DNA of 64,000 nucleotides, from NCBI RefSeq assembly GCF_030812255.1, contig NZ_JAUSSH010000002.1, forward strand, positions 62,001-126,000, written 5' to 3'. Shown in pieces: positions 1-64,000 of the stretch. Under the pieces are notes generated by a model that saw only the letters and a list, made by a program, of their open reading frames with translations, did no database searches and was not told the origin of the DNA. Both the position numbers and the translations under genes were made by a program. The stretch's first letter is position 1. The number at the start of each line of letters is the position of its first letter. This DNA comes from Paeniglutamicibacter psychrophenolicus (lineage in GTDB: Bacteria; Actinomycetota; Actinomycetes; Actinomycetales; Micrococcaceae).

Positions 1-1
1 C

Positions 2-886
2 CATCAGGACAGCTTCCGGATCACGGGTCGCTCGAACTTTGCAGTGCGACAGGTCTCGAAACAGCGTGGACAGGTGAAGCTGCCGAGGATTGGGTGGGTG
101 CATTTCGCCCTTTCGCGTGCGCTGCCTGCGGATCCATCCTCACTCACCGTCATCCGCGAGCCCGACGGCCGCCACTACGTCAGCTTCGTTGTGGAAGCAC
201 CTGCGCGTATGGTCCCAGCACCTGTGCACCAGACCGCGGGCATCGACCTGGGGCTCAACCACCTGGCTGTGATCGCCCACGACGACGGGACCAGCAGCAC
301 GATCGAAAACCCGAGACACCTGAAGAAGAAACTGCGCATGCTCGCCACGGCCCAAAAGGAGCTGGCGCGCCGGGAGAAAGGATCCGCAAACCGAAAAAAG
401 TCCAGGATCAAGGTGGCGAGGCTGCACCGGCAGGTCCGCGAAACCCGGCTGGACCACCACCACAAGCTGGCCAGGAAGGTCGTTGACGAAAACCAAGTCA
501 TCGGCCTCGAAACCCTGTCCATCGCCGGGATGGCCCGCACCCGGCTGGCCAAGTCCATCCACGATGCCGGGTGGGGGATCCTGGTCCGGCTCATCGAGGA
601 GAAGGCGGCCGAGGCCGGGCGTACCGTGGCGCGTGCGGACCGGGCGTTCCCCTCCACCCGGATGTGCAGCGCGTGCGGTGCACTCGGGGAGAAGAAGCCC
701 CTGAATGTGAGGTCCTGGTCGTGTGCGTGCGGGGCCACCCACGACCGGGACGTGAATGCGGCCATGAATTTGAGGAATGTCGCTGCCGGGCAGGCAGAGA
801 CGCAAAACGACTGTGGAGGTCCTACAAGTGCGGCACCCGTGCCGGCGGGGACCGGCGAAGCAGTAACCACCCCGGCCGCGGCGTAG
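2..886 (+). CDS. tnpB: RNA-guided endonuclease TnpB (transposon-encoded), 5' truncated by window edge
   Basis: TnpB is the RuvC-type, omega-RNA-guided nuclease of IS200/IS605 elements and the ancestor of Cas12. The frame is already open at base 2, so the GTG at 44 is internal and the N-terminus lies outside the window. Visible features in order: RuvC-I (TAGIDLGLNHLAVI, Asp), an Arg/Lys-rich helical segment, RuvC-II (VIGLETLSIAGMA, Glu), a zinc finger (CSAC...CAC), and RuvC-III (HDRDVNAAMNLRN, Asp). All three acidic catalytic positions and all zinc ligands are present, so the visible part looks intact. The alanine-rich tail after RuvC-III overlaps the region expected to encode the omega-RNA. 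No transposase gene tnpA is seen. Confidence 0.9.
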   Translation, partial: HQDSFRITGRSNFAVRQVSKQRGQVKLPRIGWVHFALSRALPADPSSLTVIREPDGRHYVSFVVEAPARMVPAPVHQTAGIDLGLNHLAVIAHDDGTSSTIENPRHLKKKLRMLATAQKELARREKGSANRKKSRIKVARLHRQVRETRLDHHHKLARKVVDENQVIGLETLSIAGMARTRLAKSIHDAGWGILVRLIEEKAAEAGRTVARADRAFPSTRMCSACGALGEKKPLNVRSWSCACGATHDRDVNAAMNLRNVAAGQAETQNDCGGPTSAAPVPAGTGEAVTTPAAA

Positions 887-930
887 GCCGCTGCCGGGGA
901 ATCCCCTTCCTTCAGGGAGGGGAAGATGTC
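790..930 (+). ncRNA. putative omega-RNA overlapping tnpB 3' end and element right end
   Basis: In characterised IS200/IS605 elements the guide RNA of TnpB is encoded by the 3' end of tnpB plus the element right end, and the guide is the flanking DNA just past the boundary. Here the corresponding interval includes the hairpin at 903-922. The limits are inferred by analogy; the sequence does not define the 5' end. Confidence 0.35.
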
Positions 931-1125
931 AACAATGAGGACAGCGCCATCATGCTCGGCGAGGAAGACGGGTTCCGCGTCGAAGAAGAGCTGCGCCTGG
1001 CCGAGGGCGGGGAGCCATCGCCGAAGTTCGCCGGAGGACCCACCCGGGGCTCGGCTCCAAGCATCCAGATGTCCCACGCAGAACGCCTTCTGGCGGACAG
1101 CGGGGCGGCGGAACGCACGGAGTAG
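931..1125 (+). pseudogene. 3' remnant of a gene apparently interrupted by the IS element
   Basis: Immediately downstream of the element right end a frame different from tnpB runs to a TAG at 1123-1125. Of its 62 codons from 937, 50 end in G or C, and the composition is rich in Glu/Asp (for example the peptide LGEEDGFRVEEELRLAEG), which looks like real coding sequence rather than a shadow frame. There is no start codon with a ribosome binding site. The simplest reading is the C-terminal end of a host gene whose upstream part lies beyond the element, outside the window. The product is not recognised. An alternative is that it is non-coding and its composition is fortuitous. Confidence 0.5.
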
Positions 1126-1143
1126 CGCCGACTCCTTGCAGCA

Positions 1144-1197
1144 AAAGCTATCCATGCAGTGGGCCGAGGCATTAGTGTCCGCTGCATGGATAGCTTT
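1144..1197. repeat. 16-bp perfect inverted repeat flanking a promoter -10 and covering a start codon
   Basis: AAAGCTATCCATGCAG at 1144-1159 is repeated as its exact reverse complement at 1182-1197, with a 22-nt centre. The right arm contains the ATG at 1186 of the following gene, and the centre contains the -10-like TAGTGT at 1173-1178. It could be an operator or an RNA hairpin acting at the start of the next gene. It is less likely to be a simple terminator, since no T-tract follows. Confidence 0.65.
1173..1178 (+). promoter_or_regulatory. -10 element (TAGTGT) of a probably leaderless gene
   Basis: A TANNNT hexamer ends 7 nt before the ATG at 1186, and there is no ribosome binding site between them. 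The same arrangement recurs before about nine other genes in this window, which supports leaderless transcription starting at or next to the start codon. Confidence 0.45.
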
Positions 1198-1617
1198 CTT
1201 AACGACGGCCCCGGCCTGGTTCTTGATGCCTATGCCTCCGCGGTGAATGGCAAGAACCTCACCGCCTTCACGGGCCTTTATGCCCAAGATGTCCATGTCT
1301 ACGACGCGTGGGGAAAATTTGAATACGTGGGTGCCGAGGCCTGGCAGACGATGGCGGTCGACTGGTTCGGTTCCCTGGGCAACGAAACGGTCCGGGTGGA
1401 TTTTGGCGATGTCCGGGTGCGTGCAGGGGAGAGCGTGGCGATGCTTTCTGCCGCGGCATCGTTTTCGGCCTTCTCTGCGGACGGCAGGAAGCTGCGCTCG
1501 TTGACCAACAGGATGACCATGGGACTGGCGCTACGCGATTCGAAGTGGCTGATCGTCCACGAGCATTCGTCGTTGCCGATCGACATGGAAACCGGCCAGG
1601 GGATCTTCGGGTCATAG
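1186..1617 (+). CDS. SnoaL-like / NTF2-fold protein (nuclear transport factor 2 family)
   Basis: The protein of 143 residues has the cone-like alpha+beta pattern of the NTF2/SnoaL superfamily. An N-terminal helix (LDAYASAVNGKNLTAFTGLY) is followed by VHVYDAWG, a strand pattern ending in WLIVHEHSSLP, and a short tail. Family members include ketosteroid isomerase-like enzymes and many proteins of unknown activity, so no substrate can be assigned. The ATG at 1186 was chosen over the GTG at 1159, because 1159 falls inside the left arm of an inverted repeat and a -10-like TAGTGT sits 7 nt before 1186. The gene stands alone on its strand after the IS scar. Confidence 0.75.
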   Translation: MDSFLNDGPGLVLDAYASAVNGKNLTAFTGLYAQDVHVYDAWGKFEYVGAEAWQTMAVDWFGSLGNETVRVDFGDVRVRAGESVAMLSAAASFSAFSADGRKLRSLTNRMTMGLALRDSKWLIVHEHSSLPIDMETGQGIFGS

Positions 1618-1775
1618 GCCCCCTGTCGCACGAGGCGACCTGTTGCCCGGGACAGGTACTGCCTGGCCCCCGGGGAGCCTTTTCCGGGGCCCTTGTCTTC
1701 GGGGTCTTGCGTTGTTTCCCCTGCGGCGTGGGTGCGGTGCGGTGGATGGGGGCGCCGGTATGGAAAGCTGGATCA

Positions 1776-2501
1776 ATGATGCCGCAGAACCCGGACAATG
1801 CCCGACGGCGGTTTGCCACCGCAGCCATGGCCGGCGTCGCCGTCTACGTCCTGGTCGACGTGGTGCTCCAGTTCCTGCCCCCGCACTACAGCGTGGTCAG
1901 TGACGCCGAAAGCAACCTGGCGGTGGGTCCGTTCGGGTGGATCATGAACCTGAATTTCCTCGGCCGGGCCGTCACCACCCTGTGTGCCATCGTTGCCATC
2001 AACCGGATCGACCAAGTCTCCGGGCTTCGACGGGCCGGGGTGCTCCTGATGGCCGCCGGGGGCCTGTGCTCGGCGGCACTGGCCTTTTTCCCGACCGACG
2101 TTGATGCCGGGTCCGGCCTGCATGCGGTGACGACGGCGGGCGCCGTGCATCTCTACGTGGCCGGCGCAGGATTCCTGGCTGCGCTGGCCGGCATTTTCGT
2201 GCTGACCCGCTGGATGCGCTCCGCCCCGGGGCTGGAGAAGGCCTACCCTGCGGCGTTGATTCTTGCGGCAGTTGCTGCCGTCGGGCTCGCATCGCTGGGA
2301 CTGGCCGCCGCCGTTGGGCAGGATCTGCTGGGGCTCGCCGAGCGGGTCTGTCTCGCCGGAGTGCTCGGCTGGGTGCTGGTGGTGTGCTGGGCCATCAGGA
2401 GGTTGCCCCTGGGGACCTGGCCGGCACCCACGGTTCTTCCCGGAGAGGATCCCCTGTCTGCGGGGACGGTCGATCCCGGCCGGGGGAACTTCGGTTCCTA
2501 G
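1776..2501 (+). CDS. DUF998 family membrane protein
   Basis: This is an integral membrane protein of 241 residues with about six hydrophobic segments. The first follows a short basic N-terminus ([21 protein letters not shown]). The pattern, including the [19 protein letters not shown] segment and the FFPTDVD loop, matches DUF998, a family of unknown function. The start is the ATG at 1776 with a GGAAAG ribosome binding site 8 nt upstream; longer in-frame extensions to 1545 lie in the preceding gene. The stop codon overlaps that of the convergent YnfA gene: both TAGs share the palindrome CTAG at 2498-2501. Confidence 0.75.
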
Positions 2502-2833
2502 GCCCCGCGCGGGCCGTACATGATCAACCCGACGCCGGCCAGGGCGATGGCGGCCCCGGCGATGTCCCAGCGATCCGGGCGGAAACCATCCAGGAGCACC
2601 GCCCAGAGCAGGGATCCGGCGATGAAGACCCCTCCGTAGGCCGCCAGGATGCGGCCGAAGTTGGCATCGGGCTGGAGCGTGGCGACGATTCCATACAGCC
2701 CCAGGGCAATCGCCCCGCCGCCGATCCAGAGCCAGCCGCGGTGCTCGCGGATGCCCTGCCAGATGAGCCAGGCGCCGCCGATTTCCAGCAGCGCGGCCAC
2801 GCCGAAGAGCAAGATTGATTTCAACACGGTCAT
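2498..2833 (-). CDS. YnfA/UPF0060 family small membrane protein
   Basis: The protein of 111 residues has four predicted membrane helices and the family hallmarks [46 protein letters not shown] and [14 protein letters not shown]. YnfA proteins are four-helix members related in topology to small multidrug resistance exporters; some have been linked to drug efflux, but the natural role is unclear. The ATG at 2833 is preferred because AAAGGA lies 8 nt upstream and the resulting length matches the family (about 108-110 residues); in-frame ATGs exist at 2842 and 2860. The gene is convergent with the DUF998 gene. Confidence 0.85.
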
Positions 2834-2928
2834 GCCGGCCATCCTTTCATCTTCTTCCACTGGGTGTTTGCCCCACGGAACGTGCCCGCCATTCGGTTCG
2901 CGGCCCGAACCGGGGTAATCTCGTGCGC

Positions 2929-3375
2929 ATGGATATGGGCGAACTGGTTATTGAACGTGAATTTTCCGCACCCCGCGGTGCGGTGTGGGCGGCCTTCACC
3001 GAGCCGGAAATCCTGGCCGAATGGTTTGGCCCCGAGGGCTGGGGCGTGCACGTGGATACCGTGACCATCGAGCCGCGCGTGGGTGGCGTCCAGAAGTTCG
3101 TGATGCACCTGCTGGAGGACCCGACCAAGACCTCGCCGGTGCACGCGACGTTCACCGAAGTCCGTGAGCACGAGCTGCTGGTCGGGGAGGACGGGCCGCA
3201 TGAGATGACCCTGAACCTGGTCATCGAAATGCGCGTCGAGTTCGCCGACTGCCCCACGGGGACCGCGCTGCGGATCACCCAGGGTCCGCTCCCGGCCGAG
3301 GTTCTGGAACCGGCACGTGCCGGCTGGGAATCCTCGTTCACCAAGCTGGACCGCCTGTTCGCCATGCACCTTTAG
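2929..3375 (+). CDS. SRPBCC / AHSA1-like domain protein
   Basis: The protein of 148 residues has the START-like helix-grip fold typical of AHSA1/activator-of-Hsp90 homologues: an N-terminal strand ([20 protein letters not shown]), [20 protein letters not shown], a beta sheet core, and a C-terminal helix ([17 protein letters not shown]). In bacteria these proteins bind small hydrophobic ligands, and their physiological role is mostly unknown. The ATG at 2929 is placed 7 nt after a -10-like TAATCT (2916-2921), consistent with a leaderless transcript; an ATG at 2935 is also possible. Confidence 0.8.
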
Positions 3376-3387
3376 CAGGCGCCGCTC

Positions 3388-4164
3388 CTAGCCGCGGCCG
3401 ATGAACGGCATTCCGGCCGCGGTGATGGTGACTTGGTTGACGGACACCTCGGCAGGAGCGGAGGCCATGAACTCAATGGCCGCGGCAGCCTGGTCCATGT
3501 CGAAGGTGGGCTCCACCTTCCGGCTGCCGTCGGCCTGCAGCGCGCCCGAATCCGCACCGACATCCTTCATCATTTCCGACGCGGCGTTGCCGATGTCGAT
3601 CTGCGAGCAGGTGATGCCATAGGGCCGGCCATCCAGCTCGATGGAGCTGGTCAGGCCAGTAATTGCGTGTTTGGTTACCGCGTATGCGACCGATGCCGGG
3701 CGGGGCACCTGGGCGCTGATCGATCCGTTGTTGATGACGCGCCCGCCGCCGGTTTCCTGCATGTGCCTGAACGCGGCCCCGGCGCAGTACATCGCACCGC
3801 TGAGGTTGACGGCACAGACCTCTTGCCACTGCTGTGCGGTGAGCTCGCCGATGGTTGCGACCGGCCCAAAGACCCCGGCATTGTTGAAGAGCACATCGAT
3901 CTTGCCAAAGCGTTCGATTCCCGCGTTGAAAAGCTGCTCGACGGCGGTCGGGTCGGTGATGTCGGTGGGCACCACGAGGGCATGGGGGTGCCCGGCGGCA
4001 CTTTGCTCAAGCTGGAGCCCGCGGCGGCCGGCCAGGACGACATTCCACCCCGCATTGAGCATCCGCCCGGTGACGGCCTTGCCGATGCCGGAGCCGGCCC
4101 CGGTGACCAGGATGGTTCGAGGTGCGGGCGTGGCATGTTCCTGGGGTGCGGTCAAGGGGATCAT
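3388..4164 (-). CDS. SDR family NAD(P)-dependent oxidoreductase
   Basis: This is a classical short-chain dehydrogenase of 258 residues. The nucleotide-binding motif TGAGSGIG is at residues 21-28, NNAG at 94-97, the catalytic Ser around 148-150 (NNGSIS), and the Tyr161/Lys165 pair in SVAYAVTKH. The substrate cannot be read from the sequence; the family reduces or oxidises alcohol/ketone groups. The N-terminus has about 14 residues before the Rossmann fold. AAAGG sits directly in front of the ATG, closer than usual. It is convergent with the SRPBCC gene, and the next gene upstream on the same strand is the small ORF starting at 4617. Confidence 0.85.
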   Translation of the reverse strand: MIPLTAPQEHATPAPRTILVTGAGSGIGKAVTGRMLNAGWNVVLAGRRGLQLEQSAAGHPHALVVPTDITDPTAVEQLFNAGIERFGKIDVLFNNAGVFGPVATIGELTAQQWQEVCAVNLSGAMYCAGAAFRHMQETGGGRVINNGSISAQVPRPASVAYAVTKHAITGLTSSIELDGRPYGITCSQIDIGNAASEMMKDVGADSGALQADGSRKVEPTFDMDQAAAAIEFMASAPAEVSVNQVTITAAGMPFIGRG

Positions 4165-4425
4165 CCTTTGGAAATGAAGCTGTCATTTGGGTGGTTGCGG
4201 GCAGGGATCTGCCCGGGGGGTCTTCGCGTCCCAGACTACCGAAGTCGTTGGTGACGTGGCTCGATCACGGAACCCTGCGGCATTGGTGCCGGCTCTTCGG
4301 TGCACCCCGGGGACATGCCAGCGGTGGGATCCCGTGGCCGTGCCTGGAATCCCACCGTGGTGGTCATGGTGCCTGAAAGTCGTGTGTCGGCGCCCGAACG
4401 GATAGCTTCGGCGGGGTGGCCGGCG

Positions 4426-4617
4426 CTAACTGCGTGCGGCGCGGAAGCGCGACCAGAAACCGATGCGAGCCTTGGAGCCGCGCGGACCGCGGCTCATGTC
4501 GGGGTCGAGGCCGCCGATGGGGTGGAAAATCCCTGTGCTTAGTGCCGTAGAGGGCTCCGGAACGAAGCGTGGGGTTTTCTCGCTGGTTGCTTCAACGATG
4601 GGCTGGGTGATTTTCAT
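4426..4617 (-). CDS. 63-residue protein of unknown function
   Basis: A short ORF begins at an ATG preceded by a very strong ribosome binding site (AGAGGAGG, 5 nt spacing) and an AT-rich promoter-like stretch, so it is probably translated. The product starts MKITQPIVEATSEKTPRF, has a Gly/Pro-rich middle (HPIGGLDPDMSRGPRG) and a basic aromatic C-terminus (ARIGFWSRFRAARS). It has no Cys, signal peptide or membrane segment. No biosynthetic enzyme that would mark it as a peptide natural-product precursor is next to it. It is not recognised. About 260 bases separate it from the SDR gene downstream; nothing is seen in that gap. Confidence 0.6.
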   Translation of the reverse strand: MKITQPIVEATSEKTPRFVPEPSTALSTGIFHPIGGLDPDMSRGPRGSKARIGFWSRFRAARS

Positions 4618-4941
4618 GCGTTCCTCCTCTTAATGGCGAGATTCCAAGATATGAAATCTTAATATTGCTTAGTGAAATTAAGTATGTAGGTGAATCGGCG
4701 GAAAGGCAAGGGTTCGACGTAACTTATTTCACACCGGATCGGCTCTGGCGCTGCAGGGCGAGCCGAAAGTTTTTCGGCAGGGCCCTTGACGGAGCGGCTG
4801 TGATGCGGGTTACATAGTGTGAACACGAAGTTCCACCATCCAGAAACATCGAGTCGAATCCGGTTTCCAAAACCGGTTGTAAGGGTGTTCAGCCCTGGAT
4901 GGTGCAAGCAACCCAAGCAGGATGAAAGAGCTGACCACCCC
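4618..4941. promoter_or_regulatory. divergent control region upstream of uraD with a 7-bp inverted repeat
   Basis: This 324-bp gap between the divergent 63-residue gene and uraD has no convincing gene. It is AT-rich by local standards between 4640 and 4690. CCGGTTT (4860-4866) and AAACCGG (4870-4876) form a perfect inverted repeat with a 3-nt centre, a candidate operator about 65 bp before the uraD start. The repeat contains the hexamer TGGAAA on the minus strand, also present before other purine genes in the window. Confidence 0.4.
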
Positions 4942-5448
4942 ATGAACATTTCCCGTTTCAATGCACTCGACTCGAATGCCGCTACAGCAGTCCTTCAACC
5001 ATGTGCCGACATCGTTCGCTGGGTTGAAGCCATTCTTGCTGCCCGTCCGTTTGCTTCGGTCAACGAACTCCTGGAAACCGCCGAAACCGCTGCATCCCCT
5101 TTCACCGAAGCGGAAATCGACGCGGCACTGGCCCACCACCCCCGCATCGGGGAACGTGCCGCTGGTTCCTCCGCGGAAGCGGCGCTAAGCCGCGGCGAAC
5201 AATCCGGGCTCGACATCGACGAGCAGGTTGCAGCAGGCCTCCTGGCTGGAAACCGTGCCTACGAAGAGCGGTTCTCCCGCGTCTTCCTCATTCGGGCCGC
5301 CGGACGCACCAGCGAAGGAATCCTTGCCGAACTGCACCGGCGCCTCGACAACGACCCCGCCACCGAGGTGGCGGAAGTCGGCGAACAGCTGCGTGCCATC
5401 GCGCTGTTGCGCCTCGCCTCGGCCTTTGACGCCGTCCCAGCGCGCTAG
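4942..5448 (+). CDS. uraD: 2-oxo-4-hydroxy-4-carboxy-5-ureidoimidazoline (OHCU) decarboxylase
   Basis: UraD carries out the last step of urate oxidation, decarboxylating OHCU to S-(+)-allantoin in the cytoplasm. The 168-residue protein has the FNALD start and the active-site motif HPRIGE (His at residue 66), followed by the helical C-terminal half (EERFSRVFLIRAAGRT). The ATG at 4942 gives the normal length; the frame is open further upstream, but that part reads through promoter sequence. Next comes uraH, 56 bp downstream, then urate oxidase, so the three enzymes converting urate to S-allantoin form one operon with the permease that follows. Confidence 0.93.
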   Translation: MNISRFNALDSNAATAVLQPCADIVRWVEAILAARPFASVNELLETAETAASPFTEAEIDAALAHHPRIGERAAGSSAEAALSRGEQSGLDIDEQVAAGLLAGNRAYEERFSRVFLIRAAGRTSEGILAELHRRLDNDPATEVAEVGEQLRAIALLRLASAFDAVPAR

Positions 5449-5504
5449 GAAGCGCCACTGGACCTCATTCACTTCCACTCATCGAACCCCGAAGGAGTCT
5501 CTTG

Positions 5505-5861
5505 ATGAGCGCCACCCAGACTGAACGCAGTCACATCACCACCCATGTACTGGACACCGGGACCGGGAGGCCTTCCTCCGGTGTCAGGGCCACGCTGGAA
5601 GCCAAGGCGGCATCCGGCTGGCAAGAAATCGGAACCGGGGTGACCGACCGCGACGGGCGGATCGCGAACCTCGGCCCGACACAGGTTGAAGCGGGGCACT
5701 ACCGGATCACTTTCGATACGGGTGCCTACTTTGGAAAGACGGGCACGGAAACCTTCTTTCCCGAGGTGGTGATCGGCTTCAGTATCACGGACACGGCCGA
5801 TCACTACCACGTACCTCTTCTTATCAGCCCGTTTGCATTTTCCACGTACCGAGGGAGCTAA
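5505..5861 (+). CDS. uraH: 5-hydroxyisourate hydrolase (transthyretin-like)
   Basis: UraH hydrolyses 5-hydroxyisourate, the direct product of urate oxidase, to OHCU. The 118-residue protein shows the HIUase signatures THVLDTGTGRPSSGV near the N-terminus (His14), TDRDGRIANL in the middle, and the C-terminal tetrapeptide YRGS that separates HIUases from true transthyretins. The ATG at 5505 has AAGGAG 7 nt upstream; a TTG precedes it directly but is not needed. It lies between uraD and the urate oxidase gene, which begins 5 nt after this stop. Confidence 0.95.
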   Translation: MSATQTERSHITTHVLDTGTGRPSSGVRATLEAKAASGWQEIGTGVTDRDGRIANLGPTQVEAGHYRITFDTGAYFGKTGTETFFPEVVIGFSITDTADHYHVPLLISPFAFSTYRGS

Positions 5862-5866
5862 ACACC

Positions 5867-6805
5867 ATGACTACATTTGCATCCGACCCAGCGACCGGCA
5901 CCGAAACCGGCAACAAGATCGTCTTGGGCTCGAACCAATACGGCAAGGCCGAGGTCCGACTGGTCAAGATCACCCGTGACACCACGCGCCACGAGATCGA
6001 GGACCTGAACGTCACTTCGCAGCTGCATGGGGACTTCCTGGCGGCCCACATCGACGGGGACAACGGCCACGTCGTGGCCACCGACACCCAGAAGAACACC
6101 GTCTACGCCTTCGCCCGCGGCGGCGTGGGCTCGCCCGAGGAATTCCTGGCCCGCCTCGGCAAGCACTTCACCAGCGAATTCGACTGGGTCACCGGCGGCC
6201 GCTGGGCGGCCGAGCAGTACTTCTGGGACCGCATCCAGGACCACGACCACGCCTTCTCACGCAACAAGTCCGAGATCCGCACCGCGGTGCTGGAAATCCG
6301 CGAGGGTGAGACCTCGGTGCTGGCCGGCATCCGGGACCTCACGGTGCTGAAGTCCACCGCCAGCGAGTTCCGCGGCTTCCCGCGCGACAAGTACACGACG
6401 CTGGAGGAAACCGACGACCGGATCCTGGCCACCGACGTGACCGCACGCTGGCGCTACAACAGCCAGGCGGCCGCCTCCGGCGGCATCGACTTCAACGCGG
6501 TCTATGCCTCGGTGCGCGAGTTGCTGCTTGCGGGGTTTGCCGCCACGCACTCCTATGCGCTGCAGCAGACGATGTTCGAGATGGGCAAGGCCGTTCTCGA
6601 GGCGCATCCGGAAATCGAGGAGATCAGGTTCTCGCTGCCCAACAAGCACCACTTCCTGGTTGACCTCTCGCCGTTCGGCCAGGACAACCCCAACGAGGTC
6701 TTCTTCGCGGCGGATCGCCCGTACGGCCTGATCGAGGCGACGATCACCCGCGAGGGAGTTCCCGCCAACCACACCATCTGGGAAAACACGCCCGGATTCT
6801 GCTAG
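5867..6805 (+). CDS. pucL: urate oxidase (uricase)
   Basis: Uricase oxidises urate with O2 to 5-hydroxyisourate and H2O2 without a cofactor. The 312-residue protein is of normal length, with two tandem T-fold halves. The N-terminal half begins LGSNQYGKAEVRLVKI and includes LNVTSQLHGDF and the tract ATDTQKNTVYAFAR. The C-terminal half carries the conserved IRFSLPNKHHFLVDL and DNPNEVFFAADRPYGLIEATI. It is translated directly after uraH (5-nt gap), so the enzyme and the hydrolase for its unstable product are made together. The next gene, an NCS2 permease, is 75 bp downstream. Confidence 0.95.
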   Translation: MTTFASDPATGTETGNKIVLGSNQYGKAEVRLVKITRDTTRHEIEDLNVTSQLHGDFLAAHIDGDNGHVVATDTQKNTVYAFARGGVGSPEEFLARLGKHFTSEFDWVTGGRWAAEQYFWDRIQDHDHAFSRNKSEIRTAVLEIREGETSVLAGIRDLTVLKSTASEFRGFPRDKYTTLEETDDRILATDVTARWRYNSQAAASGGIDFNAVYASVRELLLAGFAATHSYALQQTMFEMGKAVLEAHPEIEEIRFSLPNKHHFLVDLSPFGQDNPNEVFFAADRPYGLIEATITREGVPANHTIWENTPGFC

Positions 6806-6880
6806 TCGATGAGGTTTCGGGGGTGCCGGCGCTGCCACGCGGGCACCCCCGATTCATCGCAACCATCAAGGAGTTCAGAC

Positions 6881-8488
6881 ATGAAGGCTGCGCACGTCAA
6901 AAGTACTACACTCCGTCCCGAGGACGAGCGGTTGCCCCTGGGCAAAACCATCGCCTACGGACTCCAACACGTACTGACCATGTACGGCGGAATCATCGCG
7001 CCACCGTTGATCATCGGCGGGGCCGCCGGGCTCACCCCCGAGCAGATCGGCGTGCTGGTTGCCAGCTGCCTCTTTGTCGGAGGGCTGGCCACGATCCTGC
7101 AAACCGTCGGCATCCCCTTCTTCGGGGCCCAGCTCCCGCTGGTCCAGGGAACGTCCTTCGCCTCGGTCTCCACCATGGTGGCCATCGTCAACGGCGACGG
7201 CGGCCTGCAATCGGTCTTTGGCGCCGTGCTTGCGGCCTCGCTGATCGGCTTTCTTATCGCGCCCTTCTTCGCCAAGATCGTGCGGTTCTTCCCGCCGGTG
7301 GTCACCGGCGTGGTGATCACGATGATCGGGCTTTCGCTGACTCCCGTGGCAGCCAACTGGGCCATGGGCGGCAACGCCAAGGCCGATGACTACGGCTCGC
7401 TGGCCAACATCGGTCTTGCCGGAATGACGATGCTCATCGTGCTGCTGCTCTCCAAGGTCGGCAAGGCCGCGATCTCGCGCCTGTCGATCCTGCTGGCCAT
7501 GGTCATCGGCACCGTCATCGCCGTGTTCCTGGGCATGGCCGACTTCTCCGCGGTGCCCCACGGGTCGATCTTCGCCTTCCCGCAGCCCTTCGCCTTCGGC
7601 TGGCCGGTCTTCGAGGTCGGCGCGATCGTCTCGATGACCATCGTTGTCATCGTGATCCTCACCGAAACCACTGCCGACATCCTCGCGGTGGGCGAGATTG
7701 CCAAGACCCGCGTCGACTCCAAGCGCATCGCCAACGGCCTGCGCGCCGACATGGCCTCCAGCGTCCTGGCTCCGGTCTTCAACACCTTCACCCAGAGCGC
7801 GTTCGCACAAAACGTCGGACTGGTGGCCATCACCGGGGTCAAGTCCCGATTCGTGGTCACCGCCGGCGGCGGCATCCTGGTGGTGCTGGGCCTGCTGCCG
7901 ATCCTCGGCCGCGTGGTCGCGGCCATCCCCACCCCGGTGCTGGGCGGGGCGGGCATCGTGCTCTTCGGCACCGTTGCCGCCTCGGGCATCCGCACGCTGG
8001 CCAGCGTCAAGTACGAGAACAACCTGAACATGATCATCGTGGCAACCTCCATCGCCTTCGGCGCGCTGCCGATCGTGAAGACGGATTTCTACGACCAGTT
8101 CCCGACCTGGTTCGCCACCATCTTCCACTCGGGCATCAGCTCGGCGGCGGTCATGGCGGTGCTGCTGAACCTGTTGTTCAACGAGCTGAAGATCGGCACC
8201 CCGAAGCGGGACGGCTCGGCATATGCTGCCGCGCCCCCGCGGATGCTAATTGCCGAGCAGATCCCGCGCATCGTCAAGGCCGAAGAAGTCCGCGGGCTGC
8301 TGGAGGGCGACCACTTCAAGTCCGGGCGGCTCATTGACGCGGCCGGCGAGGAAATCCCGGTCGTGGACGACGACGAATTCAAGGGCATCGTGGCGGACTA
8401 CCGCAAGAGGTGCGAGGAGGCCGGCGTGCCCTGCCCGGACGAGTCCGAGTTCGTTCGTTCGGGCCCGGCTTCGCCGCCGCACCACTGA
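6881..8488 (+). CDS. NCS2 family nucleobase permease, probably urate/xanthine transporter
   Basis: This 535-residue inner-membrane protein has about 12-14 hydrophobic segments of the NCS2 (xanthine/uracil/ascorbate) fold. Family features include GLQHVLTMYGGIIAPPLIIG at the N-terminus, the QGTSFASVSTMVAIV stretch, and the TETTADILAVGEI segment that forms the substrate-proximal helix. Position in the urate operon suggests uptake of urate or xanthine by proton symport; the exact substrate is inference. The ATG at 6881 has AAGGAG 7 nt upstream. The C-terminus is a hydrophilic extension of about 100 residues after the last helix, longer than in short family members. A long hairpin follows. Confidence 0.88.
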   Translation: MKAAHVKSTTLRPEDERLPLGKTIAYGLQHVLTMYGGIIAPPLIIGGAAGLTPEQIGVLVASCLFVGGLATILQTVGIPFFGAQLPLVQGTSFASVSTMVAIVNGDGGLQSVFGAVLAASLIGFLIAPFFAKIVRFFPPVVTGVVITMIGLSLTPVAANWAMGGNAKADDYGSLANIGLAGMTMLIVLLLSKVGKAAISRLSILLAMVIGTVIAVFLGMADFSAVPHGSIFAFPQPFAFGWPVFEVGAIVSMTIVVIVILTETTADILAVGEIAKTRVDSKRIANGLRADMASSVLAPVFNTFTQSAFAQNVGLVAITGVKSRFVVTAGGGILVVLGLLPILGRVVAAIPTPVLGGAGIVLFGTVAASGIRTLASVKYENNLNMIIVATSIAFGALPIVKTDFYDQFPTWFATIFHSGISSAAVMAVLLNLLFNELKIGTPKRDGSAYAAAPPRMLIAEQIPRIVKAEEVRGLLEGDHFKSGRLIDAAGEEIPVVDDDEFKGIVADYRKRCEEAGVPCPDESEFVRSGPASPPHH

Positions 8489-8518
8489 GACGCGGGCACT
8501 GCCATCGCGTTGAGCTCC

Positions 8519-8575
8519 AAGGCGGTCCGGCCGGAGGCAGGGAACCAGGTTCCCCGCCTCCGGCCGGACCGCCTT
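8519..8575. terminator. long hairpin between convergent permease and iclR genes
   Basis: A 20-bp perfect inverted repeat (8519-8538 with 8556-8575) encloses a second small stem (GGGAACC with GGTTCCC). The site lies just after the permease stop and just before the end of the convergent regulator gene, so it can serve both directions. No T-tract is obvious. Confidence 0.75.
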
Positions 8576-8593
8576 GTGGTGCCTGCGCCGGAC

Positions 8594-9358
8594 TTAGCCC
8601 GCGGTGACGGCCAGGGCTGCGGAAAGCTGGGCCGTGGCCGCGCGCAGGTGCGGTATGGCCCGGGAGGTGAACTCGTCGGTCACGCGGGTGACGGGCCCGG
8701 ATACGGAGATGGCCATCGGCGTCGGCGCGCCCGGGACCGACATGCCCAGGCAGCGCACGCCCAGTTCCTGCTCTTCCTCGTCGATGGCGTAGCCGCGGGC
8801 GCGGACCGCCTCGAGCTCGTCGAAGAGCTGGTGCATGGTTGTGATGGTCTTGGGCGTGTGGGCGGGCATGCCGGCCTGGTTGACCAGCCGCTGGACCCGG
8901 TCGTTGTCCAGCACCGCCAGGATGGCCTTGCCCACGCTCGTGCCGTGCAGCGAGGAGCGGCGTCCGACCTCGGTGATCATGCGCATGGCGTGCGGCGACT
9001 GGGCCTGGGAGATGTAGGTGACCATGTCGCCGTCGAGCACCGCGATGCTGGCCGATTCGCCCAGTTCGTTCACCAGGGTCTGGAGAATGGGCGTGGACAG
9101 GGCGCCCAGTTGGCGGTTGGCGACTTCGCCGAGGCGGATCAGCCGCGGGCCAAGGGCGTAGCGGCGGTTGTTCAGCTGGCGCACGTAGCCGATTCCGACC
9201 AGGGTGCGCAGCAGCCGGTGGATGGTGGGCAGCGGGAGCGGGGTGTCCACGGCAAGTTCGCTCAGTGCGGCCTCTCCGCCGGCCCGGCCAATGAGTTCGA
9301 GCAGCTCGAATGCGCGCTCGACGGACTGGACGCCCGGTGTCGTCTTTGTTTCGGCCAT
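8594..9358 (-). CDS. IclR family transcriptional regulator, candidate regulator of the purine genes
   Basis: The 254-residue protein has an N-terminal winged helix (residues about 12-70, with GVQSVERAFELLELI and LPTIHRLLRTLVGIGYV) and a C-terminal IclR effector domain (GTSVGKAILAVL, YAIDEEEQELGVRCLGMSV). Members of this family (AllR and IclR of E. coli) control allantoin and glyoxylate genes in response to allantoin, glyoxylate or related acids. It is divergent from the malic enzyme operon and convergent with the urate operon, so it very likely controls one or both. The ATG at 9358 has CAGGAG 7 nt upstream; the longer frame to 9418 has no such site. Confidence 0.88.
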   Translation of the reverse strand: MAETKTTPGVQSVERAFELLELIGRAGGEAALSELAVDTPLPLPTIHRLLRTLVGIGYVRQLNNRRYALGPRLIRLGEVANRQLGALSTPILQTLVNELGESASIAVLDGDMVTYISQAQSPHAMRMITEVGRRSSLHGTSVGKAILAVLDNDRVQRLVNQAGMPAHTPKTITTMHQLFDELEAVRARGYAIDEEEQELGVRCLGMSVPGAPTPMAISVSGPVTRVTDEFTSRAIPHLRAATAQLSAALAVTAG

Positions 9359-9464
9359 GGAGGTGCTCCTGATGTCGGTGGTCCGCGGAGGGGGATTCCC
9401 GGTCCGGCGATCCCGCAAACGGGTGGGTTGTTAGGCCTTACGTTACCGGAGCCGGGGCCAACTT

Positions 9465-9557
9465 TTCCGCAATCCGGAAGTTTTCGTGGAAAATCTAGTG
9501 ACGCAGTCCACAAGTAGGCTTGTAATTTCACTGAGTAGATAATAGTATCCACTATAC
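9465..9557. promoter_or_regulatory. operator-like palindromes between iclR and malic enzyme
   Basis: The 222-bp divergent gap contains three short inverted repeats. TTCCG (9465-9469) pairs with CGGAA (9475-9479), TTTTC (9481-9485) with GAAAA (9489-9493) around a GTG centre, and GTAT (9545-9548) with ATAC (9554-9557). The middle one contains TGGAAA at 9487-9492, a hexamer also found before uraD, hyi and allB. They are candidate binding sites for the adjacent IclR regulator. Confidence 0.45.
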
Positions 9558-9580
9558 GGAAACATTTACAGGAGGACGAA

Positions 9581-10969
9581 ATGGCTGTTCCAAGCCCAGG
9601 CTACTCAGTGACGTTGCGTGTTGAAACGCCCGTCTCCATTACGGCGACCACCGAATTGGCTGCCGCGGTCGGCCGCGCAGGCGGCTCCATCACGGCACTG
9701 GACGTGGCCGAGTCCGGCCACGACACCATGGTCGTCGACGTCAGCTGCAACACCACCGACGCCGACCACGGACAGGTCGTCCGCGATGCGCTGAACGACC
9801 TCGAGGGCGTCACCGTCCGAAATATTTCCGACCGCACCTTCCTGATGCACCTGGGCGGCAAGCTCGAGGTCGTCCCGAAGGTCGCCCTGCGCAACCGCGA
9901 CGACCTCTCCCGCGCCTACACCCCGGGTGTGGCCCGCGTGTGCATGGCCATCGCCGAGAACCCCGAGGATGCCCGCAACCTCACCATCAAGCGCAACACC
10001 ATCGCCGTGGTCACCGACGGCTCGGCCGTCCTGGGCCTGGGCAACATCGGCCCGGCCGCGGCCCTTCCGGTCATGGAGGGCAAGGCGGCGCTGTTCAAGC
10101 AGTTCGCCAACGTCGATGCCTGGCCGGTCTGCCTGGACACCCAGGACACCGAGGAGATCATCATGATCGTCAAGGCCCTCGCCCCGGTCTACGGAGGGGT
10201 GAACCTCGAGGACATCGCGGCCCCGCGCTGCTTCGAGATCGAGGCCCGGCTGCGCGAGGAACTGGACATCCCGGTCTTCCACGACGACCAGCACGGCACC
10301 GCCATCGTCACCCTGGCCGCCCTGACCAACGCACTGCTGGTGGTCGGCAAGCAGATCGACCAGGTCCGCATCGTCGTCTCCGGCGTCGGCGCCGCCGGCA
10401 ACGCCATCATCCAGCTGCTGGCCGCACGCGGCGCGAAGAACATCATTGCCGCAGGCCGCAACGGAGCGATCAGTGCCGCGGATGTCTCCTCCGACCCGCA
10501 CCGCCAGTGGCTCGCCGAGAACACCAACCCGGAGCAATTCACCGGAACGCTCAAGGAAGCCGTTGTCGGGGCCGATGTCTTCATCGGTGTTTCGGCACCG
10601 AACGTCCTGGACGAGGCCGACATCGCAGCCATGAACAAGGACGCCATCGTCTTTGCCATGGCCAACCCGGACCCGGAGGTCGATCCGATCGCCGCCGGAC
10701 GCCACGCAGCAGTGGTTGCCACGGGCCGTTCGGACTTCCCGAACCAGATCAACAACGTGCTGGCATTCCCGGGCTTCTTCCGCGGCCTGCTCGATGCCCG
10801 CGTTGCAGACATCACCGACGAAATGTTGTTGGCCGCAGCCGATGCCATTTCCGCCCGCGTCAGCCAAGATGAACTTAACCCCGGCTTCATCATTCCCTCC
10901 GTCTTCGACCCGCATGTGGCCGCAGACGTTGCCCAGGCCGTTGCCACCGCGGCCGCGAAAAACAAGTAG
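9581..10969 (+). CDS. NAD(P)-dependent malic enzyme with N-terminal ACT domain
   Basis: The enzyme oxidatively decarboxylates malate to pyruvate. The 462-residue protein begins with an ACT domain (residues about 8-80: [23 protein letters not shown]), a ligand-binding module often sensing amino acids or other small effectors. The malic enzyme core follows: [32 protein letters not shown], the metal site [12 protein letters not shown] and [11 protein letters not shown], and the Rossmann motif GVGAAGNA. It heads an operon with malate synthase, so glyoxylate condensed with acetyl-CoA to malate can be passed on to pyruvate. A strong GGAGGA ribosome binding site precedes the ATG. Confidence 0.92.
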
Positions 10970-10991
10970 CAAGAAAGTCTGGTCCACCACC

Positions 10992-12620
10992 ATGAGCATC
11001 ACCCTGACCCACACCCCGGCCGTTGCCAAGGCCGATGAGATCCTTTCCCCCGCGGCCCTGGCCTTCGTGCAGAAGCTGCACGAAAAGTTCGCCTCCACCC
11101 GCGAGACGCTCCTCGAGGCGCGCGTTGCCGCGCGCGCCGAGGTAGTCAAGACCGGCACCCTGGACTTCGACCCGGCCACCGCGGAAATCCGCAACGGCGA
11201 CTGGAAGGTCGCCCCGGCCCCTGCAGCGCTGCAGGACCGCCGCGTGGAAATCACCGGCCCGGCCACCCCTGCCAAGATGGCCATCAACGCCCTGAACTCC
11301 GGCGCCAAGGTCTGGCTCGCGGACCTCGAAGACGCCTCGACCCCGACCTGGCACAACGTCATCGACGCCCTGGTGAACCTCACCGACGCCGCCGCCGGCA
11401 CCCTGTCCTTCGAGGACGCGGGCAACGGCAAGTCCTACGCGCTGCGCACCGACGCACCGCTGGCCACCGTCGTGGTCCGCCCACGCGGCTGGCACCTGCC
11501 CGAGGCCAACGTGCTCATCAACGGCGAACAAGCCGTCGGCGCACTGGTCGACTTCGGCCTGCACTTCTTCCACAACGCGCGTGTGCTTTCGGAAAAGGGC
11601 CAGGGCCCGTTCTACTACCTGCCCAAGATGGAGTCCCACCTCGAGTCCCGCCTGTGGAACGACGTGTTCTCCTTCGCCGAGGCCGAGCTGGGCATCGAAC
11701 ACGGCACGGTGCGCGCCACCATGCTCATCGAGACCATCACCGCCGCATTCCAGATGGACGAGATGCTCTACGAGCTGCGCGACTACGCCTCGGGCCTGAA
11801 CGCCGGGCGCTGGGACTACCTCTTCTCCATCATCAAGTACTTCCGCGAGGCCGGCGACGCGTTCATCATGCCCGACCGCGCCGACGTGGCAATGACCGCC
11901 CCGATGATGCGCGCCTACACCGAACTGCTGGTGGCCACCTGCCACAAGCGCGGAGCCTTCGCGATGGGCGGCATGGCCGCGGTCATCCCGAACCGCCGCG
12001 AACCCGAGGTCACCGCAGCGGCCTTCGAGAAGGTCCGTGCGGACAAGACCCGCGAGGCCAACGACGGCTTCGACGGCTCCTGGGTCGCACACCCGGACCT
12101 GGTCCCGGTCTGCGTGGAGGTCTTCGACTCCGTGCTGGGGGAGAAGCCCAACCAGATCGACCGGCAGCGCCCGGAGGTCAACGTGACCGCCGCACAGCTG
12201 CTCGATGTTGCCTCCGCACCGGGCTCGGTCACCGAGGCCGGGCTCAACACCAACCTCTACGTGGCGGTGGCCTACACCGCCGTGTGGCTCTCGGGCACCG
12301 GCGCGGTGGCCATCCACAACCTCATGGAGGATGCGGCAACCGCCGAGATCTCGCGTTCGCAGATCTGGCAGCAGATCCACAACAAGGTCGTCGCCGCGGA
12401 CACCGGCAACACCATCACCGCCGAGCTGGTCGCCAAGGCCCTCGAGGTGCAGGTTGCCAAGCTGCGTGCCGAGGTCAACGACGAGAAGGCCTTCAAGGCG
12501 TACTACGCACCGGCAGCCGATTTGATCGGCCGCCTGGTCTCCGGCCGCGACGAGGACTTCGAAGACTTCCTCACCCTTCCGGCCTACCGCCTGCTGAGCA
12601 CCGAACTGGTGTCGAAGTGA
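10992..12620 (+). CDS. aceB: malate synthase A
   Basis: Malate synthase condenses glyoxylate with acetyl-CoA to malate in the cytoplasm. The 542-residue length fits the A isoform (about 530-550), rather than the G isoform (about 720). Signatures are [20 protein letters not shown] with the adjacent [43 protein letters not shown], the [13 protein letters not shown] tract and the GMAAVIPNR region. The ATG at 10992 lies 22 bp after the malic enzyme stop with only a weak AGAAAG upstream. Here it disposes of the glyoxylate released by allantoin breakdown; isocitrate lyase is not nearby. The next gene overlaps its stop codon. Confidence 0.94.
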
Positions 12621-13894
12621 GTGCCGGCGGCGTGCTTGGCGCCGAGACCCTGGCAACCGTTGAGCGCGACCTCGCGGCCACCGACGAGCTGCTGAGCAAG
12701 GGCTACCCGGGGGACTCCGGGGTCCGCCAGCCGATCCACACGCTCTACATCCCGGCCGACCGCTACACCCCCGAGCTGCCCGCAGCCATGGGCGCGGCGG
12801 CGCTGGAAAAGGCCGGCGGCACCGCCGGCCTGGCGGCCCTGGCCGGACGGCTGGGCCTGTCCCAGCCCGGCGAGCTGGCCGAGCTGGTCGCCGCGAAGCT
12901 GGAGCGCGAGCCCATCGAGGACCTGCGCCTTGACTTCGAGGACGGCTATGGGGATCCCGGGGACGACATCGAGGACGCCGCCGTCATCAAGGCCGCGCAG
13001 CTGGTCACCCAGGCCGTTGCCGAGGGAACGGCCCCGCCGTTCATCGGCATCCGCTTCAAGTGCTTCGAGGCGCCCACCCGGGCCCGCGGGCTGCGCACCC
13101 TTGACCTGTTCGTCTCCACGCTGGCGCGTGCCGGCGAGCTGCCCGAGGGCCTGGTGCTGACCCTTCCGAAGGTCACCACCGTCGCCCAGGTGAAGGCCAT
13201 GGTCTTCGTCTGCGAGCAGCTCGAGGCCGCCCACGGCCTGCCGGCCGGACGCCTGCGCTTCGAGGTGCAGATGGAAACCCCGCAGCTGATCCTCGCCGCC
13301 GATGGCACGGTGCCCTCCGCGGCACTGATCCACGCCGGGAAGGGCCGCGTTTCCTCGCTGCACTACGGCACCTACGACTACTCGGCCTCGCTCGGCATTG
13401 CCGCGGCCTACCAGTCGATGGAGCACCCGGCAGCGGACTACGCCAAGAACGTCATGCAGGTGGCCGTTGCCGGCACCGGTGTGCACCTCTCCGACGGCTC
13501 GACCAACATCCTGCCCCTCGGCGAGGCTGATCAGGTCGAGGCTGCCTGGGCGCTGCATGCCCGTCTGGTGCGCCGCCACCTGGAACGCGGCATCTACCAG
13601 GGCTGGGACCTGCACGCCCACCAGCTGGCCACCCGCTACCTGGCGACCTACGCGTTCTACCGCGAGGGCTTTGCCGCCGCGGCGGTGCGCCTGCGCAACT
13701 ACGTCCACAAGGTCGAATCGGCCATCATGGACGAGCCGGCCACCGCGAAGGCGCTGGCCAACTTCATCCGCCGCGGGCTGATCTGCGGTGCGTTGACGGG
13801 TGGGGAAATCACCGAGCAGGCAGAAATTTCATTGACCACCCTAGAAGCAATCGCGCTTGCGCGAGCAACACAGACGGAGGATTCACATGTCTAA
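12617..13894 (+). CDS. DUF6986 / CitE-like (HpcH/HpaI superfamily) protein of unknown function
   Basis: The 425-residue protein resembles the TIM-barrel CitE / malyl-CoA lyase superfamily. It has an acidic metal-binding stretch (LRLDFEDGYGDPGDDIED), RFEVQMETPQLIL with the conserved Glu, and GRVSSLHYGTYDYSASLGIA near the active site. The reaction is unknown; such enzymes cleave or form C-C bonds next to a carboxylate or CoA thioester. It starts with GTG inside the malate synthase stop (4-nt GTGA overlap) and ends 8 nt inside allE, so it is translationally coupled in the middle of the glyoxylate/ureidoglycine operon. That position suggests a substrate derived from glyoxylate or ureidoglycolate, which is inference. 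Confidence 0.8.
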   Translation: MSAGGVLGAETLATVERDLAATDELLSKGYPGDSGVRQPIHTLYIPADRYTPELPAAMGAAALEKAGGTAGLAALAGRLGLSQPGELAELVAAKLEREPIEDLRLDFEDGYGDPGDDIEDAAVIKAAQLVTQAVAEGTAPPFIGIRFKCFEAPTRARGLRTLDLFVSTLARAGELPEGLVLTLPKVTTVAQVKAMVFVCEQLEAAHGLPAGRLRFEVQMETPQLILAADGTVPSAALIHAGKGRVSSLHYGTYDYSASLGIAAAYQSMEHPAADYAKNVMQVAVAGTGVHLSDGSTNILPLGEADQVEAAWALHARLVRRHLERGIYQGWDLHAHQLATRYLATYAFYREGFAAAAVRLRNYVHKVESAIMDEPATAKALANFIRRGLICGALTGGEITEQAEISLTTLEAIALARATQTEDSHV

Positions 13895-14723
13895 GATCCA
13901 GACCCGAGCCGATGCAAGCTACTACTCCAACTACGGCGGGCACCCGCCGCAGACCGACCTGCTGACGGACCGCGCCATCGTCACCGAGGCGTACACGGTG
14001 ATCCCGCGCGGCGTGCTGCGCGACATCGTCACCTCCGTCTTCCCGGAATGGACCGGAACCCGTGCCTGGGTGCTGAACCGCCCGGTCGCCGGCGGGGCGA
14101 CCACCTTCGCCCAGTCCATCGTCGAGGTTTCCCCCGGCGGCGGCTCGGAGAAGCCGGAGCCGCAGGCCGAGGTCCAGTCCTTCCTCTTCGTGGTCGCAGG
14201 TGCACTGACCGTGACCATCAACGGGCAGACCCAGACCCTGGAAGAAGGCGGCTTCGCCTTCGCCCCGGCGGGTGCCACCTGGTCGGCGCACAACAACGGC
14301 GTCGAGGTTGCCACCTTCCACTGGATCCGCAAGCGCTACGAGGTCCTGGCCGGCGTCGCCGCCCCGGGCCCGGTCTTCGGCAACGAGAAGGACATGGCAC
14401 AGGGTGCCATGCCTGAAACCGACGGCAAGTGGCGCACCACGCGCATGCTTGACCCGGAGGACGTGGCATTCGACTTCGGCGTGAACATCGTGACCTTCGA
14501 ACCGGGCGCATCGATCCCGTTCGCCGAGACCCACGTGATGGAGCACGGCCTGTACGTGCTCGAGGGCAAGGCCGTCTACCGCCTGAACGCGGACTGGGTT
14601 GAGGTCGAGGAAGGGGACTACATGTCCCTGCGCGCCTTCTGCCCGCAGGCCTGCTACGCCGGTGGACCGTCAAACTTCCGCTACCTGCTCTACAAGGACC
14701 AGAACCGCCAGATCGCGCTGTAG
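13887..14723 (+). CDS. allE: (S)-ureidoglycine aminohydrolase
   Basis: AllE releases ammonia from S-ureidoglycine to give S-ureidoglycolate in allantoin catabolism, using Mn2+. The 278-residue protein is a bicupin. The first cupin covers about residues 60-130 (QSFLFVVAGALTVTINGQTQTLEEGGFAFAPAG), the second about residues 190-270 (VTFEPGASIPFAETHVMEHGLYVLEGKAVYRL) with the metal-binding His/Glu/His residues of the active cupin (ETHVMEHG). The ATG at 13887 has ACGGAGG 6 nt upstream and overlaps the previous gene by 8 nt. Allantoate amidohydrolase, which makes its substrate, is not in this window. A terminator hairpin follows. Confidence 0.92.
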   Translation: MSKIQTRADASYYSNYGGHPPQTDLLTDRAIVTEAYTVIPRGVLRDIVTSVFPEWTGTRAWVLNRPVAGGATTFAQSIVEVSPGGGSEKPEPQAEVQSFLFVVAGALTVTINGQTQTLEEGGFAFAPAGATWSAHNNGVEVATFHWIRKRYEVLAGVAAPGPVFGNEKDMAQGAMPETDGKWRTTRMLDPEDVAFDFGVNIVTFEPGASIPFAETHVMEHGLYVLEGKAVYRLNADWVEVEEGDYMSLRAFCPQACYAGGPSNFRYLLYKDQNRQIAL

Positions 14724-14737
14724 TCCCGCAAAAGGCC

Positions 14738-14793
14738 AAAGCCGGGTGTACGCGAATCCAATCTTCCTGGATTCGCGTGTACCCGGCTTTTTT
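14738..14793 (+). terminator. rho-independent terminator after allE
   Basis: A 23-bp near-perfect stem (14738-14760 with 14768-14790, two mismatches) with a 7-nt loop is followed by a run of six T. It ends the malic enzyme-aceB-DUF6986-allE operon and faces the end of the convergent DinB-like gene. Confidence 0.88.
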
Positions 14794-14815
14794 GCTCTCC
14801 GGATTCGGGCCGTGC

Positions 14816-15514
14816 CTACCAGGCGGGCAGCACCGGCAGTTCCCCGTTGGCTTCGACGTGCCGTCCCTGTCCGCGGGAAAGCCATTCGAGCATGCCCTCG
14901 CGGTCGGATTCCACGCGCAGGGCACCGTCGCCGATGACCCACGTATCGCCTTCCTCGGTCACCAGGGTCATGCCCGGGGCGTTCTTGGCCCGCATAGTGC
15001 GCACCGCGGCCTCGACGGCGTCCAACTGGGAATCCGGGTCGGCCTCCGCGATGGTCCAAGCGGTGTCCAGGTCCTGGTGGTGGACGACGATTTCGGCGAT
15101 GCGCAGCGCCACAATGGAGGTGGCGGGGATGACCTTGCCGTGCAGGTCCACCTCTTCGACGGCGAGCTGGCCGGTCAGGCGTTCGGTCTGCTCGGCGAAG
15201 AATTCGGCGGAGGTTCGGAATTTCTCGACCAGTTCGTGGCCGGGGAGTGCCGCGAGGGCAGCGATCTCCTCGGCGCGGGCCTCGGGCGATGCGTAGAGCT
15301 GCTGCTCGTCCCCGGTGGTGGCCCAGTCGATGAGCTTCACCAGGGCACGGCCGTTGGAGGCGAGGTGGGCGATGACATCTGCCCTGCTCCAGCCCTCGCA
15401 CAGCGATGGTGCGGCCATTTCATCGGCGGACAGGGTCTCAATCGTTGCCAGCATCATGGAGGTTTCGCGGCCGAGGCGGGAGAGGTCAGAGTGCAAGCGG
15501 GCGGGGTTGATCAT
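14816..15514 (-). CDS. maleylpyruvate isomerase-type (DinB-fold) protein, TIGR03083-like
   Basis: The 232-residue protein has an N-terminal DinB-like four-helix bundle of the actinobacterial maleylpyruvate-isomerase superfamily. Features are LCEGWSRADVIAHLASNGRALVKL (with a metal-ligand His), and ALRIAEIVVHHQDLDTAW, which supplies further His ligands. The C-terminal half (GMTLVTEEGDTWVIGDGALRV) resembles the sterol-carrier-like domain. The family contains mycothiol-dependent isomerases and many uncharacterised mycothiol-linked proteins, so the specific reaction is open. The ATG at 15514 lies 6 nt from a minus-strand TATGGT, consistent with leaderless transcription. The 186-bp gap to the PIN gene shows nothing else. 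Confidence 0.75.
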   Translation of the reverse strand: MINPARLHSDLSRLGRETSMMLATIETLSADEMAAPSLCEGWSRADVIAHLASNGRALVKLIDWATTGDEQQLYASPEARAEEIAALAALPGHELVEKFRTSAEFFAEQTERLTGQLAVEEVDLHGKVIPATSIVALRIAEIVVHHQDLDTAWTIAEADPDSQLDAVEAAVRTMRAKNAPGMTLVTEEGDTWVIGDGALRVESDREGMLEWLSRGQGRHVEANGELPVLPAW

Positions 15515-15700
15515 GTGGACACCATACCAACGCGCAAGCGTCTTTTTGCTCCGCAAATCGATCCATAGGCAACCGCTATCAACTCATATCTCTGTGTCCG
15601 TTGGGCTTCCGCGGAGGGCATCTCGGAGGGCTAGCATTGACGCGCGGCGCGTGCGCTGGCCGGCACGATGAAGGATCCGGGACGGTGCCCGGATGCAGGC

Positions 15701-16333
15701 CTACGGATACGGCTTGTGCCAAAGCCCGGCGTCCAACAGCCCGCTGCGTTCGATCGGAACCAAGCCGTCATCGAGGCACCTGAGCCGGGTGTAGATCTCC
15801 CGCATTTCCCCCTTGCCGGCAACCAGTCCGTGCTGCGCGGCCAACTTCAGGACTGTGACGGTGCCGACCAGCGCGATCCTGCCCACGCGCGGGTTCCCCG
15901 CCTCGCGCAGGCGCTTCAAGCGGCTGCGCTGGACGCTGGCAAGCTGCCGCCCGGCACCGTCATCAATCAGGACGGTGACCTCTGCGCCGGCCTTGGCTGC
16001 GACCAGTGCGTGGGCGATGACCATGATCTCCCCGAGGTCCTTGCCGGTCTTCATGCGGTCGGCCATGGGCATCCCGGCGACGTCGGTGACCGCCCGTGCC
16101 AACTCATCGGTCCACTCGTCGGACAGGATCTGCATGTATTGGCCCAGCCTCGACCAGACAACCGAGGCATGCCCAAAACGGCCTTCTTCCCGATTCGCCT
16201 TGCGCAGGACCTCGTCGCGCACCGTCTCGGGCGCACAGAGCGGCCCGAGCACACCGATGAGCAGGCGCTGCTTGTTGATGGAGAAGAAGTTGAGCGCGGG
16301 TCCTGCATCGATGACCGGTCGGTGTGCCGTCAA
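15701..16333 (-). CDS. PIN-domain protein, third gene of an XRE-ImmA-PIN operon
   Basis: The 210-residue protein has the spaced acidic residues of a PIN nuclease: Asp9 in VIDAGPALNF, Asp40/Glu41 in TVRDEVL, Asp99/Glu102 in GKDLGEIMVIAHAL, and Asp124/Asp125 in VLIDDGAGRQL. PIN domains are Mg2+-dependent RNases, most often toxins of VapBC pairs. This one is longer than typical VapC (about 130-140 residues), with an extra C-terminal half. The start is a TTG overlapping the stop of the metallopeptidase gene (TTGA), so the two are translationally coupled. No VapB-like antitoxin is seen; the XRE and ImmA partners are the candidates for control. Confidence 0.72.
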   Translation of the reverse strand: MTAHRPVIDAGPALNFFSINKQRLLIGVLGPLCAPETVRDEVLRKANREEGRFGHASVVWSRLGQYMQILSDEWTDELARAVTDVAGMPMADRMKTGKDLGEIMVIAHALVAAKAGAEVTVLIDDGAGRQLASVQRSRLKRLREAGNPRVGRIALVGTVTVLKLAAQHGLVAGKGEMREIYTRLRCLDDGLVPIERSGLLDAGLWHKPYP

Positions 16334-17181
16334 GTCTCGTCCTGTCCGGCTCCCGGCCCCGGGCCCCCGAACTCGTCGAGTTCGGGCAAGTCCCAGGGCA
16401 CCGTTGGCACCTGGATGTCGTCATCGAGGCTGTCATCGTGGGATACGGGGATGATGCCCGCCTCGCGAAGCTCACGCTTGGCGTCGGCAGCCTCGATCCC
16501 GCGCAGCGTTGCAATTGCCTGCGCCGAGACCACCGAATCCCGGTAGCCGGCAATGGCTCGCCGCAGGAGCTTTTGCGGTGCCCGGCTCTTTTGCGACTGC
16601 ATTTGCAGTGCCTGGTACTGGTCGGCCCAGCCAAATTGGGCGGCAAGCCGCGGTGTCGAGTACTGCCACCAGGCATCTTTCGTGGCGGCATCGACCAGAT
16701 TCATCTCGGCCATGGCGATAAGTGCCATCTGGGGAGAAACCAGGAACCATTGCACCACGTCCGAGAGCACGGCCGGATCATCCACGAGGCGGCCATCGAG
16801 GTACTCGCGCAGGCCCTTGCGCGGAATGAGCAGGTGTCCTGCAAAGGCGTCGGCACGCATTTCCCCGTGGCTGCGGCGATCCCAGTTGCCCCCGCCGTAG
16901 TCGGCCCAGTCGTTGAAAACGAGGTGGGCCAGCTCGTGGGCCAGCGTGCTGCGCTGGCGCATGGGGTGGGGGGACCTTGCGACTCCCATGAACATGACGT
17001 CGCGTTCGGGGTCCCGCACGGTCAACCCATGCTCGTGTGTGTCATCGACATCCAGCACGGCCACGTCGATGCCGGTGGCCTGTTCGATCAGCGAAACCAG
17101 GTCTCCGAGGGGCTGCAGGCCCAGGCGGTGGTGTTCACGGAATTGTGCCGCCGCCGTGAATGCTTCTTCCGTGGGTCTCAT
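16330..17181 (-). CDS. ImmA/IrrE-family metallo-endopeptidase (COG2856)
   Basis: The 283-residue protein carries the zinc motif HELAH at residues 82-86 with a probable third ligand Glu107 in SHGEMRADAFAGHLLIP, as in ImmA of ICEBs1 and IrrE/DdrO-cleaving peptidases. These enzymes cleave a cognate XRE repressor and so derepress a mobile element or a stress response. About 100 residues precede the motif and an unusually long helical/acidic tail follows (residues 130-283, ending in PELDEFGGPGPGAGQDET). It starts 12 bp after the XRE gene, its natural partner, and overlaps the PIN gene by 4 nt. The peptidase probably acts on the XRE protein; this is inference. Confidence 0.86.
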   Translation of the reverse strand: MRPTEEAFTAAAQFREHHRLGLQPLGDLVSLIEQATGIDVAVLDVDDTHEHGLTVRDPERDVMFMGVARSPHPMRQRSTLAHELAHLVFNDWADYGGGNWDRRSHGEMRADAFAGHLLIPRKGLREYLDGRLVDDPAVLSDVVQWFLVSPQMALIAMAEMNLVDAATKDAWWQYSTPRLAAQFGWADQYQALQMQSQKSRAPQKLLRRAIAGYRDSVVSAQAIATLRGIEAADAKRELREAGIIPVSHDDSLDDDIQVPTVPWDLPELDEFGGPGPGAGQDET

Positions 17182-17193
17182 GGTGAAAGGTCC

Positions 17194-17532
17194 TTAGGAG
17201 GCCTGGATGCCTTGGCGGTCGAGGTACTCGTCCAGTTCCAGGAAGTTGAGCAGGGCCCCGCGCATGCGGTTCATGTCCGATCCGTCGGTTGCCCGGGCGG
17301 CGCACTGGACCCGGTCCGGGAGCGTGCGCATGCCGCTGAGTTGGGCAACGGTGCGCCCCGTCGCCCATGCGATCTGGATGATCTCGGGCATTTTTGCCAA
17401 GCGTTCCCCCGACAGGATCCGGGAGATCGTCGATTGTGAGATGTCCGTTTGGTCGGCCAGGGCGCGTTGGCTCAGGTTCGCGCCGCGCATGGCTTCGGCG
17501 ATGAGCGCCCCGATGTCTTTTGCTGTCGTCAT
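17194..17532 (-). CDS. XRE family helix-turn-helix regulator, first gene of the XRE-ImmA-PIN operon
   Basis: The 112-residue protein has an XRE helix-turn-helix in its N-terminal half (LSQRALADQTDISQSTISRILSGERL) and a short C-terminal part (NRMRGALLNFLELDEYLDRQGIQ) that probably dimerises or is the peptidase target. The ATG at 17532 is preferred because GCGAGG lies 9 nt upstream; the ATG at 17538 is only 3 nt from it. The longer frame to 17841 reads through the promoter. XRE-ImmA pairs regulate mobile elements and toxin modules, and this one probably represses its own operon via the palindromes upstream. Confidence 0.85.
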   Translation of the reverse strand: MTTAKDIGALIAEAMRGANLSQRALADQTDISQSTISRILSGERLAKMPEIIQIAWATGRTVAQLSGMRTLPDRVQCAARATDGSDMNRMRGALLNFLELDEYLDRQGIQAS

Positions 17533-17578
17533 GGCCATGCACCTCGCCTTCGCGCTTTCGTGGTTGTCAAAAACTCTT

Positions 17579-17605
17579 TGAATCATTAATGCCCCTACTG
17601 ATTCA
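17579..17605. promoter_or_regulatory. inverted repeat in the XRE promoter region
   Basis: TGAATCA (17579-17585) and TGATTCA (17599-17605) are exact reverse complements with a 13-nt centre, giving 20 bp between half-site centres, about two helical turns. They lie 47-73 bp before the XRE start in an AT-rich patch, as expected for an autoregulatory operator. Confidence 0.5.
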
Positions 17606-17663
17606 GTATAGTTGAACCCCTGGTTCCCGTGCCAGGGATATCCCGGGGAATCGGCGACCTCAC

Positions 17664-17696
17664 ACCATATGCGCCACAGCTTGTGGCACATATGGT
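17664..17696. repeat. 33-bp near-perfect palindrome between XRE operon and acetyltransferase
   Basis: ACCATATGCGCCACA (17664-17678) is followed after 3 nt by its reverse complement with one mismatch (17682-17696). It lies about 130 bp upstream of the XRE gene and 94 bp before the acetyltransferase on the other strand. It may be an operator or a trace of a recombination site; no T-tract suggests a terminator. Confidence 0.6.
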
Positions 17697-17789
17697 TCGA
17701 TGCCCGCCGGGGCTCCCGGCAACCATCAATTTCGATCGACAGGACCCGGCCTAAACCTCCGTGGTGTTCTCCGCCGGTATGTTGGGGGA

Positions 17790-18398
17790 GTGACTCAAAC
17801 GGTGGAGATGACACGACGGCTGATACTCGACAGGCCCTCAACCGGCGATGTGGACGAGGTGTTTGCCATCGCCAACGACCCTCGCACCTGGTCGCACCTT
17901 CCCGAGGCGCTGGTCACGGACCCGGACCAGACCGCTGCCTTGTTGGCAATGTTCCACGCGGGGTGGAAGTCCAACGGGCTTGCCGCCTGGGTCGTCCGCC
18001 TGGGAAACGCTCAAGGCCTTCCGGGCCTGGCACCCAGCCAGCTGCTCGGGACCGGGGGAGTGAACCTGATCCAGACGGGTGCCGGGACCGAGATCTGGAA
18101 CCTGGGCTACAGATTGGACCCGGCCTGCTGGGGGCACGGGTTCGCCACCGAGCTGGCCACGTACGCGGTCGAACGCGCCCGAGCCACCAGTAAAGAAGTT
18201 CCGGTCATAGCCAGGGTGCTATCCACCAACGCCCCCTCGGCCAGGGTCGCGCAGAAGGCAGGGCTGCAGCTGAGGTGGGAAGGCCCGGCGACTGTGCAGA
18301 CAGTGGCAGCCGCGGGGGGAGCCGCGCCCACGCGACTCATCCTGGCCGACCGGGAGCTGGAGCCCGAGGTTCTTGAATGGCTGGTCTCCCGCGGATAA
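17790..18398 (+). CDS. GNAT family N-acetyltransferase (RimJ/RimL-like)
   Basis: The 202-residue protein has the GNAT fold of the RimJ/RimL type: RRLILDRPSTGDVDEVFAIANDP at the N-terminus, GTGGVNLIQT, the acetyl-CoA-binding stretch GYRLDPACWGHGFATELATY, and RVLSTNAPSARVAQKAGLQ. It transfers an acetyl group from acetyl-CoA to an amino group; the acceptor is unknown. The GTG at 17790 follows a -10-like TATGTT (17778-17783) by 6 nt, suggesting a leaderless message; the ATG at 17808 is the alternative. Its neighbours are unrelated. Confidence 0.82.
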   Translation: MTQTVEMTRRLILDRPSTGDVDEVFAIANDPRTWSHLPEALVTDPDQTAALLAMFHAGWKSNGLAAWVVRLGNAQGLPGLAPSQLLGTGGVNLIQTGAGTEIWNLGYRLDPACWGHGFATELATYAVERARATSKEVPVIARVLSTNAPSARVAQKAGLQLRWEGPATVQTVAAAGGAAPTRLILADRELEPEVLEWLVSRG

Positions 18399-18432
18399 CT
18401 GCGTCTTCCGCGGGAGACCGCTTCCAATGCCG

Positions 18433-18924
18433 CTATTCGCCGTCGCGCACGCGCCGGGCGAAGTTCAACACGTGTTCCTGCAGCACGTTGATGCGCCGGT
18501 GCACTTCGGCCTCGCGGTCAAAGCCGATGTACGGCAACGACTTCATCATGCGGACATTGGCGGAGCATTCGAAGTTGGCACATACCAAAAGGCCGATGGT
18601 GTCGCCGTCGCGACCCGCCTGCCCGCCGGCCTTGGCGTTGAAGAACAGCACGTCGTTGGGCAGGTCAACGTCTTCACACCACGAGCACTGGGGGCGGTTG
18701 CGGATCTTGCCCTCGGCCTTGCGGAACATGATGCCCACGGGTGCATCGCCCAGGGAGGTGACGACGTAGCCGACCAGCGGCAGTTTCGGATCCCGCCACC
18801 CCAGGAATTCAAGGTTGTCCCAGTCCAGGGAGCCGAAGTTTTCCGGGAGGGTGATGGCCTTGCGCTCGCGCAGCGAGGCGTTGATGAAGGAGGCGCGGAT
18901 TTGTTGTTCGATGAGGGGGAGCAT
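18433..18924 (-). CDS. FBP_C domain (elongation factor G-binding-type, treble-clef zinc) protein
   Basis: The 163-residue protein matches the C-terminal zinc domain of FusB-like EF-G-binding proteins. Four cysteines, C80 and C83 (QCSWCEDV) with C115 and C120 (LLVCANFEC), form the treble clef, and DWDNLEFLGWRDPK lies before it. FusB-type proteins bind EF-G and rescue ribosomes stalled by fusidic acid. Actinobacterial stand-alone FBP proteins are not well studied, so the EF-G role is inference from the family. The gene is convergent with the acetyltransferase. Confidence 0.75.
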   Translation of the reverse strand: MLPLIEQQIRASFINASLRERKAITLPENFGSLDWDNLEFLGWRDPKLPLVGYVVTSLGDAPVGIMFRKAEGKIRNRPQCSWCEDVDLPNDVLFFNAKAGGQAGRDGDTIGLLVCANFECSANVRMMKSLPYIGFDREAEVHRRINVLQEHVLNFARRVRDGE

Positions 18925-19219
18925 GGAGAAAAGGTCCTGACTGTCTTGCCGCCGCTTCGCCGCAGCGCGGGCGAGGGGGCACGTTCGGGGTGGGTTTACG
19001 CGTTCCGCCGGTGCAGAGGCGCAGGAAAGCGCGAAAAACCTGCAGCGGATGCGGGCGCGCCACGGGGGCGCAAAAAATCACCGAAAGCGGACAGCCCTAT
19101 CTCGAGCCGGCGAAAAAGACGCCGGCTACCCCCGAACGCCCGCGGGGCAGCTGGGTCGAGATCGTGATGGACATGGGAAAAAGTATACGCCCGCGCAACG
19201 GGTGTCCGTCGGGACGCGG
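18925..19219. other. 295-bp gap between FBP and SUMF1-domain genes
   Basis: No convincing gene is seen. The stretch is GC-rich; a minus-strand TATACT lies around 19186 and may belong to the FBP promoter, but no matching -35 is clear. Confidence 0.3.
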
Positions 19220-20098
19220 TCAGTCGCGCAGCAGGCTCCGCAACGGGGTCCATCCGAGGGGAAGCGGGCTGCGGATATCGGCGCGTTGCCGATCAGCCTC
19301 GGCGGACCAGCCCTGGGCGGCTCTCGCGCCACGCTCGCCGACGGCCCCGCGGGCCACCCGGAAGCCGACGTCCTCCAGCACGGCGTCGGGTGCACTGCCG
19401 CGGCGCACCGATGCCCGGCAGCTCCAGGCCTTGTCGTCCCAGCCGCCGCCGCGCAGGCTCCGGTAGTCGCCGTAGCGGGCGGTGTCCGCGTAGTCCCAGC
19501 ACCACTCCCAGGCATTGCCGATCATGTCGAACAGGCCAAAGCCGTTGGGCTGCTTGCCCCCGACCGCTTGCGGGCCATCGAGGCCGTCGGCCGAGGTCCA
19601 GGCGATGTCAGCCAGCGGCCCATGCGTCGGGGTGCTCGTTCCGGCGCGGGCGGCAAACTCCCATTCGGCTTCCGTGGGGAGCCGGTAGCCCTCGGCCGCC
19701 ACGTTCCAGAAGACGGTATCGGCGCCGAAAGTGTAGGCGGGCTCGAGCCCCGCCAAGAGGGAAGCGGCATTGCACCAGCGCACCGCATCAAACCAGGTCA
19801 CCGGATGCATCGGAACGCTCGATCCCGGCCGGCACCTCGGGTTCAGGTCCGGGACTTGCGCCCATTGGTCGCCGGTGACATGCGTGTTGCCGAGTTCGAA
19901 GGGGCGCAAGTGCACCTCGCGAACCACCTCGGAACGGGCATCGCGCATGCGAATGCTTCCGGACGGGATCGAGGCCAGGGGAATCTCCACGATTCGATCA
20001 TGCCCCGGGATGCGGGGAACGGGATAGCGGTCGGTCGCAGATGACCCCACGGGCTGGAACGGAATGGATCGCGAGCGCACGTCATCCAATGGGCGCAC
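19220..20098 (-). CDS. formylglycine-generating enzyme-like (SUMF1/FGE-sulfatase domain) protein
   Basis: The protein of about 292 residues has the SUMF1 fold signatures: HPVTWFDAVRWCNAASLLAG, YRLPTEAEWEFAARAGT, NGFGLFDMIGNAWEWCWD, and RSLRGGGWDDKAWSCRASVRR with VGFRVAR. Active formylglycine-generating enzymes use two Cys near the RGG motif to oxidise a sulfatase Cys. Here the motif has RGGGWDDKAWSC, with Asp in the position of the first Cys, so FGE activity is doubtful. The domain also occurs in other roles (for example iron-dependent sulfoxide synthases and structural domains). The start is uncertain: the GTG at 20098 avoids overlap with the divergent LysR gene. No sulfatase is nearby. Confidence 0.7.
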   Translation of the reverse strand: MRPLDDVRSRSIPFQPVGSSATDRYPVPRIPGHDRIVEIPLASIPSGSIRMRDARSEVVREVHLRPFELGNTHVTGDQWAQVPDLNPRCRPGSSVPMHPVTWFDAVRWCNAASLLAGLEPAYTFGADTVFWNVAAEGYRLPTEAEWEFAARAGTSTPTHGPLADIAWTSADGLDGPQAVGGKQPNGFGLFDMIGNAWEWCWDYADTARYGDYRSLRGGGWDDKAWSCRASVRRGSAPDAVLEDVGFRVARGAVGERGARAAQGWSAEADRQRADIRSPLPLGWTPLRSLLRD

Positions 20099-20144
20099 CG
20101 CCGGGGAAGTAGCGCGGCGGGTCGCGATGCTGTAGACCGGAGGC

Positions 20145-21062
20145 ATGTTCATCCGGCAACTCGAGTACATGGTCGCCCTCGCGCGCGAGCGGCACTTCGT
20201 GCGTGCCGCCCAATCCTGCTCGGTCTCCCAGCCCGCCCTCTCGGAGGGGATCCGGAAGCTGGAAAAGGAACTGGATGTTCCCCTGATTCGCCGCGGCAAC
20301 AAGTTCGAGGGCCTGACCGCCGAGGGCCAGGAGCTCGTCACCTGGGCACATCGGATCCTTGCGGACCGGGACGCCATGAACGACGAAATCGCCGCCATGC
20401 GCACCGGGGTCTCCGGCCAGCTGCGCTTCGGCTCCGTTCCCACCGCCTCGATCGCGGTGTCGCTGCTGAACGCACCCTTCTGCGGGCTCCATCCCCGGGC
20501 CTCCGTCCAGGTGGTCTCCGACCTGACCTCCCAAGACGTCCTGGGCAAGCTGCGGTCCTTCGAGATCGATGCGGGCATCACCTATATCCAGGATCCGGTG
20601 CCGGAGGAATTCCGCGTTCTCCCGCTGTACCTGGAACGCCATGTGCTGCTGACCTCCAGGGGTGCCATGACGGCGTCCTCCGCGACCTGGGCGCAGGCGG
20701 CGGCCCTGCCGCTGTGCCTGCTGGCCCCGAGCATGCAGGGCCGGCGGCGCCTGGACGGGGTCTTTGCCGAGGTGGGGGCCGTTCCCGCGCCCCGGCTCGA
20801 AACCGACTCCGTGGCCTCGCTCTTCGCGCACGTGCAGACGGGCTCGTGGTCGACGATCGTGCCCGCGGCCTGGCTGCATCTCTTCGGGGTCTCGGCCAAT
20901 CTGCAGGCCGTGCCGTTGGTTTCTCCCCGGCGCTCCGTGCCGGTCGGGTTGGTGACCCTGGCCCGCGACCCCGCTCCGGTGTTGGTCCGCGCCTTGCTGT
21001 CAGTGGCGGAATCAACCGATCTCACGTTCCTTGAGCACCTCCCGGGCGAAAAATCACGATAG
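20145..21062 (+). CDS. LysR family transcriptional regulator
   Basis: The 305-residue protein has the LysR winged helix at residues 1-60 (MFIRQLEYMVALARERHFVRAAQS, QPALSEGIRKLEKELDVPLIRR) and a periplasmic-binding-protein-like effector domain (GQLRFGSVPTASIAVSLLN, IDAGITYIQD). The inducer and targets are unknown. It is divergent from the SUMF1-domain gene with about 46 bp between them, the usual arrangement for a LysR regulator and its target. The FUSC-type transporter downstream on the same strand is the other possible target. GGAGG stands directly before the ATG. Confidence 0.87.
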   Translation: MFIRQLEYMVALARERHFVRAAQSCSVSQPALSEGIRKLEKELDVPLIRRGNKFEGLTAEGQELVTWAHRILADRDAMNDEIAAMRTGVSGQLRFGSVPTASIAVSLLNAPFCGLHPRASVQVVSDLTSQDVLGKLRSFEIDAGITYIQDPVPEEFRVLPLYLERHVLLTSRGAMTASSATWAQAAALPLCLLAPSMQGRRRLDGVFAEVGAVPAPRLETDSVASLFAHVQTGSWSTIVPAAWLHLFGVSANLQAVPLVSPRRSVPVGLVTLARDPAPVLVRALLSVAESTDLTFLEHLPGEKSR

Positions 21063-21163
21063 CCAGCGCCTATAAGAACATTGTCTTTGCCTCTTTGACG
21101 CCTAGGGCCGGAACCGCGCACAGTTGACTCCGGGGCACGGTGCCCCAAGGTGCGGGAGACGCA

Positions 21164-22231
21164 ATGGCAAGGATGGCGGGGCCACGGGCCACCGAATCAC
21201 GTGGCGGGGCTGTGGCCTTCGGGGCGCTCGATCCACGCGCGCTTCTGGCCATGGGTCCGGCGCAGGGCGACCGGCCGGCCGCCTGGCGCGTGGCACTGGG
21301 TGTTGCCGTCCCCTCGCTGGCCCTGCTGGCAATCGGCCGGCCGGACCTGGTCATCTACGCGGTCTTTGGGGCTTTCGTCGGCATGTACGGCAGGAACGAG
21401 CCGCACCAGCTGCGGGTCATCCACCAGGGACAGGCCGCGGTGCTCCTCGTGGGCGGGACCGTGATCGGCATCGGTCTGGCAGCGGCGCACGTCGGTCCGT
21501 GGACGCTGGTGGCGCTCGAGGCGCTGGTTGCGGGCGTGGTCTCGATCATTGCCGACAAGTACAGGCTCAAGCCCGGCGGCCCCTTCTTCTGCATCTTCGC
21601 CCTGGGGGCCTGCGCCTCGGTTCCGCTCGCCGTGCCGTGGTGGTGCGCCACACTCATTTGCCTTGGTTCGGCACTGTTCGCCGTGCTGGTCGGGTTTGCC
21701 GGGTGGATGGGGTCGCGGAACTGGGTGCCCGGCGCCGTCCGACCGGTCGAACCGGTCATCTCGCCGGCGATCCTGGTCCACGCCCTGCGCTACGTCCTGG
21801 CCGTGGGCACCGCCGGGGCCGCGGGAATCCTGTCGGGCATCGGGCACCCCTACTGGGCGATGGCCGCCGGCGCGGTTCCGCTGGCCGCAGAGACCCTTGG
21901 GGCGCGCATCGTCCGCGGCATCCACCGCGTCGTGGGAACGCTGGCCGGGGTCGGGATGACCGCACTGATCCTGCTGCCGCAGCCTCCCATCATGCTCCTG
22001 GGGCTGGCGGTGGTCGTGCTGCAGTTCCCCTCCGAGTTGTTCATGGCCCGCCACTACGGGCTGGCGCTGGTCTTCTTCACGCCGCTGATCCTGGTGATGA
22101 CGTATCTGGCCTCCCCGACCGATCCCGGCGTCCTCATGGCCGACCGGGCCGTGGAGACGATGGTCGGGGCCGCGGCCGGGGTGCTGGTTGCCCTGTGCAT
22201 CCGCGAGCCGCGGGCGCTGCGCGGCAGCTGA
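21164..22231 (+). CDS. FUSC family (aromatic acid exporter-like) membrane protein
   Basis: The 355-residue membrane protein has two groups of hydrophobic helices separated by a short polar stretch, as in FUSC / fusaric acid resistance-type proteins. An N-terminal block (WRVALGVAVPSLALLAIGRPDLVIYAVFGAFVGMYGR) contains the FGAF motif, and the second block ends in GHPYWAMAAGAVPLAAETLGARIVRGIHRVVGT with the conserved R-x-x-x-T region. Such proteins export aromatic acids or contribute to drug tolerance; the substrate is unknown. The ATG at 21164 has CGGGAGA 5 nt upstream. The gene may be co-controlled with the LysR gene just before it (102 bp upstream). Confidence 0.8.
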   Translation: MARMAGPRATESRGGAVAFGALDPRALLAMGPAQGDRPAAWRVALGVAVPSLALLAIGRPDLVIYAVFGAFVGMYGRNEPHQLRVIHQGQAAVLLVGGTVIGIGLAAAHVGPWTLVALEALVAGVVSIIADKYRLKPGGPFFCIFALGACASVPLAVPWWCATLICLGSALFAVLVGFAGWMGSRNWVPGAVRPVEPVISPAILVHALRYVLAVGTAGAAGILSGIGHPYWAMAAGAVPLAAETLGARIVRGIHRVVGTLAGVGMTALILLPQPPIMLLGLAVVVLQFPSELFMARHYGLALVFFTPLILVMTYLASPTDPGVLMADRAVETMVGAAAGVLVALCIREPRALRGS

Positions 22232-22266
22232 GGCCGATGGCTCGGGGGAGGCGCCAGGCGCAACAT

Positions 22267-22310
22267 TGGCAATGGCGTCCATTCCCGAGCGGGAATGAAC
22301 GCCATTGCCA
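22267..22310. terminator. bidirectional hairpin between FUSC and racemase-like genes
   Basis: A 20-bp near-perfect inverted repeat (one mismatch) with a very short loop covers 22267-22310. It lies between the ends of two convergent genes and can terminate both. Confidence 0.75.
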
Positions 22311-22331
22311 TGAACCTTTGCGGTTCCGGAG

Positions 22332-23078
22332 CTAGGAAATCTCGACCTTGACGTCTGCCTGGGTGATCGGCCAGCCGGTGACGACCTTGGGCCGCGGGGT
22401 CGCGTAGGTGCGCACCTTGGAGGTGCTCAGCCCCAGGCGCACCAGCGACTCGGCGATGGTCACCGCGGCGCGGACGCCGTCGACGATCGGCACTCCGGTC
22501 GCCTCGGCGACCTTGGCCTCAAGTTCCGCCATGCCGCCGCAGCCGAGCACGATGACCTCGGCCTTGTCGATCTCCACCGCCTGGCGCGACTGCTCCACGA
22601 TGGCGGCCACGGCACGCTCGGGGTCGGACTCGAGCTCGAGCACGCCCAGCCCGCTGGCGCGGACCGAGGCGCAGCGGTCGGTGAGCCCGGCCAGCTTCAG
22701 CCGGTCCTCGATCAGCGGCACCGTGCGGTCCAGCGTGGTGACAACGGAGTACTTGTGGCCCAGGAACTGCGCGGTGGAGGCCGCGGCCTCGGTGATGTCC
22801 ACGACCGGGACGTCGAGCAGTTCCTGCAGGCCCTCGCGGCCGTGTTCGCCGTAGCCGGCCTGGATGACCGCGTCGTACGGTTCGGTGTAGTTCACGACCT
22901 TGTCCATCACGGCGATCGCCGCGAGGTAGCTCTCAAAGTTTCCCTCGCAGGAATCCGCTCCGAAGTTGGGCGTGAGCTCGATGATTTCGGTGCCCGGGGA
23001 GGCCGCCGAGCGGGCCGAGTCGCCGATCGAGCGGGTCATGGACGCGGTGGTGTTGACGTTGAGGACCAGTATGCGCAT
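22332..23078 (-). CDS. Asp/Glu/hydantoin racemase superfamily protein, first catalytic Cys absent
   Basis: The 248-residue protein belongs to the Asp/Glu/hydantoin (allantoin) racemase superfamily: MRILVLNVNTTASMT, VVDITEAAASTA and EVIVLGCGGMAELEAKV carry family signatures. Racemases use two Cys. The second (in VLGCGGM) is present, but the position of the first, normally in a motif like ACFGDPG, reads AGYGEHG, so the Cys is replaced by Gly. The same Gly/Cys pattern is known from arylmalonate decarboxylase of this superfamily. Context (49 bp after the allantoin permease) suggests a role in allantoin or hydantoin metabolism, but simple racemisation is doubtful. AGGAG lies 10 nt before the ATG. 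Confidence 0.8.
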   Translation of the reverse strand: MRILVLNVNTTASMTRSIGDSARSAASPGTEIIELTPNFGADSCEGNFESYLAAIAVMDKVVNYTEPYDAVIQAGYGEHGREGLQELLDVPVVDITEAAASTAQFLGHKYSVVTTLDRTVPLIEDRLKLAGLTDRCASVRASGLGVLELESDPERAVAAIVEQSRQAVEIDKAEVIVLGCGGMAELEAKVAEATGVPIVDGVRAAVTIAESLVRLGLSTSKVRTYATPRPKVVTGWPITQADVKVEIS

Positions 23079-23127
23079 GGGGGGAATGCTCCTGTGTAGC
23101 GGTGGATCTGACGTGGGGGCAGCTGCC

Positions 23128-24648
23128 CTAGTGGGTGGGGGCGACGGCGATGTGCTCGCCGCTGACATCCTCGTGTACCTGGCCGCGCTTGGCAATGGCC
23201 AGGTAGACGACGGCACCGAGGCCGGAGCCGATGAACCAGGCGAAGGCCGAGACGGCATGCAGCGCCGGGTTGAAGGCCAGGACCAGGGCCGCGACGGCCG
23301 AGACGCCCAGGGCGATGATGGCGCGGAAGTTCACGCCGCGGGTGAAGTGGTACGTGCCCTCGGGATTGGCCCGGTACAGGTCCGGGATGTTGATCCTGGA
23401 ACGGCGCAGGATCCAGTAGTCGGCCATGATGATGCCGAACAGCGGGCCGAGCAGGGCGCCCAGGCCGCCGAGGAAGTAGGTGATGACCGCGGGGGAGTTG
23501 TAGAGGTTCCACGGCAGGATCAGCAGTCCGATGACACCGGAGATGATGCCGGCGCGGCGGAAGTTCAGGTGCTTCGGGAAAAGGTTCGTCAGCGCGTAGA
23601 TCGGGGCGACGAAGTTGGCCATCAGGTTCACGGCGATGGTCAGGATCAGCAGTGCGGCAGAGGCCGCCAGCAACAGGAAGGTGTTCGGGATGGCTTCGAC
23701 GACGTCCGAGGGGCTGTCGATGACGGTGCCGTCGATCTTGAACTGCGCACCGGTCAGGACCACGACGATCAGGCCGAAAAGGAGCATGTTCAGCGGGATG
23801 CCGAAGAAGTTGCCGCGCACGATCGAGCCCTTGGACTTGGCGCTGCGGGTGAAGTCGCAGAAGTTCAGCACGAAGGTGGCGTAGATGGAGACCCACAGGG
23901 CGCCGCCGCCGAGGATCCCGATCCACATGTCGGCACCGGTCTTGGTGTCGCCGGTGGACCAGGCGATCGAGCCGCCTGCCTGGGTGAACATCCACACGGC
24001 CAGTGCGCCCATGGTGACAAGGATGACCGGGCCGGCGAAGGCCTCGTACTTGCGGATCATTTCCATGCCGTAGCTGACGATGACCAACTGCAGTGCCCAC
24101 AGGGACACGAAGCAGATCCATCCGAGGGTGGACAGCCCCAGGAAGAGGTTGTCGTTCAGGGCCGACGCCCCGGGGGCCACGGCGAGGACCATGACCACCA
24201 GGACCACGGAGGCCAGGTAGGTCTGGATACCGAACCAGGCGATGGCGACGCCGCCACGGAGCAGCGCCGGAATCTGTGCCCCGCGGATGCCGAAGGCAAT
24301 GCGGCTCATGACCGGGAACGGTACGCCGGTCTTCTCACCCATGAACCCGGAGAAGTTCAGCAGACCGAAGAGCAGCAGTGCACCGAAGCCCAGGGCCACC
24401 AGGATCTGCCAGCCACCCAGGCCGAGGGCGAAGAGCCCGATCGCAAACGCATAGTTGCCAAGCGAGTGGACGTCGTTGGCCCACAGCGTGAAGATGCTGT
24501 AGCTGGACCAGGTCCGGCCGGCCTTCGTGGTGGGAGCGAGGTCGCTGTTGTAGAGCGTGGCGCTAAGCCCGTGGGGGTTCAGCTCGTGCAGTTCTGTCGA
24601 CGGCACGCTTGGTACGGACGACGCTGTGCGCACATCTGGATGGGTCAT
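23128..24648 (-). CDS. NCS1 family allantoin permease
   Basis: The 506-residue inner-membrane protein has about 12 helices of the NCS1 (LeuT-like) fold, related to the hydantoin transporter Mhp1 and allantoin permease PucI. Recognisable stretches are NSDLAPTTKAGRTWSSYSIFTLWANDVHSLGNY near the N-terminus, PFPVMSRIAFGIRGAQIPALLRG, and NFCDFTRSAKSKGSI. Its place next to allantoin-catabolic genes supports allantoin (or hydantoin) as substrate; this is inference from context and family. The gene is divergent from hyi-glxR-gcl-glycerate kinase-allB across a 301-bp control region. AAAGG lies about 12 nt before the ATG. Confidence 0.88.
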   Translation of the reverse strand: MTHPDVRTASSVPSVPSTELHELNPHGLSATLYNSDLAPTTKAGRTWSSYSIFTLWANDVHSLGNYAFAIGLFALGLGGWQILVALGFGALLLFGLLNFSGFMGEKTGVPFPVMSRIAFGIRGAQIPALLRGGVAIAWFGIQTYLASVVLVVMVLAVAPGASALNDNLFLGLSTLGWICFVSLWALQLVIVSYGMEMIRKYEAFAGPVILVTMGALAVWMFTQAGGSIAWSTGDTKTGADMWIGILGGGALWVSIYATFVLNFCDFTRSAKSKGSIVRGNFFGIPLNMLLFGLIVVVLTGAQFKIDGTVIDSPSDVVEAIPNTFLLLAASAALLILTIAVNLMANFVAPIYALTNLFPKHLNFRRAGIISGVIGLLILPWNLYNSPAVITYFLGGLGALLGPLFGIIMADYWILRRSRINIPDLYRANPEGTYHFTRGVNFRAIIALGVSAVAALVLAFNPALHAVSAFAWFIGSGLGAVVYLAIAKRGQVHEDVSGEHIAVAPTH

Positions 24649-24949
24649 GACTGGTCGTACCTTTCACCACAGGGGGTGTGACGGGAATTACTGCGTTGAA
24701 CGATAATGGCACGGTTCCACGTAAAAGAAAAGAGTTTTCGCCTGGTGGAAACGTTCTGGAAATACCTGCGCTGGAAATATTGGGCACTCCCGCCCATGCC
24801 GGATGTTGAAAGCCATCGGCTGCGCGGCGGCTGGAAAGGGTTTTGGCGTGAGGCACTTCTTGACAGTGACTCAGGCCACTCGGTACAGTTCTCGTCAAGC
24901 AATAAACATATTTCACAATATGGAAGTTGGAACCATGAAGGAGTCGAAG
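24649..24949. promoter_or_regulatory. divergent control region with three TGGAAA boxes
   Basis: This 301-bp gap between the allantoin permease and hyi holds no gene. TGGAAA occurs three times in the same direction at 24746-24751, 24757-24762 and 24772-24777, and GTTTTC with GGAAAC forms an imperfect inverted repeat at 24734-24752. The boxes resemble half-sites of AllR/IclR-type regulators (TTGGAAAA in E. coli AllR boxes). A short peptide-like frame at the 3' end reads into hyi and is not needed for its start. Confidence 0.45.
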
Positions 24950-25741
24950 ATGGCCTACACCGTCAACTGTTCAATCCTGCTCACCGAGCTGCCCCTCCTG
25001 GAGCGTGCCGCTGCGGCGAAGGCCGCGGGCTTTGACAGCGTTGAATTCTGGTGGCCTTTTGCCACCGCGGTTCCCTCCGACTCCGAGGTCGATGCCTTCA
25101 TCGCCTCGATCAAGGACGCGGGCGTCACGCTCGAGGGCCTGAACTTCTTTGCCGGCGACATGCCGGCCGGGGACCGCGGCCTGGTTTCCTGGGTCGGACG
25201 CGAATCCGAGTTCCTGGCCAACATCGATGTCGTCGCCGGCATCGGCGAAGCGACCGGCTGCAAGGGCTTCAACGCCCTGTACGGCAACCGCCAGCCGGGC
25301 ATCGACGGCCAGGCGCAGGACAAGCTGGCCTTCGAGAACCTTCTCGCGGCCGCCAAGGGCGTCGAGCGCATCGGTGGAACGGTGTTGCTCGAACCGATCT
25401 CCGGTTCCGAGGCCTACCCGCTGAAGACCTCGGCCGACGCGTTCTTCGTCCTGGACAAGGTCCACGCCGCCGGCGCCTCCAACGTGAAGCTGCTGGCCGA
25501 CTTCTACCACCTGGCAGTCAACGGCGATGACGTCGGCGCACTGATCGAGGGCCACGCCCACGAATTCGGCCACATCCAGATCGCCGACGATCCGGGACGC
25601 GGCGCACCGGGCACCGGCACCCTCCCGCTGGGCGAATGGGTCACCCGTTCCCGCGACCTCGGCTACGCCGGCGGCGTCGCCCTGGAATACAAGGCCGCCC
25701 ACGCGGAGGCCTTCACCTGGCTCATCCGCCAGTCCGCCTAG
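24950..25741 (+). CDS. hyi: hydroxypyruvate isomerase
   Basis: Hyi interconverts hydroxypyruvate and tartronate semialdehyde in glyoxylate assimilation. The 263-residue TIM-barrel protein of the xylose isomerase-like superfamily has metal ligands in LLEPISGSEAYPL (Glu), LLADFYHLAVNG (Asp/His), FGHIQIADDPGRGAPGTG and VALEYKA (Glu). The ATG at 24950 is favoured by AAGGAG 6 nt upstream; ATGs at 24920 and 24935 are in frame but worse placed. It is the first gene of the plus-strand operon hyi-glxR-gcl-glycerate kinase-allB. Confidence 0.9.
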   Translation: MAYTVNCSILLTELPLLERAAAAKAAGFDSVEFWWPFATAVPSDSEVDAFIASIKDAGVTLEGLNFFAGDMPAGDRGLVSWVGRESEFLANIDVVAGIGEATGCKGFNALYGNRQPGIDGQAQDKLAFENLLAAAKGVERIGGTVLLEPISGSEAYPLKTSADAFFVLDKVHAAGASNVKLLADFYHLAVNGDDVGALIEGHAHEFGHIQIADDPGRGAPGTGTLPLGEWVTRSRDLGYAGGVALEYKAAHAEAFTWLIRQSA

Positions 25742-25810
25742 TCCGCACCCCATACCCTTCCGGGCCGCCAGCGCCCAAGCCACCAGCACACAAGTTTTCA
25801 GGAGCACGGC

Positions 25811-26728
25811 ATGTCGAACACGCAAAAAATCGCATTCATCGGCCTGGGCATCATGGGCCTGCCCATGGCCATCAACCTGGCCAAGGCAGGCTTCGAGGTC
25901 ACCGGCTACAACCGCAGCCCGGAAAAGACCGCGGACCTGGTGGCCGCCGGCGGCCAGGGCGCGGGCTCCATCCCGGAGGCCGTGGCCGGCGCCGACGTCG
26001 TCATCACCATGGTCCCGGATTCCGCGGACGTCGAAGCAGTGGTCACCGGCGAGGCCGGCGTCTTCGCGCACGCCAAGGCCGGCGCCCTGTGGATCGACAA
26101 CTCCTCCATCCGTCCCGACGTCGCCGCCCGCCTGGCCGAAGAGGCCCGCGCCGCCGGCATCCGCCCGCTCGACGCCCCGGTCTCCGGCGGCGAGGCCGGC
26201 GCCATCGGCGGCGTCCTGTCCATCATGGTCGGCGGCGAGCCGGAAGACTTCGCCGCCGCCGAGGCCGTCTTCAACGCCGTGGGCAAGACCATCGTGCTGG
26301 TCGGCCCGGCCGGATCCGGCCAGACCGTCAAGGCGGCCAACCAGCTGATCGTGGCCGCCAACATCCAGGCCCTCTCCGAGGCCGTGGTCTTCCTCGAGGC
26401 CTACGGAGTGGACACCGACGCCGCCCTGAAGGTCCTCGGCGGCGGACTTGCCGGCTCCAAGGTCCTTGACCAGAAGGGCCAGAAGATCCTTGACCGGTCC
26501 TTCGAACCCGGCTTCCGCCTGGCCCTGCACCACAAGGACATGGGCATCGTGACCTCCGCTGCCCGCGAGGCAGGGGTCGTGCTTCCGCTCGGTGCACTCG
26601 TCGCCCAGCTCGTGGCCTCCACCGTGGCCAGCGGCGACGGCGCCCTGGACCACTCCGGACTCTTCCGCGGCGTACAACGCCTCAGCGGTTCCGCAGACGT
26701 GCCGGCCGAACCAGTGGCCGCCAACTAG
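25811..26728 (+). CDS. glxR: 2-hydroxy-3-oxopropionate (tartronate semialdehyde) reductase
   Basis: The enzyme reduces tartronate semialdehyde to D-glycerate with NAD(P)H. The 305-residue protein is a beta-hydroxyacid dehydrogenase. It has the Rossmann motif FIGLGIMGLPMA at residues 8-19, the substrate loop APVSGGEAGA, the catalytic Lys in GQTVKAANQLIV, and GFRLALHHKDMGI near the C-terminus. It takes the product of Gcl and passes glycerate to the kinase two genes on. GGAG lies 6 nt before the ATG. Confidence 0.92.
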   Translation: MSNTQKIAFIGLGIMGLPMAINLAKAGFEVTGYNRSPEKTADLVAAGGQGAGSIPEAVAGADVVITMVPDSADVEAVVTGEAGVFAHAKAGALWIDNSSIRPDVAARLAEEARAAGIRPLDAPVSGGEAGAIGGVLSIMVGGEPEDFAAAEAVFNAVGKTIVLVGPAGSGQTVKAANQLIVAANIQALSEAVVFLEAYGVDTDAALKVLGGGLAGSKVLDQKGQKILDRSFEPGFRLALHHKDMGIVTSAAREAGVVLPLGALVAQLVASTVASGDGALDHSGLFRGVQRLSGSADVPAEPVAAN

Positions 26729-26755
26729 CCCCTCGCACCGACGGCGCCGGATCGC

Positions 26756-26769
26756 TTCCCATGCGGGAA
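26756..26769. promoter_or_regulatory. TTCCC/GGGAA inverted repeat upstream of gcl
   Basis: TTCCC (26756-26760) and GGGAA (26765-26769) form a perfect inverted repeat with a 4-nt centre in the 170-bp gap between glxR and gcl. The gap is large for an operon and could hold a second promoter. Function is inferred from position only. Confidence 0.35.
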
Positions 26770-26898
26770 ACGCGCCGCCCACACCACCCGGACCGCCGCG
26801 CAGCATCCGCCGCGCGCACAGGGGTCCAACCAAACTTCACACCCTTCCTGCCGCCGGGCCCTGCCGGTGACCGGGATTGATCCAAGGAGCAGTACAAC

Positions 26899-28704
<1,806 letters not shown>

Positions 28705-28732
28705 GCAAGCAGACAAAGGGAAGAAGCAGGCA

Positions 28733-29881
28733 ATGCTGATCGTTGTGGCACCGGACAAGTTCAAGGGAACTCTCACGGGCGCGGAAGTTGCCGCCTCGAT
28801 CAGTGCCGGGGTGCGCCAGGCGCTGCCGCAGGCGCGCACTCTCACGGTGCCCGTCGCGGACGGCGGCGAGGGAACCCTCGCCGCCGCCCTGGAATGCGGC
28901 TTCGTGCAGCACCACGCGCAGGTCGCCGGTCCCACCGGGGAACCGGTCCGTGCGGCCTTCGGGCTGAAGGGACACACCGCCATCGTGGAGATGGCCGAGG
29001 CCTCGGGCCTCGACCGCCTGGCGGGCGGGGTGAAGGATGCGATGGGCGCCAGCAGCCTGGGCACCGGCCAGCTGATCGCCGCGGCGCTGGACGCCGGGGC
29101 CACCGAGATCATCCTGGGGGTCGGCGGCAGTGCCTGCACGGACGGCGGTGCCGGCATGCTCCAGGGGCTCGGCGCGAGGCTGCTCGATGCCGCGGGCCAC
29201 GAGGTGGCCCGCGGCGGCGGACCACTGGGAACCCTGCACCGGGTCGAGTTGTCCGGGCTCGATCCGCGGATCGCCGCCACCACCTTCACGCTGGCGGCCG
29301 ACGTGGAAAACCCGCTGACCGGGTCCAACGGCGCGGCCTTCGTCTTCGGCCCGCAAAAGGGGGCAAGCGACGCCCAGGTCATCGAGCTGGACGCGGCCCT
29401 GGGCCGCTTCGCGCGGGCGCTGGGTGCCGAACTCGGCGGGCAGCGCATCGCCGGCATCGCGGCGTCCCCGGGCGCCGGGGCGGCCGGCGGCGTGGGCTTC
29501 GCCGCGCTGGCGGTGCTGGGTGCCACCCGGCGCCGCGGCATCGACGTGGTGCTGGAACTGACCGGCCTGGAGGCCGCGCTGGAGGGCGCGGCCGCCGTGT
29601 TCACCGGCGAGGGCAGCCTGGACACCCAGTCGCTGGAGGGCAAAACGCCGGTGGGCGTGGCCCAGCTGGCCGCCGCCCACGGCATTCCCGTCTACGCCAT
29701 TTGTGGACGCAACCAACTTTCCACCGAGCAGGCAACATCCGCGGGCTTCACCGCGGTACGATCGCTGCTCGAGCTGGAACCAGATGTTGCCCGTTGCATG
29801 AGTGAGGGTGGATCACTTGTGCAACGGGCGGCAACCCTCTTGGCCCGGGATTTCCTGGCCGCCAACGCGGCCAACGCCTAG
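28733..29881 (+). CDS. glxK: glycerate kinase (GlxK/GarK family)
   Basis: The enzyme phosphorylates D-glycerate, probably to 2-phosphoglycerate as in the GarK/GlxK family, feeding glyoxylate carbon into glycolysis. The 382-residue protein shows the family motifs VVAPDKFKGTLTGAEVAASI at the N-terminus, VADGGEGTLAAAL, LGVGGSACTDGGAGMLQGLGA, LTGSNGAAFVFGPQKGA and VFTGEGSLDTQSLEGKTP. It starts 28 bp after gcl and is followed by allB after about 60 bp, so all belong to one operon. Confidence 0.93.
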   Translation: MLIVVAPDKFKGTLTGAEVAASISAGVRQALPQARTLTVPVADGGEGTLAAALECGFVQHHAQVAGPTGEPVRAAFGLKGHTAIVEMAEASGLDRLAGGVKDAMGASSLGTGQLIAAALDAGATEIILGVGGSACTDGGAGMLQGLGARLLDAAGHEVARGGGPLGTLHRVELSGLDPRIAATTFTLAADVENPLTGSNGAAFVFGPQKGASDAQVIELDAALGRFARALGAELGGQRIAGIAASPGAGAAGGVGFAALAVLGATRRRGIDVVLELTGLEAALEGAAAVFTGEGSLDTQSLEGKTPVGVAQLAAAHGIPVYAICGRNQLSTEQATSAGFTAVRSLLELEPDVARCMSEGGSLVQRAATLLARDFLAANAANA

Positions 29882-29941
29882 GGCCGGGCTATTCTTTCCC
29901 CAATCACCATTTTCCAACGCACAAGATGTAAGGATGCGATC

Positions 29942-31333
29942 ATGGGCAACACCGAGCTCACCGAGTCAGGCACGCCGTCACCGGAAGCAAACACAGGCAC
30001 CGACTTCGATCTGGTGATCCGCGGCGAGCAGATCGTCACCGGCGCCGGCACCGTCGCCCGCGAAATCGGGGTCCGCGACGGCAAGATCGTCGCCATCGAG
30101 CCCCTGGGCAACAACCTCGCCGGCGCCACGGTCATCGAGCTGTCCGCCGAGCAGGTCCTGATCCCGGGACTGGTCGACACCCACGTGCACATCAACGAGC
30201 CCGGCCGCACCGAGTGGGAGGGCTTCGAGTCCGCCACCAAGGCCGCCGCCGCCGGAGGCGTGACCACCGTGGTGGACATGCCGCTGAACTCCATCCCGCC
30301 GACCGTCAACGTCGCGGCGCTGGAACTCAAGCAGGCCGCCGCACGGCCCAAGGCCTTCGTCGACGTGGGATTCTGGGGCGGTGCCATCCCGGGCAACAAG
30401 ACCGACCTGCGGGAGCTGCACGACGCCGGGGTCTTCGGCTTCAAGTGCTTCCTGCTCCACTCGGGCGTCGAGGAATTCCCGTATCTCGAGCCGGACGAGA
30501 TGGAAGAGGACATGACCGAGATCGTGTCCTTCAACTCGATGATGCTCATCCACGCCGAGGATTCGCGGGCCATCGACCGCGCCCCGAACGCCGAGGGCGA
30601 CCACTACGACCGCTTCCTGGCCTCCCGGCCGCGCGGCGCCGAGAACGTCGCGGTGGCCGAGGTCATCGAGCGCGCCCGCTGGACCGGGGCCCGCGCCCAC
30701 ATCCTGCACCTGTCCTCCTCCGACGCCCTGCCGATGATCGAATCGGCCAAGCGCGACGGCGTGAAGCTGACCGTGGAGACCTGCCCGCACTACCTCACGC
30801 TGCTGGCCGAGGAAATCCCGAACGGAGCCACCGCGTTCAAGTGCTGCCCGCCGATCCGCGAGGCCTCCAACCGCGAACTGCTCTGGAAGGGCCTCGAGGA
30901 CGGGATCATCGACTGCATCGTCTCGGACCACTCGCCCTCCACCATCGACCTGAAGGACGTCGAGAACGGCGACTTCGGCGTGGCCTGGGGCGGGGTTGCC
31001 TCGCTGCAGTTGGGTCTGGCACTGATCTGGACCGAGGCCAAGCGCCGCGGCATCAAGCTCGAGACCGTGCTGAACTGGATGTCCAAGCGCCCGGCGGAAA
31101 TCGCCGGCCTGCACCACAAGGGTGCCATCGCGCTGGGCAACGACGCCGACTTCGCGTTCTTCGGGCCGGAGGACAGCTTTGTGGTCGACGTGGACAAGCT
31201 GCACCACAAGAACCCGATTTCCCCGTACCAGGGCAAGGTCCTGGCCGGCAAGGTCAGCCGAACCTTCGTGCGCGGCGTCGAGGTCGACTTCAAGACCCCG
31301 CACGGCAAGCTGATCCGCCGCGGCGAGGTCTAA
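29942..31333 (+). CDS. allB: allantoinase
   Basis: AllB hydrolyses allantoin to allantoate. The 463-residue cyclic amidohydrolase has a binuclear metal site: His81 and His83 in DTHVHINEPG, the carboxylated Lys168 in GVFGFKCFLLHSG, His204 in MLIHAEDS, His256 in AHILHLSSS, and Asp329 in CIVSDHSP. The stretch DMPLNSIPPTVN is typical of allantoinases. AAGGA lies 7 nt before the ATG. TGGAAA appears on the minus strand at 29911-29916 in front of the gene. The next enzyme of the pathway, allantoate amidohydrolase, is not in the window. Confidence 0.95.
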   Translation: MGNTELTESGTPSPEANTGTDFDLVIRGEQIVTGAGTVAREIGVRDGKIVAIEPLGNNLAGATVIELSAEQVLIPGLVDTHVHINEPGRTEWEGFESATKAAAAGGVTTVVDMPLNSIPPTVNVAALELKQAAARPKAFVDVGFWGGAIPGNKTDLRELHDAGVFGFKCFLLHSGVEEFPYLEPDEMEEDMTEIVSFNSMMLIHAEDSRAIDRAPNAEGDHYDRFLASRPRGAENVAVAEVIERARWTGARAHILHLSSSDALPMIESAKRDGVKLTVETCPHYLTLLAEEIPNGATAFKCCPPIREASNRELLWKGLEDGIIDCIVSDHSPSTIDLKDVENGDFGVAWGGVASLQLGLALIWTEAKRRGIKLETVLNWMSKRPAEIAGLHHKGAIALGNDADFAFFGPEDSFVVDVDKLHHKNPISPYQGKVLAGKVSRTFVRGVEVDFKTPHGKLIRRGEV

Positions 31334-31598
31334 ACACCCGCCGCCACACCCTTCCGGGCCGCCCCGGCTTCCCCAGGTTTTCCAGCGCTCTCCTTGGTCA
31401 GTGAACATGCTGGAGGAACACGGTGGTGCCGAGGCGGCCCGGTCTTTTAACCCTCGACCGGCTTGTCGGTCGCTTAGTCCAAGTGTTTTACTATATGCTT
31501 GCATGGCGCGGGCTTGTCCCGGGCATCGCACCACAACGAGGTGGTGCGCGACAATCTTGATCCCGCCGAAGGCGGGCTGCGGGCAGGAAGGGACGGCT

Positions 31599-32015
31599 AT
31601 GAGCTGGAAGCGGGCGAACTTCCTGGGGATGGGGCTCTCCGCGATGCTGACGGCTCTCATCCTGGCCGTCCTGGTCTCCAACGGCGCCGGGGGACTGCAC
31701 GAGTTCCGCCTGGTCAACACGCTGCTTCTGGTGGTGTTCAGCTTCGTGGTGCTCGCCGCGGTGTTCAGCGCGCTGGGGGCAAGGTTCCTTGGATTTTCCT
31801 CCTGCCGCAACTGCATGCTTGCCGTGGGACTGGCCTGGGCGCTCTCGGTCCCCTTGTCCGCCTGGATCAACATGGGCGGGGCCACGGCCGAGGCCTTCGA
31901 GGTGTTCCCCGGCGACTGGGTCTGGGCACTGCTGCCCGCGCTGCTCTACGCCGGATCCATCGCCGGACTGCAACTGGCCAACCGGCGCCGTGAAGCGCTG
32001 GGAACCTCGGCCTGA
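31599..32015 (+). CDS. four-helix membrane protein of unknown function
   Basis: The 138-residue protein has four hydrophobic segments (MGLSAMLTALILAVLVSNG, LVNTLLLVVFSFVVLAAVF, CMLAVGLAWALSVPLSAWI, WVWALLPALLYAGSIAGLQLA) with a CRNC pair between the second and third, and a basic C-terminus. It is not recognised. The ATG at 31599 has a GGAAGGGA ribosome binding site; the frame extends upstream to 31401 without a good start. A small CCCGCC-GAA-GGCGGG hairpin lies at 31562-31576, just upstream. The gap from allB (265 bp) contains a promoter-like TTGTCG...TACTAT around 31463-31494. Confidence 0.65.
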   Translation: MSWKRANFLGMGLSAMLTALILAVLVSNGAGGLHEFRLVNTLLLVVFSFVVLAAVFSALGARFLGFSSCRNCMLAVGLAWALSVPLSAWINMGGATAEAFEVFPGDWVWALLPALLYAGSIAGLQLANRRREALGTSA

Positions 32016-32025
32016 CCCGCTCTCG

Positions 32026-33213
32026 CTACATGGAACCGGTGTCTGCCCGGGTCTCCGGCACCCGGGACCAGCTCCTCCTGGCCTTCCCCGGCGTCCAGTA
32101 GGTGGAGGTCGTGATCCGGCGCTGGTCCAGGTCCCAGTGGGAAAGCAGGCGACGGATCTCCTGCATGGCGGAACGCTCTCCCAACGCCAGGATCTCCACC
32201 TGGCCGTGGGCGGCCGGCAGCTCGCGCAGGGCATTGGCCAGCATGGTGCTGGTGGCAGAGGGTTCGCCCGAGCGGTGGACCCAATGCAGTGCCATGCCCG
32301 CGGGCCGGTCGATCTCGAACTCGTCCGCCGCGGAATCGACCTCCAGGATCACCTGGCCCACGGCGTTGCGCGGCAACATTTCCAGGGCCGCGGCGATGGC
32401 CGGGATGGCGGACTCATCCCCGACATACAGGTGCTGCTCCGCACCGGCATCCGGGCGGAACTTGCCCTTGGACTTCGAAAGCACCAGCAGGTCGCCCGGC
32501 TTGGCCCCGGCCGCCCAGGAGCCGCCGACGCCGTCGGTCCCGTGGACGAAGAAGTCGATTGCCAGTTCACGGGCCACCGGATCATGGCTGCGGATCGTGT
32601 ATGAGCGGGAGACCGGCAGGTCCTCGCGGGCCAGGCGACCGCGCAGCGAACGCATCTCATAGGGCGGGACCAGTCCCAGGGCGGGGTTGGCGAAAAGCAG
32701 CTTGACGTGCTGGTCGGCCGCGCCGTTGGACTCGAAGTCGGCAAAACCCTCGCCCCCGGCAACGATGCGCACCATGCTTTGGCTCAGCCATTTCACGCGC
32801 AGCACCTCGAGCACGATCTGCGAACCACGCACCCGGGTGCGGACCGGCACCGCGGTATCGGCCGGGGCCGGGCCGGCAACCGCAACCGCTGGCTCCTGCC
32901 CGGTGCCCGGTGGCCGAGGCGGCAGCGGAGGCAGTGCACGGTGCCGTGCCTTGCGCAGCGCCTTGGTGGCCGCGGCGTAGGCGGCCCTGCCTCCGGCCTT
33001 CTCGGCGTCGCGCAACGTCGCGTCACGCAACGCCTTGGAGAGCTTGATGCCGCCGTGCCGTGCCGCGCGCTTCAGCTTCTTCTTGGCGGTCTTCCGCCCG
33101 GCCCGCCGGCCTGCCTCAACGGCGGCCTCGAAGACCAGGGCGTGTTCGCGGGCCAGCGCCGGGGGCATCTCGCCGGGATCCACCGGGTGCTTGGGGTGCT
33201 TGTGGTGCGACAT
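32026..33213 (-). CDS. siderophore-interacting protein (SIP family, FAD-dependent) with basic N-terminal extension
   Basis: SIP-family flavoproteins reduce ferric siderophores with NAD(P)H to release iron. The conserved part covers residues about 125-395: a FAD-binding barrel with DQHVKLLF and the flavin motif SRSYTIR (203-208), and a C-terminal SIP domain with GDESAIPAIAAALE and GERSAMQEIRRLL. Unusually, about 120 residues precede it: an N-terminal His/Pro stretch (MSHHKHPKHP) and a Lys/Arg/Ala-rich helical segment (RRAGRKTAKKKLKRAARHG) resembling basic histone-like tails. SIP proteins are normally about 250-300 residues, so this is a fusion or extension. GAGGAG lies 8 nt before the ATG. No siderophore genes are nearby. 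Confidence 0.85.
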   Translation of the reverse strand: MSHHKHPKHPVDPGEMPPALAREHALVFEAAVEAGRRAGRKTAKKKLKRAARHGGIKLSKALRDATLRDAEKAGGRAAYAAATKALRKARHRALPPLPPRPPGTGQEPAVAVAGPAPADTAVPVRTRVRGSQIVLEVLRVKWLSQSMVRIVAGGEGFADFESNGAADQHVKLLFANPALGLVPPYEMRSLRGRLAREDLPVSRSYTIRSHDPVARELAIDFFVHGTDGVGGSWAAGAKPGDLLVLSKSKGKFRPDAGAEQHLYVGDESAIPAIAAALEMLPRNAVGQVILEVDSAADEFEIDRPAGMALHWVHRSGEPSATSTMLANALRELPAAHGQVEILALGERSAMQEIRRLLSHWDLDQRRITTSTYWTPGKARRSWSRVPETRADTGSM

Positions 33214-33340
33214 CTCGAGGGCTCCTCTCGGCCGTACGTGGCGTGCGGGCGTCTTCCGTATCCTCGAGTCTGGCCCGAGTGGCGCCCGGTTACAAGCGGA
33301 CCGGTCCCATGGCGCGGCCTCTGGTGACCGACCAGCCCCG

Positions 33341-34243
33341 CTACCGGCCCTGGTTCATCCGCCCGAGCACCAGCGCAAGGGCCGGCCAGGCGCTGCGCCC
33401 GGCGCGGGTCCGGGCGAAAGCCCGCAGCCGCAGGTCCGGGTTGCGCAGCGGCAGGATGGCGATCCCTTCCTTCCGCGGGCGGTTTTCCGGGAGCAGCCCC
33501 ACGCCGAGCCCGGCCAGGATCAGGTCCTCGACCAGGTCCAGGCTGTCGGCCTGGTGGCGCATGGCCGGGGCGAACCCGGCCATCGAGGACAGGAGCCGCA
33601 GGACGGTCTCGTCGGCCAGGTTGCGCGAGTTCCCGATCCAGTCCCGGTCGCGGAAGGCGGAAAACATCGCCGCCGCATCGGGCGCATCCGTGAATCCCGC
33701 GAAGCGCTCCGCATCACCGCTGGGCACGCCCAGGCCCCAGGGCGTGCTCCACAATTCCAGCGTTTCCACCCCGGGACCGACCGAATCCGGTGCCAGGTTG
33801 TAGTCGTAGGTCAGGGCCAGGTCGATGTCGTCGACGGCCAGCAGCTTCAGCGCCTCGGCCGGCTCGTGCTCGAACACCACGATCCCCACCGCGGGGTGGT
33901 CGGCGGCCAACTCCTTGATGATGGGCATCAGCGTGGTGCGGATCGCGGTCGCGAACCCCGCCACCCGCAGCGTGCCCGAGGGCTCCGCGGCGGGATCCAG
34001 GTCCAGCTTCGCCGCATCGATGGCGCCGAGGATGGTGTGCGCGTGCTCGGCCAGCCGTCGTCCGGCCGGGGTGAGCCGGACCCCGCGCCCGTCGGGTTCC
34101 AGCAATCGGGTTCCGGTTTCCCTCGAGAGTTGCGCGATCTGCTGGGAGACGGTCGAGGTGGTGGTCCCCAGCACGTCTGCGACGGCCCGCATCGAGCCCA
34201 TGCGGGCAAGCTCGTAGAGGTATTGCAGGCGCCGGGTATCCAT
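33341..34243 (-). CDS. LysR family transcriptional regulator
   Basis: The 300-residue protein has an N-terminal LysR winged helix (MDTRRLQYLYELARMGSMRAVADVLG, STVSQQIAQLSRETGTRLLE) and an effector domain (GTLRVAGFATAIRTTLMPIIKEL, GVGLLPENRPR). It is divergent from an EamA transporter gene with 84 bp between the starts, the usual arrangement for a regulator and its target. An ATG at 34252 is also in frame. The inducer is unknown. Confidence 0.86.
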   Translation of the reverse strand: MDTRRLQYLYELARMGSMRAVADVLGTTTSTVSQQIAQLSRETGTRLLEPDGRGVRLTPAGRRLAEHAHTILGAIDAAKLDLDPAAEPSGTLRVAGFATAIRTTLMPIIKELAADHPAVGIVVFEHEPAEALKLLAVDDIDLALTYDYNLAPDSVGPGVETLELWSTPWGLGVPSGDAERFAGFTDAPDAAAMFSAFRDRDWIGNSRNLADETVLRLLSSMAGFAPAMRHQADSLDLVEDLILAGLGVGLLPENRPRKEGIAILPLRNPDLRLRAFARTRAGRSAWPALALVLGRMNQGR

Positions 34244-34327
34244 AAACACCATTGTGCAGGAATCCTGGACGATATGTTGATGATTCTCGCGTGGACGTGG
34301 ATGACTTGCCTCGGCTCTACTGGATCA

Positions 34328-35254
34328 ATGACTTCAACACGCGCATCCACCGGCAAGAGCGCCGGCGTCGGCTCCATGATGGCGTTTGCCGCGATGGGTT
34401 GCGTCCAGCTGGGCCTGGCGGCGTCGATCGGCCTGGCAGGAACCCTGGGCTCCGAGGGTGTCGCCTGGCTGCGCCTGGCTTGGGCCGCGGTGATCCTGGT
34501 GGCCATCACCCGGCCCTGGAGGATGAAAGTCACCCGCGCCACGCTGGGGATCTGTGCGCTGCTGGGCCTGGCCACCGCCGGCATGACGCTGGGCTTCATG
34601 AAGGCGGTGGAAACCATCGACCTGGGCACCGCGAGCGCGCTGGAATTCATGGGTCCGCTGGCCGTGGCCATCATCCAGGGCCGCGGCGCCGGGCGCTGGT
34701 GGGCGCTGGTCGCCGCCGCCGGCGTGCTTGGGCTGACCGAGCCCTGGCACGGTGCCGCGGATTCCGCCGGCGTGCTTTTTGCACTCGGCGGCGCGGTCTG
34801 CTGGGCCGTCTATGTCCTGCTCACCCAGCGCGCCGGGGACGCGATAGACGGCATCGGCGCACTGGCCATTTCCATGCCCGTTGCGGCGGTGGCCGCAACG
34901 TTGGTGGTGGGCCCGGAGGTGATCGGGCGCATGGACGTGCAGGTGCTGGCCATAGGATTCGCGCTCGCGCTGCTGCTGCCGGTGATCCCATTCAGCCTCG
35001 AACTGCTGGCGCTGCGACGGCTGACCACCGCGGCGTTCGGCACGTTGATGTGCCTGGAGCCGGCCATCGCGATGATCGTCGGGCTCCTGATCCTGCACCA
35101 GGTCCCGCGCCCGGCCGCGATTCTTGGCATCGTGCTGGTCATCGTCGCGGGGATCGGGGCCACGCGCACCGGCCGTCGCGACCCGGCGAAGGTCGCGCCC
35201 ACCTCGCAGGATGCGGCCCCGAAAGCTACGGAAACAGCGCAGTCCGCCAGATAG
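34328..35254 (+). CDS. EamA family (DMT superfamily) transporter
   Basis: The 308-residue membrane protein has ten helices in two EamA repeats, similar to the RhtA / YdcZ type. The first repeat includes GSEGVAWLRLAWAAVILVAITRPWRM, the second GALAISMPVAAVAATLVVG and FGTLMCLEPAIAMIVGLLILHQ. Such proteins export amino acids or other metabolites; the substrate here is not readable. The ATG at 34328 is chosen; the frame is open far upstream over the divergent LysR gene, so earlier ATGs (for example 34275) are possible but less likely. The C-terminus is a short polar tail. Confidence 0.85.
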   Translation: MTSTRASTGKSAGVGSMMAFAAMGCVQLGLAASIGLAGTLGSEGVAWLRLAWAAVILVAITRPWRMKVTRATLGICALLGLATAGMTLGFMKAVETIDLGTASALEFMGPLAVAIIQGRGAGRWWALVAAAGVLGLTEPWHGAADSAGVLFALGGAVCWAVYVLLTQRAGDAIDGIGALAISMPVAAVAATLVVGPEVIGRMDVQVLAIGFALALLLPVIPFSLELLALRRLTTAAFGTLMCLEPAIAMIVGLLILHQVPRPAAILGIVLVIVAGIGATRTGRRDPAKVAPTSQDAAPKATETAQSAR

Positions 35255-35266
35255 CCAGCTGCCCGC

Positions 35267-36331
35267 CTAGTCTGCCGGGCCTGAACCGTGGAGCGCCGCG
35301 GTGAGCAGCCCCGTCAGGTTTTCGGCGGTGACGGTTCGGGGGTTGTTGGCCGGGATGGCCGGAAGAATGAGGGAAACCGCCTCGGGGATGTTTTCTGCCG
35401 TGAATCCGTAGTCCTTCAACGCGCGCGGCGCGCCCAGTTGTTCCCGCAGCGCGTTCAGGCCGCCGACGGCCGTATCCGATCCAAGTGCGGAAGCAATGCG
35501 GGCCTCGGCCCCGGGTGCCGCGGGCGCGTTGAAGGCCAGCACGTAGGGCAGCACCGTGGCATGGGTTTGGGCGTGGGGCATGTTCCAGGTCCCGCCGAGC
35601 ACGTGGCAGATCTTGTGGTGCATCCCGGAACCGGCCGAGGCGAAGGCGACCGCGGACAGGTAGGCGCCGTAGAGCGCCTGTTCGCGTCCCTCGATCCCCG
35701 CTGGATCCGCGACAATTCCCGGCAGTCCGGTGGCGAGGGCGCGGATGCCCTCGGTGGCCAGTGCCGCATTGATCGGGTCGGCGCGCGGCCCCCACATTGA
35801 GTCGATGCAGTGGGCCATGGCGTTCAGGCCGGAGGCCACCGAGAGGCCGACCGGCAAAGACGTGCTCAGCGCGGCATCGTAGATAACGGTGGCAGGCAGC
35901 ACCCGGGCATCGACACCCGTGGTCTTGCGCCCCGCCTCGGTCAGGCCCCAGACATTGGTGGCCTCGGATCCGGCATAGGTGGTTGGGACGGCGACGATGG
36001 GCAGCGCGGTGTCCAGGGCGATGGCCTTGGCCAGGCCGACGGCCGACCCGCCGCCGAGGCACACCAGCAGATCGATGCCGTTCTCCCGTGCGGCGGTGCG
36101 GGCCCTCTGCGCGCTGGCGATCGGCACGTGCTGGACGACGTCGGAATAGCGCAGGACCACGGGGAGCTGCCGGGTCAATTCGTCAACGGTGCCGGAATCG
36201 CGCCGCCCGGCGATCACCATCACCCGGGTGGCACCGAACCTGGCCACCGCCGCCGCAAGGTGCTCGGCCGCCTTGCCGGTGCCGAAGAGCACCCGTTGGG
36301 GCAGGGTGTCGTGGCTGAAGATCATTCCCAT
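35267..36331 (-). CDS. maleylacetate reductase (iron-containing alcohol dehydrogenase family)
   Basis: Maleylacetate reductase reduces maleylacetate to 3-oxoadipate with NAD(P)H in the degradation of hydroxyquinol, resorcinol or chlorocatechols. The 354-residue protein has the group-III ADH fold with LVCLGGGSAVGLAKAIAL, AVPTTYAGSEATNVWGLTE, and a His-rich metal region (LNAMAHCIDSMWG, SGMHHKICHVLGGTWNMPHAQTHA). The intradiol dioxygenase and hydroxylase that usually accompany it are absent, so it is an orphan here. AAGGA lies 8 nt before the ATG. It is convergent with the EamA gene and lies after the marR hairpin on the same strand. Confidence 0.85.
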   Translation of the reverse strand: MGMIFSHDTLPQRVLFGTGKAAEHLAAAVARFGATRVMVIAGRRDSGTVDELTRQLPVVLRYSDVVQHVPIASAQRARTAARENGIDLLVCLGGGSAVGLAKAIALDTALPIVAVPTTYAGSEATNVWGLTEAGRKTTGVDARVLPATVIYDAALSTSLPVGLSVASGLNAMAHCIDSMWGPRADPINAALATEGIRALATGLPGIVADPAGIEGREQALYGAYLSAVAFASAGSGMHHKICHVLGGTWNMPHAQTHATVLPYVLAFNAPAAPGAEARIASALGSDTAVGGLNALREQLGAPRALKDYGFTAENIPEAVSLILPAIPANNPRTVTAENLTGLLTAALHGSGPAD

Positions 36332-36403
36332 ATAGGCAGTCCTTGGATCGTGGTCCCGTGCGGGGGACCGGAGACGTTGCCTGAAACGCTACCGGATACG
36401 CAA

Positions 36404-36448
36404 GTGGTCCCTGTCGGCGGAACAAATAGTTCCGCAGGCAGGGACCAC
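36404..36448 (-). terminator. hairpin after marR
   Basis: A 10-bp outer stem (36404-36413 with 36439-36448) and a 7-bp inner stem (GCGGAAC with GTTCCGC) form a long hairpin just after the marR stop and before maleylacetate reductase on the same strand. It separates the two transcription units; no T-tract is clear. Confidence 0.65.
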
Positions 36449-36465
36449 CTGTAGACCCCGGGGTT

Positions 36466-36954
36466 CTAGAGCGGGGAGTTGTTCAGCCGCGCCAGCAGGT
36501 CGGTGAAGCGGCGGACCTCGCCCGGTTCCCACTCCGCGAGCCGGTCGTGGAGCACCCGGCGGGCGCTGGCCAGGTTCGCGTCGAACCGTGCCCGGGCCTC
36601 AACGGTCATGGAGACCAGCAGGGCCCGCCCGTCGCTGGGATCCATGCTCCGTTCGACCAGGCCCAGGCGATCGAGCTGCTTGATGGTCCGGCTCATCATG
36701 GCCTTGTCCACCTCCATCTCCTCGGCCAGGCACCCCTGCTGCCGGGGTCCCGAGCGGGAGAGGATCGTGAGCACCTTGAACCCCATCGGGGGCAGCTCAG
36801 GGTCGATGGCCGCGGCCCGGGCCCGAATGCTGTTCCGGGCGTTGACGAACATGGTCGCGAATTGCTTCTCGACCTCGTCGATCAGCGGCGCCATGACGGC
36901 GTCATCGGCCCTGGCGGGTTCCGCGACGGCGAAGGGGTCGGCCACGGCGTCCAT
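36466..36954 (-). CDS. MarR family transcriptional regulator
   Basis: The 162-residue protein has the MarR winged helix (PPMGFKVLTILSRSGPRQQGCLAEEMEVDKAMMSRTIKQLDRLGLVERSMDPSDGRA) flanked by dimerisation helices. MarR proteins are ligand-released repressors of drug or aromatic-compound resistance. The gene starts 1 nt after the stop of the DHA2 exporter on the same strand, so exporter and regulator are one operon and the regulator is expected to repress it via the palindrome at 38704-38713. That link is inference from position. Confidence 0.87.
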   Translation of the reverse strand: MDAVADPFAVAEPARADDAVMAPLIDEVEKQFATMFVNARNSIRARAAAIDPELPPMGFKVLTILSRSGPRQQGCLAEEMEVDKAMMSRTIKQLDRLGLVERSMDPSDGRALLVSMTVEARARFDANLASARRVLHDRLAEWEPGEVRRFTDLLARLNNSPL

Positions 36955-36955
36955 C

Positions 36956-38668
36956 TCAGCGGCGCGCCGAGGTGTTCTCGCCGTCCAGGCGCGGGGTCGC
37001 CGCGATGGCAGCCTCGCTGACCTCGACCAGGTTTGCCTCGGCAGCCTCGAGCTCCGTGTGCTGCGCGGCGGCCGCGTCGGTCGCCTCGCGCTGGTGGCGG
37101 GTTTGGGTGCCCAGCTCCAGGTTGGGCATGAAGGCCACCGCGAGGATGGTCAGGATGCTCAGCGGGGCCGCGACCATGAAGACGTAGGCCACGGCGTCGC
37201 CGTAGGAGGACTCGATGATGCTTCTGACCGAGTCCGGCAGGGAATGCACGGCCGGGATGCTCCCGGAGGCCAGGGCCGCTGCCAGGTCCTTGCCCTTGTC
37301 CCCGAGTGCGGCAATTGCGGCGCCCAGCTCGGCGCTCTTGGCGCCCAACAGGTCCGCGACCTTCGTGGCCATCAGCGCACCGAGCACCGAAACGCCGATG
37401 GTGCCGCCCAGCGAGCGGAAGAACGCGATGCCCGAGGAGGCCACGCCGATCTCCGCCGGGGTGACGGCGTTCTGCACGATCAGCACCAGGTTCTGCATGA
37501 CCATGCCCAGGCCGGCGCCGAGGACGAACATGTAGGTGGAGACCAGCACGAAGTTGGTGTCGTAGTGGATGGTTCCCAGCAGGTAGAGCCCGGCCAGCTG
37601 CAGCACCGAGCCGGTGACCATGATGGCCTTCCACTTGCCGTGCTTGGAGATCAGGGCTCCGGCGATCGTGGAGATGACCAGCAGCCCGGCCATCATCGGG
37701 ATGGTCATGAGCCCGGACTGGGTGGCGTTCGCGCCGCGGGCCAGCTGCATGTACTGGGCGAGGAAGACCGAGGTGCCGAACATCGACACGCCCACGGAGA
37801 TCGAGGCGACGACCGAGAGGGTGAAGGTGTTGTTCTTGAACATGGTCAGCGGGATGATCGGCTCGGCGGCCTTGAACTCCACGATCACGAACGCGGCCAG
37901 CGCGGCAACGGCGCCGCCGACCATCCATGCGGTCGTGGCCGAGGCCCACTCGAAGTTCTTGCCGGCCATCGAAACCCAGATCAGCAGCGCCGAGACGCCG
38001 GCCGAGAGCAGCACGATGCCCGCGTAGTCGATGGACACCTTGCGCTTGGCCACCGCGGGCAGGCGAAGGGTCTTTTGGATCAGGATGATTGCGATGGCCG
38101 CGAAGGGCAGGGCGATGAAGAAGTTCCAGCGCCAGTTGATGGCGTCGGTGATGAATCCGCCGATCAGCGGCCCGCCCACGGTGCCCAGCGCCATGACGGC
38201 GCCGAAGAGGCCCATGTACTTGCCGCGCTCGCGCGGGGAGATGATGTCGGCCATGACGATCTGGGTCAGCGCGGTCAGTCCGCCGGCACCCAGGCCCTGG
38301 AAGACGCGCATGGTGATGAGCATCGAGGTGTCCTGCGAGAACCCGGCGATGGCCGAGGCGATCACGAAGATCAGCAGCGAGAGCTGCAGCAGCAGCTTGC
38401 GGTTGTACAGGTCGGCCAGCTTGCCCCAGATCGGGGTGGAGATGGTGGTGGCCAGCAGGGTCGCGGTGACGACCCAGGTGTAGGAGGTCTGGTCTCCGGC
38501 CAGGTCGGAGATGATGACCGGGAGCGAGGTGGAGACGACGGTGCCGGCGAGGATCGAGACGAACATGCCCATGAGCAGGCCGGTCAGTGATTGCATCACC
38601 TCGCGGTGGGTCATGCCCGATTCGGACAATTCCGGTGCCGCCTTCGTGGTGGTGGGTGTCTGGGACAA
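36956..38668 (-). CDS. DHA2 family MFS multidrug exporter
   Basis: The 570-residue protein is a 14-helix drug:H+ antiporter of the major facilitator superfamily. N-terminal SLTGLLMGMFVSILAGTVVSTSLPVIISDL is followed by TPIWGKLADLYNRKLLLQ (motif A), QGLGAGGLTALTQIV and motif C-like GTVGGPLIGGFITDAINWRWNFF. A long C-terminal tail (about 60 residues, Ala/Glu-rich) follows the last helix. The TTG at 38668 is chosen because GGAG lies 7 nt upstream. The ATG at 38713 would start inside a palindrome that looks like the operator. It is cotranscribed with the downstream MarR gene. Confidence 0.83.
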   Translation of the reverse strand: MSQTPTTTKAAPELSESGMTHREVMQSLTGLLMGMFVSILAGTVVSTSLPVIISDLAGDQTSYTWVVTATLLATTISTPIWGKLADLYNRKLLLQLSLLIFVIASAIAGFSQDTSMLITMRVFQGLGAGGLTALTQIVMADIISPRERGKYMGLFGAVMALGTVGGPLIGGFITDAINWRWNFFIALPFAAIAIILIQKTLRLPAVAKRKVSIDYAGIVLLSAGVSALLIWVSMAGKNFEWASATTAWMVGGAVAALAAFVIVEFKAAEPIIPLTMFKNNTFTLSVVASISVGVSMFGTSVFLAQYMQLARGANATQSGLMTIPMMAGLLVISTIAGALISKHGKWKAIMVTGSVLQLAGLYLLGTIHYDTNFVLVSTYMFVLGAGLGMVMQNLVLIVQNAVTPAEIGVASSGIAFFRSLGGTIGVSVLGALMATKVADLLGAKSAELGAAIAALGDKGKDLAAALASGSIPAVHSLPDSVRSIIESSYGDAVAYVFMVAAPLSILTILAVAFMPNLELGTQTRHQREATDAAAAQHTELEAAEANLVEVSEAAIAATPRLDGENTSARR

Positions 38669-38703
38669 AAGGGGACTCCAAAACAAGGGGGGAAGATGGT
38701 TGA

Positions 38704-38713
38704 TTGATATCAA
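38704..38713. promoter_or_regulatory. candidate MarR operator
   Basis: TTGATATCAA is a perfect 10-bp palindrome 36 bp before the exporter start; a second imperfect TTG...CAA pair lies just upstream (around 38729-38742). Both positions fit a repressor site over the promoter of the exporter-marR operon. The rest of the 350-bp gap to the fadR-type gene (to 39018) is GC-rich and contains no gene. Confidence 0.5.
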
Positions 38714-38982
38714 CTATATTGAAATGGTTGTCTTGATGCAACTATTTTCCCTGTGGGGCGGAGCACCCGGCGTCGCCGCTGCCCTGCGCTCCCGGGGCGC
38801 CCGTCGGCGATTTGGGGCCGACCGCCACCTGATTCCTGCCGGGGACTGGCGCGCAGCCCCGACCTCGCGTGCGGCGGGCCCTGACCTGACGGTTTGATGG
38901 GTAGCAAGGTGGCGCTCCGGCGCGCTCCGGCGCCGAAACTCCCACGCGCTTCCCGGCCGCCGCGGCATCGCCACGGCGCGTC

Positions 38983-39012
38983 TTGACAGCGTTTTGTGAG
39001 ACGTGACATAGT
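38983..39012 (+). promoter_or_regulatory. promoter of the fadR-type/asparaginase operon
   Basis: TTGACA (38983-38988) and CATAGT (39007-39012) are separated by 18 nt and end 6 nt before the ATG at 39019. This gives a consensus-like promoter for a message that starts at or very near the start codon. Confidence 0.65.
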
Positions 39013-39018
39013 CGGAGC

Positions 39019-39726
39019 ATGAACCTGTCAGACAGCCGGGCAGCCGGACCGCAGCCGATCGTGAGAGTCAGCGCGGCCGAGGCCGTATTCTCCTCCATCC
39101 GCGACGCCATCGAGTCCGGCGAACTCCCGGTCGGCAGCAAGTTGAGCGCAGAATCGGTGCTCGCCGCCCAATACGCGGTCAGCCGCTCGGTCATCCGCGA
39201 GGCCCTGCGCTCCTGCGCGGCACTCGGGCTCACCCAGACCCAAACCGGCAAGGGCACCTTCGTCATTGCCCCGCGCGCCGGGGGCGACCTGGTGCTCGGG
39301 GCCTTCTCCGCGCGCAGCCTCATGGAGGCACGCCCGCACATCGAGATCCCCGCGGCGCAATTCGCCGCCACCCGCGCCACCGCCGACCAGCTTCTCCAGC
39401 TGCGCGGCATCATCGAGGCCATGGAAGACGAGGACGACCCGGAAATGTGGGTCACGCTCGATGCCAGCTTCCATGCCACGATCGCCGCAGCCAGCGGCAA
39501 CGGCGTCTTCGCCCGCGTGGTCAACGACATCCGCGACGCGATGGTCAACCAGTCCGAGACCATCAACCTCATCACCGGCCGCCAGCACCCCTCGCACGCC
39601 GAACACCGGGAGATCCTCGCAGCCATCGAAGCCGGCGACGGACCCGCGGCCGGGAAGGCCATGGCCGCACACCTGTCCGCCGTCGACGAAGCCCTGACCC
39701 TGATCCTTGGAGCGGACAAACCGTGA
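39019..39726 (+). CDS. FadR-subfamily GntR transcriptional regulator (FCD domain)
   Basis: The 235-residue protein has a GntR winged helix at residues about 18-85 (AEAVFSSIRDAIESGELPVGSKLSAESVLAAQYAVSRSVIREALRSCAALG, QTGKGTFVI) and an FCD effector domain with metal-ligand candidates (DASFHATIAAASGN, HPSHAEHREILAAI). FCD regulators sense organic or amino acids. It is the first gene of an asparagine/aspartate operon (asparaginase overlaps its stop by 4 nt), so asparagine or aspartate is a plausible ligand; this is inference. The ATG follows its promoter by 6 nt. Confidence 0.87.
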   Translation: MNLSDSRAAGPQPIVRVSAAEAVFSSIRDAIESGELPVGSKLSAESVLAAQYAVSRSVIREALRSCAALGLTQTQTGKGTFVIAPRAGGDLVLGAFSARSLMEARPHIEIPAAQFAATRATADQLLQLRGIIEAMEDEDDPEMWVTLDASFHATIAAASGNGVFARVVNDIRDAMVNQSETINLITGRQHPSHAEHREILAAIEAGDGPAAGKAMAAHLSAVDEALTLILGADKP

Positions 39727-40688
39727 ACCTCGCCAATTTCCCCGCCCATGCCCCGCTCGCCGTGCAAACCCGCGGCCAGCTGGTCGAAAGCGTCCACTAC
39801 GGCTCCCTGGCGGCCCTGGATCCACACGGCACCACCGTGCTCACCCGCGGGGAACCCGGAGCCCGGATCTACCAGCGCTCGGCACTGAAGCCGCTCTTCG
39901 CCGTGGCCATGGTGCGCGCCGGGCTCGAGCTGCCCGCCGGGCAACTCGCCCTGGCCGCCGCCAGCCACTCCGGCTCCGCCGACCACCAGGACCTCGCCGC
40001 CAAGATCCTCGCCGAGGCCGGGCTGGAGCCTGCGGCGCTGCGCAACTCCACCGACCTGCCCTACGGGACCGCCGAACGCCACGCGTGGATCCACGCCGGA
40101 AACGGCCCCACCCAGCTGGCCCAGAACTGCTCGGGCAAGCACGCCGCGATGCTGGCCACCTGCGTGCTCAACGGCTGGGACACCGAAACCTACCTGCACC
40201 ACGACCACCCGCTTCCCACCCTCATCCGGGCGGTCGTCGCCGAACTCACCGGCGAGGACGTGACCATCACCAGCACCGACGGGTGCGGCACCGAGGTCTT
40301 CGCACTCTCCCTGACCGGCATGGCCCGGGCCTTCGCCAGGCTGGTCACCGCCGCCGGGGGCACCGCCGAACGCCGGGTCGCCGACGCCATGCGCGCGCAC
40401 CCGCTGATGGTTGCCGGGACCGGCCGCGATGTCACGGCGCTCATGGAGGCCGTGCCCGGGCTGCTGGCCAAGGACGGGTTCGAGGGAATCCAGCTCATCG
40501 CCCTGCCCGACGGCTCCGCGGTGGCACTGAAGATCGCCGACGGGTCGGACCGGGCGCGCATGCCCGCCGCCGTCCCCGCCTTGCTGGCCCTTGGCGCGGC
40601 GCCCGGGCCGCTGGAACCCTTCAACAACCTCCCCGTGCTCGGCGGCGGGCACCCGGTCGGCACCCTGTCCGGACTGCCCTCCAGCTAG
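39723..40688 (+). CDS. asparaginase (rhizobial type, ReAV/AnsA-II-like)
   Basis: The 321-residue protein belongs to the PF06089 asparaginase family, unrelated to the E. coli type I/II fold and to plant types. It has SALKPLFAVAMV, AAASHSGSADHQDLAAKILAEAGL, NCSGKHAAMLATCVLNGWD and TSTDGCGTEVFALSLTGMARAFARL; Cys and Ser/Lys in these motifs form the active site. It hydrolyses asparagine to aspartate and ammonia. It starts with GTG overlapping the regulator stop (GTGA). The next gene is aspartate ammonia-lyase, so asparagine is taken through aspartate to fumarate. Confidence 0.9.
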   Translation: MNLANFPAHAPLAVQTRGQLVESVHYGSLAALDPHGTTVLTRGEPGARIYQRSALKPLFAVAMVRAGLELPAGQLALAAASHSGSADHQDLAAKILAEAGLEPAALRNSTDLPYGTAERHAWIHAGNGPTQLAQNCSGKHAAMLATCVLNGWDTETYLHHDHPLPTLIRAVVAELTGEDVTITSTDGCGTEVFALSLTGMARAFARLVTAAGGTAERRVADAMRAHPLMVAGTGRDVTALMEAVPGLLAKDGFEGIQLIALPDGSAVALKIADGSDRARMPAAVPALLALGAAPGPLEPFNNLPVLGGGHPVGTLSGLPSS

Positions 40689-40827
40689 CACCGCTCCCGG
40701 GGCCGCAACCGGGCCCCACCCACAACGCACTACCGCGCGCTGCCTTGCCGTGCCCAAAAACGGCCCTTCCAACGCAGCGCGCCATCCATCGCCCACGCAC
40801 CGCCCAAGCACAGGAGATCCTCCCGCC

Positions 40828-42261
40828 ATGAACGAATCCACCGCCACCTTGCAGGCCACGGCCGCCCGGTCTGTCCGCAGCGAACACGATTTGATCGGCG
40901 ACCGGGACATTCCCGCGGACGTCTATTGGGGCGTGCACTCGCTGCGCGCCGTGGAAAACTTCCCGATCACCGGCCAGCCGCTGTCCACCAACACCAACCT
41001 GGTGGTGGCACTGGCCATGGTCAAGCAGGCAGCCGCCCGGACCAACCTGGAACTGGGCCTGCTCGACGCGCCCCGCGCCGAGGCCATCATCGCCGCCTGT
41101 GCCGAAATCATCGCCGGCAAGCTGCACGACCAGTTCGTCGTCGACGTGATCCAGGGCGGCGCCGGGACCTCCTCGAATATGAACGCCAACGAGGTGATCG
41201 CCAACCGCGCGCTGGAAATCATGGGCCATGCCAAGGGCGAATATCGGTACCTGCACCCCAACGACCACGTGAACCTCAGCCAGTCCACCAACGACGTCTA
41301 CCCCACCGCGGTGCGCGTGGCCACGATCTTCGCCGCGACCTCGCTGGTCGGTGCGATGGAGCACCTCGGCGCGGCCTTCGCCGCCAAGGCCGTGGAGTTC
41401 CGCACCGTGGTCAAGATGGGCCGCACGCAGCTGCAGGACGCGGTCCCGATGACGCTGGGCCAGGAGTTCAACTCCTACGCCGTGACGCTGGGCGAGGACC
41501 GCTTGCGGCTGGCCGAGGCCACCTTGCTGGTCCACGAGATCAACCTCGGCGCCACCGCCATCGGCACCGGGCTCAACGCCCCGGCCGGCTACTCGGCCCT
41601 GGCCTGCACCCACCTGGCGGAAATCTCCGGGCTGAAGCTGGAAACCGCGTTCGATTTGATCGAGGCCACGGCCGATGTCGGCGCCTTCGTGCACCTCTCC
41701 GGGGTGCTCAAGCGCGTGGCCGTCAAGCTCTCCAAGGTTTGCAACGACTTGCGCCTGCTCTCCTCCGGCCCCCGTGCCGGGCTGGGCGAGATCGACCTGC
41801 CCGCCGTGCAGTCCGGCTCCTCGATCATGCCCGGCAAGGTCAACCCGGTGATCCCGGAGGTCGTGAACCAGGTGGCCTACGAGGTCATCGGCAACGACGT
41901 GACCATCACGATGGCCGCCGAATCCGGGCAGCTGCAGCTCAACGCATTCGAGCCGATCATCGTGCACAGCCTGACCAAGTCGATGCGCCACCTGGAGGCC
42001 GCGTGCACCACGCTGGCCGACAAGTGCATCGTGGGCATCACCGCGCACGAGGACAAGCTGCGGGCGCAGGTGGAAAACTCCATCGGCCTGGTCACCGCGT
42101 TGACCACGCAGCTGGGCTACGCAGCCTCAACCAGGATCGCCATGGAGGCACTGTCCACCGGACGCGGCGTGGCCGAGCTGGTCCTGGAACACGGACTGCT
42201 CTCCGCTTCCGAACTGCGCGAACTCTTGCGCCCCGAGCGCCTGGCCAATCTCAGCGAATAA
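40828..42261 (+). CDS. aspA: aspartate ammonia-lyase (aspartase)
   Basis: AspA deaminates L-aspartate to fumarate and ammonia. The 477-residue protein has the fumarase/aspartase fold: GDRDIPADVYWGVHSLRAVENFPITG at the N-terminus, QGGAGTSSNMNANEVIANRALE, HPNDHVNLSQSTNDVYPTA, and the superfamily signature GSSIMPGKVNPVIPE with the catalytic Ser loop. It shows high similarity in layout to other aspartases rather than fumarase (aspartase-typical VHSLRAVENF). CAGGAGAT precedes the ATG. It follows asparaginase and precedes the permease in one operon. Confidence 0.93.
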   Translation: MNESTATLQATAARSVRSEHDLIGDRDIPADVYWGVHSLRAVENFPITGQPLSTNTNLVVALAMVKQAAARTNLELGLLDAPRAEAIIAACAEIIAGKLHDQFVVDVIQGGAGTSSNMNANEVIANRALEIMGHAKGEYRYLHPNDHVNLSQSTNDVYPTAVRVATIFAATSLVGAMEHLGAAFAAKAVEFRTVVKMGRTQLQDAVPMTLGQEFNSYAVTLGEDRLRLAEATLLVHEINLGATAIGTGLNAPAGYSALACTHLAEISGLKLETAFDLIEATADVGAFVHLSGVLKRVAVKLSKVCNDLRLLSSGPRAGLGEIDLPAVQSGSSIMPGKVNPVIPEVVNQVAYEVIGNDVTITMAAESGQLQLNAFEPIIVHSLTKSMRHLEAACTTLADKCIVGITAHEDKLRAQVENSIGLVTALTTQLGYAASTRIAMEALSTGRGVAELVLEHGLLSASELRELLRPERLANLSE

Positions 42262-42438
42262 CCCGCCGACTGCCCGGACCCGGGCGCACCCCCGGGCTGG
42301 CAAGGCCCCGCCGCGGCACACACCCCCCGTCGCGACACACCCCCCCTCGTCGCGGTCTTCACCATCCGTTCCACCCATCACGCACCGCACATTCAAGCAA
42401 GCCCCCCGTACTTCCGACTCCCCGAGAGGTCCCCGCGC

Positions 42439-43968
42439 ATGAATCGTGAAAACCCCACACCCGGCCCCGCGCCGCGCTCCGGAAACACCCTGGCCGACGG
42501 CCGGCCGAAGTCGGCACTTACCGCCGAAGACGCAGGCATGCACAAGGGACTCAAATCCCGGCAGATCCAGATGATCGCGATCGGCGGGGCCATCGGCACC
42601 GGCCTGTTCATGGGCGCCGGGGGCCGGCTCGCCGGCGCCGGACCGGCATTGATGTTCAGCTATGCGGTCTGCGGGTTCTTCGCCTTCCTGATCCTGCGCG
42701 CGCTGGGCGAACTGGTCGTCCACCGCCCCTCCTCGGGCTCCTTCGTCTCCTACGCCCGCGAGTTCTTTGGTGAGAAGGCGGCGTTCGTCACCGGCTGGCT
42801 GTACTGGCTCAACTGGGCCATGACCGCGATCGTGGACATCACCGCGATCGCGCTGTACATGAACTTCTTCGCCAAGTACGTGCCGTGGATCGGCGCGGTT
42901 CCGCAGTGGACCTGGGCCTTGGCGGCGCTGCTGCTGGTGCTGGGGCTGAATCTGGTCTCGGTGAAGGTCTTCGGCGAGCTGGAGTTCTGGTTCGCGCTGA
43001 TCAAGGTCGTCGCGCTGGTGGCGTTCCTGGCGGTGGGCATCTGGTTTGTCATCTTCGGGTCCCCGGTTCCCGGGCACGAGGTCGGCTTCTCCCTGATCGC
43101 CGACAACGGCGGGTTCTTCCCCAACGGCCTGCTGCCGGTCGTCGTGGTGATGCAGGGCGTGGTATTCGCCTACGCCTCGATCGAGCTGATCGGCACCGCC
43201 GCGGGTGAAACGGAAAACCCCGAGAAGGTCATGCCCAAGGCCATCAACACCGTGATCATCCGTATCGCCGTGTTCTACGTCGGCTCCCTGGTGCTGCTCT
43301 CGCTGCTGCTGCCCTACAGTGCCTACAAGGCCGGCGAATCGCCGTTCGTGACGTTCTTCGGGTCCATCGGCGTCGCCGGCATGGACTCGATCATGAACCT
43401 GGTGGTGCTCACCGCGGCGATGTCCTCGTTGAATGCGGGGCTGTATTCCACCGGGCGCATCCTGCGTTCGATGGCGCTGGCCGGATCCGCGCCGCGCTTC
43501 GCCGCGAGGCTGAACAAGCAGGGTGTGCCCTATGGCGGCATCGCGCTGACCGCCGCGGTGGCCGGCCTGGGCGTGGTGCTCAACGCGATTGTTCCGGCAC
43601 AGGCGTTCGAGATCGTGCTGAACATGGCGGCGCTGGGCATCATCGCCTCCTGGGGAATGATCGTGCTGTGCCAGTTGGCGCTGTTCCGCCTGTCCCGGCG
43701 CGGGGAAATGGCCCGGCCGGCCTTCCGCATGATCGGGGCGCCCTATACCGGGTACCTGACCCTGGCCTTCCTGGCCGCGGTCATCGTGCTGATGGCCTTC
43801 GACTCGCCGGTGGGCACCTGGACCGTGGCCTCGATCATCGTCATCATCCCTGCCCTGATGATCGGCTGGTACGCCTCCCGCGGGCGCATTGCCGACATCG
43901 CCGCGGCACGCGCGGCCGCCGACGAGCGCTACGAATTGGCACTCACCGGCGCCGGCCCCGAGGCCTAG
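42439..43968 (+). CDS. amino-acid permease (APC superfamily, AAT family), probably asparagine/aspartate
   Basis: The 509-residue protein has 12 helices of the APC fold, beginning after a polar N-terminus ([31 protein letters not shown]) typical of AAT-family permeases such as AnsP or GabP. A second signature is [29 protein letters not shown]. Its place after asparaginase and aspartase suggests uptake of asparagine or aspartate by proton symport; the exact substrate is inference. The 177-bp gap before it is C-rich, with a short repeat (CACCCCCC twice), and ends with a GAGAGG ribosome binding site. A strong terminator follows. Confidence 0.86.
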
Positions 43969-43999
43969 CCGCCGCGGCGGCTGGCCGCCGAACCACGCA

Positions 44000-44036
44000 A
44001 CCGCACCCCCGCAAACACTGTTTGCGGGGGTGCGGT
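44000..44036 (+). terminator. terminator after the amino-acid permease
   Basis: A perfect 17-bp stem (44000-44016 with 44020-44036) with a 3-nt loop, rich in GC, ends the fadR-type/asparaginase/aspA/permease operon. There is no clear T-tract. Confidence 0.78.
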
Positions 44037-44173
44037 CGTATCCGCGAATGGGCCTGCGGATTCAATCAACCCTGTGGCCCGGGCCCAAGCCCATGGCCGA
44101 TCGGTTTCGCGTGGGTGGTAGTCCGGATGAAGGTACGGTTCCTGCGACGGAGTCCGTTCCTCCGGGTTCCGAA

Positions 44174-44217
44174 GCGGCCCGGCTCCTGCACCAGGGGGAG
44201 TGCAGGAACCGGGCCGC
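44174..44217 (-). terminator. hairpin after the MHS transporter gene
   Basis: A 17-bp stem with one mismatch (44174-44190 with 44201-44217) lies about 95 bp past the stop of the minus-strand transporter and would terminate it. The remaining bases of the gap 43969-44311 show no gene. Confidence 0.6.
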
Positions 44218-44311
44218 AGCGTTCGGGGCCGGTCGGCGCAAACGCCGGACCGTCCGGGGTGGGGGCAGGGATGGGAAGCGGGTCAGGTGTTGGCAGGGGA
44301 TCCGTTGCCCG

Positions 44312-45640
44312 CTAGGTTTCTCGAATCAGGTTGCTGTCCTTGGTTTCCTTCATGAGTATGCCGGTCACAAGCGTTATGGCTGCAACGGTGATCAGGTAGT
44401 AGAGGAACCAATCGGCGTGGCCCTTCTGGGCCAGGGCGGCGTTGATATAGGGGGCTGTTCCACCGAAGATGGCCGTGGCCAGTGACAGCGGACCGGCGAC
44501 TCCTGCCGCGCGAACCCTGGTCGGGAAGACCTCGGCCCAAATCGCGCCGTTGACGCCGAAGAGCAGGGCCATCACCGTCATGGCAGCCAGCAGGGCCGTC
44601 ACCAGGCCGGCGAAGCTTCCGTCCACGAGGCGGTGGATCGGAATGGTCAGCAGGACGAACGCAATGCCGAAGGCGATGACCAGCGGCTTGCGGCCGATGC
44701 GGTCTCCGAGCCATCCCGCCAGCAGCACTGCTCCAAGGAAGTAGACCTGGGCGATGAGACTTGCCGTCAGCGCGCTGGAGGAATCCTGTCCGTGTTGAAT
44801 CTGGGCGTAGGTGGGCATGAAGATCAGCCACGTGTAGAACATGATCGAACCGCCGGCAGACAGGCCGAAGACGACGAGAATTGCTTTCCAGTGGTGCGCC
44901 AGTCCCTGCTTGTGCGGCGCTGCGGAGGCCGGCCCCGTCGCGGGGTCGGTGCTCTTGGAGGCTTCCTCGAAGGCATCGGTTTCCGTCAACCGTCGGCGCA
45001 GATACAGCGCGTACAGACCCAACACGCCGCCGATGCCGAAGGCGACGCGCCAACCCCATTCACGGACGTCGGTCTCGGAGAGATTGGAGGTCAAAAGCAG
45101 TCCGGTGAGGGTGGCAAGGATGGTGCCGAGCACGACGCTGAACCAGGACGTGCTGCCAAAGAAGGCCCGGCGACCGCGCGGGGCGCGCTCTACCAGGTAG
45201 GTGACGGAGGTTCCCATCTCACCGCCATGTGCCAACCCCTGGATGAGGCGGGCGAGCAGCAGTACCACCGATGCGGCAATTCCGATTGACCCATAGGTGG
45301 GGGTGAAGGCGATGACGATGCTGCCCGAAGCAGTCAGCAGCATGGCGAGGGTCAGGCTCTTGCGCCTGCCTACGCGGTCTGCGTAGGCACCGAAGAGGAA
45401 GCCGCCCAACGGGCGGGTGATGAAGCCGACGGCAAAGACCGCCAGGGTGGCCAGGAGCGCAGATGCTGCATTTTCCGGCTTGAAGAACTGGACCGCGAAG
45501 TATGGGGCGAAGATGGAGTAGATGGTCCAGTCGTACCATTCGAGCGAGTTGCCGAAATTGACCGCAATCAGGTCCCGGATCCTCCTGCTGGAGGAGGCCG
45601 AGGCGCGTTGCTTTACTTGGGTCCCGCTGGCCTCGCTCAT
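44312..45640 (-). CDS. MFS transporter of the metabolite:H+ symporter (MHS) family
   Basis: The 442-residue protein has 12 helices and the MHS signatures FGNSLEWYDWTIYSIFAPYFAVQFF, GFITRPLGGFLFGAYADRVGRRKSL and RLIQGLAHGGEMGTSVTYLVERAPRGRRAFFGS. MHS members take up organic acids such as citrate, alpha-ketoglutarate, shikimate or aromatic acids. The substrate cannot be read, but its partner flavin reductase-like gene, overlapped by 4 nt, suggests a carboxylate that is oxidised by a two-component system. Its ATG overlaps the preceding stop. Confidence 0.87.
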   Translation of the reverse strand: MSEASGTQVKQRASASSSRRIRDLIAVNFGNSLEWYDWTIYSIFAPYFAVQFFKPENAASALLATLAVFAVGFITRPLGGFLFGAYADRVGRRKSLTLAMLLTASGSIVIAFTPTYGSIGIAASVVLLLARLIQGLAHGGEMGTSVTYLVERAPRGRRAFFGSTSWFSVVLGTILATLTGLLLTSNLSETDVREWGWRVAFGIGGVLGLYALYLRRRLTETDAFEEASKSTDPATGPASAAPHKQGLAHHWKAILVVFGLSAGGSIMFYTWLIFMPTYAQIQHGQDSSSALTASLIAQVYFLGAVLLAGWLGDRIGRKPLVIAFGIAFVLLTIPIHRLVDGSFAGLVTALLAAMTVMALLFGVNGAIWAEVFPTRVRAAGVAGPLSLATAIFGGTAPYINAALAQKGHADWFLYYLITVAAITLVTGILMKETKDSNLIRET

Positions 45641-46293
45641 GCTGCTCGTCCTTCCAAGCCAAATTGGGCATCCTGGTCCGCGCCGGGAACACGCATCTCG
45701 AAGGTGTCTCGGACCACGGTGTAGTCAAAGTATCCCAAGCGGGCAATCGGCTCGATTTTCTTGATGTCCAGCCGCCCGTCGACGGTGATCACCTGGTCGT
45801 CGATGTGGATCATCTCGACCGTGGCGAAGACGATGTCGACCGTGCCGACTGCGGAGTTGCCCGGAACCCGGTGGGTGGAGTGGTATTTGCATTCGAACTT
45901 CACGGGGCTTTCCTTGACCATCGGCACGGGGAAGTTGTCCGCGTAGGTGCGCTCCAGTCCAAGGTGGTCGAACTCGCTTTCCCCGGGCTCCAGGGCCATC
46001 GCGCTCTTGTTCACGGCTTCACGCAGTGGGTAGGTTGCCATGTTCCACACGAACCATCCGGTGGTTTCGGCGTTGATGACGGTGTCCTTCCGCCGCCCGT
46101 CGGGGTATTGGTTGGCGGAGAACATGACCATTGGCGGATCGAAGGTGAGGTTCTGCCACTGGCTGTAGGGAGCGATGTTTTCCACGCCGTCCGTGCTCAC
46201 GCTCGAGAGCCAGCCGATGGGTCGGGGCACGGTGCAGCTTTTGAACGGCGAGTACGGCAGTGGGCTTGCTTCGAGTGCGGGGCGGTACTTCAA
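45637..46293 (-). CDS. flavin reductase family protein (FMN-binding split barrel)
   Basis: The 218-residue protein has the split-barrel flavin reductase fold: CTVPRPIGWLSSVSTDGVENIAPYSQWQNLTFDPPMVMFSAN with the flavin-binding PRPIGW and conserved strand pattern, and NATYPLREAVNKSA-like sequences further on. Members reduce FMN for two-component monooxygenases or act as FMN-dependent hydrolase/oxidoreductases. The start is a TTG with GGAGG 6 nt upstream. It heads the operon with the MHS transporter (4-nt overlap) and is divergent from a GntR regulator. No oxygenase component is nearby. Confidence 0.82.
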   Translation of the reverse strand: MKYRPALEASPLPYSPFKSCTVPRPIGWLSSVSTDGVENIAPYSQWQNLTFDPPMVMFSANQYPDGRRKDTVINAETTGWFVWNMATYPLREAVNKSAMALEPGESEFDHLGLERTYADNFPVPMVKESPVKFECKYHSTHRVPGNSAVGTVDIVFATVEMIHIDDQVITVDGRLDIKKIEPIARLGYFDYTVVRDTFEMRVPGADQDAQFGLEGRAA

Positions 46294-46354
46294 GAGGTTC
46301 CTCCAAAGTGACGTGCTTCACGGTAACTTGGTCAGCCTATGCCATATACGCGGA

Positions 46355-46371
46355 ATATATCAAGGGTATAT
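46355..46371. promoter_or_regulatory. AT-rich operator candidate between flavin reductase and GntR genes
   Basis: ATATA (46355-46359) and TATAT (46367-46371) flank a 7-nt centre in a short AT-rich patch of the 118-bp divergent gap; another ATATA lies at 46344. The pattern fits the palindromic sites of FCD-type GntR regulators such as the one starting at 46412. Confidence 0.4.
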
Positions 46372-46411
46372 TTCTGTTGATTGTGTAGCCTGAGAGGAGA
46401 AGGGAAGTGTT

Positions 46412-47074
46412 ATGACCAAAGCCGATGACGCCTATGTGCTACTGGCCGAAATGATCGAAGTCGGGCGTTTGTCGCCGGGGGACTTCCACACGGAGAGCGG
46501 CCTGGTGGAGGAATTGGGGATCGGCCGAACCCCGCTGCGCGAGGCGGTCCAGCGCCTGGATCGCGATCGCCTGGTGCGCATCCGTCCGGGGCGGGGGATA
46601 GAGATCCCGACAAATTCCGTCGAGGACCAATTGCGCCGTCTCGAGGTGAGGCGGGCCGTGGAGCCGCTGGCGGTCGCCCTGGCCTGCGAGCGGGCCACCC
46701 CCGGCGAGCTGGCGGCCGTTGGGGTGCTGGCTGATGAGCTGGTCGAAATAAACGGGCTCGAGGCCTATGTCGCGGCGGTTCGCGATACCCACAGGCTTTT
46801 GTGCGAGGCCGCGCACAACGAGTACCTCTCCGACACCATGACGCCCTTGCAGGGGCTTTCGAGGAAATTCTGGCTGGCCCACGTTTTGGACCCCGAGGCG
46901 GAGGTTGGCGCCGGCAAGGAACTGCATCTGGCTCTGCTTCGGCACATGGTGGCCCGGGATGCCGAAGCGGCGGCGACGGCCTCGATTCGCCTGAACGACT
47001 ACCTGGTTGAATTCGCGCTTGGCGTTGCGACGCGCAAAGCCCGCGTCGGCAGGCGGGCGGCCGCCGCATACTGA
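46412..47074 (+). CDS. GntR family transcriptional regulator (FCD domain)
   Basis: The 220-residue protein has an N-terminal GntR winged helix (DAYVLLAEMIEVGRLSPGDFHTESGLVEELGIGRTPLREAVQRL) and an all-helical FCD ligand domain (EVRRAVEPLAVALACERATPGELAAV, DTHRLLCEAAHNEYLSDTM). It is divergent from the flavin reductase/MHS transporter operon and probably controls it in response to the transported acid. AGGAG and AGGGA stand before the ATG. Confidence 0.87.
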   Translation: MTKADDAYVLLAEMIEVGRLSPGDFHTESGLVEELGIGRTPLREAVQRLDRDRLVRIRPGRGIEIPTNSVEDQLRRLEVRRAVEPLAVALACERATPGELAAVGVLADELVEINGLEAYVAAVRDTHRLLCEAAHNEYLSDTMTPLQGLSRKFWLAHVLDPEAEVGAGKELHLALLRHMVARDAEAAATASIRLNDYLVEFALGVATRKARVGRRAAAAY

Positions 47075-47125
47075 GCGGACCGGGATGAAGTCGACGGTCT
47101 TTCGAGCGTTGACGCCGAAGCGCAA

Positions 47126-47162
47126 GGGGAGTGCCGGCAAGCATGGGCTGCCGGCACTCCCC
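47126..47162. terminator. bidirectional terminator hairpin between GntR and peroxiredoxin genes
   Basis: A perfect 14-bp stem (47126-47139 with 47149-47162) with a 9-nt loop lies between the ends of two convergent genes. Confidence 0.78.
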
Positions 47163-47185
47163 GTGTGGGTTCGAGTGAGAGGTGT

Positions 47186-47674
47186 CTAGATGCCGAGCTC
47201 CCCGCGCAGCCTGCCCACATGCCCGCTCGCGGCCACGTTGTATTCGGCCAGTGAGACCACTCCGTCGCCGTCGACCACCACGGTGCTGCGCAGTGTGCCG
47301 GAGGACTTCCGGCCGTTGGATTCCTTTTCCCCATACGAGCCATAGGCGGTGGCCACGGCGAAATCGGGATCTGAAAGCAGTGGGAAGTTCAGTGATTCGG
47401 CCTCGGCGAACGAAGCCAGTGCAGGGCCTCGGTCCGGGGAAATTCCCAACACCTCGTACCCGGCGGCCCGCAGCGAATTCAGGTTGTCCCGGAAATCGCA
47501 GGCCTCGGTGGTGCAGCCGGGGGTGGCCGCCTTGGGATAGAAGTACACGACGACGTTCTTGCCCGCGTAGTCGCCCAGCGAGACCTGCCGGCCGGTGGCG
47601 TCGGCCAAGGTGAATTGCGGTGCGCGCCGCCCAACGGCCAGCGGCGATGAAAGTTCAGACACAAGCGACTCCAT
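47186..47674 (-). CDS. thiol peroxidase / peroxiredoxin of the BCP (PrxQ) family
   Basis: The enzyme reduces hydrogen peroxide and organic hydroperoxides through a cysteine cycle. The 162-residue protein has the PrxQ motif YPKAATPGCTTEACDFRDN, with a peroxidatic Cys and a resolving Cys four residues later, and the usual thioredoxin-fold strands (VLGISPDRG, STVVVDGDGVV). The start at ATG 47674 is chosen; GGA lies 7 nt upstream and a further ATG at 47686 is weaker. The gene stands alone. It is not obviously tied to urate oxidase, whose H2O2 product lies 40 kb away. Confidence 0.88.
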   Translation of the reverse strand: MESLVSELSSPLAVGRRAPQFTLADATGRQVSLGDYAGKNVVVYFYPKAATPGCTTEACDFRDNLNSLRAAGYEVLGISPDRGPALASFAEAESLNFPLLSDPDFAVATAYGSYGEKESNGRKSSGTLRSTVVVDGDGVVSLAEYNVAASGHVGRLRGELGI

Positions 47675-47966
47675 TCGTTTCCACATCCTGATAATTCAAT
47701 TTCATACTATTGCTTGTGTGGCGGACCAACAAGGGGTGAGCGGGGGTGAAAACCGCGCATTGCACACCCGTCGGGGCGCCGATCGGGCCCGCATACCGCG
47801 CGGGATGTACGCGGGGGGCAAAAAGTCAGTCCTGGGGAGGGTCAAACCGTGGGGCATCGAGGGTAGAGTGACCAATGCCCGGCTGAAAAGTGCCGCGTTG
47901 CCGCCCCGGCTGGGCCACTGGACCACGGTGGTTGCGCGGGGCAAAAACCATGAGGAAACCCACCCG

Positions 47967-49700
47967 ATGCTCTTAAAGCTCATACTTCGACATTCGAAAC
48001 CCTACAAGTGGTGGATCGCCGCCGTGCTGTTCTTCCAGCTCGCCACCACGATCGCCACCCTGTTCCTGCCCAGCCTCAACGCCCGGATCATCGACACCGG
48101 CGTGGTCAAGGGCGACACCGACTTCATCTGGCGCACCGGCGGCGTGATGCTGGCCGTCGCCTTCGTCCAGGTGCTCACCGCGATTGCCGCGGTGTACTTC
48201 GGCGCGAAGACCGCCATGGCCATCGGCCGCGACCTGCGCCATTCCGTCTTTGACGCCGTCACCGGGTTCTCCGCCCAGGACGTGAACAAGTTCGGCGCCG
48301 CAACGCTGATCACCCGCGGCACCAACGACGTGCAGCAGGTGCAGATGCTGGTGCTGATGGGCCTGAACTTCATGGTTTCCGCCCCCATCATGTGCATCGG
48401 CGGCATCATCATGGCGCTGCGCGAGGACGTCGGCCTGTCCTGGCTGGTTTGGGTCTCCGTGCCCGTCCTGCTGGTGGTCGTCGGCGTCCTGGTCATCTTC
48501 CTGATGCCGCTCTTCCGCCAGATGCAGGACCGCATCGACGGGATCAACGGGGTGCTGCGCGAGCAGATCACCGGCATCCGCGTGGTGCGTGCCTTCGTGC
48601 GCGAACCCCACGAGACCGAGCGCTTCGAGGAGGCCAACGCCAAGCTCACCCGCGTCGGCGTGAAAGTCGGCAACCTCTTCGTGTTGATGTTCCCGCTGAT
48701 CGGCATGATCCTGCACATCGCCACCGCCTCCGTGCTGTGGTTCGGCGGACACCGCGTGGAGACGGGCGAAATGCAGGTCGGCGCGCTGACCGCCTTCCTG
48801 CAGTACCTGCTGCAGATCCTCATCGCGGTGATGATGGGAACCTTCATGGCCATGATGATTCCCCGTGCCATCGTCTGCGCCGAGCGCATCGACGAGGTCA
48901 CCACCATGACCCCGTCGCTCACCGACCAGCACGAGCACGTCACCGAGATGGACGCCCCCGGAACCATCGAGTTCCGCAACGTCACCTTCGGCTACCCCGG
49001 TGCCGAGGCGCCGGTGCTCAACAACATCTCCTTCACCGCCCGCCGCGGCGAAACCACCGCCATCGTCGGGTCCACCGGCTCGGGCAAGTCCACGCTGCTG
49101 AACCTGATCCCGCGGCTCTACGACGCGAGGGAAGGCCAGGTGCTGGTGGGCGGGGCCCCTGTCACCAAGCTGACCCGCGCGCAGATTTCCGCCTCGGTGG
49201 CCACCGTGCCGCAGCGCCCCTACCTCTTCTCCGGAACCGTGGCCTCCAACCTGCGCTTCGGCGCGGAGCACGCCGGCGACGAGGAGCTGTGGGACGCCCT
49301 GCGCACCGCGCAGGCCGAGGACTTCGTCGCAGCACGCGAGGACGGCCTGAACGGGAAGATCTCCCAGGGCGGCACCAACGTCTCCGGAGGGCAGCGCCAG
49401 CGCCTGTGCATCGCCCGGGCCCTGGCCGCGAAACCCGAGGTCTACCTCTTTGACGATTCCTTCTCCGCCCTCGACGTGGCAACCGACGCGCACCTGCGGG
49501 CCGCGCTGAAGGAACCCACCAAGGATGCGGCGGTCATCATCGTCGCCCAACGCATCTCCACAATCACCGCGGCCGACCAGATCCTGGTCCTGGACCACGG
49601 CGAGATCGTGGCCCGCGGAACGCACGAGGAACTCCTGGAATCCTCGGAAACCTACCAGGAAATCGTGACCAGCCAGCTGGCAGTGGAGGAGGTGGCCTAA
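47967..49700 (+). CDS. ABC exporter half, degenerate nucleotide-binding site
   Basis: The 577-residue protein is an ABC exporter half: six membrane helices (residues about 15-310, with the REPHETERFEEANAKLTRVG coupling region) and an ATPase domain. The Walker A is GSTGSGKST, the signature VSGGQRQRLCIARALA, the Walker B VYLFDDSFSALD. The residue after the Walker B Asp, normally the catalytic Glu, is Asp here, as in the degenerate half of heterodimeric exporters such as TM287/288 and BmrCD. The partner starts directly after the stop (0-nt gap) and has the normal Glu. Substrate unknown. GAGGAAA lies 8 nt before the ATG at 47967; the 292-bp gap upstream shows no other gene. Confidence 0.88.
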   Translation: MLLKLILRHSKPYKWWIAAVLFFQLATTIATLFLPSLNARIIDTGVVKGDTDFIWRTGGVMLAVAFVQVLTAIAAVYFGAKTAMAIGRDLRHSVFDAVTGFSAQDVNKFGAATLITRGTNDVQQVQMLVLMGLNFMVSAPIMCIGGIIMALREDVGLSWLVWVSVPVLLVVVGVLVIFLMPLFRQMQDRIDGINGVLREQITGIRVVRAFVREPHETERFEEANAKLTRVGVKVGNLFVLMFPLIGMILHIATASVLWFGGHRVETGEMQVGALTAFLQYLLQILIAVMMGTFMAMMIPRAIVCAERIDEVTTMTPSLTDQHEHVTEMDAPGTIEFRNVTFGYPGAEAPVLNNISFTARRGETTAIVGSTGSGKSTLLNLIPRLYDAREGQVLVGGAPVTKLTRAQISASVATVPQRPYLFSGTVASNLRFGAEHAGDEELWDALRTAQAEDFVAAREDGLNGKISQGGTNVSGGQRQRLCIARALAAKPEVYLFDDSFSALDVATDAHLRAALKEPTKDAAVIIVAQRISTITAADQILVLDHGEIVARGTHEELLESSETYQEIVTSQLAVEEVA

Positions 49701-51773
49701 ATGGCAAAACGTACCAAGAAGGAAACGACAGCGGTCGTGGAACCAACCGACGAGATCGACGAGTTCGACACCGCCGGAGCCTCCGACATGTTCGGGGACT
49801 CGATGCCGGTCCGCAAGGCCAAGCACTTCTGGCCCTCGGCCAAGCGCCTGGTGGGGCTGCTGGCCCCGCAAAAACTCGGCATGACCGTGGTCCTGCTGCT
49901 GGCGGCCGCCGGCGTGGTGCTTTCGGTGATCGCACCGAAGATCCTGGGCCAGGCCATGGACGTGATCTTCGCCGGCGCCATTGGCGGGAACATGCCCGCC
50001 AACGTCCCGGTGGAGCAGGTCATTGAGGGGCTGCGCGCCTCCGGGCAGAACGACCTGGCCGAGATGATGTCCAAGATGAACCTCATCCCCGGCGTCGGCA
50101 TCGACTTCCCGCTGCTGAGCCGCTACATCCTCATCGTGCTAGCCATGTACTTCGTGGCCTCGCTGTTCATGTGGGCCTCGGGCTGGTTGCTGAACCGCCT
50201 GGTCATGAAGGTCGTCTACGGCCTGCGCCGCGACGTGGAGCACAAGCTCAACCGGCTGCCGCTGAACTACTTCGACACCCGCCAGCGCGGGGATCTGCTT
50301 TCGCGGGTCACCAACGACGTGGACAACATCCAGAACGCGCTGCAGCAGGCGATCAGCCAGCTGGTTCAATCCCTGCTGACCGTCATCGGCATCATCATCA
50401 TGATGTTCATCATCTCCTGGCAGATGGCGCTCATTGCGCTCATCGCACTGCCGCTGTCCGCGGTCGCCGCGGGCGTCATCGGCTCCCGCGCGCAGGGATT
50501 GTTCACCGCGCAGTGGAAGAACACCGGCGCGCTGAACGGGCAGATCGAGGAATCCTTCTCCGGCCACGACCTGATGAAGGTCTTTGGGCGCGAGCAGGAC
50601 ATGTTGGACCGCTTCCACGAAAAGAACGAGGAGCTCTACAAGGCCTCCTTCGGCGCCCAGTTCGTCTCCGGCATGATCTTCCCGGTCATGAACTTCATCT
50701 CCTACCTGGCCTACGTCGGCATCGCCGTCGTCGGCGGGCTGCGCGTGGCCTCGGGACAAATGTCCCTGGGCGACGCGACCGCGTTCATCCAGTACTCGCG
50801 CGAGTTCACCCAGCCGCTGGGGCAGATGGCCGGCATGGCCAACATGCTCCAGTCCGGCGTGGCCTCCGCGGAGCGCACCTTCGAGCTGCTGGATGCCGAC
50901 GAGCAGGACGAGGACACCGTCACCGCGTCGCTTCCGGCGCGCACCGACGGCCACGTCGAGTTCGAGCACGTCACCTTCTCCTACTCGGAAGACAAGCCGC
51001 TCATCGAGGACCTGTCCTTCGAGGCGCACCCCGGGCACACCGTGGCCATCGTCGGACCCACCGGCGCGGGCAAGACCACGCTGGTGAACCTGGTCATGCG
51101 CTTCTACGAGCTGGATTCCGGGCGCATCACCCTGGACGGGGTGGACGTGACCCAGATCAGCCGCGCCGACCTGCGCTCCAAGGTCGGCATGGTGCTGCAG
51201 GACGCGTGGCTCTTCGGCGGCTCCATCCTGGAGAACATCCGCTACGGGCGCCTGGAGGCCACCGACGAGGAAGTCATCGAGGCGGCCAAGGCCACCTTCG
51301 TCGACCGGTTCGTCCGCGCCCTGCCCGAGGGCTACGAGACGGTCATCGACGAGGAAGGCACCAACGTGTCGGCTGGCGAGAAGCAGCTGATCACGATCGC
51401 GCGCGCGTTCGTGGCCAACCCGTCGCTGCTGATCCTGGACGAGGCGACCTCCTCGGTGGACACCCGCACCGAGCTGCTGGTGCAGAAGGCCATGGCCGCG
51501 CTGCGCAGCGACCGGACCAGCTTCGTGATCGCGCACCGCCTGTCCACCATCCGCGATGCCGACACCATCCTGGTGATGGAAGAGGGCCGGATCGTGGAAC
51601 AGGGCAACCACGAGGTGCTGCTCGCGGCCCGCGGTGCGTATTACCGGCTGTACCAGTCGCAGTTCGCCGGCCCGGCCGAGGCTCTCGACGCGGAAGCCGC
51701 CCCCGGCGGGGCCCCGGTGCTGGAGGGCATCGAGCCCGGTGCGGACGAGACCCGGCTGGAGTCCCACGGCTAG
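49701..51773 (+). CDS. ABC exporter half, catalytic nucleotide-binding site (heterodimer partner)
   Basis: The 690-residue protein is the second exporter half. A polar N-terminal extension of about 60 residues (MAKRTKKETTAVVEPTDEIDEF) precedes six helices with an external loop around residues 100-140. The ATPase domain has Walker A GPTGAGKTT, signature VSAGEKQLITIARAFVANPS, and Walker B LLILDEATSSVD with the catalytic Glu. The VSAGEKQ signature is common in actinobacterial exporters. It starts directly after its partner's stop codon (TAA then ATG). Together they form a heterodimeric multidrug- or lipid-exporter; the substrate is unknown. Confidence 0.9.
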   Translation: MAKRTKKETTAVVEPTDEIDEFDTAGASDMFGDSMPVRKAKHFWPSAKRLVGLLAPQKLGMTVVLLLAAAGVVLSVIAPKILGQAMDVIFAGAIGGNMPANVPVEQVIEGLRASGQNDLAEMMSKMNLIPGVGIDFPLLSRYILIVLAMYFVASLFMWASGWLLNRLVMKVVYGLRRDVEHKLNRLPLNYFDTRQRGDLLSRVTNDVDNIQNALQQAISQLVQSLLTVIGIIIMMFIISWQMALIALIALPLSAVAAGVIGSRAQGLFTAQWKNTGALNGQIEESFSGHDLMKVFGREQDMLDRFHEKNEELYKASFGAQFVSGMIFPVMNFISYLAYVGIAVVGGLRVASGQMSLGDATAFIQYSREFTQPLGQMAGMANMLQSGVASAERTFELLDADEQDEDTVTASLPARTDGHVEFEHVTFSYSEDKPLIEDLSFEAHPGHTVAIVGPTGAGKTTLVNLVMRFYELDSGRITLDGVDVTQISRADLRSKVGMVLQDAWLFGGSILENIRYGRLEATDEEVIEAAKATFVDRFVRALPEGYETVIDEEGTNVSAGEKQLITIARAFVANPSLLILDEATSSVDTRTELLVQKAMAALRSDRTSFVIAHRLSTIRDADTILVMEEGRIVEQGNHEVLLAARGAYYRLYQSQFAGPAEALDAEAAPGGAPVLEGIEPGADETRLESHG

Positions 51774-51789
51774 CACCCGTCGGCTCGTT

Positions 51790-51838
51790 GGTGGCCCCAG
51801 GCGCGATGGATTCACTATCCCTTGCACCCGGGGCCACC
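51790..51838 (+). terminator. possible terminator after the ABC exporter
   Basis: GGTGGCCCC (51790-51798) and GGGGCCACC (51830-51838) pair across a 31-nt loop. The long loop makes it a weak terminator. Confidence 0.4.
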
Positions 51839-51916
51839 TGCGTTTGGTCTTGGACGCCACTTCCGGGTCCGCGACCGGCCACACAATGATTGATCGGGCC
51901 TTGGCCGCGGAACCGC

Positions 51917-51971
51917 CCTTGCTATCACTTTGGACGAAAGTGATAGTAACGACCAGCCTTGCTATCACTTT
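51917..51971. promoter_or_regulatory. triple TATCACTTT repeat (two direct, one inverted) before the acyltransferase
   Basis: The 15-mer CCTTGCTATCACTTT occurs at 51917-51931 and again at 51957-51971. Between them its core is inverted (AAAGTGATAG, 51937-51946), giving a perfect 10-bp inverted repeat with a 5-nt centre. Such an arrangement is typical of cooperative operator sites. It ends 46 bp before the acyltransferase start and is the most conspicuous regulatory-looking structure of this region. The binding protein is unknown. Confidence 0.55.
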
Positions 51972-52016
51972 CTCCCGGCGAGATCGTGGCGCGGGCGATG
52001 GGCTAGGGTTGAAGAA

Positions 52017-54224
52017 GTGACTGTTCGAACCGGCTCCGCCCCGCTGCAAACCCCGCGCAATGCCCCGTCCGTGAAGGCCCCGCAGGGTGACGGGCGCGGA
52101 TCGTCGATGGGGTTCCGGGAGGACATCCAGGGGTTGCGCGCGATCGCCGTGCTGATGGTGATCGTCCACCACCTGCGCCCCGGCGCGCTGAGCGGCGGAT
52201 TCATCGGCGTCGACATGTTCTTTGTGATTTCCGGGTACCTGATCACCGCGCACCTGTTCCGGGAAATGCGCGCCACCGGAACCATCAAGCTGGCAACGTT
52301 CTGGGCCAGGCGCATCCGCCGGCTGCTGCCGCTGGCCTTCACGGTGCTGCTGGTCAGTGCCGGGATGGTGTATTTCTTCATCCCCGCCACCGAGCACGGC
52401 ACGATGTTCAAGCACATTGCCGCCGCCGGCCTCTACGTGGAGAACTGGGCGCTGGTTCTGGACGCCACCGATTACACCGCCGCCGGGCAGATGGCCACCG
52501 CAGTGCAGCACTACTGGTCGCTCTCGGTGGAGGAACAGTTCTACCTCGCCTGGCCGCTGCTGCTCTTGGGCGGCGCGTTCATCGCCGGGCGGCTGGTGCC
52601 CCGATTCGGGCCACGGGCCGGCCTCGGGAGGCACGCCTTCGCCGGGCCCGGCACCCGGCAGCTATTCCTGGGCGTCATCGGCACGATCACGGTGCTTTCC
52701 TTCGCCTACGGGCTCTGGGTCACCGCCGCCAGTCCGCAGGCGGCCTACTTCGACACCGCCGGACGGGCCTGGCAATTCGCCGCCGGCGGCATCGTGGCGC
52801 TGCTCTGTGTGAAGAGCGGGGTCGGCGGTGCGCTTGGTGCACTGCTCGGGTGGGGAGGCCTGGCCGCCCTGCTGGCCGGCGCGGTGCTGATCCCCACCGA
52901 GACCCGCTTCCCTGGCACCATGGGCCTGGTCCCGGTGCTCGGCACCGCCGCGGTGCTGGCGGCCGCCGGCACCGAAAGGCCCGGGCTGCGCGTCTTCTCT
53001 CACTCCACCTGGCTGTCGATCCGGCCCGTGCGCTGGGTCGGGGACATCAGCTATGGCGCGTACCTGTGGCACTGGCCGCTGATCATCGTCGCCCCGTTTG
53101 TGCTGCACACCGAACCCAAGTGGTACCACGAGGCCGGCATCCTGGCGCTGACCCTGGCCCTGGCTTGGGTCTCGCAGAAGCTCATCGAGGACCCGCTGCG
53201 CTTCGGGGCATGGCTCAAGCCGCTGCGCCACGCGTACATTTTCGCCCTCGCCGGGATGCTGGTGCTGGCCTCCCTGGCCTGGGCCGGAACCGTCGCCTCC
53301 GCGCAAAGTTCCAACCTGCCCCGGATGGACACCAACTCGAAGTGCTATGGCGCCGGCACCATGGAACACCCTGCCGACTGCCTGCCGGTGGCCTCGGACT
53401 TCGCCCCCTACCCCTCGGCGGTCGCGGTGTCCCAGCAGGTGCGTGCCCCCCTGTTCCCGGGTTGCGAGACCGACACGCTGCAGGTGGGCGAATCCAGCTG
53501 CCGGCTGGGCAACACCGCCAACCCAACGCTGCGCGTGGCCGTGGTGGGGGACTCGCACGCCTCGGCCTGGCTGCCGGCCCTGGCGGCCATTGCCAAGGCG
53601 CGCGACTGGGAACTGGTCACGCACATCCGCTCCGGCTGCTCGCCCTCGGTGGCCGCGCTCAAGGATGCCCAAAAGCTCAGCGGCGCGGCCGAACGCCTGT
53701 GCACCGAATCGGTGCGCGCGCTGGGACCGGGTCTCGCCGCGGATCCGGGCATCGACGCGGTCATCGTCGCCGCGCAGGGCAACAAGCGCAGCTGGATCTC
53801 CTCCCCGGGCTACGAGTTCAAGGATCCGGCCACCGAGGGCTTCACCAGACTCTGGAAGCAATGGACCGACGCCGGCAAGACCGTCGCGGTGATCGGCGAG
53901 GTGCCGCGGCTGGGCAACAAGAACGTGCCCACCTGCGTGGCCTCGAACCCCGGTGACCCGCTGGCCTGCTCGGTGACCCGCAAGCAGGGCCTGTCGATCC
54001 GGCACAACCTGCAAAGGGCGCTGGTAGCCGACACGGCCCCGGCCGGCATCGTGCGCGCGGACCTGACCGATTCGATCTGCTCGGAGGAAACCTGCTTCGC
54101 CGTCATCGGCTCGCTGATCACCTACTACGACCAATCCCACCTCTCCCACGACTTCTCCGCCTCGCTGGCACCCCGGCTGGCCGGCGAACTGGAGAAGAAC
54201 CCCGTCTTCGCCACCGGCAGGTAG
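52017..54224 (+). CDS. OatA-like acyltransferase: acyltransferase-3 membrane domain plus SGNH domain
   Basis: The 735-residue protein has an N-terminal acyltransferase-3 domain with about ten membrane helices (FREDIQGLRAIAVLMVIVHH, GGFIGVDMFFVISGYLITAHL, LSVEEQFYLAWPLL, the conserved Arg/His/Glu residues) and a C-terminal SGNH hydrolase-like domain (VVGDSHASAWLPAL with the catalytic Ser, and a Asp-x-x-His-type pair in YYDQSHLSHDFS). This architecture O-acylates cell-wall or exported glycans (peptidoglycan O-acetylation in OatA). The GTG at 52017 lies 7 nt after a -10-like TAGGGT (leaderless); the ATG at 52107 is an alternative. About 30 polar residues precede the first helix. Confidence 0.85.
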   Translation: MTVRTGSAPLQTPRNAPSVKAPQGDGRGSSMGFREDIQGLRAIAVLMVIVHHLRPGALSGGFIGVDMFFVISGYLITAHLFREMRATGTIKLATFWARRIRRLLPLAFTVLLVSAGMVYFFIPATEHGTMFKHIAAAGLYVENWALVLDATDYTAAGQMATAVQHYWSLSVEEQFYLAWPLLLLGGAFIAGRLVPRFGPRAGLGRHAFAGPGTRQLFLGVIGTITVLSFAYGLWVTAASPQAAYFDTAGRAWQFAAGGIVALLCVKSGVGGALGALLGWGGLAALLAGAVLIPTETRFPGTMGLVPVLGTAAVLAAAGTERPGLRVFSHSTWLSIRPVRWVGDISYGAYLWHWPLIIVAPFVLHTEPKWYHEAGILALTLALAWVSQKLIEDPLRFGAWLKPLRHAYIFALAGMLVLASLAWAGTVASAQSSNLPRMDTNSKCYGAGTMEHPADCLPVASDFAPYPSAVAVSQQVRAPLFPGCETDTLQVGESSCRLGNTANPTLRVAVVGDSHASAWLPALAAIAKARDWELVTHIRSGCSPSVAALKDAQKLSGAAERLCTESVRALGPGLAADPGIDAVIVAAQGNKRSWISSPGYEFKDPATEGFTRLWKQWTDAGKTVAVIGEVPRLGNKNVPTCVASNPGDPLACSVTRKQGLSIRHNLQRALVADTAPAGIVRADLTDSICSEETCFAVIGSLITYYDQSHLSHDFSASLAPRLAGELEKNPVFATGR

Positions 54225-54350
54225 GCACGGCGGGCGGCGGATGCCCCGGGGATGGGCCACCGGACCCGGTGACGTCAAGCCGCCTGCCGGTGAGAAAGCC
54301 AACGTGCGCTTCGGCGGGAATCGTCCGCGCCGCCGCATAAGCTATTGCCC

Positions 54351-55007
54351 ATGCCTGCATCCGTGAAAGCCCCCCGCCTGCCCGCCTTCAAGGAACCGGC
54401 CACCACCGGCTCGGGGGACCTGACGGGGCTGGATCTGGATGGCCGCGCCGAGTCCCTGCTCTTCGAATCCGACGATGCCGACGGGGTGGACCTGGAGGAC
54501 GCGGTCTTCACCGAATGCATCTTCCGCGCGGTCTCCCTGCAGGGCGCACCCATGGCGCGGGTGACATTCGGGGACTGCCGCATCGAGGAGGTCAACGCCC
54601 CGGTGCTCGAGGCCCCGGACTCCGGCTGGTGGAACACCGCGGTCATCGGCGGGCGCATCGGATCGGCGGAACTCTACGGCTCCACCTTCCGCTCGGTGAA
54701 GTTCGAACGCGCCAAGCTCGGCTACCTGAACCTGCGCCGCGCGAAGATCAAGGACGTCGAATTCCGCGATGTGCACATCGACGAGCTCGACGCCGGGGGA
54801 GCGAACCTGGAGCGGGTCACCTTCATCGACTGCACCATCGACACCCTGGCGCTGAACGGCGCCAAGCTCAAGGACGTGGATTTGCGCGGCGCGCGGCTGC
54901 GCACGCTCTCGGGCATCTCCGCGCTCAAGGGCGCCACGGTCAGCTTCGAGCAGCTCATGGACCTGGCCCCGATCCTGGCAAACGAGCTGGGCCTGCGGGT
55001 CCAGTAG
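54351..55007 (+). CDS. pentapeptide repeat protein
   Basis: The 218-residue protein contains two stretches of A(D/N)LXX-like repeats: residues about 40-110 (FTECIFRAVSLQGAPMARVTFGDCRIEE) and 115-195 (FRSVKFERAKLGYLNLRRAKIKDVEF, LKDVDLRGARLRTLSG), predicted to form a right-handed quadrilateral beta helix. Some pentapeptide proteins mimic DNA and protect gyrase (Qnr/MfpA); without more sequence evidence no such role is assigned. The ATG at 54351 follows TAAGCT by 7 nt, so it is probably leaderless. Confidence 0.78.
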   Translation: MPASVKAPRLPAFKEPATTGSGDLTGLDLDGRAESLLFESDDADGVDLEDAVFTECIFRAVSLQGAPMARVTFGDCRIEEVNAPVLEAPDSGWWNTAVIGGRIGSAELYGSTFRSVKFERAKLGYLNLRRAKIKDVEFRDVHIDELDAGGANLERVTFIDCTIDTLALNGAKLKDVDLRGARLRTLSGISALKGATVSFEQLMDLAPILANELGLRVQ

Positions 55008-55063
55008 CTCCGCCGCGGGGCGGCGCACACGCCGGGGTGCCCAAGGTCGATAGGGTGGAAACC

Positions 55064-55828
55064 ATGCACCAGCCGCCCGTCCCGTACCCATTCGCCCCAC
55101 CGCCGAAAAAGCGGCAACCGGTCTTCGACGCCGGACCCCTGCGGCGCGGGGACCTGGTGGTGGTGGGCATCTACCTGGCGCTGTTCGTCTTCGGCGCCGC
55201 CGGGCTGCTGGCCCTGGTCCCGGGGTTCATCGAGGCCTTCCAGGACCAGGAATCCGCGCTGTTCGGGGTGAACCTGATCATGTACGTGGTGGTGTTCACC
55301 GGCGCGATCATCATGGGCTTCGAGACGCTGCGCAGCTCGTTTGCCACCTTCAAGTACCACCCGTGGGCCAAGGCCCTGATGGTGCCCGGCGGCTGGCTGG
55401 GGTCCCTGATCGTCAGCGCCATCGTGCTGGTGTCAATGGGCAACCCGGTCAAGAGCGAAAACCAGCTGGCCCTGGAGGGCATGACACGCGCGGTCCCGTT
55501 CATCACGATGTTCGTGGTCACCGCGATCCTGGGCCCGTTCGTGGAGGAATACATCTTCCGCCACCTGCTCATCGGCAAGCTCAGCCGCCGGCTCAACGTG
55601 TGGGTCTGCGTGGCGATCTCGGTGGTGCTTTTCACTGCGCTGCACTTCATCGGCTCCGGGTCCTTCGATGTGACCAGCGCGATTCCGTACACGACTTTGG
55701 GCATCATGATGTCGGTGGCCTATGTGCTCACCGGCAAGTCGTTGGCGTATTCCTACGTGCTGCACGTGTTCAACAACGCGGTGGCGCTGTCCCTGTCCTA
55801 TACTCTGCTGCCGCTGATCCAGCAGTAG
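55064..55828 (+). CDS. CPBP family intramembrane glutamic endopeptidase (Abi-like)
   Basis: The 254-residue membrane protein has about eight helices and the CPBP motifs EExxxR in FVEEYIFRHLL, a His in FTALHFIGSG and HVFNN near the C-terminus. These Glu/His-based proteases include the CAAX prenyl proteases, self-immunity proteins of bacteriocin producers and SpdC-type regulators; the substrate is unknown. A Pro-rich cytoplasmic N-terminus (MHQPPVPYPFAPPPKKRQ) precedes the first helix. The ATG at 55064 is 7 nt from TAGGGT (55051-55056), suggesting a leaderless message. Confidence 0.85.
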   Translation: MHQPPVPYPFAPPPKKRQPVFDAGPLRRGDLVVVGIYLALFVFGAAGLLALVPGFIEAFQDQESALFGVNLIMYVVVFTGAIIMGFETLRSSFATFKYHPWAKALMVPGGWLGSLIVSAIVLVSMGNPVKSENQLALEGMTRAVPFITMFVVTAILGPFVEEYIFRHLLIGKLSRRLNVWVCVAISVVLFTALHFIGSGSFDVTSAIPYTTLGIMMSVAYVLTGKSLAYSYVLHVFNNAVALSLSYTLLPLIQQ

Positions 55829-55885
55829 CCGCCCGGATCCACCCGGCTCCCCGGAGCCAGCCACGAAGAGGAACGGCAAGCGCAC

Positions 55886-57106
55886 GTGAGCAACGACCCC
55901 GGCCGGGGTGGACCTTGGCACGGCCACATCCACGGCAGCGACGGCTACCGCCGCATGATCCTGGCGCTCTTCGCCGCCGGGGTCGCCACCTTCTCCCAGC
56001 TGTATTCGGTGCAGGGGGTGCTGCCGGAGCTGGCCCGGGACCTGGCGGTGTCCGAGGCCGACGCGGCGCTGGCGGTCTCCGCCGCGACCCTGGGCCTGGC
56101 CGCCTCGGTGCTCTTCTGGTCGCTGCTGGCCGACCGCATGGGCCGGTTGCGCACCATGACCATCGCGGTGCTCGCGGCCGTGGTGCTGGGCCTCGCGGTC
56201 CCGTTCTCCCCGGGCTTCGAGGTGCTGCTGGCGTTGCGCTTCATCGAGGGCCTGGCCCTGGGCGGGATCCCCGCGGTCGCCCTGGCCTACCTCTCCGAGG
56301 AGGTTTCGCCGCTGCATTCGGCCGTTGCCGCCGGCACCTACATCTCCGGCACCACCCTGGGCGGGCTGGCCGGGCGGCTGGTGGCCGGTCCGCTGAGCGA
56401 GTTCGTTTCCTGGCGCCTGGGCACCCTGGTGGTCTCGATCATGGCGGCGATCGCCGCCGGCGTGTTCATCGCGGTGGCGCCCAAGCCGCGCGGCTTCACC
56501 CCGGTGCCCTGGCGCAGCCCGAACCGCATACCCCTGTGGAAAAAGCTGTGGATGAACCTGCGCAAGGGGCAGTTGCTGGTGCTCTACGCACAGGGGTTCC
56601 TGCTCATGGGAGGCTTCGTGGCCGTCTACAACTACCTGGGATTCCGGCTCGAGGCCGCCCCGTTCCTGATCCCCGCCTCGCTGGCCTCGCTGGTGTTCAT
56701 CGCGTACCTCTCGGGCACGTGGTCCTCGAGGCAATCCGGTGCGATGGTGGCCCGCTTCGGGCGGCTGCCGGTGCTGCTGGCCTCCATCGGGTTGATGGCC
56801 GCCGGGCTGGCGGTGACGCTGGCCGACTACCTGCCCGCGATCATTGCCGGGCTGCTGGTGTTCACCGCAGGGTTCTTTGCCGCGCACTCGGTGGCCAGCG
56901 GGTGGATCCCGATGCTGGGTGTCGGGGGCCGGGCGCAGGCCGCGAGCCTGTACAACCTGGCCTACTACTCCGGGTCCTCGATCTTTGGCTGGGCCATCGG
57001 GCTGGCGTTCAAGGCCGGGGACTGGCCGGGGCTGGTGGTCTCGGTGGTGTCCCTGCTGGTGCTGGCGGCGCTGCTGGCCCTGGGCGGGTTGCATCGGCAC
57101 CCCTAG
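55886..57106 (+). CDS. MFS transporter (YnfM/ drug efflux-like)
   Basis: The 406-residue protein has 12 helices with the MFS motif A-like LLADRMGRLRTM and motif-like GLALGGIPAVALAYLSEE, similar to YnfM-type and arabinose/drug exporters. Its substrate is unknown. The start is a GTG (VSNDPGRGGPWHGHIHGSDGYRRM), with a His/Gly-rich N-terminus. It stands 57 bp after the CPBP gene, and GAAGAGG lies before the start. The next gene is the 27-residue microprotein about 150 bp downstream. Confidence 0.82.
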   Translation: MSNDPGRGGPWHGHIHGSDGYRRMILALFAAGVATFSQLYSVQGVLPELARDLAVSEADAALAVSAATLGLAASVLFWSLLADRMGRLRTMTIAVLAAVVLGLAVPFSPGFEVLLALRFIEGLALGGIPAVALAYLSEEVSPLHSAVAAGTYISGTTLGGLAGRLVAGPLSEFVSWRLGTLVVSIMAAIAAGVFIAVAPKPRGFTPVPWRSPNRIPLWKKLWMNLRKGQLLVLYAQGFLLMGGFVAVYNYLGFRLEAAPFLIPASLASLVFIAYLSGTWSSRQSGAMVARFGRLPVLLASIGLMAAGLAVTLADYLPAIIAGLLVFTAGFFAAHSVASGWIPMLGVGGRAQAASLYNLAYYSGSSIFGWAIGLAFKAGDWPGLVVSVVSLLVLAALLALGGLHRHP

Positions 57107-57254
57107 GCTTGCGGGGCAAGCTGGCCCGAGGACGGGTTTTCCCGGCGAGTCCGTGCAAATCGTGATGGCTCCGGCGGCGCCACCCGTTATGCTGAAGAAG
57201 TTCTCTGTATACCCATATTGAGAAGTAACAACGAAGAGATTGGAAGTGGACCAC

Positions 57255-57338
57255 ATGCGTGGAAGCAACCTTGTATGGACAATCGTAGGCGTTCTCGTCG
57301 CCGTTGCCTTGGTAATCTGGATCGCTTCTGCGATCTAG
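57255..57338 (+). CDS. 27-residue single-helix membrane microprotein
   Basis: This small frame reads MRGSNLVWTIVGVLVAVALVIWIASAI: a short polar/basic start followed by one hydrophobic helix of about 20 residues that reaches the C-terminus. It is preceded by GGAAGTGGA about 8 nt upstream and followed 25 bp later by a strong terminator, so it has its own ribosome binding site and transcript end. Microproteins of this kind often bind and regulate membrane complexes; the partner is unknown. It is too short for ordinary gene finding. A small RNA of the same extent cannot be excluded. Confidence 0.6.
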   Translation: MRGSNLVWTIVGVLVAVALVIWIASAI

Positions 57339-57362
57339 GGCATCGTCTCTGAGTAGTTAACG

Positions 57363-57394
57363 GCAAGCCCCGTCCGGCAATGGACGGGGCTTGC
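57363..57394 (+). terminator. terminator of the microprotein gene
   Basis: A perfect 13-bp stem (57363-57375 with 57382-57394) with a 6-nt loop follows the stop of the 27-residue ORF. It could also terminate the convergent regulator gene. Confidence 0.8.
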
Positions 57395-57514
57395 TGCATC
57401 CGGGGGAAAGCGCAGGGGCTGCCTCCGTCCTTCCGGGCAGGCCCCGGGGCACGATCGGTGCAGGGGGGCCGGGATTCGTGACGTGACGCCCGCGGCCGGC
57501 CGGATTGCGCGCAT

Positions 57515-57799
57515 CTAGAGCAGCTGGATGAGCTGGGCCTTGTAGGCCTCGAACGCGGCGACGCCCCGGGCGGTGACGCCGACATAGGTGGCGGGGCTTC
57601 GGCCCTCGATGACCTTCTCCTGGGAGATGTATCCGGCGTCCTCCAGCTTGCGCAGGTGCGTCGAAAGGTTGCCCGCGGTCATCGTCAGGATTTCGCGCAG
57701 CTTGGGAAACGCCATGGATTCCTTCGGCCCCAGGGTGTTCAGCGCCGACATGACCCGCAACCGGGCATCCGCGTGGATGAGTGGATCCAACTCGGCCAT
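57515..57799 (-). CDS. winged-helix transcriptional regulator (PF13601-like, ArsR/PadR class)
   Basis: The 94-residue protein is a single winged helix: PLIHADARLRVMSAL at the start, then FPKLREILTMTAGNLSTHLRKLEDAGYISQEKVIEGRSPATYVGVTARGVAAFEAY. Proteins of this class repress neighbouring transporter or membrane genes. It starts 2 nt after the stop of the upstream membrane protein, so the two are one operon, and a perfect inverted repeat lies upstream of that operon, a likely autoregulatory operator. No metal-binding Cys/His cluster is visible, so the signal may be sensed by the membrane partner. Confidence 0.82.
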   Translation of the reverse strand: MAELDPLIHADARLRVMSALNTLGPKESMAFPKLREILTMTAGNLSTHLRKLEDAGYISQEKVIEGRSPATYVGVTARGVAAFEAYKAQLIQLL

Positions 57800-57801
57800 G
57801 G

Positions 57802-58227
57802 CTACTTCGCCCCCGGGGAGGAAGCGCGGCGGCGAACCAGGGCAAGGATGCCGGCGGCGAGGAAGAGAATCGGGCCGCCGATGGCGAAGATCGAGATGAA
57901 GGCCTGCGCCCCGGCGATGAGGCCTGCGGCGTTGAGCACCGTGAAGCAGGCGCCCAGAAGGAACATCGGGCGGTCGCCGAAGATCGCGGCGCCGGCCATG
58001 TACATGATGCCCACCACGAGGATGGCCACGGAATTGATCAGCCAGCCGGTGACCAGCTGGTCCGTGCCGGCCAGAAGCCGGGAGATGGCGATGGAGAACA
58101 GCGCGACGACCAGGAATCCTCCCATCCAGCTCATCCCGTAGGCCATGCCGGCGAATTTGGAATCCCCGCGGATCTCGGAGCCGGACCGGATTCCGGCCAC
58201 CGCGGTGCAGAGGACGGCCTGGTTCAT
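57802..58227 (-). CDS. membrane protein partner of the winged-helix regulator; N-terminus uncertain
   Basis: The 141-residue protein has four hydrophobic segments (GMSWMGGFLVVALFSIAISRLL, LVTGWLINSVAILVVGIMYMAGAAIF, MFLLGACFTVLNAAGLIAGA, FISIFAIGGPILFLAAGILAL) and a basic tail (VRRRASSPGAK). It is not recognised beyond the general class. The ATG at 58227 has no ribosome binding site. A strong one lies before an ATG at 58289 that opens an 18-codon frame ending 5 nt before 58227. One extra C in a run of five would fuse the two into one protein. Either coupled translation from a short upstream ORF or a frameshift explains this; the regulator gene follows by 2 nt. Confidence 0.65.
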   Translation of the reverse strand: MNQAVLCTAVAGIRSGSEIRGDSKFAGMAYGMSWMGGFLVVALFSIAISRLLAGTDQLVTGWLINSVAILVVGIMYMAGAAIFGDRPMFLLGACFTVLNAAGLIAGAQAFISIFAIGGPILFLAAGILALVRRRASSPGAK

Positions 58228-58232
58228 CGATG

Positions 58233-58289
58233 TCAGGGCGGCAGGGGGTCGAGTGCCGGTTCCGGTGTGGCTGGCTGGTTCGTGTTCAT
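58233..58289 (-). other. 18-codon upstream ORF or frameshifted N-terminus of the membrane protein
   Basis: The frame reads MNTNQPATPEPALDPLPP and stops 5 nt before the membrane protein start. It has the best ribosome binding site of the region (GGAGGG, 8 nt). The run of five C in DP (minus strand; GGGGG at 58244-58248 on plus) is where a one-base change would join it to the next frame as ...PALDPPAALTSMNQAVL. It may be a sequencing artefact, a phase-variable switch or a genuine coupling peptide. Confidence 0.45.
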
Positions 58290-58343
58290 GGTGCGTTCCC
58301 TCCGGTGGTGGCGGTGGACCGCACGGCAAACCATGGTGCATCT

Positions 58344-58374
58344 GCAAATAGGTTTGTAACGCAAACCTATTTGC
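58344..58374. promoter_or_regulatory. perfect 13-bp inverted repeat, likely operator of the membrane protein/winged-helix operon
   Basis: GCAAATAGGTTTG (58344-58356) and CAAACCTATTTGC (58362-58374) are exact reverse complements with a 5-nt centre. The site lies 55 bp before the start at 58289 and 62 bp from the divergent MATE gene. The perfection of the repeat and its place argue for a dimeric regulator site, most simply for the winged-helix protein encoded by this operon. Confidence 0.7.
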
Positions 58375-58438
58375 GTCAAGCCACATGGGAAAAATCCTTG
58401 GCACCCGTCCCGGACCGTGCCCCCGGTAGTCTGGAGTG

Positions 58439-59794
58439 GTGAAAGAAGCCGCCAAAAACCAGGTCACGGCCCCCGACTCCGCGCGTGGGCTGGGACGAAC
58501 CATCCTGGCGCTGGCGGTTCCCGCGCTCGGCGCACTGATCGCCGAGCCGCTCTTCCTGCTGGCGGACATGGCCATCATCGGGCACCTGGGCATCAACGAG
58601 CTGGCCGGCGCCGGGCTGGGGACCACGGTCCTGCAGACCGCCGTGGGACTCATGGTGTTCCTGGCATACTCCACCACCCCCGCGGTGGCGCGGGCCATCG
58701 GTGCTGGAAACATGGGCAAGGCCATGGCCGCCGGGCGCGACGGGATCTGGCTTGCCGTCGGCCTGGGCGTGGTCCTGGCGCTGGCAGGGTTCTTCGGGGC
58801 CCCGACGCTGGCAGCCGCCATGGGCGCCGAGGGCGAGGTGCGCGGGTTCGCGGTGGACTACATCCAATATTCCACCTTCGGCATCCCCGCGATGCTGCTG
58901 GTGCTCGCCGCGACCGGGGTGCTGCGCGGCATGCAGGACACCAAGACCCCGCTGTACGTGGCCGGGTTCGGCTTCGCCGCCAACATCGCACTGAACTTCA
59001 TCCTGGTCTACCCGCTGGGCATGTCCGTCGCCGGTGCCGCACTGGGCACATCGATCGCGCAGTGGGGGATGGCGGCGGTCTATCTGTGGATGCTGGTCCC
59101 GCGGATCCGCAAGGCCGGACAGTCGCTGGCGCCGCACGGGCGCGGGGTGCTGGGCACCGGGCAGGTCGGATCCTGGCTGATGCTGCGCACGCTGTCGCTG
59201 CGCCTGGCCCTGCTCGCCACGGTCTGGGTTGCCACCGGGCAGGGGGCGCTCACGCTTGCGGCGCACCAGCTGGTCTTCACCATCTTCACCTTCATGGCCT
59301 TCGCCCTGGATGCGCTGGCCATTGCCGCGCAGGCGCTCATCGGCAAGGAACTGGGCGCCGGGAATGCGGGCCGGACGAACCTGCTCACCAAGACCATGTG
59401 CCGCTGGGGCGTGTACTTCGGGGTGGCGACCGGCGCGGTGCTGGCTGTCATTGCCCCCTTTGTGGGTGCGCTGTTCACCTCGGATGACTCGGTGCGCCAG
59501 GCGACCATGGTCGGGGTCTGGATCCTCGCCGCGTCACAGCCGGTGTGTGGGCTCGTCTTCGTGCTGGACGGCGTGCTCATCGGCGCCGGGGATGCACGCT
59601 ACCTGGCGGTCGCCGGCATGATCAACCTGGCCGCCTACCTGCCGATGCTGTTTATCGTCACGCTCTTCGAGCACCCCGGGGTCTCCGCCGTCGCCTGGAT
59701 CTGGGTGGCCTTCGGGCTCGGGTTCATGCTGGCCCGCGCCGCAACCCTGTCCTGGCGGGTGCGCAACGACAAGTGGATGCGCCTGGGCGCCTAA
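58439..59794 (+). CDS. MATE family efflux transporter (DinF-like)
   Basis: The 452-residue protein (451 if the second GTG is used) has 12 helices of the MATE/DinF fold. An N-terminal block (GRTILALAVPALGALIAEPLFLLADMAIIGHLG) carries the conserved Pro-bend and Asp residues, and a second repeat (LSLRLALLATVWVATGQGALTLAAHQLVFTIFTFMAFALDALAIAAQALIG) follows. Such transporters export cationic drugs, toxins or DNA-damage-related compounds using H+ or Na+. The GTG at 58439 lies 6 nt after TAGTCT; the GTG at 58436 directly precedes it. Adjacent regulator unknown. Confidence 0.88.
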   Translation: MKEAAKNQVTAPDSARGLGRTILALAVPALGALIAEPLFLLADMAIIGHLGINELAGAGLGTTVLQTAVGLMVFLAYSTTPAVARAIGAGNMGKAMAAGRDGIWLAVGLGVVLALAGFFGAPTLAAAMGAEGEVRGFAVDYIQYSTFGIPAMLLVLAATGVLRGMQDTKTPLYVAGFGFAANIALNFILVYPLGMSVAGAALGTSIAQWGMAAVYLWMLVPRIRKAGQSLAPHGRGVLGTGQVGSWLMLRTLSLRLALLATVWVATGQGALTLAAHQLVFTIFTFMAFALDALAIAAQALIGKELGAGNAGRTNLLTKTMCRWGVYFGVATGAVLAVIAPFVGALFTSDDSVRQATMVGVWILAASQPVCGLVFVLDGVLIGAGDARYLAVAGMINLAAYLPMLFIVTLFEHPGVSAVAWIWVAFGLGFMLARAATLSWRVRNDKWMRLGA

Positions 59795-59806
59795 GTCGCG
59801 GGACGC

Positions 59807-60466
59807 TTAGGCCCAGAGACTGCCGGGATCGGTGAACTGCTGGGCCATGGCGGTGCGGATGGAGCGCAGGTGCACGCGCATGGCCTCCTCCGCGGCCCGG
59901 GCATCCGCCGCGGCGATGGCGGCGTAGATGGCCTCGTGCTCGGCAAGCTCGGTGGGAGCACCCATGTAGTGCTGCAGCCCGGGGAGGACGTGATGGGCAC
60001 GGGCGGTCTCGTCGAAGCAGCGCCGCAGGGAGTCTGCCAGGCGTGAATTGCGCGATGCATCCGCAATGGCCTGGTGGAAGTCCTGCGCCGCGTTCATGGC
60101 GCCCAGCGGGTCGGCGGCGGACAGCGCCTCCTGGGTGTCGAGCAGCTGGCGCAGCTTCACGGTGAGGTCCTGCGGCAGGAACCCTGCGGCGGCCGCCGCA
60201 GCGTGCGGTTCCAGGAGCATGCGCAGGTCCAGGGTCTCCTGCACGTCGTTCAGGCCCATGGTGCGCACCAGATAGCCCTTCTTCGGCAGCACCGTGAGCA
60301 GGCCCTGCGAGGTGAGCAGGCGCAGCGCCTCGCGGACCGGGGTCTTGGAGACGGAGTATTCCTCGGCCAGCCGCGGTTCGACCACGATGCTGCCCGGGGC
60401 GATCCGCCCGGAAAGGATGGCAGCGCGCAGCTTCACGACCAGGCGATCGGTGAGCGAGGGGCTCAT
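59807..60466 (-). CDS. GntR family transcriptional regulator (FCD domain)
   Basis: The 219-residue protein has a GntR winged helix (LVVKLRAAILSGRIAPGSIVVEPRLAEEYSVSKTPVREALRLLTSQGLLTVLPKKGYLV) and an FCD domain (DVQETLDLRMLLEPHAAAAAAGFLP, GAMNAAQDFHQAIADASRN). It is divergent from an MHS transporter and lactate dehydrogenase, and a long perfect inverted repeat lies in the gap, so it probably regulates lactate or hydroxyacid use. GGGAG stands 9 nt before the ATG. It is convergent with the MATE gene (12 nt apart). Confidence 0.88.
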   Translation of the reverse strand: MSPSLTDRLVVKLRAAILSGRIAPGSIVVEPRLAEEYSVSKTPVREALRLLTSQGLLTVLPKKGYLVRTMGLNDVQETLDLRMLLEPHAAAAAAGFLPQDLTVKLRQLLDTQEALSAADPLGAMNAAQDFHQAIADASRNSRLADSLRRCFDETARAHHVLPGLQHYMGAPTELAEHEAIYAAIAAADARAAEEAMRVHLRSIRTAMAQQFTDPGSLWA

Positions 60467-60538
60467 CGGTTCAACTCCCCGGGATCAGGCGGGCTTCTTC
60501 CCCGCGTCACATTGGGCCGGATGCGTCCGCGGCCCTTG

Positions 60539-60574
60539 TGAAAGATACTACCTGCCTGTTAGAAATATCTTTCA
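60539..60574. promoter_or_regulatory. perfect 9-bp inverted repeat in the GntR/MHS divergent region
   Basis: TGAAAGATA (60539-60547) and TATCTTTCA (60566-60574) are exact reverse complements with an 18-nt centre in the 146-bp gap between the regulator and the transporter. It is a strong operator candidate for the FCD regulator. Confidence 0.55.
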
Positions 60575-60612
60575 GGGATTTTCATGGAGTTTTGAACGGA
60601 TGAGTGTCACGG

Positions 60613-61947
60613 ATGACCACTAACCCCGGGCTTCGCGCCGAGGAACAGAGAGCAGACAACCAACGCCTCACCCCTGCCGGGCGCCGGGCGGTCTTTGCCG
60701 CGGTGCTCGGCACGGTCATCGAATGGTACGACTACGCGCTCTACGGCGCCGCGGCCGGACTGGTCATCGCCCCGCTCTTCTTCTCCGACGCCGTGTCCTC
60801 GGCCGCCGCCATGATGGCCTTTGCCACGTTCGCGGTGGGTTTCGTCGCCCGCCCGCTGGGCGGTGTCATCGTCGGGCACATTGGCGACAGGCACGGCCGC
60901 CGCCCCGCCATGATGCTGACCATCATCCTCATGGGCGTGGCCACGGTGGGGGTGGGGCTGCTGCCCACCAGCGCCGCAATCGGGGCCGCCGCCCCGCTGC
61001 TGCTGGTCGTCCTGCGGCTGTTGCAGGGATTCGGCGCGGGAGCCGAGCTGGCCGGTGCCATGACCCTGGTGGCCGAGTTCGCCCCGCCCAAGCGCCGCGG
61101 CTTCTACACCTCGCTGGTGCTCGCCACCCCGCCGGCCGGCATCGCGCTGGCGACCTTCGCGTTCTTTGCCGTCTCCTCCCTGGGCACCGACGTGCTGCTG
61201 GGCTGGGCCTGGCGCGTCCCGTTCCTCGTGTCCGCGGTGCTCTTCGGCCTGGCCCTGTACATCCGCAACCGGCTCGAGGAAACCCCGGAGTACACCGCGG
61301 CCATCGAGAAGGCGGCGGCCGAGCGAACCAAGGCCCGCGCCCCGCTGCGCGACGTACTGGCCCGTGACTGGCGCCAGGTGCTCATCGGGTTCTTCGCCAT
61401 CACCGGCCACAACGCCATGAACTACATCCTGGCCGTCTACGCGCTGAGCCTCATGACCTCCCCGCTGGTCGGCCTGGCCAAGCCCGACGCCCTGCTGGCC
61501 GTCACCCTGGGCTCGCTGGTCTCGGTCGCGCTGACCCCGGTGGGCGGCTGGCTCTCGGACAGGTTCGGGGCACCGAAGGTGCTGCTCTTCGGCTCGGTCA
61601 TGGGTGCGGCGCTGGCCTACCCGATCTTCGGGCTGCTCACGGCCGGCAGCTTCGCGCCGGCCTTCACCGCGATCGCGCTGGGCTACGGGCTGGTCATCCC
61701 GGCCACCAGCGGCGCCCAGGGCGCCTTCCTCACCAACCTCTTCCCGGCCCGGCGCCGGCTCAGCGGCATCGGCGTGGCCCGCGAGACCAACGGCGCAGTG
61801 GTCGCCGGGCTCAGCCCTCTCATTGCCGCCGCCCTGGTCAGCGCCGCGGACGGCGGCACCCACCTGGCCGCCGGCTACCTGCTGGCCTGCTGCCTGCTCT
61901 CGGCGATCGCCGTCCTGCTCTCGATGAGGGTTCCCGCCAACGACTGA
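60613..61947 (+). CDS. MFS transporter of the MHS family, likely lactate or related acid
   Basis: The 444-residue protein has 12 helices and the MHS signatures AAVLGTVIEWYDYALYGAAAGLVIAPLFF, GFVARPLGGVIVGHIGDRHGRRPAMML and RLLQGFGAGAELAGAMTLVAEFAPPKRRGFY. It lies between an FCD regulator and an L-lactate dehydrogenase, so lactate or another 2-hydroxyacid is a plausible substrate; this is inference from context. The ATG at 60613 is chosen; a GTG at 60604 is in frame. A very short overlapping frame starts at 60600 (MSVTDDH) and is ignored. Confidence 0.84.
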   Translation: MTTNPGLRAEEQRADNQRLTPAGRRAVFAAVLGTVIEWYDYALYGAAAGLVIAPLFFSDAVSSAAAMMAFATFAVGFVARPLGGVIVGHIGDRHGRRPAMMLTIILMGVATVGVGLLPTSAAIGAAAPLLLVVLRLLQGFGAGAELAGAMTLVAEFAPPKRRGFYTSLVLATPPAGIALATFAFFAVSSLGTDVLLGWAWRVPFLVSAVLFGLALYIRNRLEETPEYTAAIEKAAAERTKARAPLRDVLARDWRQVLIGFFAITGHNAMNYILAVYALSLMTSPLVGLAKPDALLAVTLGSLVSVALTPVGGWLSDRFGAPKVLLFGSVMGAALAYPIFGLLTAGSFAPAFTAIALGYGLVIPATSGAQGAFLTNLFPARRRLSGIGVARETNGAVVAGLSPLIAAALVSAADGGTHLAAGYLLACCLLSAIAVLLSMRVPAND

Positions 61948-62014
61948 CCAGCCCCCCGCCGGGGCCCATTGCCATCCCTCCACGCACGATCCACAGAAAG
62001 CCGGACAAATCCAC

Positions 62015-63235
62015 ATGAAGCGTCGCCTGCCGCAGATTTCCGAGCTCCGCTCGCTGATGAAATTCGAACCCGTCACCCTGGACCGGCGGGCGGCCCGCCT
62101 GGCCAAGGCCGCCGACGTGTGGGACCTGCGCGCCATCGCCAAGCGGCGCACCCCCACCCCGGCCTTCGACTACGTCGATGGCGCCGCCCAGCGCGAACTG
62201 ACCGCCCGCCGCGCCCGCGAGGTCTTCGACTCCATCGAGCTGGTCCCGCGCATCCTGCACGGCACCGCGAGCGCGGATTTGTCCACCACCATTGCCGGGG
62301 CACCGTCCGCGCTGCCCTTCGGCATCGCCCCGACCGGGTTCACCCGGTTCATGCACGCCGAGGGCGAGACCGGTGCGGTGCGCGCCGCGGCCCGCGCGGG
62401 CATCCCGTTCTCCCTGTCAACCATGGGCACCCGCTCGCTGGAGGAGGTTGCGGCCGCGGCCCCGGATTCCCGCCGCTGGTTCCAGCTCTACCTGTGGAAG
62501 GACCGCGAAAAGTCCCGGGCGCTGCTGCAGCGCGCGGCAGCCAGCGGCTATGACACCCTGCTGGTCACCGTCGACACCCCGGTGGCCGGCCAGCGGCTGC
62601 GCGATGCCCGCAACGGCATGGTCATCCCGCCGCGACTGAACCTCAAGACCGTGCTGGACGCCTCCTACCGCCCCGAATGGTGGTTCAACTTCCTGACCAC
62701 GGACTCGCTGAAGTTCGCCTCGCTGTCCGACAGCGCCACCGACCTGCCCACGCTGATCAACTCGATGTTCGACCCGACGCTCTCCTTCGCCGACCTGGAA
62801 TGGATCCGCTCCATCTGGGACGGGAAGCTCTTCGTGAAGGGCGTGCTCACGGTCGAGGACGCCCGCAAGTCCGTCGATGCCGGGGCCGACGGGCTGGTGG
62901 TTTCCAACCACGGCGGACGCCAGCTGGACCGCGCGCCGGTCTCCTTCGAGGCACTGGCCGAGGTGCGCGCCGAGGTGGGTGCGGGCACCGAGATCATCCT
63001 GGACTCGGGCATCATGTCCGGCGCCGACATCGTCGCCTCGCTCTGTGCCGGGGCCGACTTCGTGCTCATCGGCCGGGCCTACCTCTACGGGCTGATGGCC
63101 GGCGGGGAAGCCGGAGTGGAGCGGGTCATCGAGCTGCTGGCCAGGGAAATCGAGGTCAACATGCAGCTCATGGGCGCCGCGACCATCGCGGACCTGGGCC
63201 CGGAGCTGATCCGCCGGCGGTCCGGGCGCGAATAA
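62015..63235 (+). CDS. lldD: L-lactate dehydrogenase (quinone, FMN-dependent alpha-hydroxyacid oxidase family)
   Basis: The enzyme oxidises L-lactate to pyruvate with FMN, passing electrons to quinones. The 406-residue protein has the alpha-hydroxyacid oxidase fold: FDYVDGAAQRELTARRAREVFDSIELVPRIL, LPFGIAPTGFTRFMHAEGE, LVTVDTPVAGQRLRDARNG and the signature SNHGGRQLDR with the catalytic His and Arg, then IILDSGIMSGADIVASLCAGADFVLIGRAYLYGL. A monooxygenase or glycolate-type oxidase of the same fold cannot be excluded. It follows an acid transporter and an FCD regulator that is divergent from both. Confidence 0.86.
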   Translation: MKRRLPQISELRSLMKFEPVTLDRRAARLAKAADVWDLRAIAKRRTPTPAFDYVDGAAQRELTARRAREVFDSIELVPRILHGTASADLSTTIAGAPSALPFGIAPTGFTRFMHAEGETGAVRAAARAGIPFSLSTMGTRSLEEVAAAAPDSRRWFQLYLWKDREKSRALLQRAAASGYDTLLVTVDTPVAGQRLRDARNGMVIPPRLNLKTVLDASYRPEWWFNFLTTDSLKFASLSDSATDLPTLINSMFDPTLSFADLEWIRSIWDGKLFVKGVLTVEDARKSVDAGADGLVVSNHGGRQLDRAPVSFEALAEVRAEVGAGTEIILDSGIMSGADIVASLCAGADFVLIGRAYLYGLMAGGEAGVERVIELLAREIEVNMQLMGAATIADLGPELIRRRSGRE

Positions 63236-63269
63236 GGCCCAGGGCCCCGCGCCCGGTAGACTCGTAGGC

Positions 63270-63842
63270 GTGCCTGCAGTAAAGATCCCCGCAACCATTG
63301 CCGCCGAAGCAGCCGTCCCAGTCATGGGGCGCGCCGCGACGGCCGCCGGTTTTGCGCTCCTGTCCATCTTCTGGCCCGCCGCGACCAACCAGGTGCTGGC
63401 CTATGCGCTGGCCGCCTTCATGGTCCTCAGCTCGAAGTTCCTCTGGGACTACGCCAGTTCCCCAAGCGCGCCGAAGTCGGTGCGCGGCCTCTACGCGGTC
63501 GCCGCGGTGGCGATGATCATCGCGGGCCTGGTGATGGCCTTCCGGCCCGAGACGCTGGTGATCGCGATCGCCGCTGCCGCGGCGTGGATCATCGCCGGGG
63601 TGCTGGAAATCGTGGTCTTCATCCGGCACCGCGCCGACTTCGCCCCGTTCAAGGACCAGCTGGTCACCGGCTTCGTGTCGCTGGGCGCCGGGGCCGCGCT
63701 GCTGATGGGACTGGACCTGGACGCGCACGGACTGCTCGGCCTGGCCGGCGGCGGTGCCATCATCCTGGCGGTGTTTGAGCTGATTTCGGCCTTCGGCCTG
63801 CGCCATGCGGCCAAGGAACCCGAGACCGGGCTTTGGCGCTAG
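63270..63842 (+). CDS. DUF308 / HdeD-like membrane protein
   Basis: The 190-residue protein has about six hydrophobic segments in three hairpin-like pairs, as in the DUF308 (HdeD) family, with AAMIIAGLVMAFRPETLVIAIAAAAAWIIAGVLEIVVFIRH-like stretches and a polar C-terminus (AAKEPETGLWR). HdeD-type proteins are linked to acid resistance in enterobacteria; the role in actinobacteria is unknown. The GTG at 63270 follows TAGACT (63257-63262) by 7 nt, the same spacing as other leaderless genes in the window. Confidence 0.75.
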   Translation: MPAVKIPATIAAEAAVPVMGRAATAAGFALLSIFWPAATNQVLAYALAAFMVLSSKFLWDYASSPSAPKSVRGLYAVAAVAMIIAGLVMAFRPETLVIAIAAAAAWIIAGVLEIVVFIRHRADFAPFKDQLVTGFVSLGAGAALLMGLDLDAHGLLGLAGGGAIILAVFELISAFGLRHAAKEPETGLWR

Positions 63843-63880
63843 AATAGATGTTGAACCAAAAATCCGTAGGAGGGCCTTTC

Positions 63881-64000
63881 GTGGGCAACACCCCAGCCGA
63901 GCAGAAGAAGTCTTGGCAGCAGAGCATCAAGGCACCCCTGTCGTTCTCCCTGGTCATGGCCATCATCGCCGGCGTCATTGCCACCATCTCGGCAACCGGC
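63881..64000 (+). CDS. start of an unrecognised gene, cut by the window edge
   Basis: A GTG with AGGAGG 7 nt upstream opens a frame (VGNTPAEQKKSWQQSIKAPLSFSLVMAIIAGVIATISATG) still open at base 64000. A polar N-terminus of about 20 residues is followed by a hydrophobic segment, so the product is probably membrane-anchored or exported. Forty codons are visible and the family cannot be named. Confidence 0.6.
   Translation, partial: MGNTPAEQKKSWQQSIKAPLSFSLVMAIIAGVIATISATG

Follow-up and report, generated by a model that had tools for sequence, protein, structure and literature searches.

The question raised by this locus is whether three adjacent genes, for an XRE-family repressor, an ImmA/IrrE zinc peptidase and a PIN-like protein, form one module, and which part the peptidase would play in it. 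The genes lie in a stretch of 64,000 nucleotides from Paeniglutamicibacter psychrophenolicus, referred to here as the window. A first-pass annotation had read them as a peptidase-controlled RNase module in which the peptidase cleaves the repressor. It was concluded that they probably constitute a toxin-antitoxin module whose antitoxin has two subunits and is gated by the peptidase. The module is possibly triggered by stress or phage; we infer the trigger, the toxicity, the cleavage and the defence role alike.

The genes were found in the order XRE, ImmA/IrrE, PIN-like on the minus strand (17532-15701) and are predicted to form an operon (Table 1). Their annotated layout on one strand was confirmed, with a 12-bp gap between XRE and ImmA (17182-17193) and a 4-nt overlap between ImmA and PIN (16330-16333), where the TTG start of the PIN gene lies over the TGA stop of ImmA. 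The annotated repressor and ImmA/IrrE-type peptidase were likewise borne out by the HTH_3 and Peptidase_M78 matches. In the C-terminal part of XRE, R74, A79, R80, L94 and Y103 were at least 90% conserved and L104 was invariant across 29 aligned copies. The order of the triad was conserved in other genomes, with all three genes intact in 24 of 35 loci examined by tblastn. The dN/dS values against the nearest relative were 0.14 for XRE, 0.25 for ImmA and 0.23 for PIN, and all three genes are under purifying selection. Pairwise distances of the three proteins correlated at 0.90-0.95 over 24 triads, a result that shared ancestry alone would also give. From the gene order, the dN/dS values and the correlated distances, the arrangement is more than chance. 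No Rfam match was found in 13000-21000, and no tRNA gene in the window.

Table 1. Features of the XRE-ImmA-PIN locus, in window coordinates.
Feature	Position	Strand	Details
XRE-family repressor	17194..17532	-	112 aa; HTH and conserved C-terminal part; HTH_3 E 2e-9
ImmA/IrrE zinc peptidase	16330..17181	-	283 aa; Peptidase_M78 E 1.1e-11
UPF0175-like C-terminal extension of ImmA (residues 191-256)	16414..16611	-	UPF0175 E 0.0097, profile comparison; proposed PIN-binding part of antitoxin
PIN-like protein, proposed RNase toxin	15701..16333	-	210 aa; PADLOC PDC-S70, profile match, conserved acidic residues
Operator-like inverted repeat TGAATCA-N13-TGATTCA	17579..17605	-	Upstream of XRE; conservation and genome uniqueness
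TATACT, -10-like hexamer	17605..17610	-	One base in common with operator

The third protein had been annotated as a PIN protein, and this assignment was upheld by a route other than Pfam. No Pfam PIN model matched the window protein, and PIN and PIN_6 each matched only one of the 25 aligned relatives at E<1, both weakly. The DUF4411 model (PF14367) matched neither the window protein nor any of the remaining 24 sequences of the alignment at E up to 1, and the family's own profile found no PIN structure in the PDB. The sole PADLOC matches at E up to 1 were four PDC-S70 models, which place the protein in that candidate defence family (E 3.4e-9). Single-protein searches of Pfam, PHROGs, NCBIfam and the PDB were set aside as a means of identification, as none of them recovered a PIN protein; the assignment came solely from comparison with other ImmA-linked PIN proteins. 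The profile of the 25 relatives, one of which is a degenerate copy (L048), matched 15 PIN-like proteins encoded beside other ImmA genes at 97.2% (E 3.9e-11, 171 columns). These 15 proteins gave matches at E up to 1 to DUF4411 (four), DUF3368 (two), PIN (two) and PIN-TPR-GreABC (one), and their profile matched solved PIN structures. Among the acidic positions of the window family, D9, E41 and D124 were at least 90% conserved and E102 was invariant, and 5 of the 10 plasmid records with a homologue carried the label "PIN domain-containing protein". Because of the profile-profile match, the conserved acidic positions and the plasmid-record labels, the third protein was accepted as PIN-like. AlphaFold models, built from four sequences per alignment, were too weak for use (mean pLDDT 66.6 for PIN and 47.3 for ImmA).

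The zinc site of ImmA was located at HELAH, residues 82-86 (DNA 16924-16938), together with E107. The residues H82, E83, H86 and E107 were invariant in all 29 aligned ImmA copies, which suggests that catalysis matters. The family profile matched IrrE (3dte) and CapP (7t5t), and the window protein matched PADLOC RmrA models (best E 4.6e-16). The match of its C-terminal extension to Pfam UPF0175 (PF03683) scored 16.0 bits, compared with a curated cut-off of 27.9. The extension was therefore named UPF0175-like only, being below the cut-off and related by profile. At E up to 1, the UPF0175 match recurred in 16 of the 29 ImmA proteins of the family (best 1.3e-4), and it was also seen in 4 of the 15 other PIN-linked ImmA proteins (best 2.6e-7). 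Against a profile of four solo UPF0175-like proteins, the extension of the window family matched at 75.6% and that of the other PIN-linked ImmA proteins at 91.2%, while the two extensions matched each other at 95.5%. The controls against the solo proteins gave 3.4% for the XRE HTH, 0.1% for the peptidase domain and 0.1 and 0.2% for shuffled sequences. The two extensions compared with the XRE HTH gave 0.6% and 20.7%, and the 20.7% figure shows that a general HTH likeness forms part of the UPF0175 signal. A UPF0175 search of 149 genomes of the phylum returned 13 places, of which five were in proteins strongly matching the ImmA profile and a sixth was a small UPF0175-like protein that matched this profile at 5.2e-5 only. 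By reading, a PIN-like gene followed four of the five strong ImmA-UPF0175 proteins, and two of these four were found again by search. The second ImmA-domain protein of the genome (C4:51178-51477) was set aside as a long RamB-like regulator, also by reading.

The relation between the extension and a PIN neighbour was surveyed in 90 genomes of the phylum, which contained 89 places with an ImmA domain, 87 of them outside the genome itself; the best 60 of these 87 were taken. PIN neighbours were sought by phmmer, the seeds being 24 PIN proteins of the family plus 10 products of downstream genes picked by eye as PIN-like, the PIN labels having been assigned partly by eye before Pfam and the profile comparison supported the group. 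Among these 60, a PIN gene lay directly downstream of 15 of the 35 ImmA proteins in which 60 or more residues follow the domain and of none of the 25 shorter ones (Fisher p 1.2e-4), where the threshold is the length of the extension and not its UPF0175 likeness. When eight RamB-like proteins were left out of the same 60, the counts were 15 of 27 and 0 of 25 (p 4.6e-6). HTH_3 was present within the same protein in 11 of the 15 PIN-linked ImmA proteins, separate XRE genes being the minority form there.

Upstream of XRE, at least one TGAWTCA was present in 30 of 31 loci, compared with a mean of 0.37 and a maximum of 3 in 500 base-composition shuffles. The exact pair TGAATCA-N(11-14)-TGATTCA was present in 26 of these loci, 21 of which have a spacer of 13 nt. 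The pair at 17579-17605 occurred once in the window (0 in 100 shuffles) and once in the 4.57-Mb genome, where the reversed control gave 0. TANNNT was found in the same register as the window TATACT in 16 of the 26 loci. A sigma-70 scan found no consensus -35 near TATACT, and the sigma-70-type consensus scan of 15500-17900 gave neither promoter nor terminator. The operator pattern was found in 32 of 388 class genomes and the reversed control in 10. Of the 32, 12 carry a known XRE-ImmA locus of this family, with a single match each, at that locus, and one of the 12 (G226) is without PIN. Sixteen of the other 20 are smaller than 3 Mb, and their matches could be due to chance in A+T-richer sequence. 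The pattern was absent from seven class genomes with PIN matches (G197, G337, G401, G455, G478, G493 and G532). The distribution was read as that of a dedicated autoregulator, with the repeat as the candidate XRE site. Between this site and the GNAT gene there is a further inverted repeat (17664-17696; 15-nt arms, 93% complementary, 3-nt loop), which is single copy in the genome with up to two mismatches allowed. It probably belongs to the GNAT gene, because a comparable repeat precedes the GNAT gene of G126 (L040:12263-12293).

PIN homologues were detected in 14 of 197 family genomes and 18 of 394 class genomes, the genome itself counted in both, and in 10 of 72,556 plasmid records (Rhodococcus 7, Pseudonocardia 2, Arthrobacter 1); none was found in 50,697 phage records. 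This patchy, mobile distribution is as expected for the type of system predicted by Makarova et al. in 2009. The PIN protein of P. gangotriensis was 70% identical to that of the window. All four plasmid regions opened had the order HTH, ImmA/IrrE, PIN homologue, the last gene being labelled hypothetical in two. A scan of viral contigs with one peptide pattern gave one locus, on a contig from a viral collection that starts exactly at a PIN gene of the window family (L116:1-651), so its called border would cut the operon.

The 35 loci were also compared for integrity; they are not mutually independent, and several are from draft assemblies in which some frameshifts may be errors. The PIN gene was interrupted with XRE and ImmA intact in six (L046, L060, L062, L063, L066 and L068), although in L060 the stop takes off only the end of PIN. 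One locus that entered through another search (L192, the same place as L084) keeps XRE, ImmA and the operator and has no PIN match. The reverse was seen in L057, where PIN is intact, XRE is gone and 44 ImmA residues are left, and three loci were fragments or at contig ends (L048, L052 and L065). This skew to PIN loss would suit a toxin and proves nothing. XRE and ImmA are fused in one frame in Nocardiopsis kunsanensis (L005:9332-10477; L063:12036-13181), which has a second ImmA-like frame about 4 kb downstream of the fusion.

On one side of the triad is a mycothiol-maleylpyruvate-isomerase-like gene and on the other a GNAT gene, and the neighbourhood is one of ordinary metabolism. That phage and integrase genes do not adjoin it, as annotated, agreed with the scan of 10 flanking proteins, none of which matched such families at E 1e-5. 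The families of these 10 are commonplace ones of metabolism and regulation, so the site lacks the look of a defence island. The same flanking proteins, together with the absence of homologues from the phage records, led to the rejection of control by a mobile element. A close orthologue of the left flank was found in 10 of 15 genomes of the genus, and the triad is there in three (its own, G126 and G022). Of the seven without it, six show no trace of the three genes in the stretch examined, and G111 has a decayed XRE remnant of 77 residues (L094:965-1195; 69% identity with XRE of P. gangotriensis) with no ImmA, PIN or operator near it. The flanks in G050 are about 100 bp apart. From its presence and absence at the shared site, the triad was gained or lost at one site in the genus. 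Extra genes lie between the triad and the right flank in two sister genomes (L040:9788-12239 and L041:10254-12024); from their translations they were read as an FAD-linked oxidase and a methyltransferase in one and a sugar kinase in the other.

The function of the triad was predicted mainly by reference to VapBC52 of M. tuberculosis (Rv2515c/Rv2514c), described in PMC13273310 (2026) as a fused XRE-peptidase antitoxin with a PIN tRNase toxin. According to that report, the C-terminal domain of VapB52 occludes the PIN active site in the crystal complex, the N-terminal domain is needed for toxin binding and was the part that held the toxin in pull-downs, the C-terminal domain not doing so, the zinc site is dispensable for binding, and ssDNA triggers self-cleavage. 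Rv2514c was toxic in M. smegmatis and was rescued by Rv2515c (TASmania, PMC6504116). The PDB entry 9vzy was taken to be VapBC52 because its 3 and 6 chains of two proteins agree with the numbers stated in PMC13273310 for the complex. The profile of PIN-linked ImmA proteins matched 9vzy_A at E 4.8e-65, with the C-terminal part included, and the window ImmA family joined this profile at 99.9%. The window-family XRE matched the N-terminal parts of the fused proteins at 98.9%; the alignment spans 104 columns, the HTH making up most of it.

By homology to the VapBC52 crystal complex, XRE and ImmA would jointly neutralise PIN, which would be a toxic RNase, perhaps cutting tRNA like its characterised relative. 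The UPF0175-like extension of ImmA would cover the PIN active site, with XRE giving the other contact, and XRE bound to the conserved operator over the -10 and start region would keep the operon low. A signal, most likely ssDNA from damage or phage replication, would activate the peptidase, and the activated ImmA would cut XRE in trans. With this cut, repression of the operon would be lifted and the antitoxin loosened at the same time, whereupon PIN would be freed and growth would stop.

This interpretation is supported by the conserved gene order, the co-divergence, the purifying selection and the intact zinc site, by the occurrence of the operator-like site just once, at the locus, in each of the 12 operator-bearing class genomes known to carry XRE-ImmA, and by the 9vzy_A match, the 99.9% family join and the biochemistry in PMC13273310. 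It is also consistent with the PIN genes after 15 of 35 long-extension and 0 of 25 short ImmA proteins (best 60 of 87), with the UPF0175 relation, and with interruption of PIN only in 6 of 35 loci, as opposed to 1 of 35 with PIN kept and XRE and most of ImmA lost. Against it stand that one locus (L057), the 20 of 35 long-extension ImmA proteins for which no PIN gene was found downstream (best 60 of 87), the PIN family having no Pfam or PDB match of its own, and the missing switch Cys in ImmA and FR motif in XRE discussed below. The pull-downs in PMC13273310 further imply that the ImmA extension alone may not suffice. The first-pass RNase module under peptidase control remains the best-supported reading, with the logic of VapBC52; through its extension the peptidase protein is probably also part of the antitoxin and more than a repressor cleaver. 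A role in dormancy or in defence against phage is possible. The more specific proposal, that the repressor, itself a subunit of the antitoxin, is cleaved in trans by the peptidase, that a single cleavage lifts repression of the operon as well as opening the toxin complex, that gating proceeds without a cysteine switch of the VapB52/CapP type, and that the toxin belongs to a PIN family without a Pfam model, is advanced tentatively, as plausible and a little short of likely.

ImmR/ImmA acts by derepression; in integrative elements and prophages integrase or phage genes adjoin it, whereas none were found in the window (10 flanking proteins, E 1e-5). A scheme of derepression only, which was the first-pass version, would have XRE repress the operon, ImmA cut XRE and PIN serve as an inducible RNase without a direct protein antitoxin. 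It was deemed unlikely, as it does not accord with an extension that tracks PIN neighbours (best 60 of 87), with the occlusion of the toxin by the VapB52 counterpart of this extension (PMC13273310), or with the rescue from Rv2514c toxicity by Rv2515c (PMC6504116), even though it would explain the operator and single-site regulation and is the way in which DdrO/PprI and CapH/CapP work (PMC10904395).

The opposite simplification is that ImmA, with XRE, neutralises PIN as an antitoxin and proteolysis has no role in release, as in RosmerTA. The invariant H82, E83, H86 and E107 in 29 of 29 copies, suggesting that catalysis matters, and the self-cleavage of the VapB52 relative (PMC13273310) make this quite unlikely, despite the match of ImmA to PADLOC RmrA (best E 4.6e-16), the service of ImmA-domain proteins as antitoxins in RosmerTA (PMC10440598) and VapB52-VapC52 binding that has no need of the zinc site (PMC13273310). 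Another possibility is that the three genes are a mobile addiction set with no part in the host's response to stress or phage. The patchy occurrence (14 of 197 genomes of the family, and PIN homologues in 10 plasmid records), the interrupted PIN genes and the 7 of 10 same-genus left-flank genomes without the triad, one with a decayed XRE remnant, are consistent with such a set; it was considered quite unlikely in view of the purifying selection on all three genes, their shared location in three species of the genus and the invariant peptidase active site.

The preferred reading, a toxin-antitoxin module with a peptidase-gated antitoxin, can be set against several known systems. VapBC52 shares with the triad an XRE-type HTH, an IrrE-type zinc peptidase, a C-terminal helical extension and an adjacent PIN toxin, homologous by profile. 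On sequence grounds, the window XRE and ImmA resemble VapB52 made in two pieces, XRE corresponding to its N-terminal part and ImmA to its middle and C-terminal parts, and the window PIN protein resembles the VapBC52 toxin. The XRE and peptidase of VapBC52 are one polypeptide, whereas in the window they are two genes (fused in one close relative, L005/L063). Three differences may matter. VapB52 has a cysteine switch in the interval from HExxH to the third zinc ligand, and the window ImmA has no Cys there, this interval containing Cys in 4 of 29 ImmA relatives; the FR cleavage motif of VapB52 was looked for in the window XRE and not found; and the VapBC52 toxin belongs to the DUF4411 PIN family, whereas the window PIN family has no Pfam model.

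The idea of such a module is not new, having been predicted in 2009 (PMC2701414) and shown for a fused relative in 2026 (PMC13273310). Makarova et al. (PMC2701414) listed PIN as a partner of Xre-COG2856, and predicted a three-component system in which the Xre repressor or antitoxin would be the substrate of the protease. The same three domains, an Xre HTH, a COG2856-type HExxH peptidase and PIN, are found here in one predicted operon. The 2009 system is a prediction only; the available text mentions no C-terminal extension or operator and gives PIN operons mainly for fused proteins. For Geobacillus, PMC6929052 describes an unfused XRE-COG2856 pair whose operon includes one further gene, a hypothetical one. 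PIN toxins are known to be paired with UPF0175/COG2886 (PMC2701414, PMC6929052, PMC4963859), a small, helical, antitoxin-like domain to which the ImmA extension is related; unlike the window protein, it is described there as a solo antitoxin without peptidase.

In the NetFlax network (PMC10440598), ImmA is an antitoxin hub linked to PIN-like domains, and RosmerTA (RmrA/RmrT) is reported there to have an ImmA-domain antitoxin and, in the characterised case, a Rosmer toxin that depolarises membranes. The window ImmA is RmrA-type by PADLOC, and the network links ImmA to PIN-like partners. No Rosmer toxin partner was found, the window partner being PIN-like by profile and matched in PADLOC by PDC-S70 only. 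CapH/CapP and DdrO/PprI also have a separate XRE-type repressor and an ssDNA-activated peptidase and act by derepression (PMC10904395); their output as described is CBASS or DNA-repair genes, whereas that of the window would be a PIN toxin of the same operon. The literature searched, mostly excluding subscription papers and preprints, gave no description of a split form with a UPF0175-like extension.

The earlier interpretation is largely in line with published systems, and what the window contains is a split version of them in three genes, whose operator-like site is well defined; it is a good test bed and not a new category. If the reading is correct, the jobs combined in VapB52, namely DNA binding, toxin anchoring, active-site plugging and the proteolytic trigger, would be placed on separate proteins, and each could be tested singly in harmless bacteria. 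For work on genomes, a UPF0175-like extension at the C-terminus of an ImmA protein would serve as a pointer to a PIN gene, which often lies beside it.
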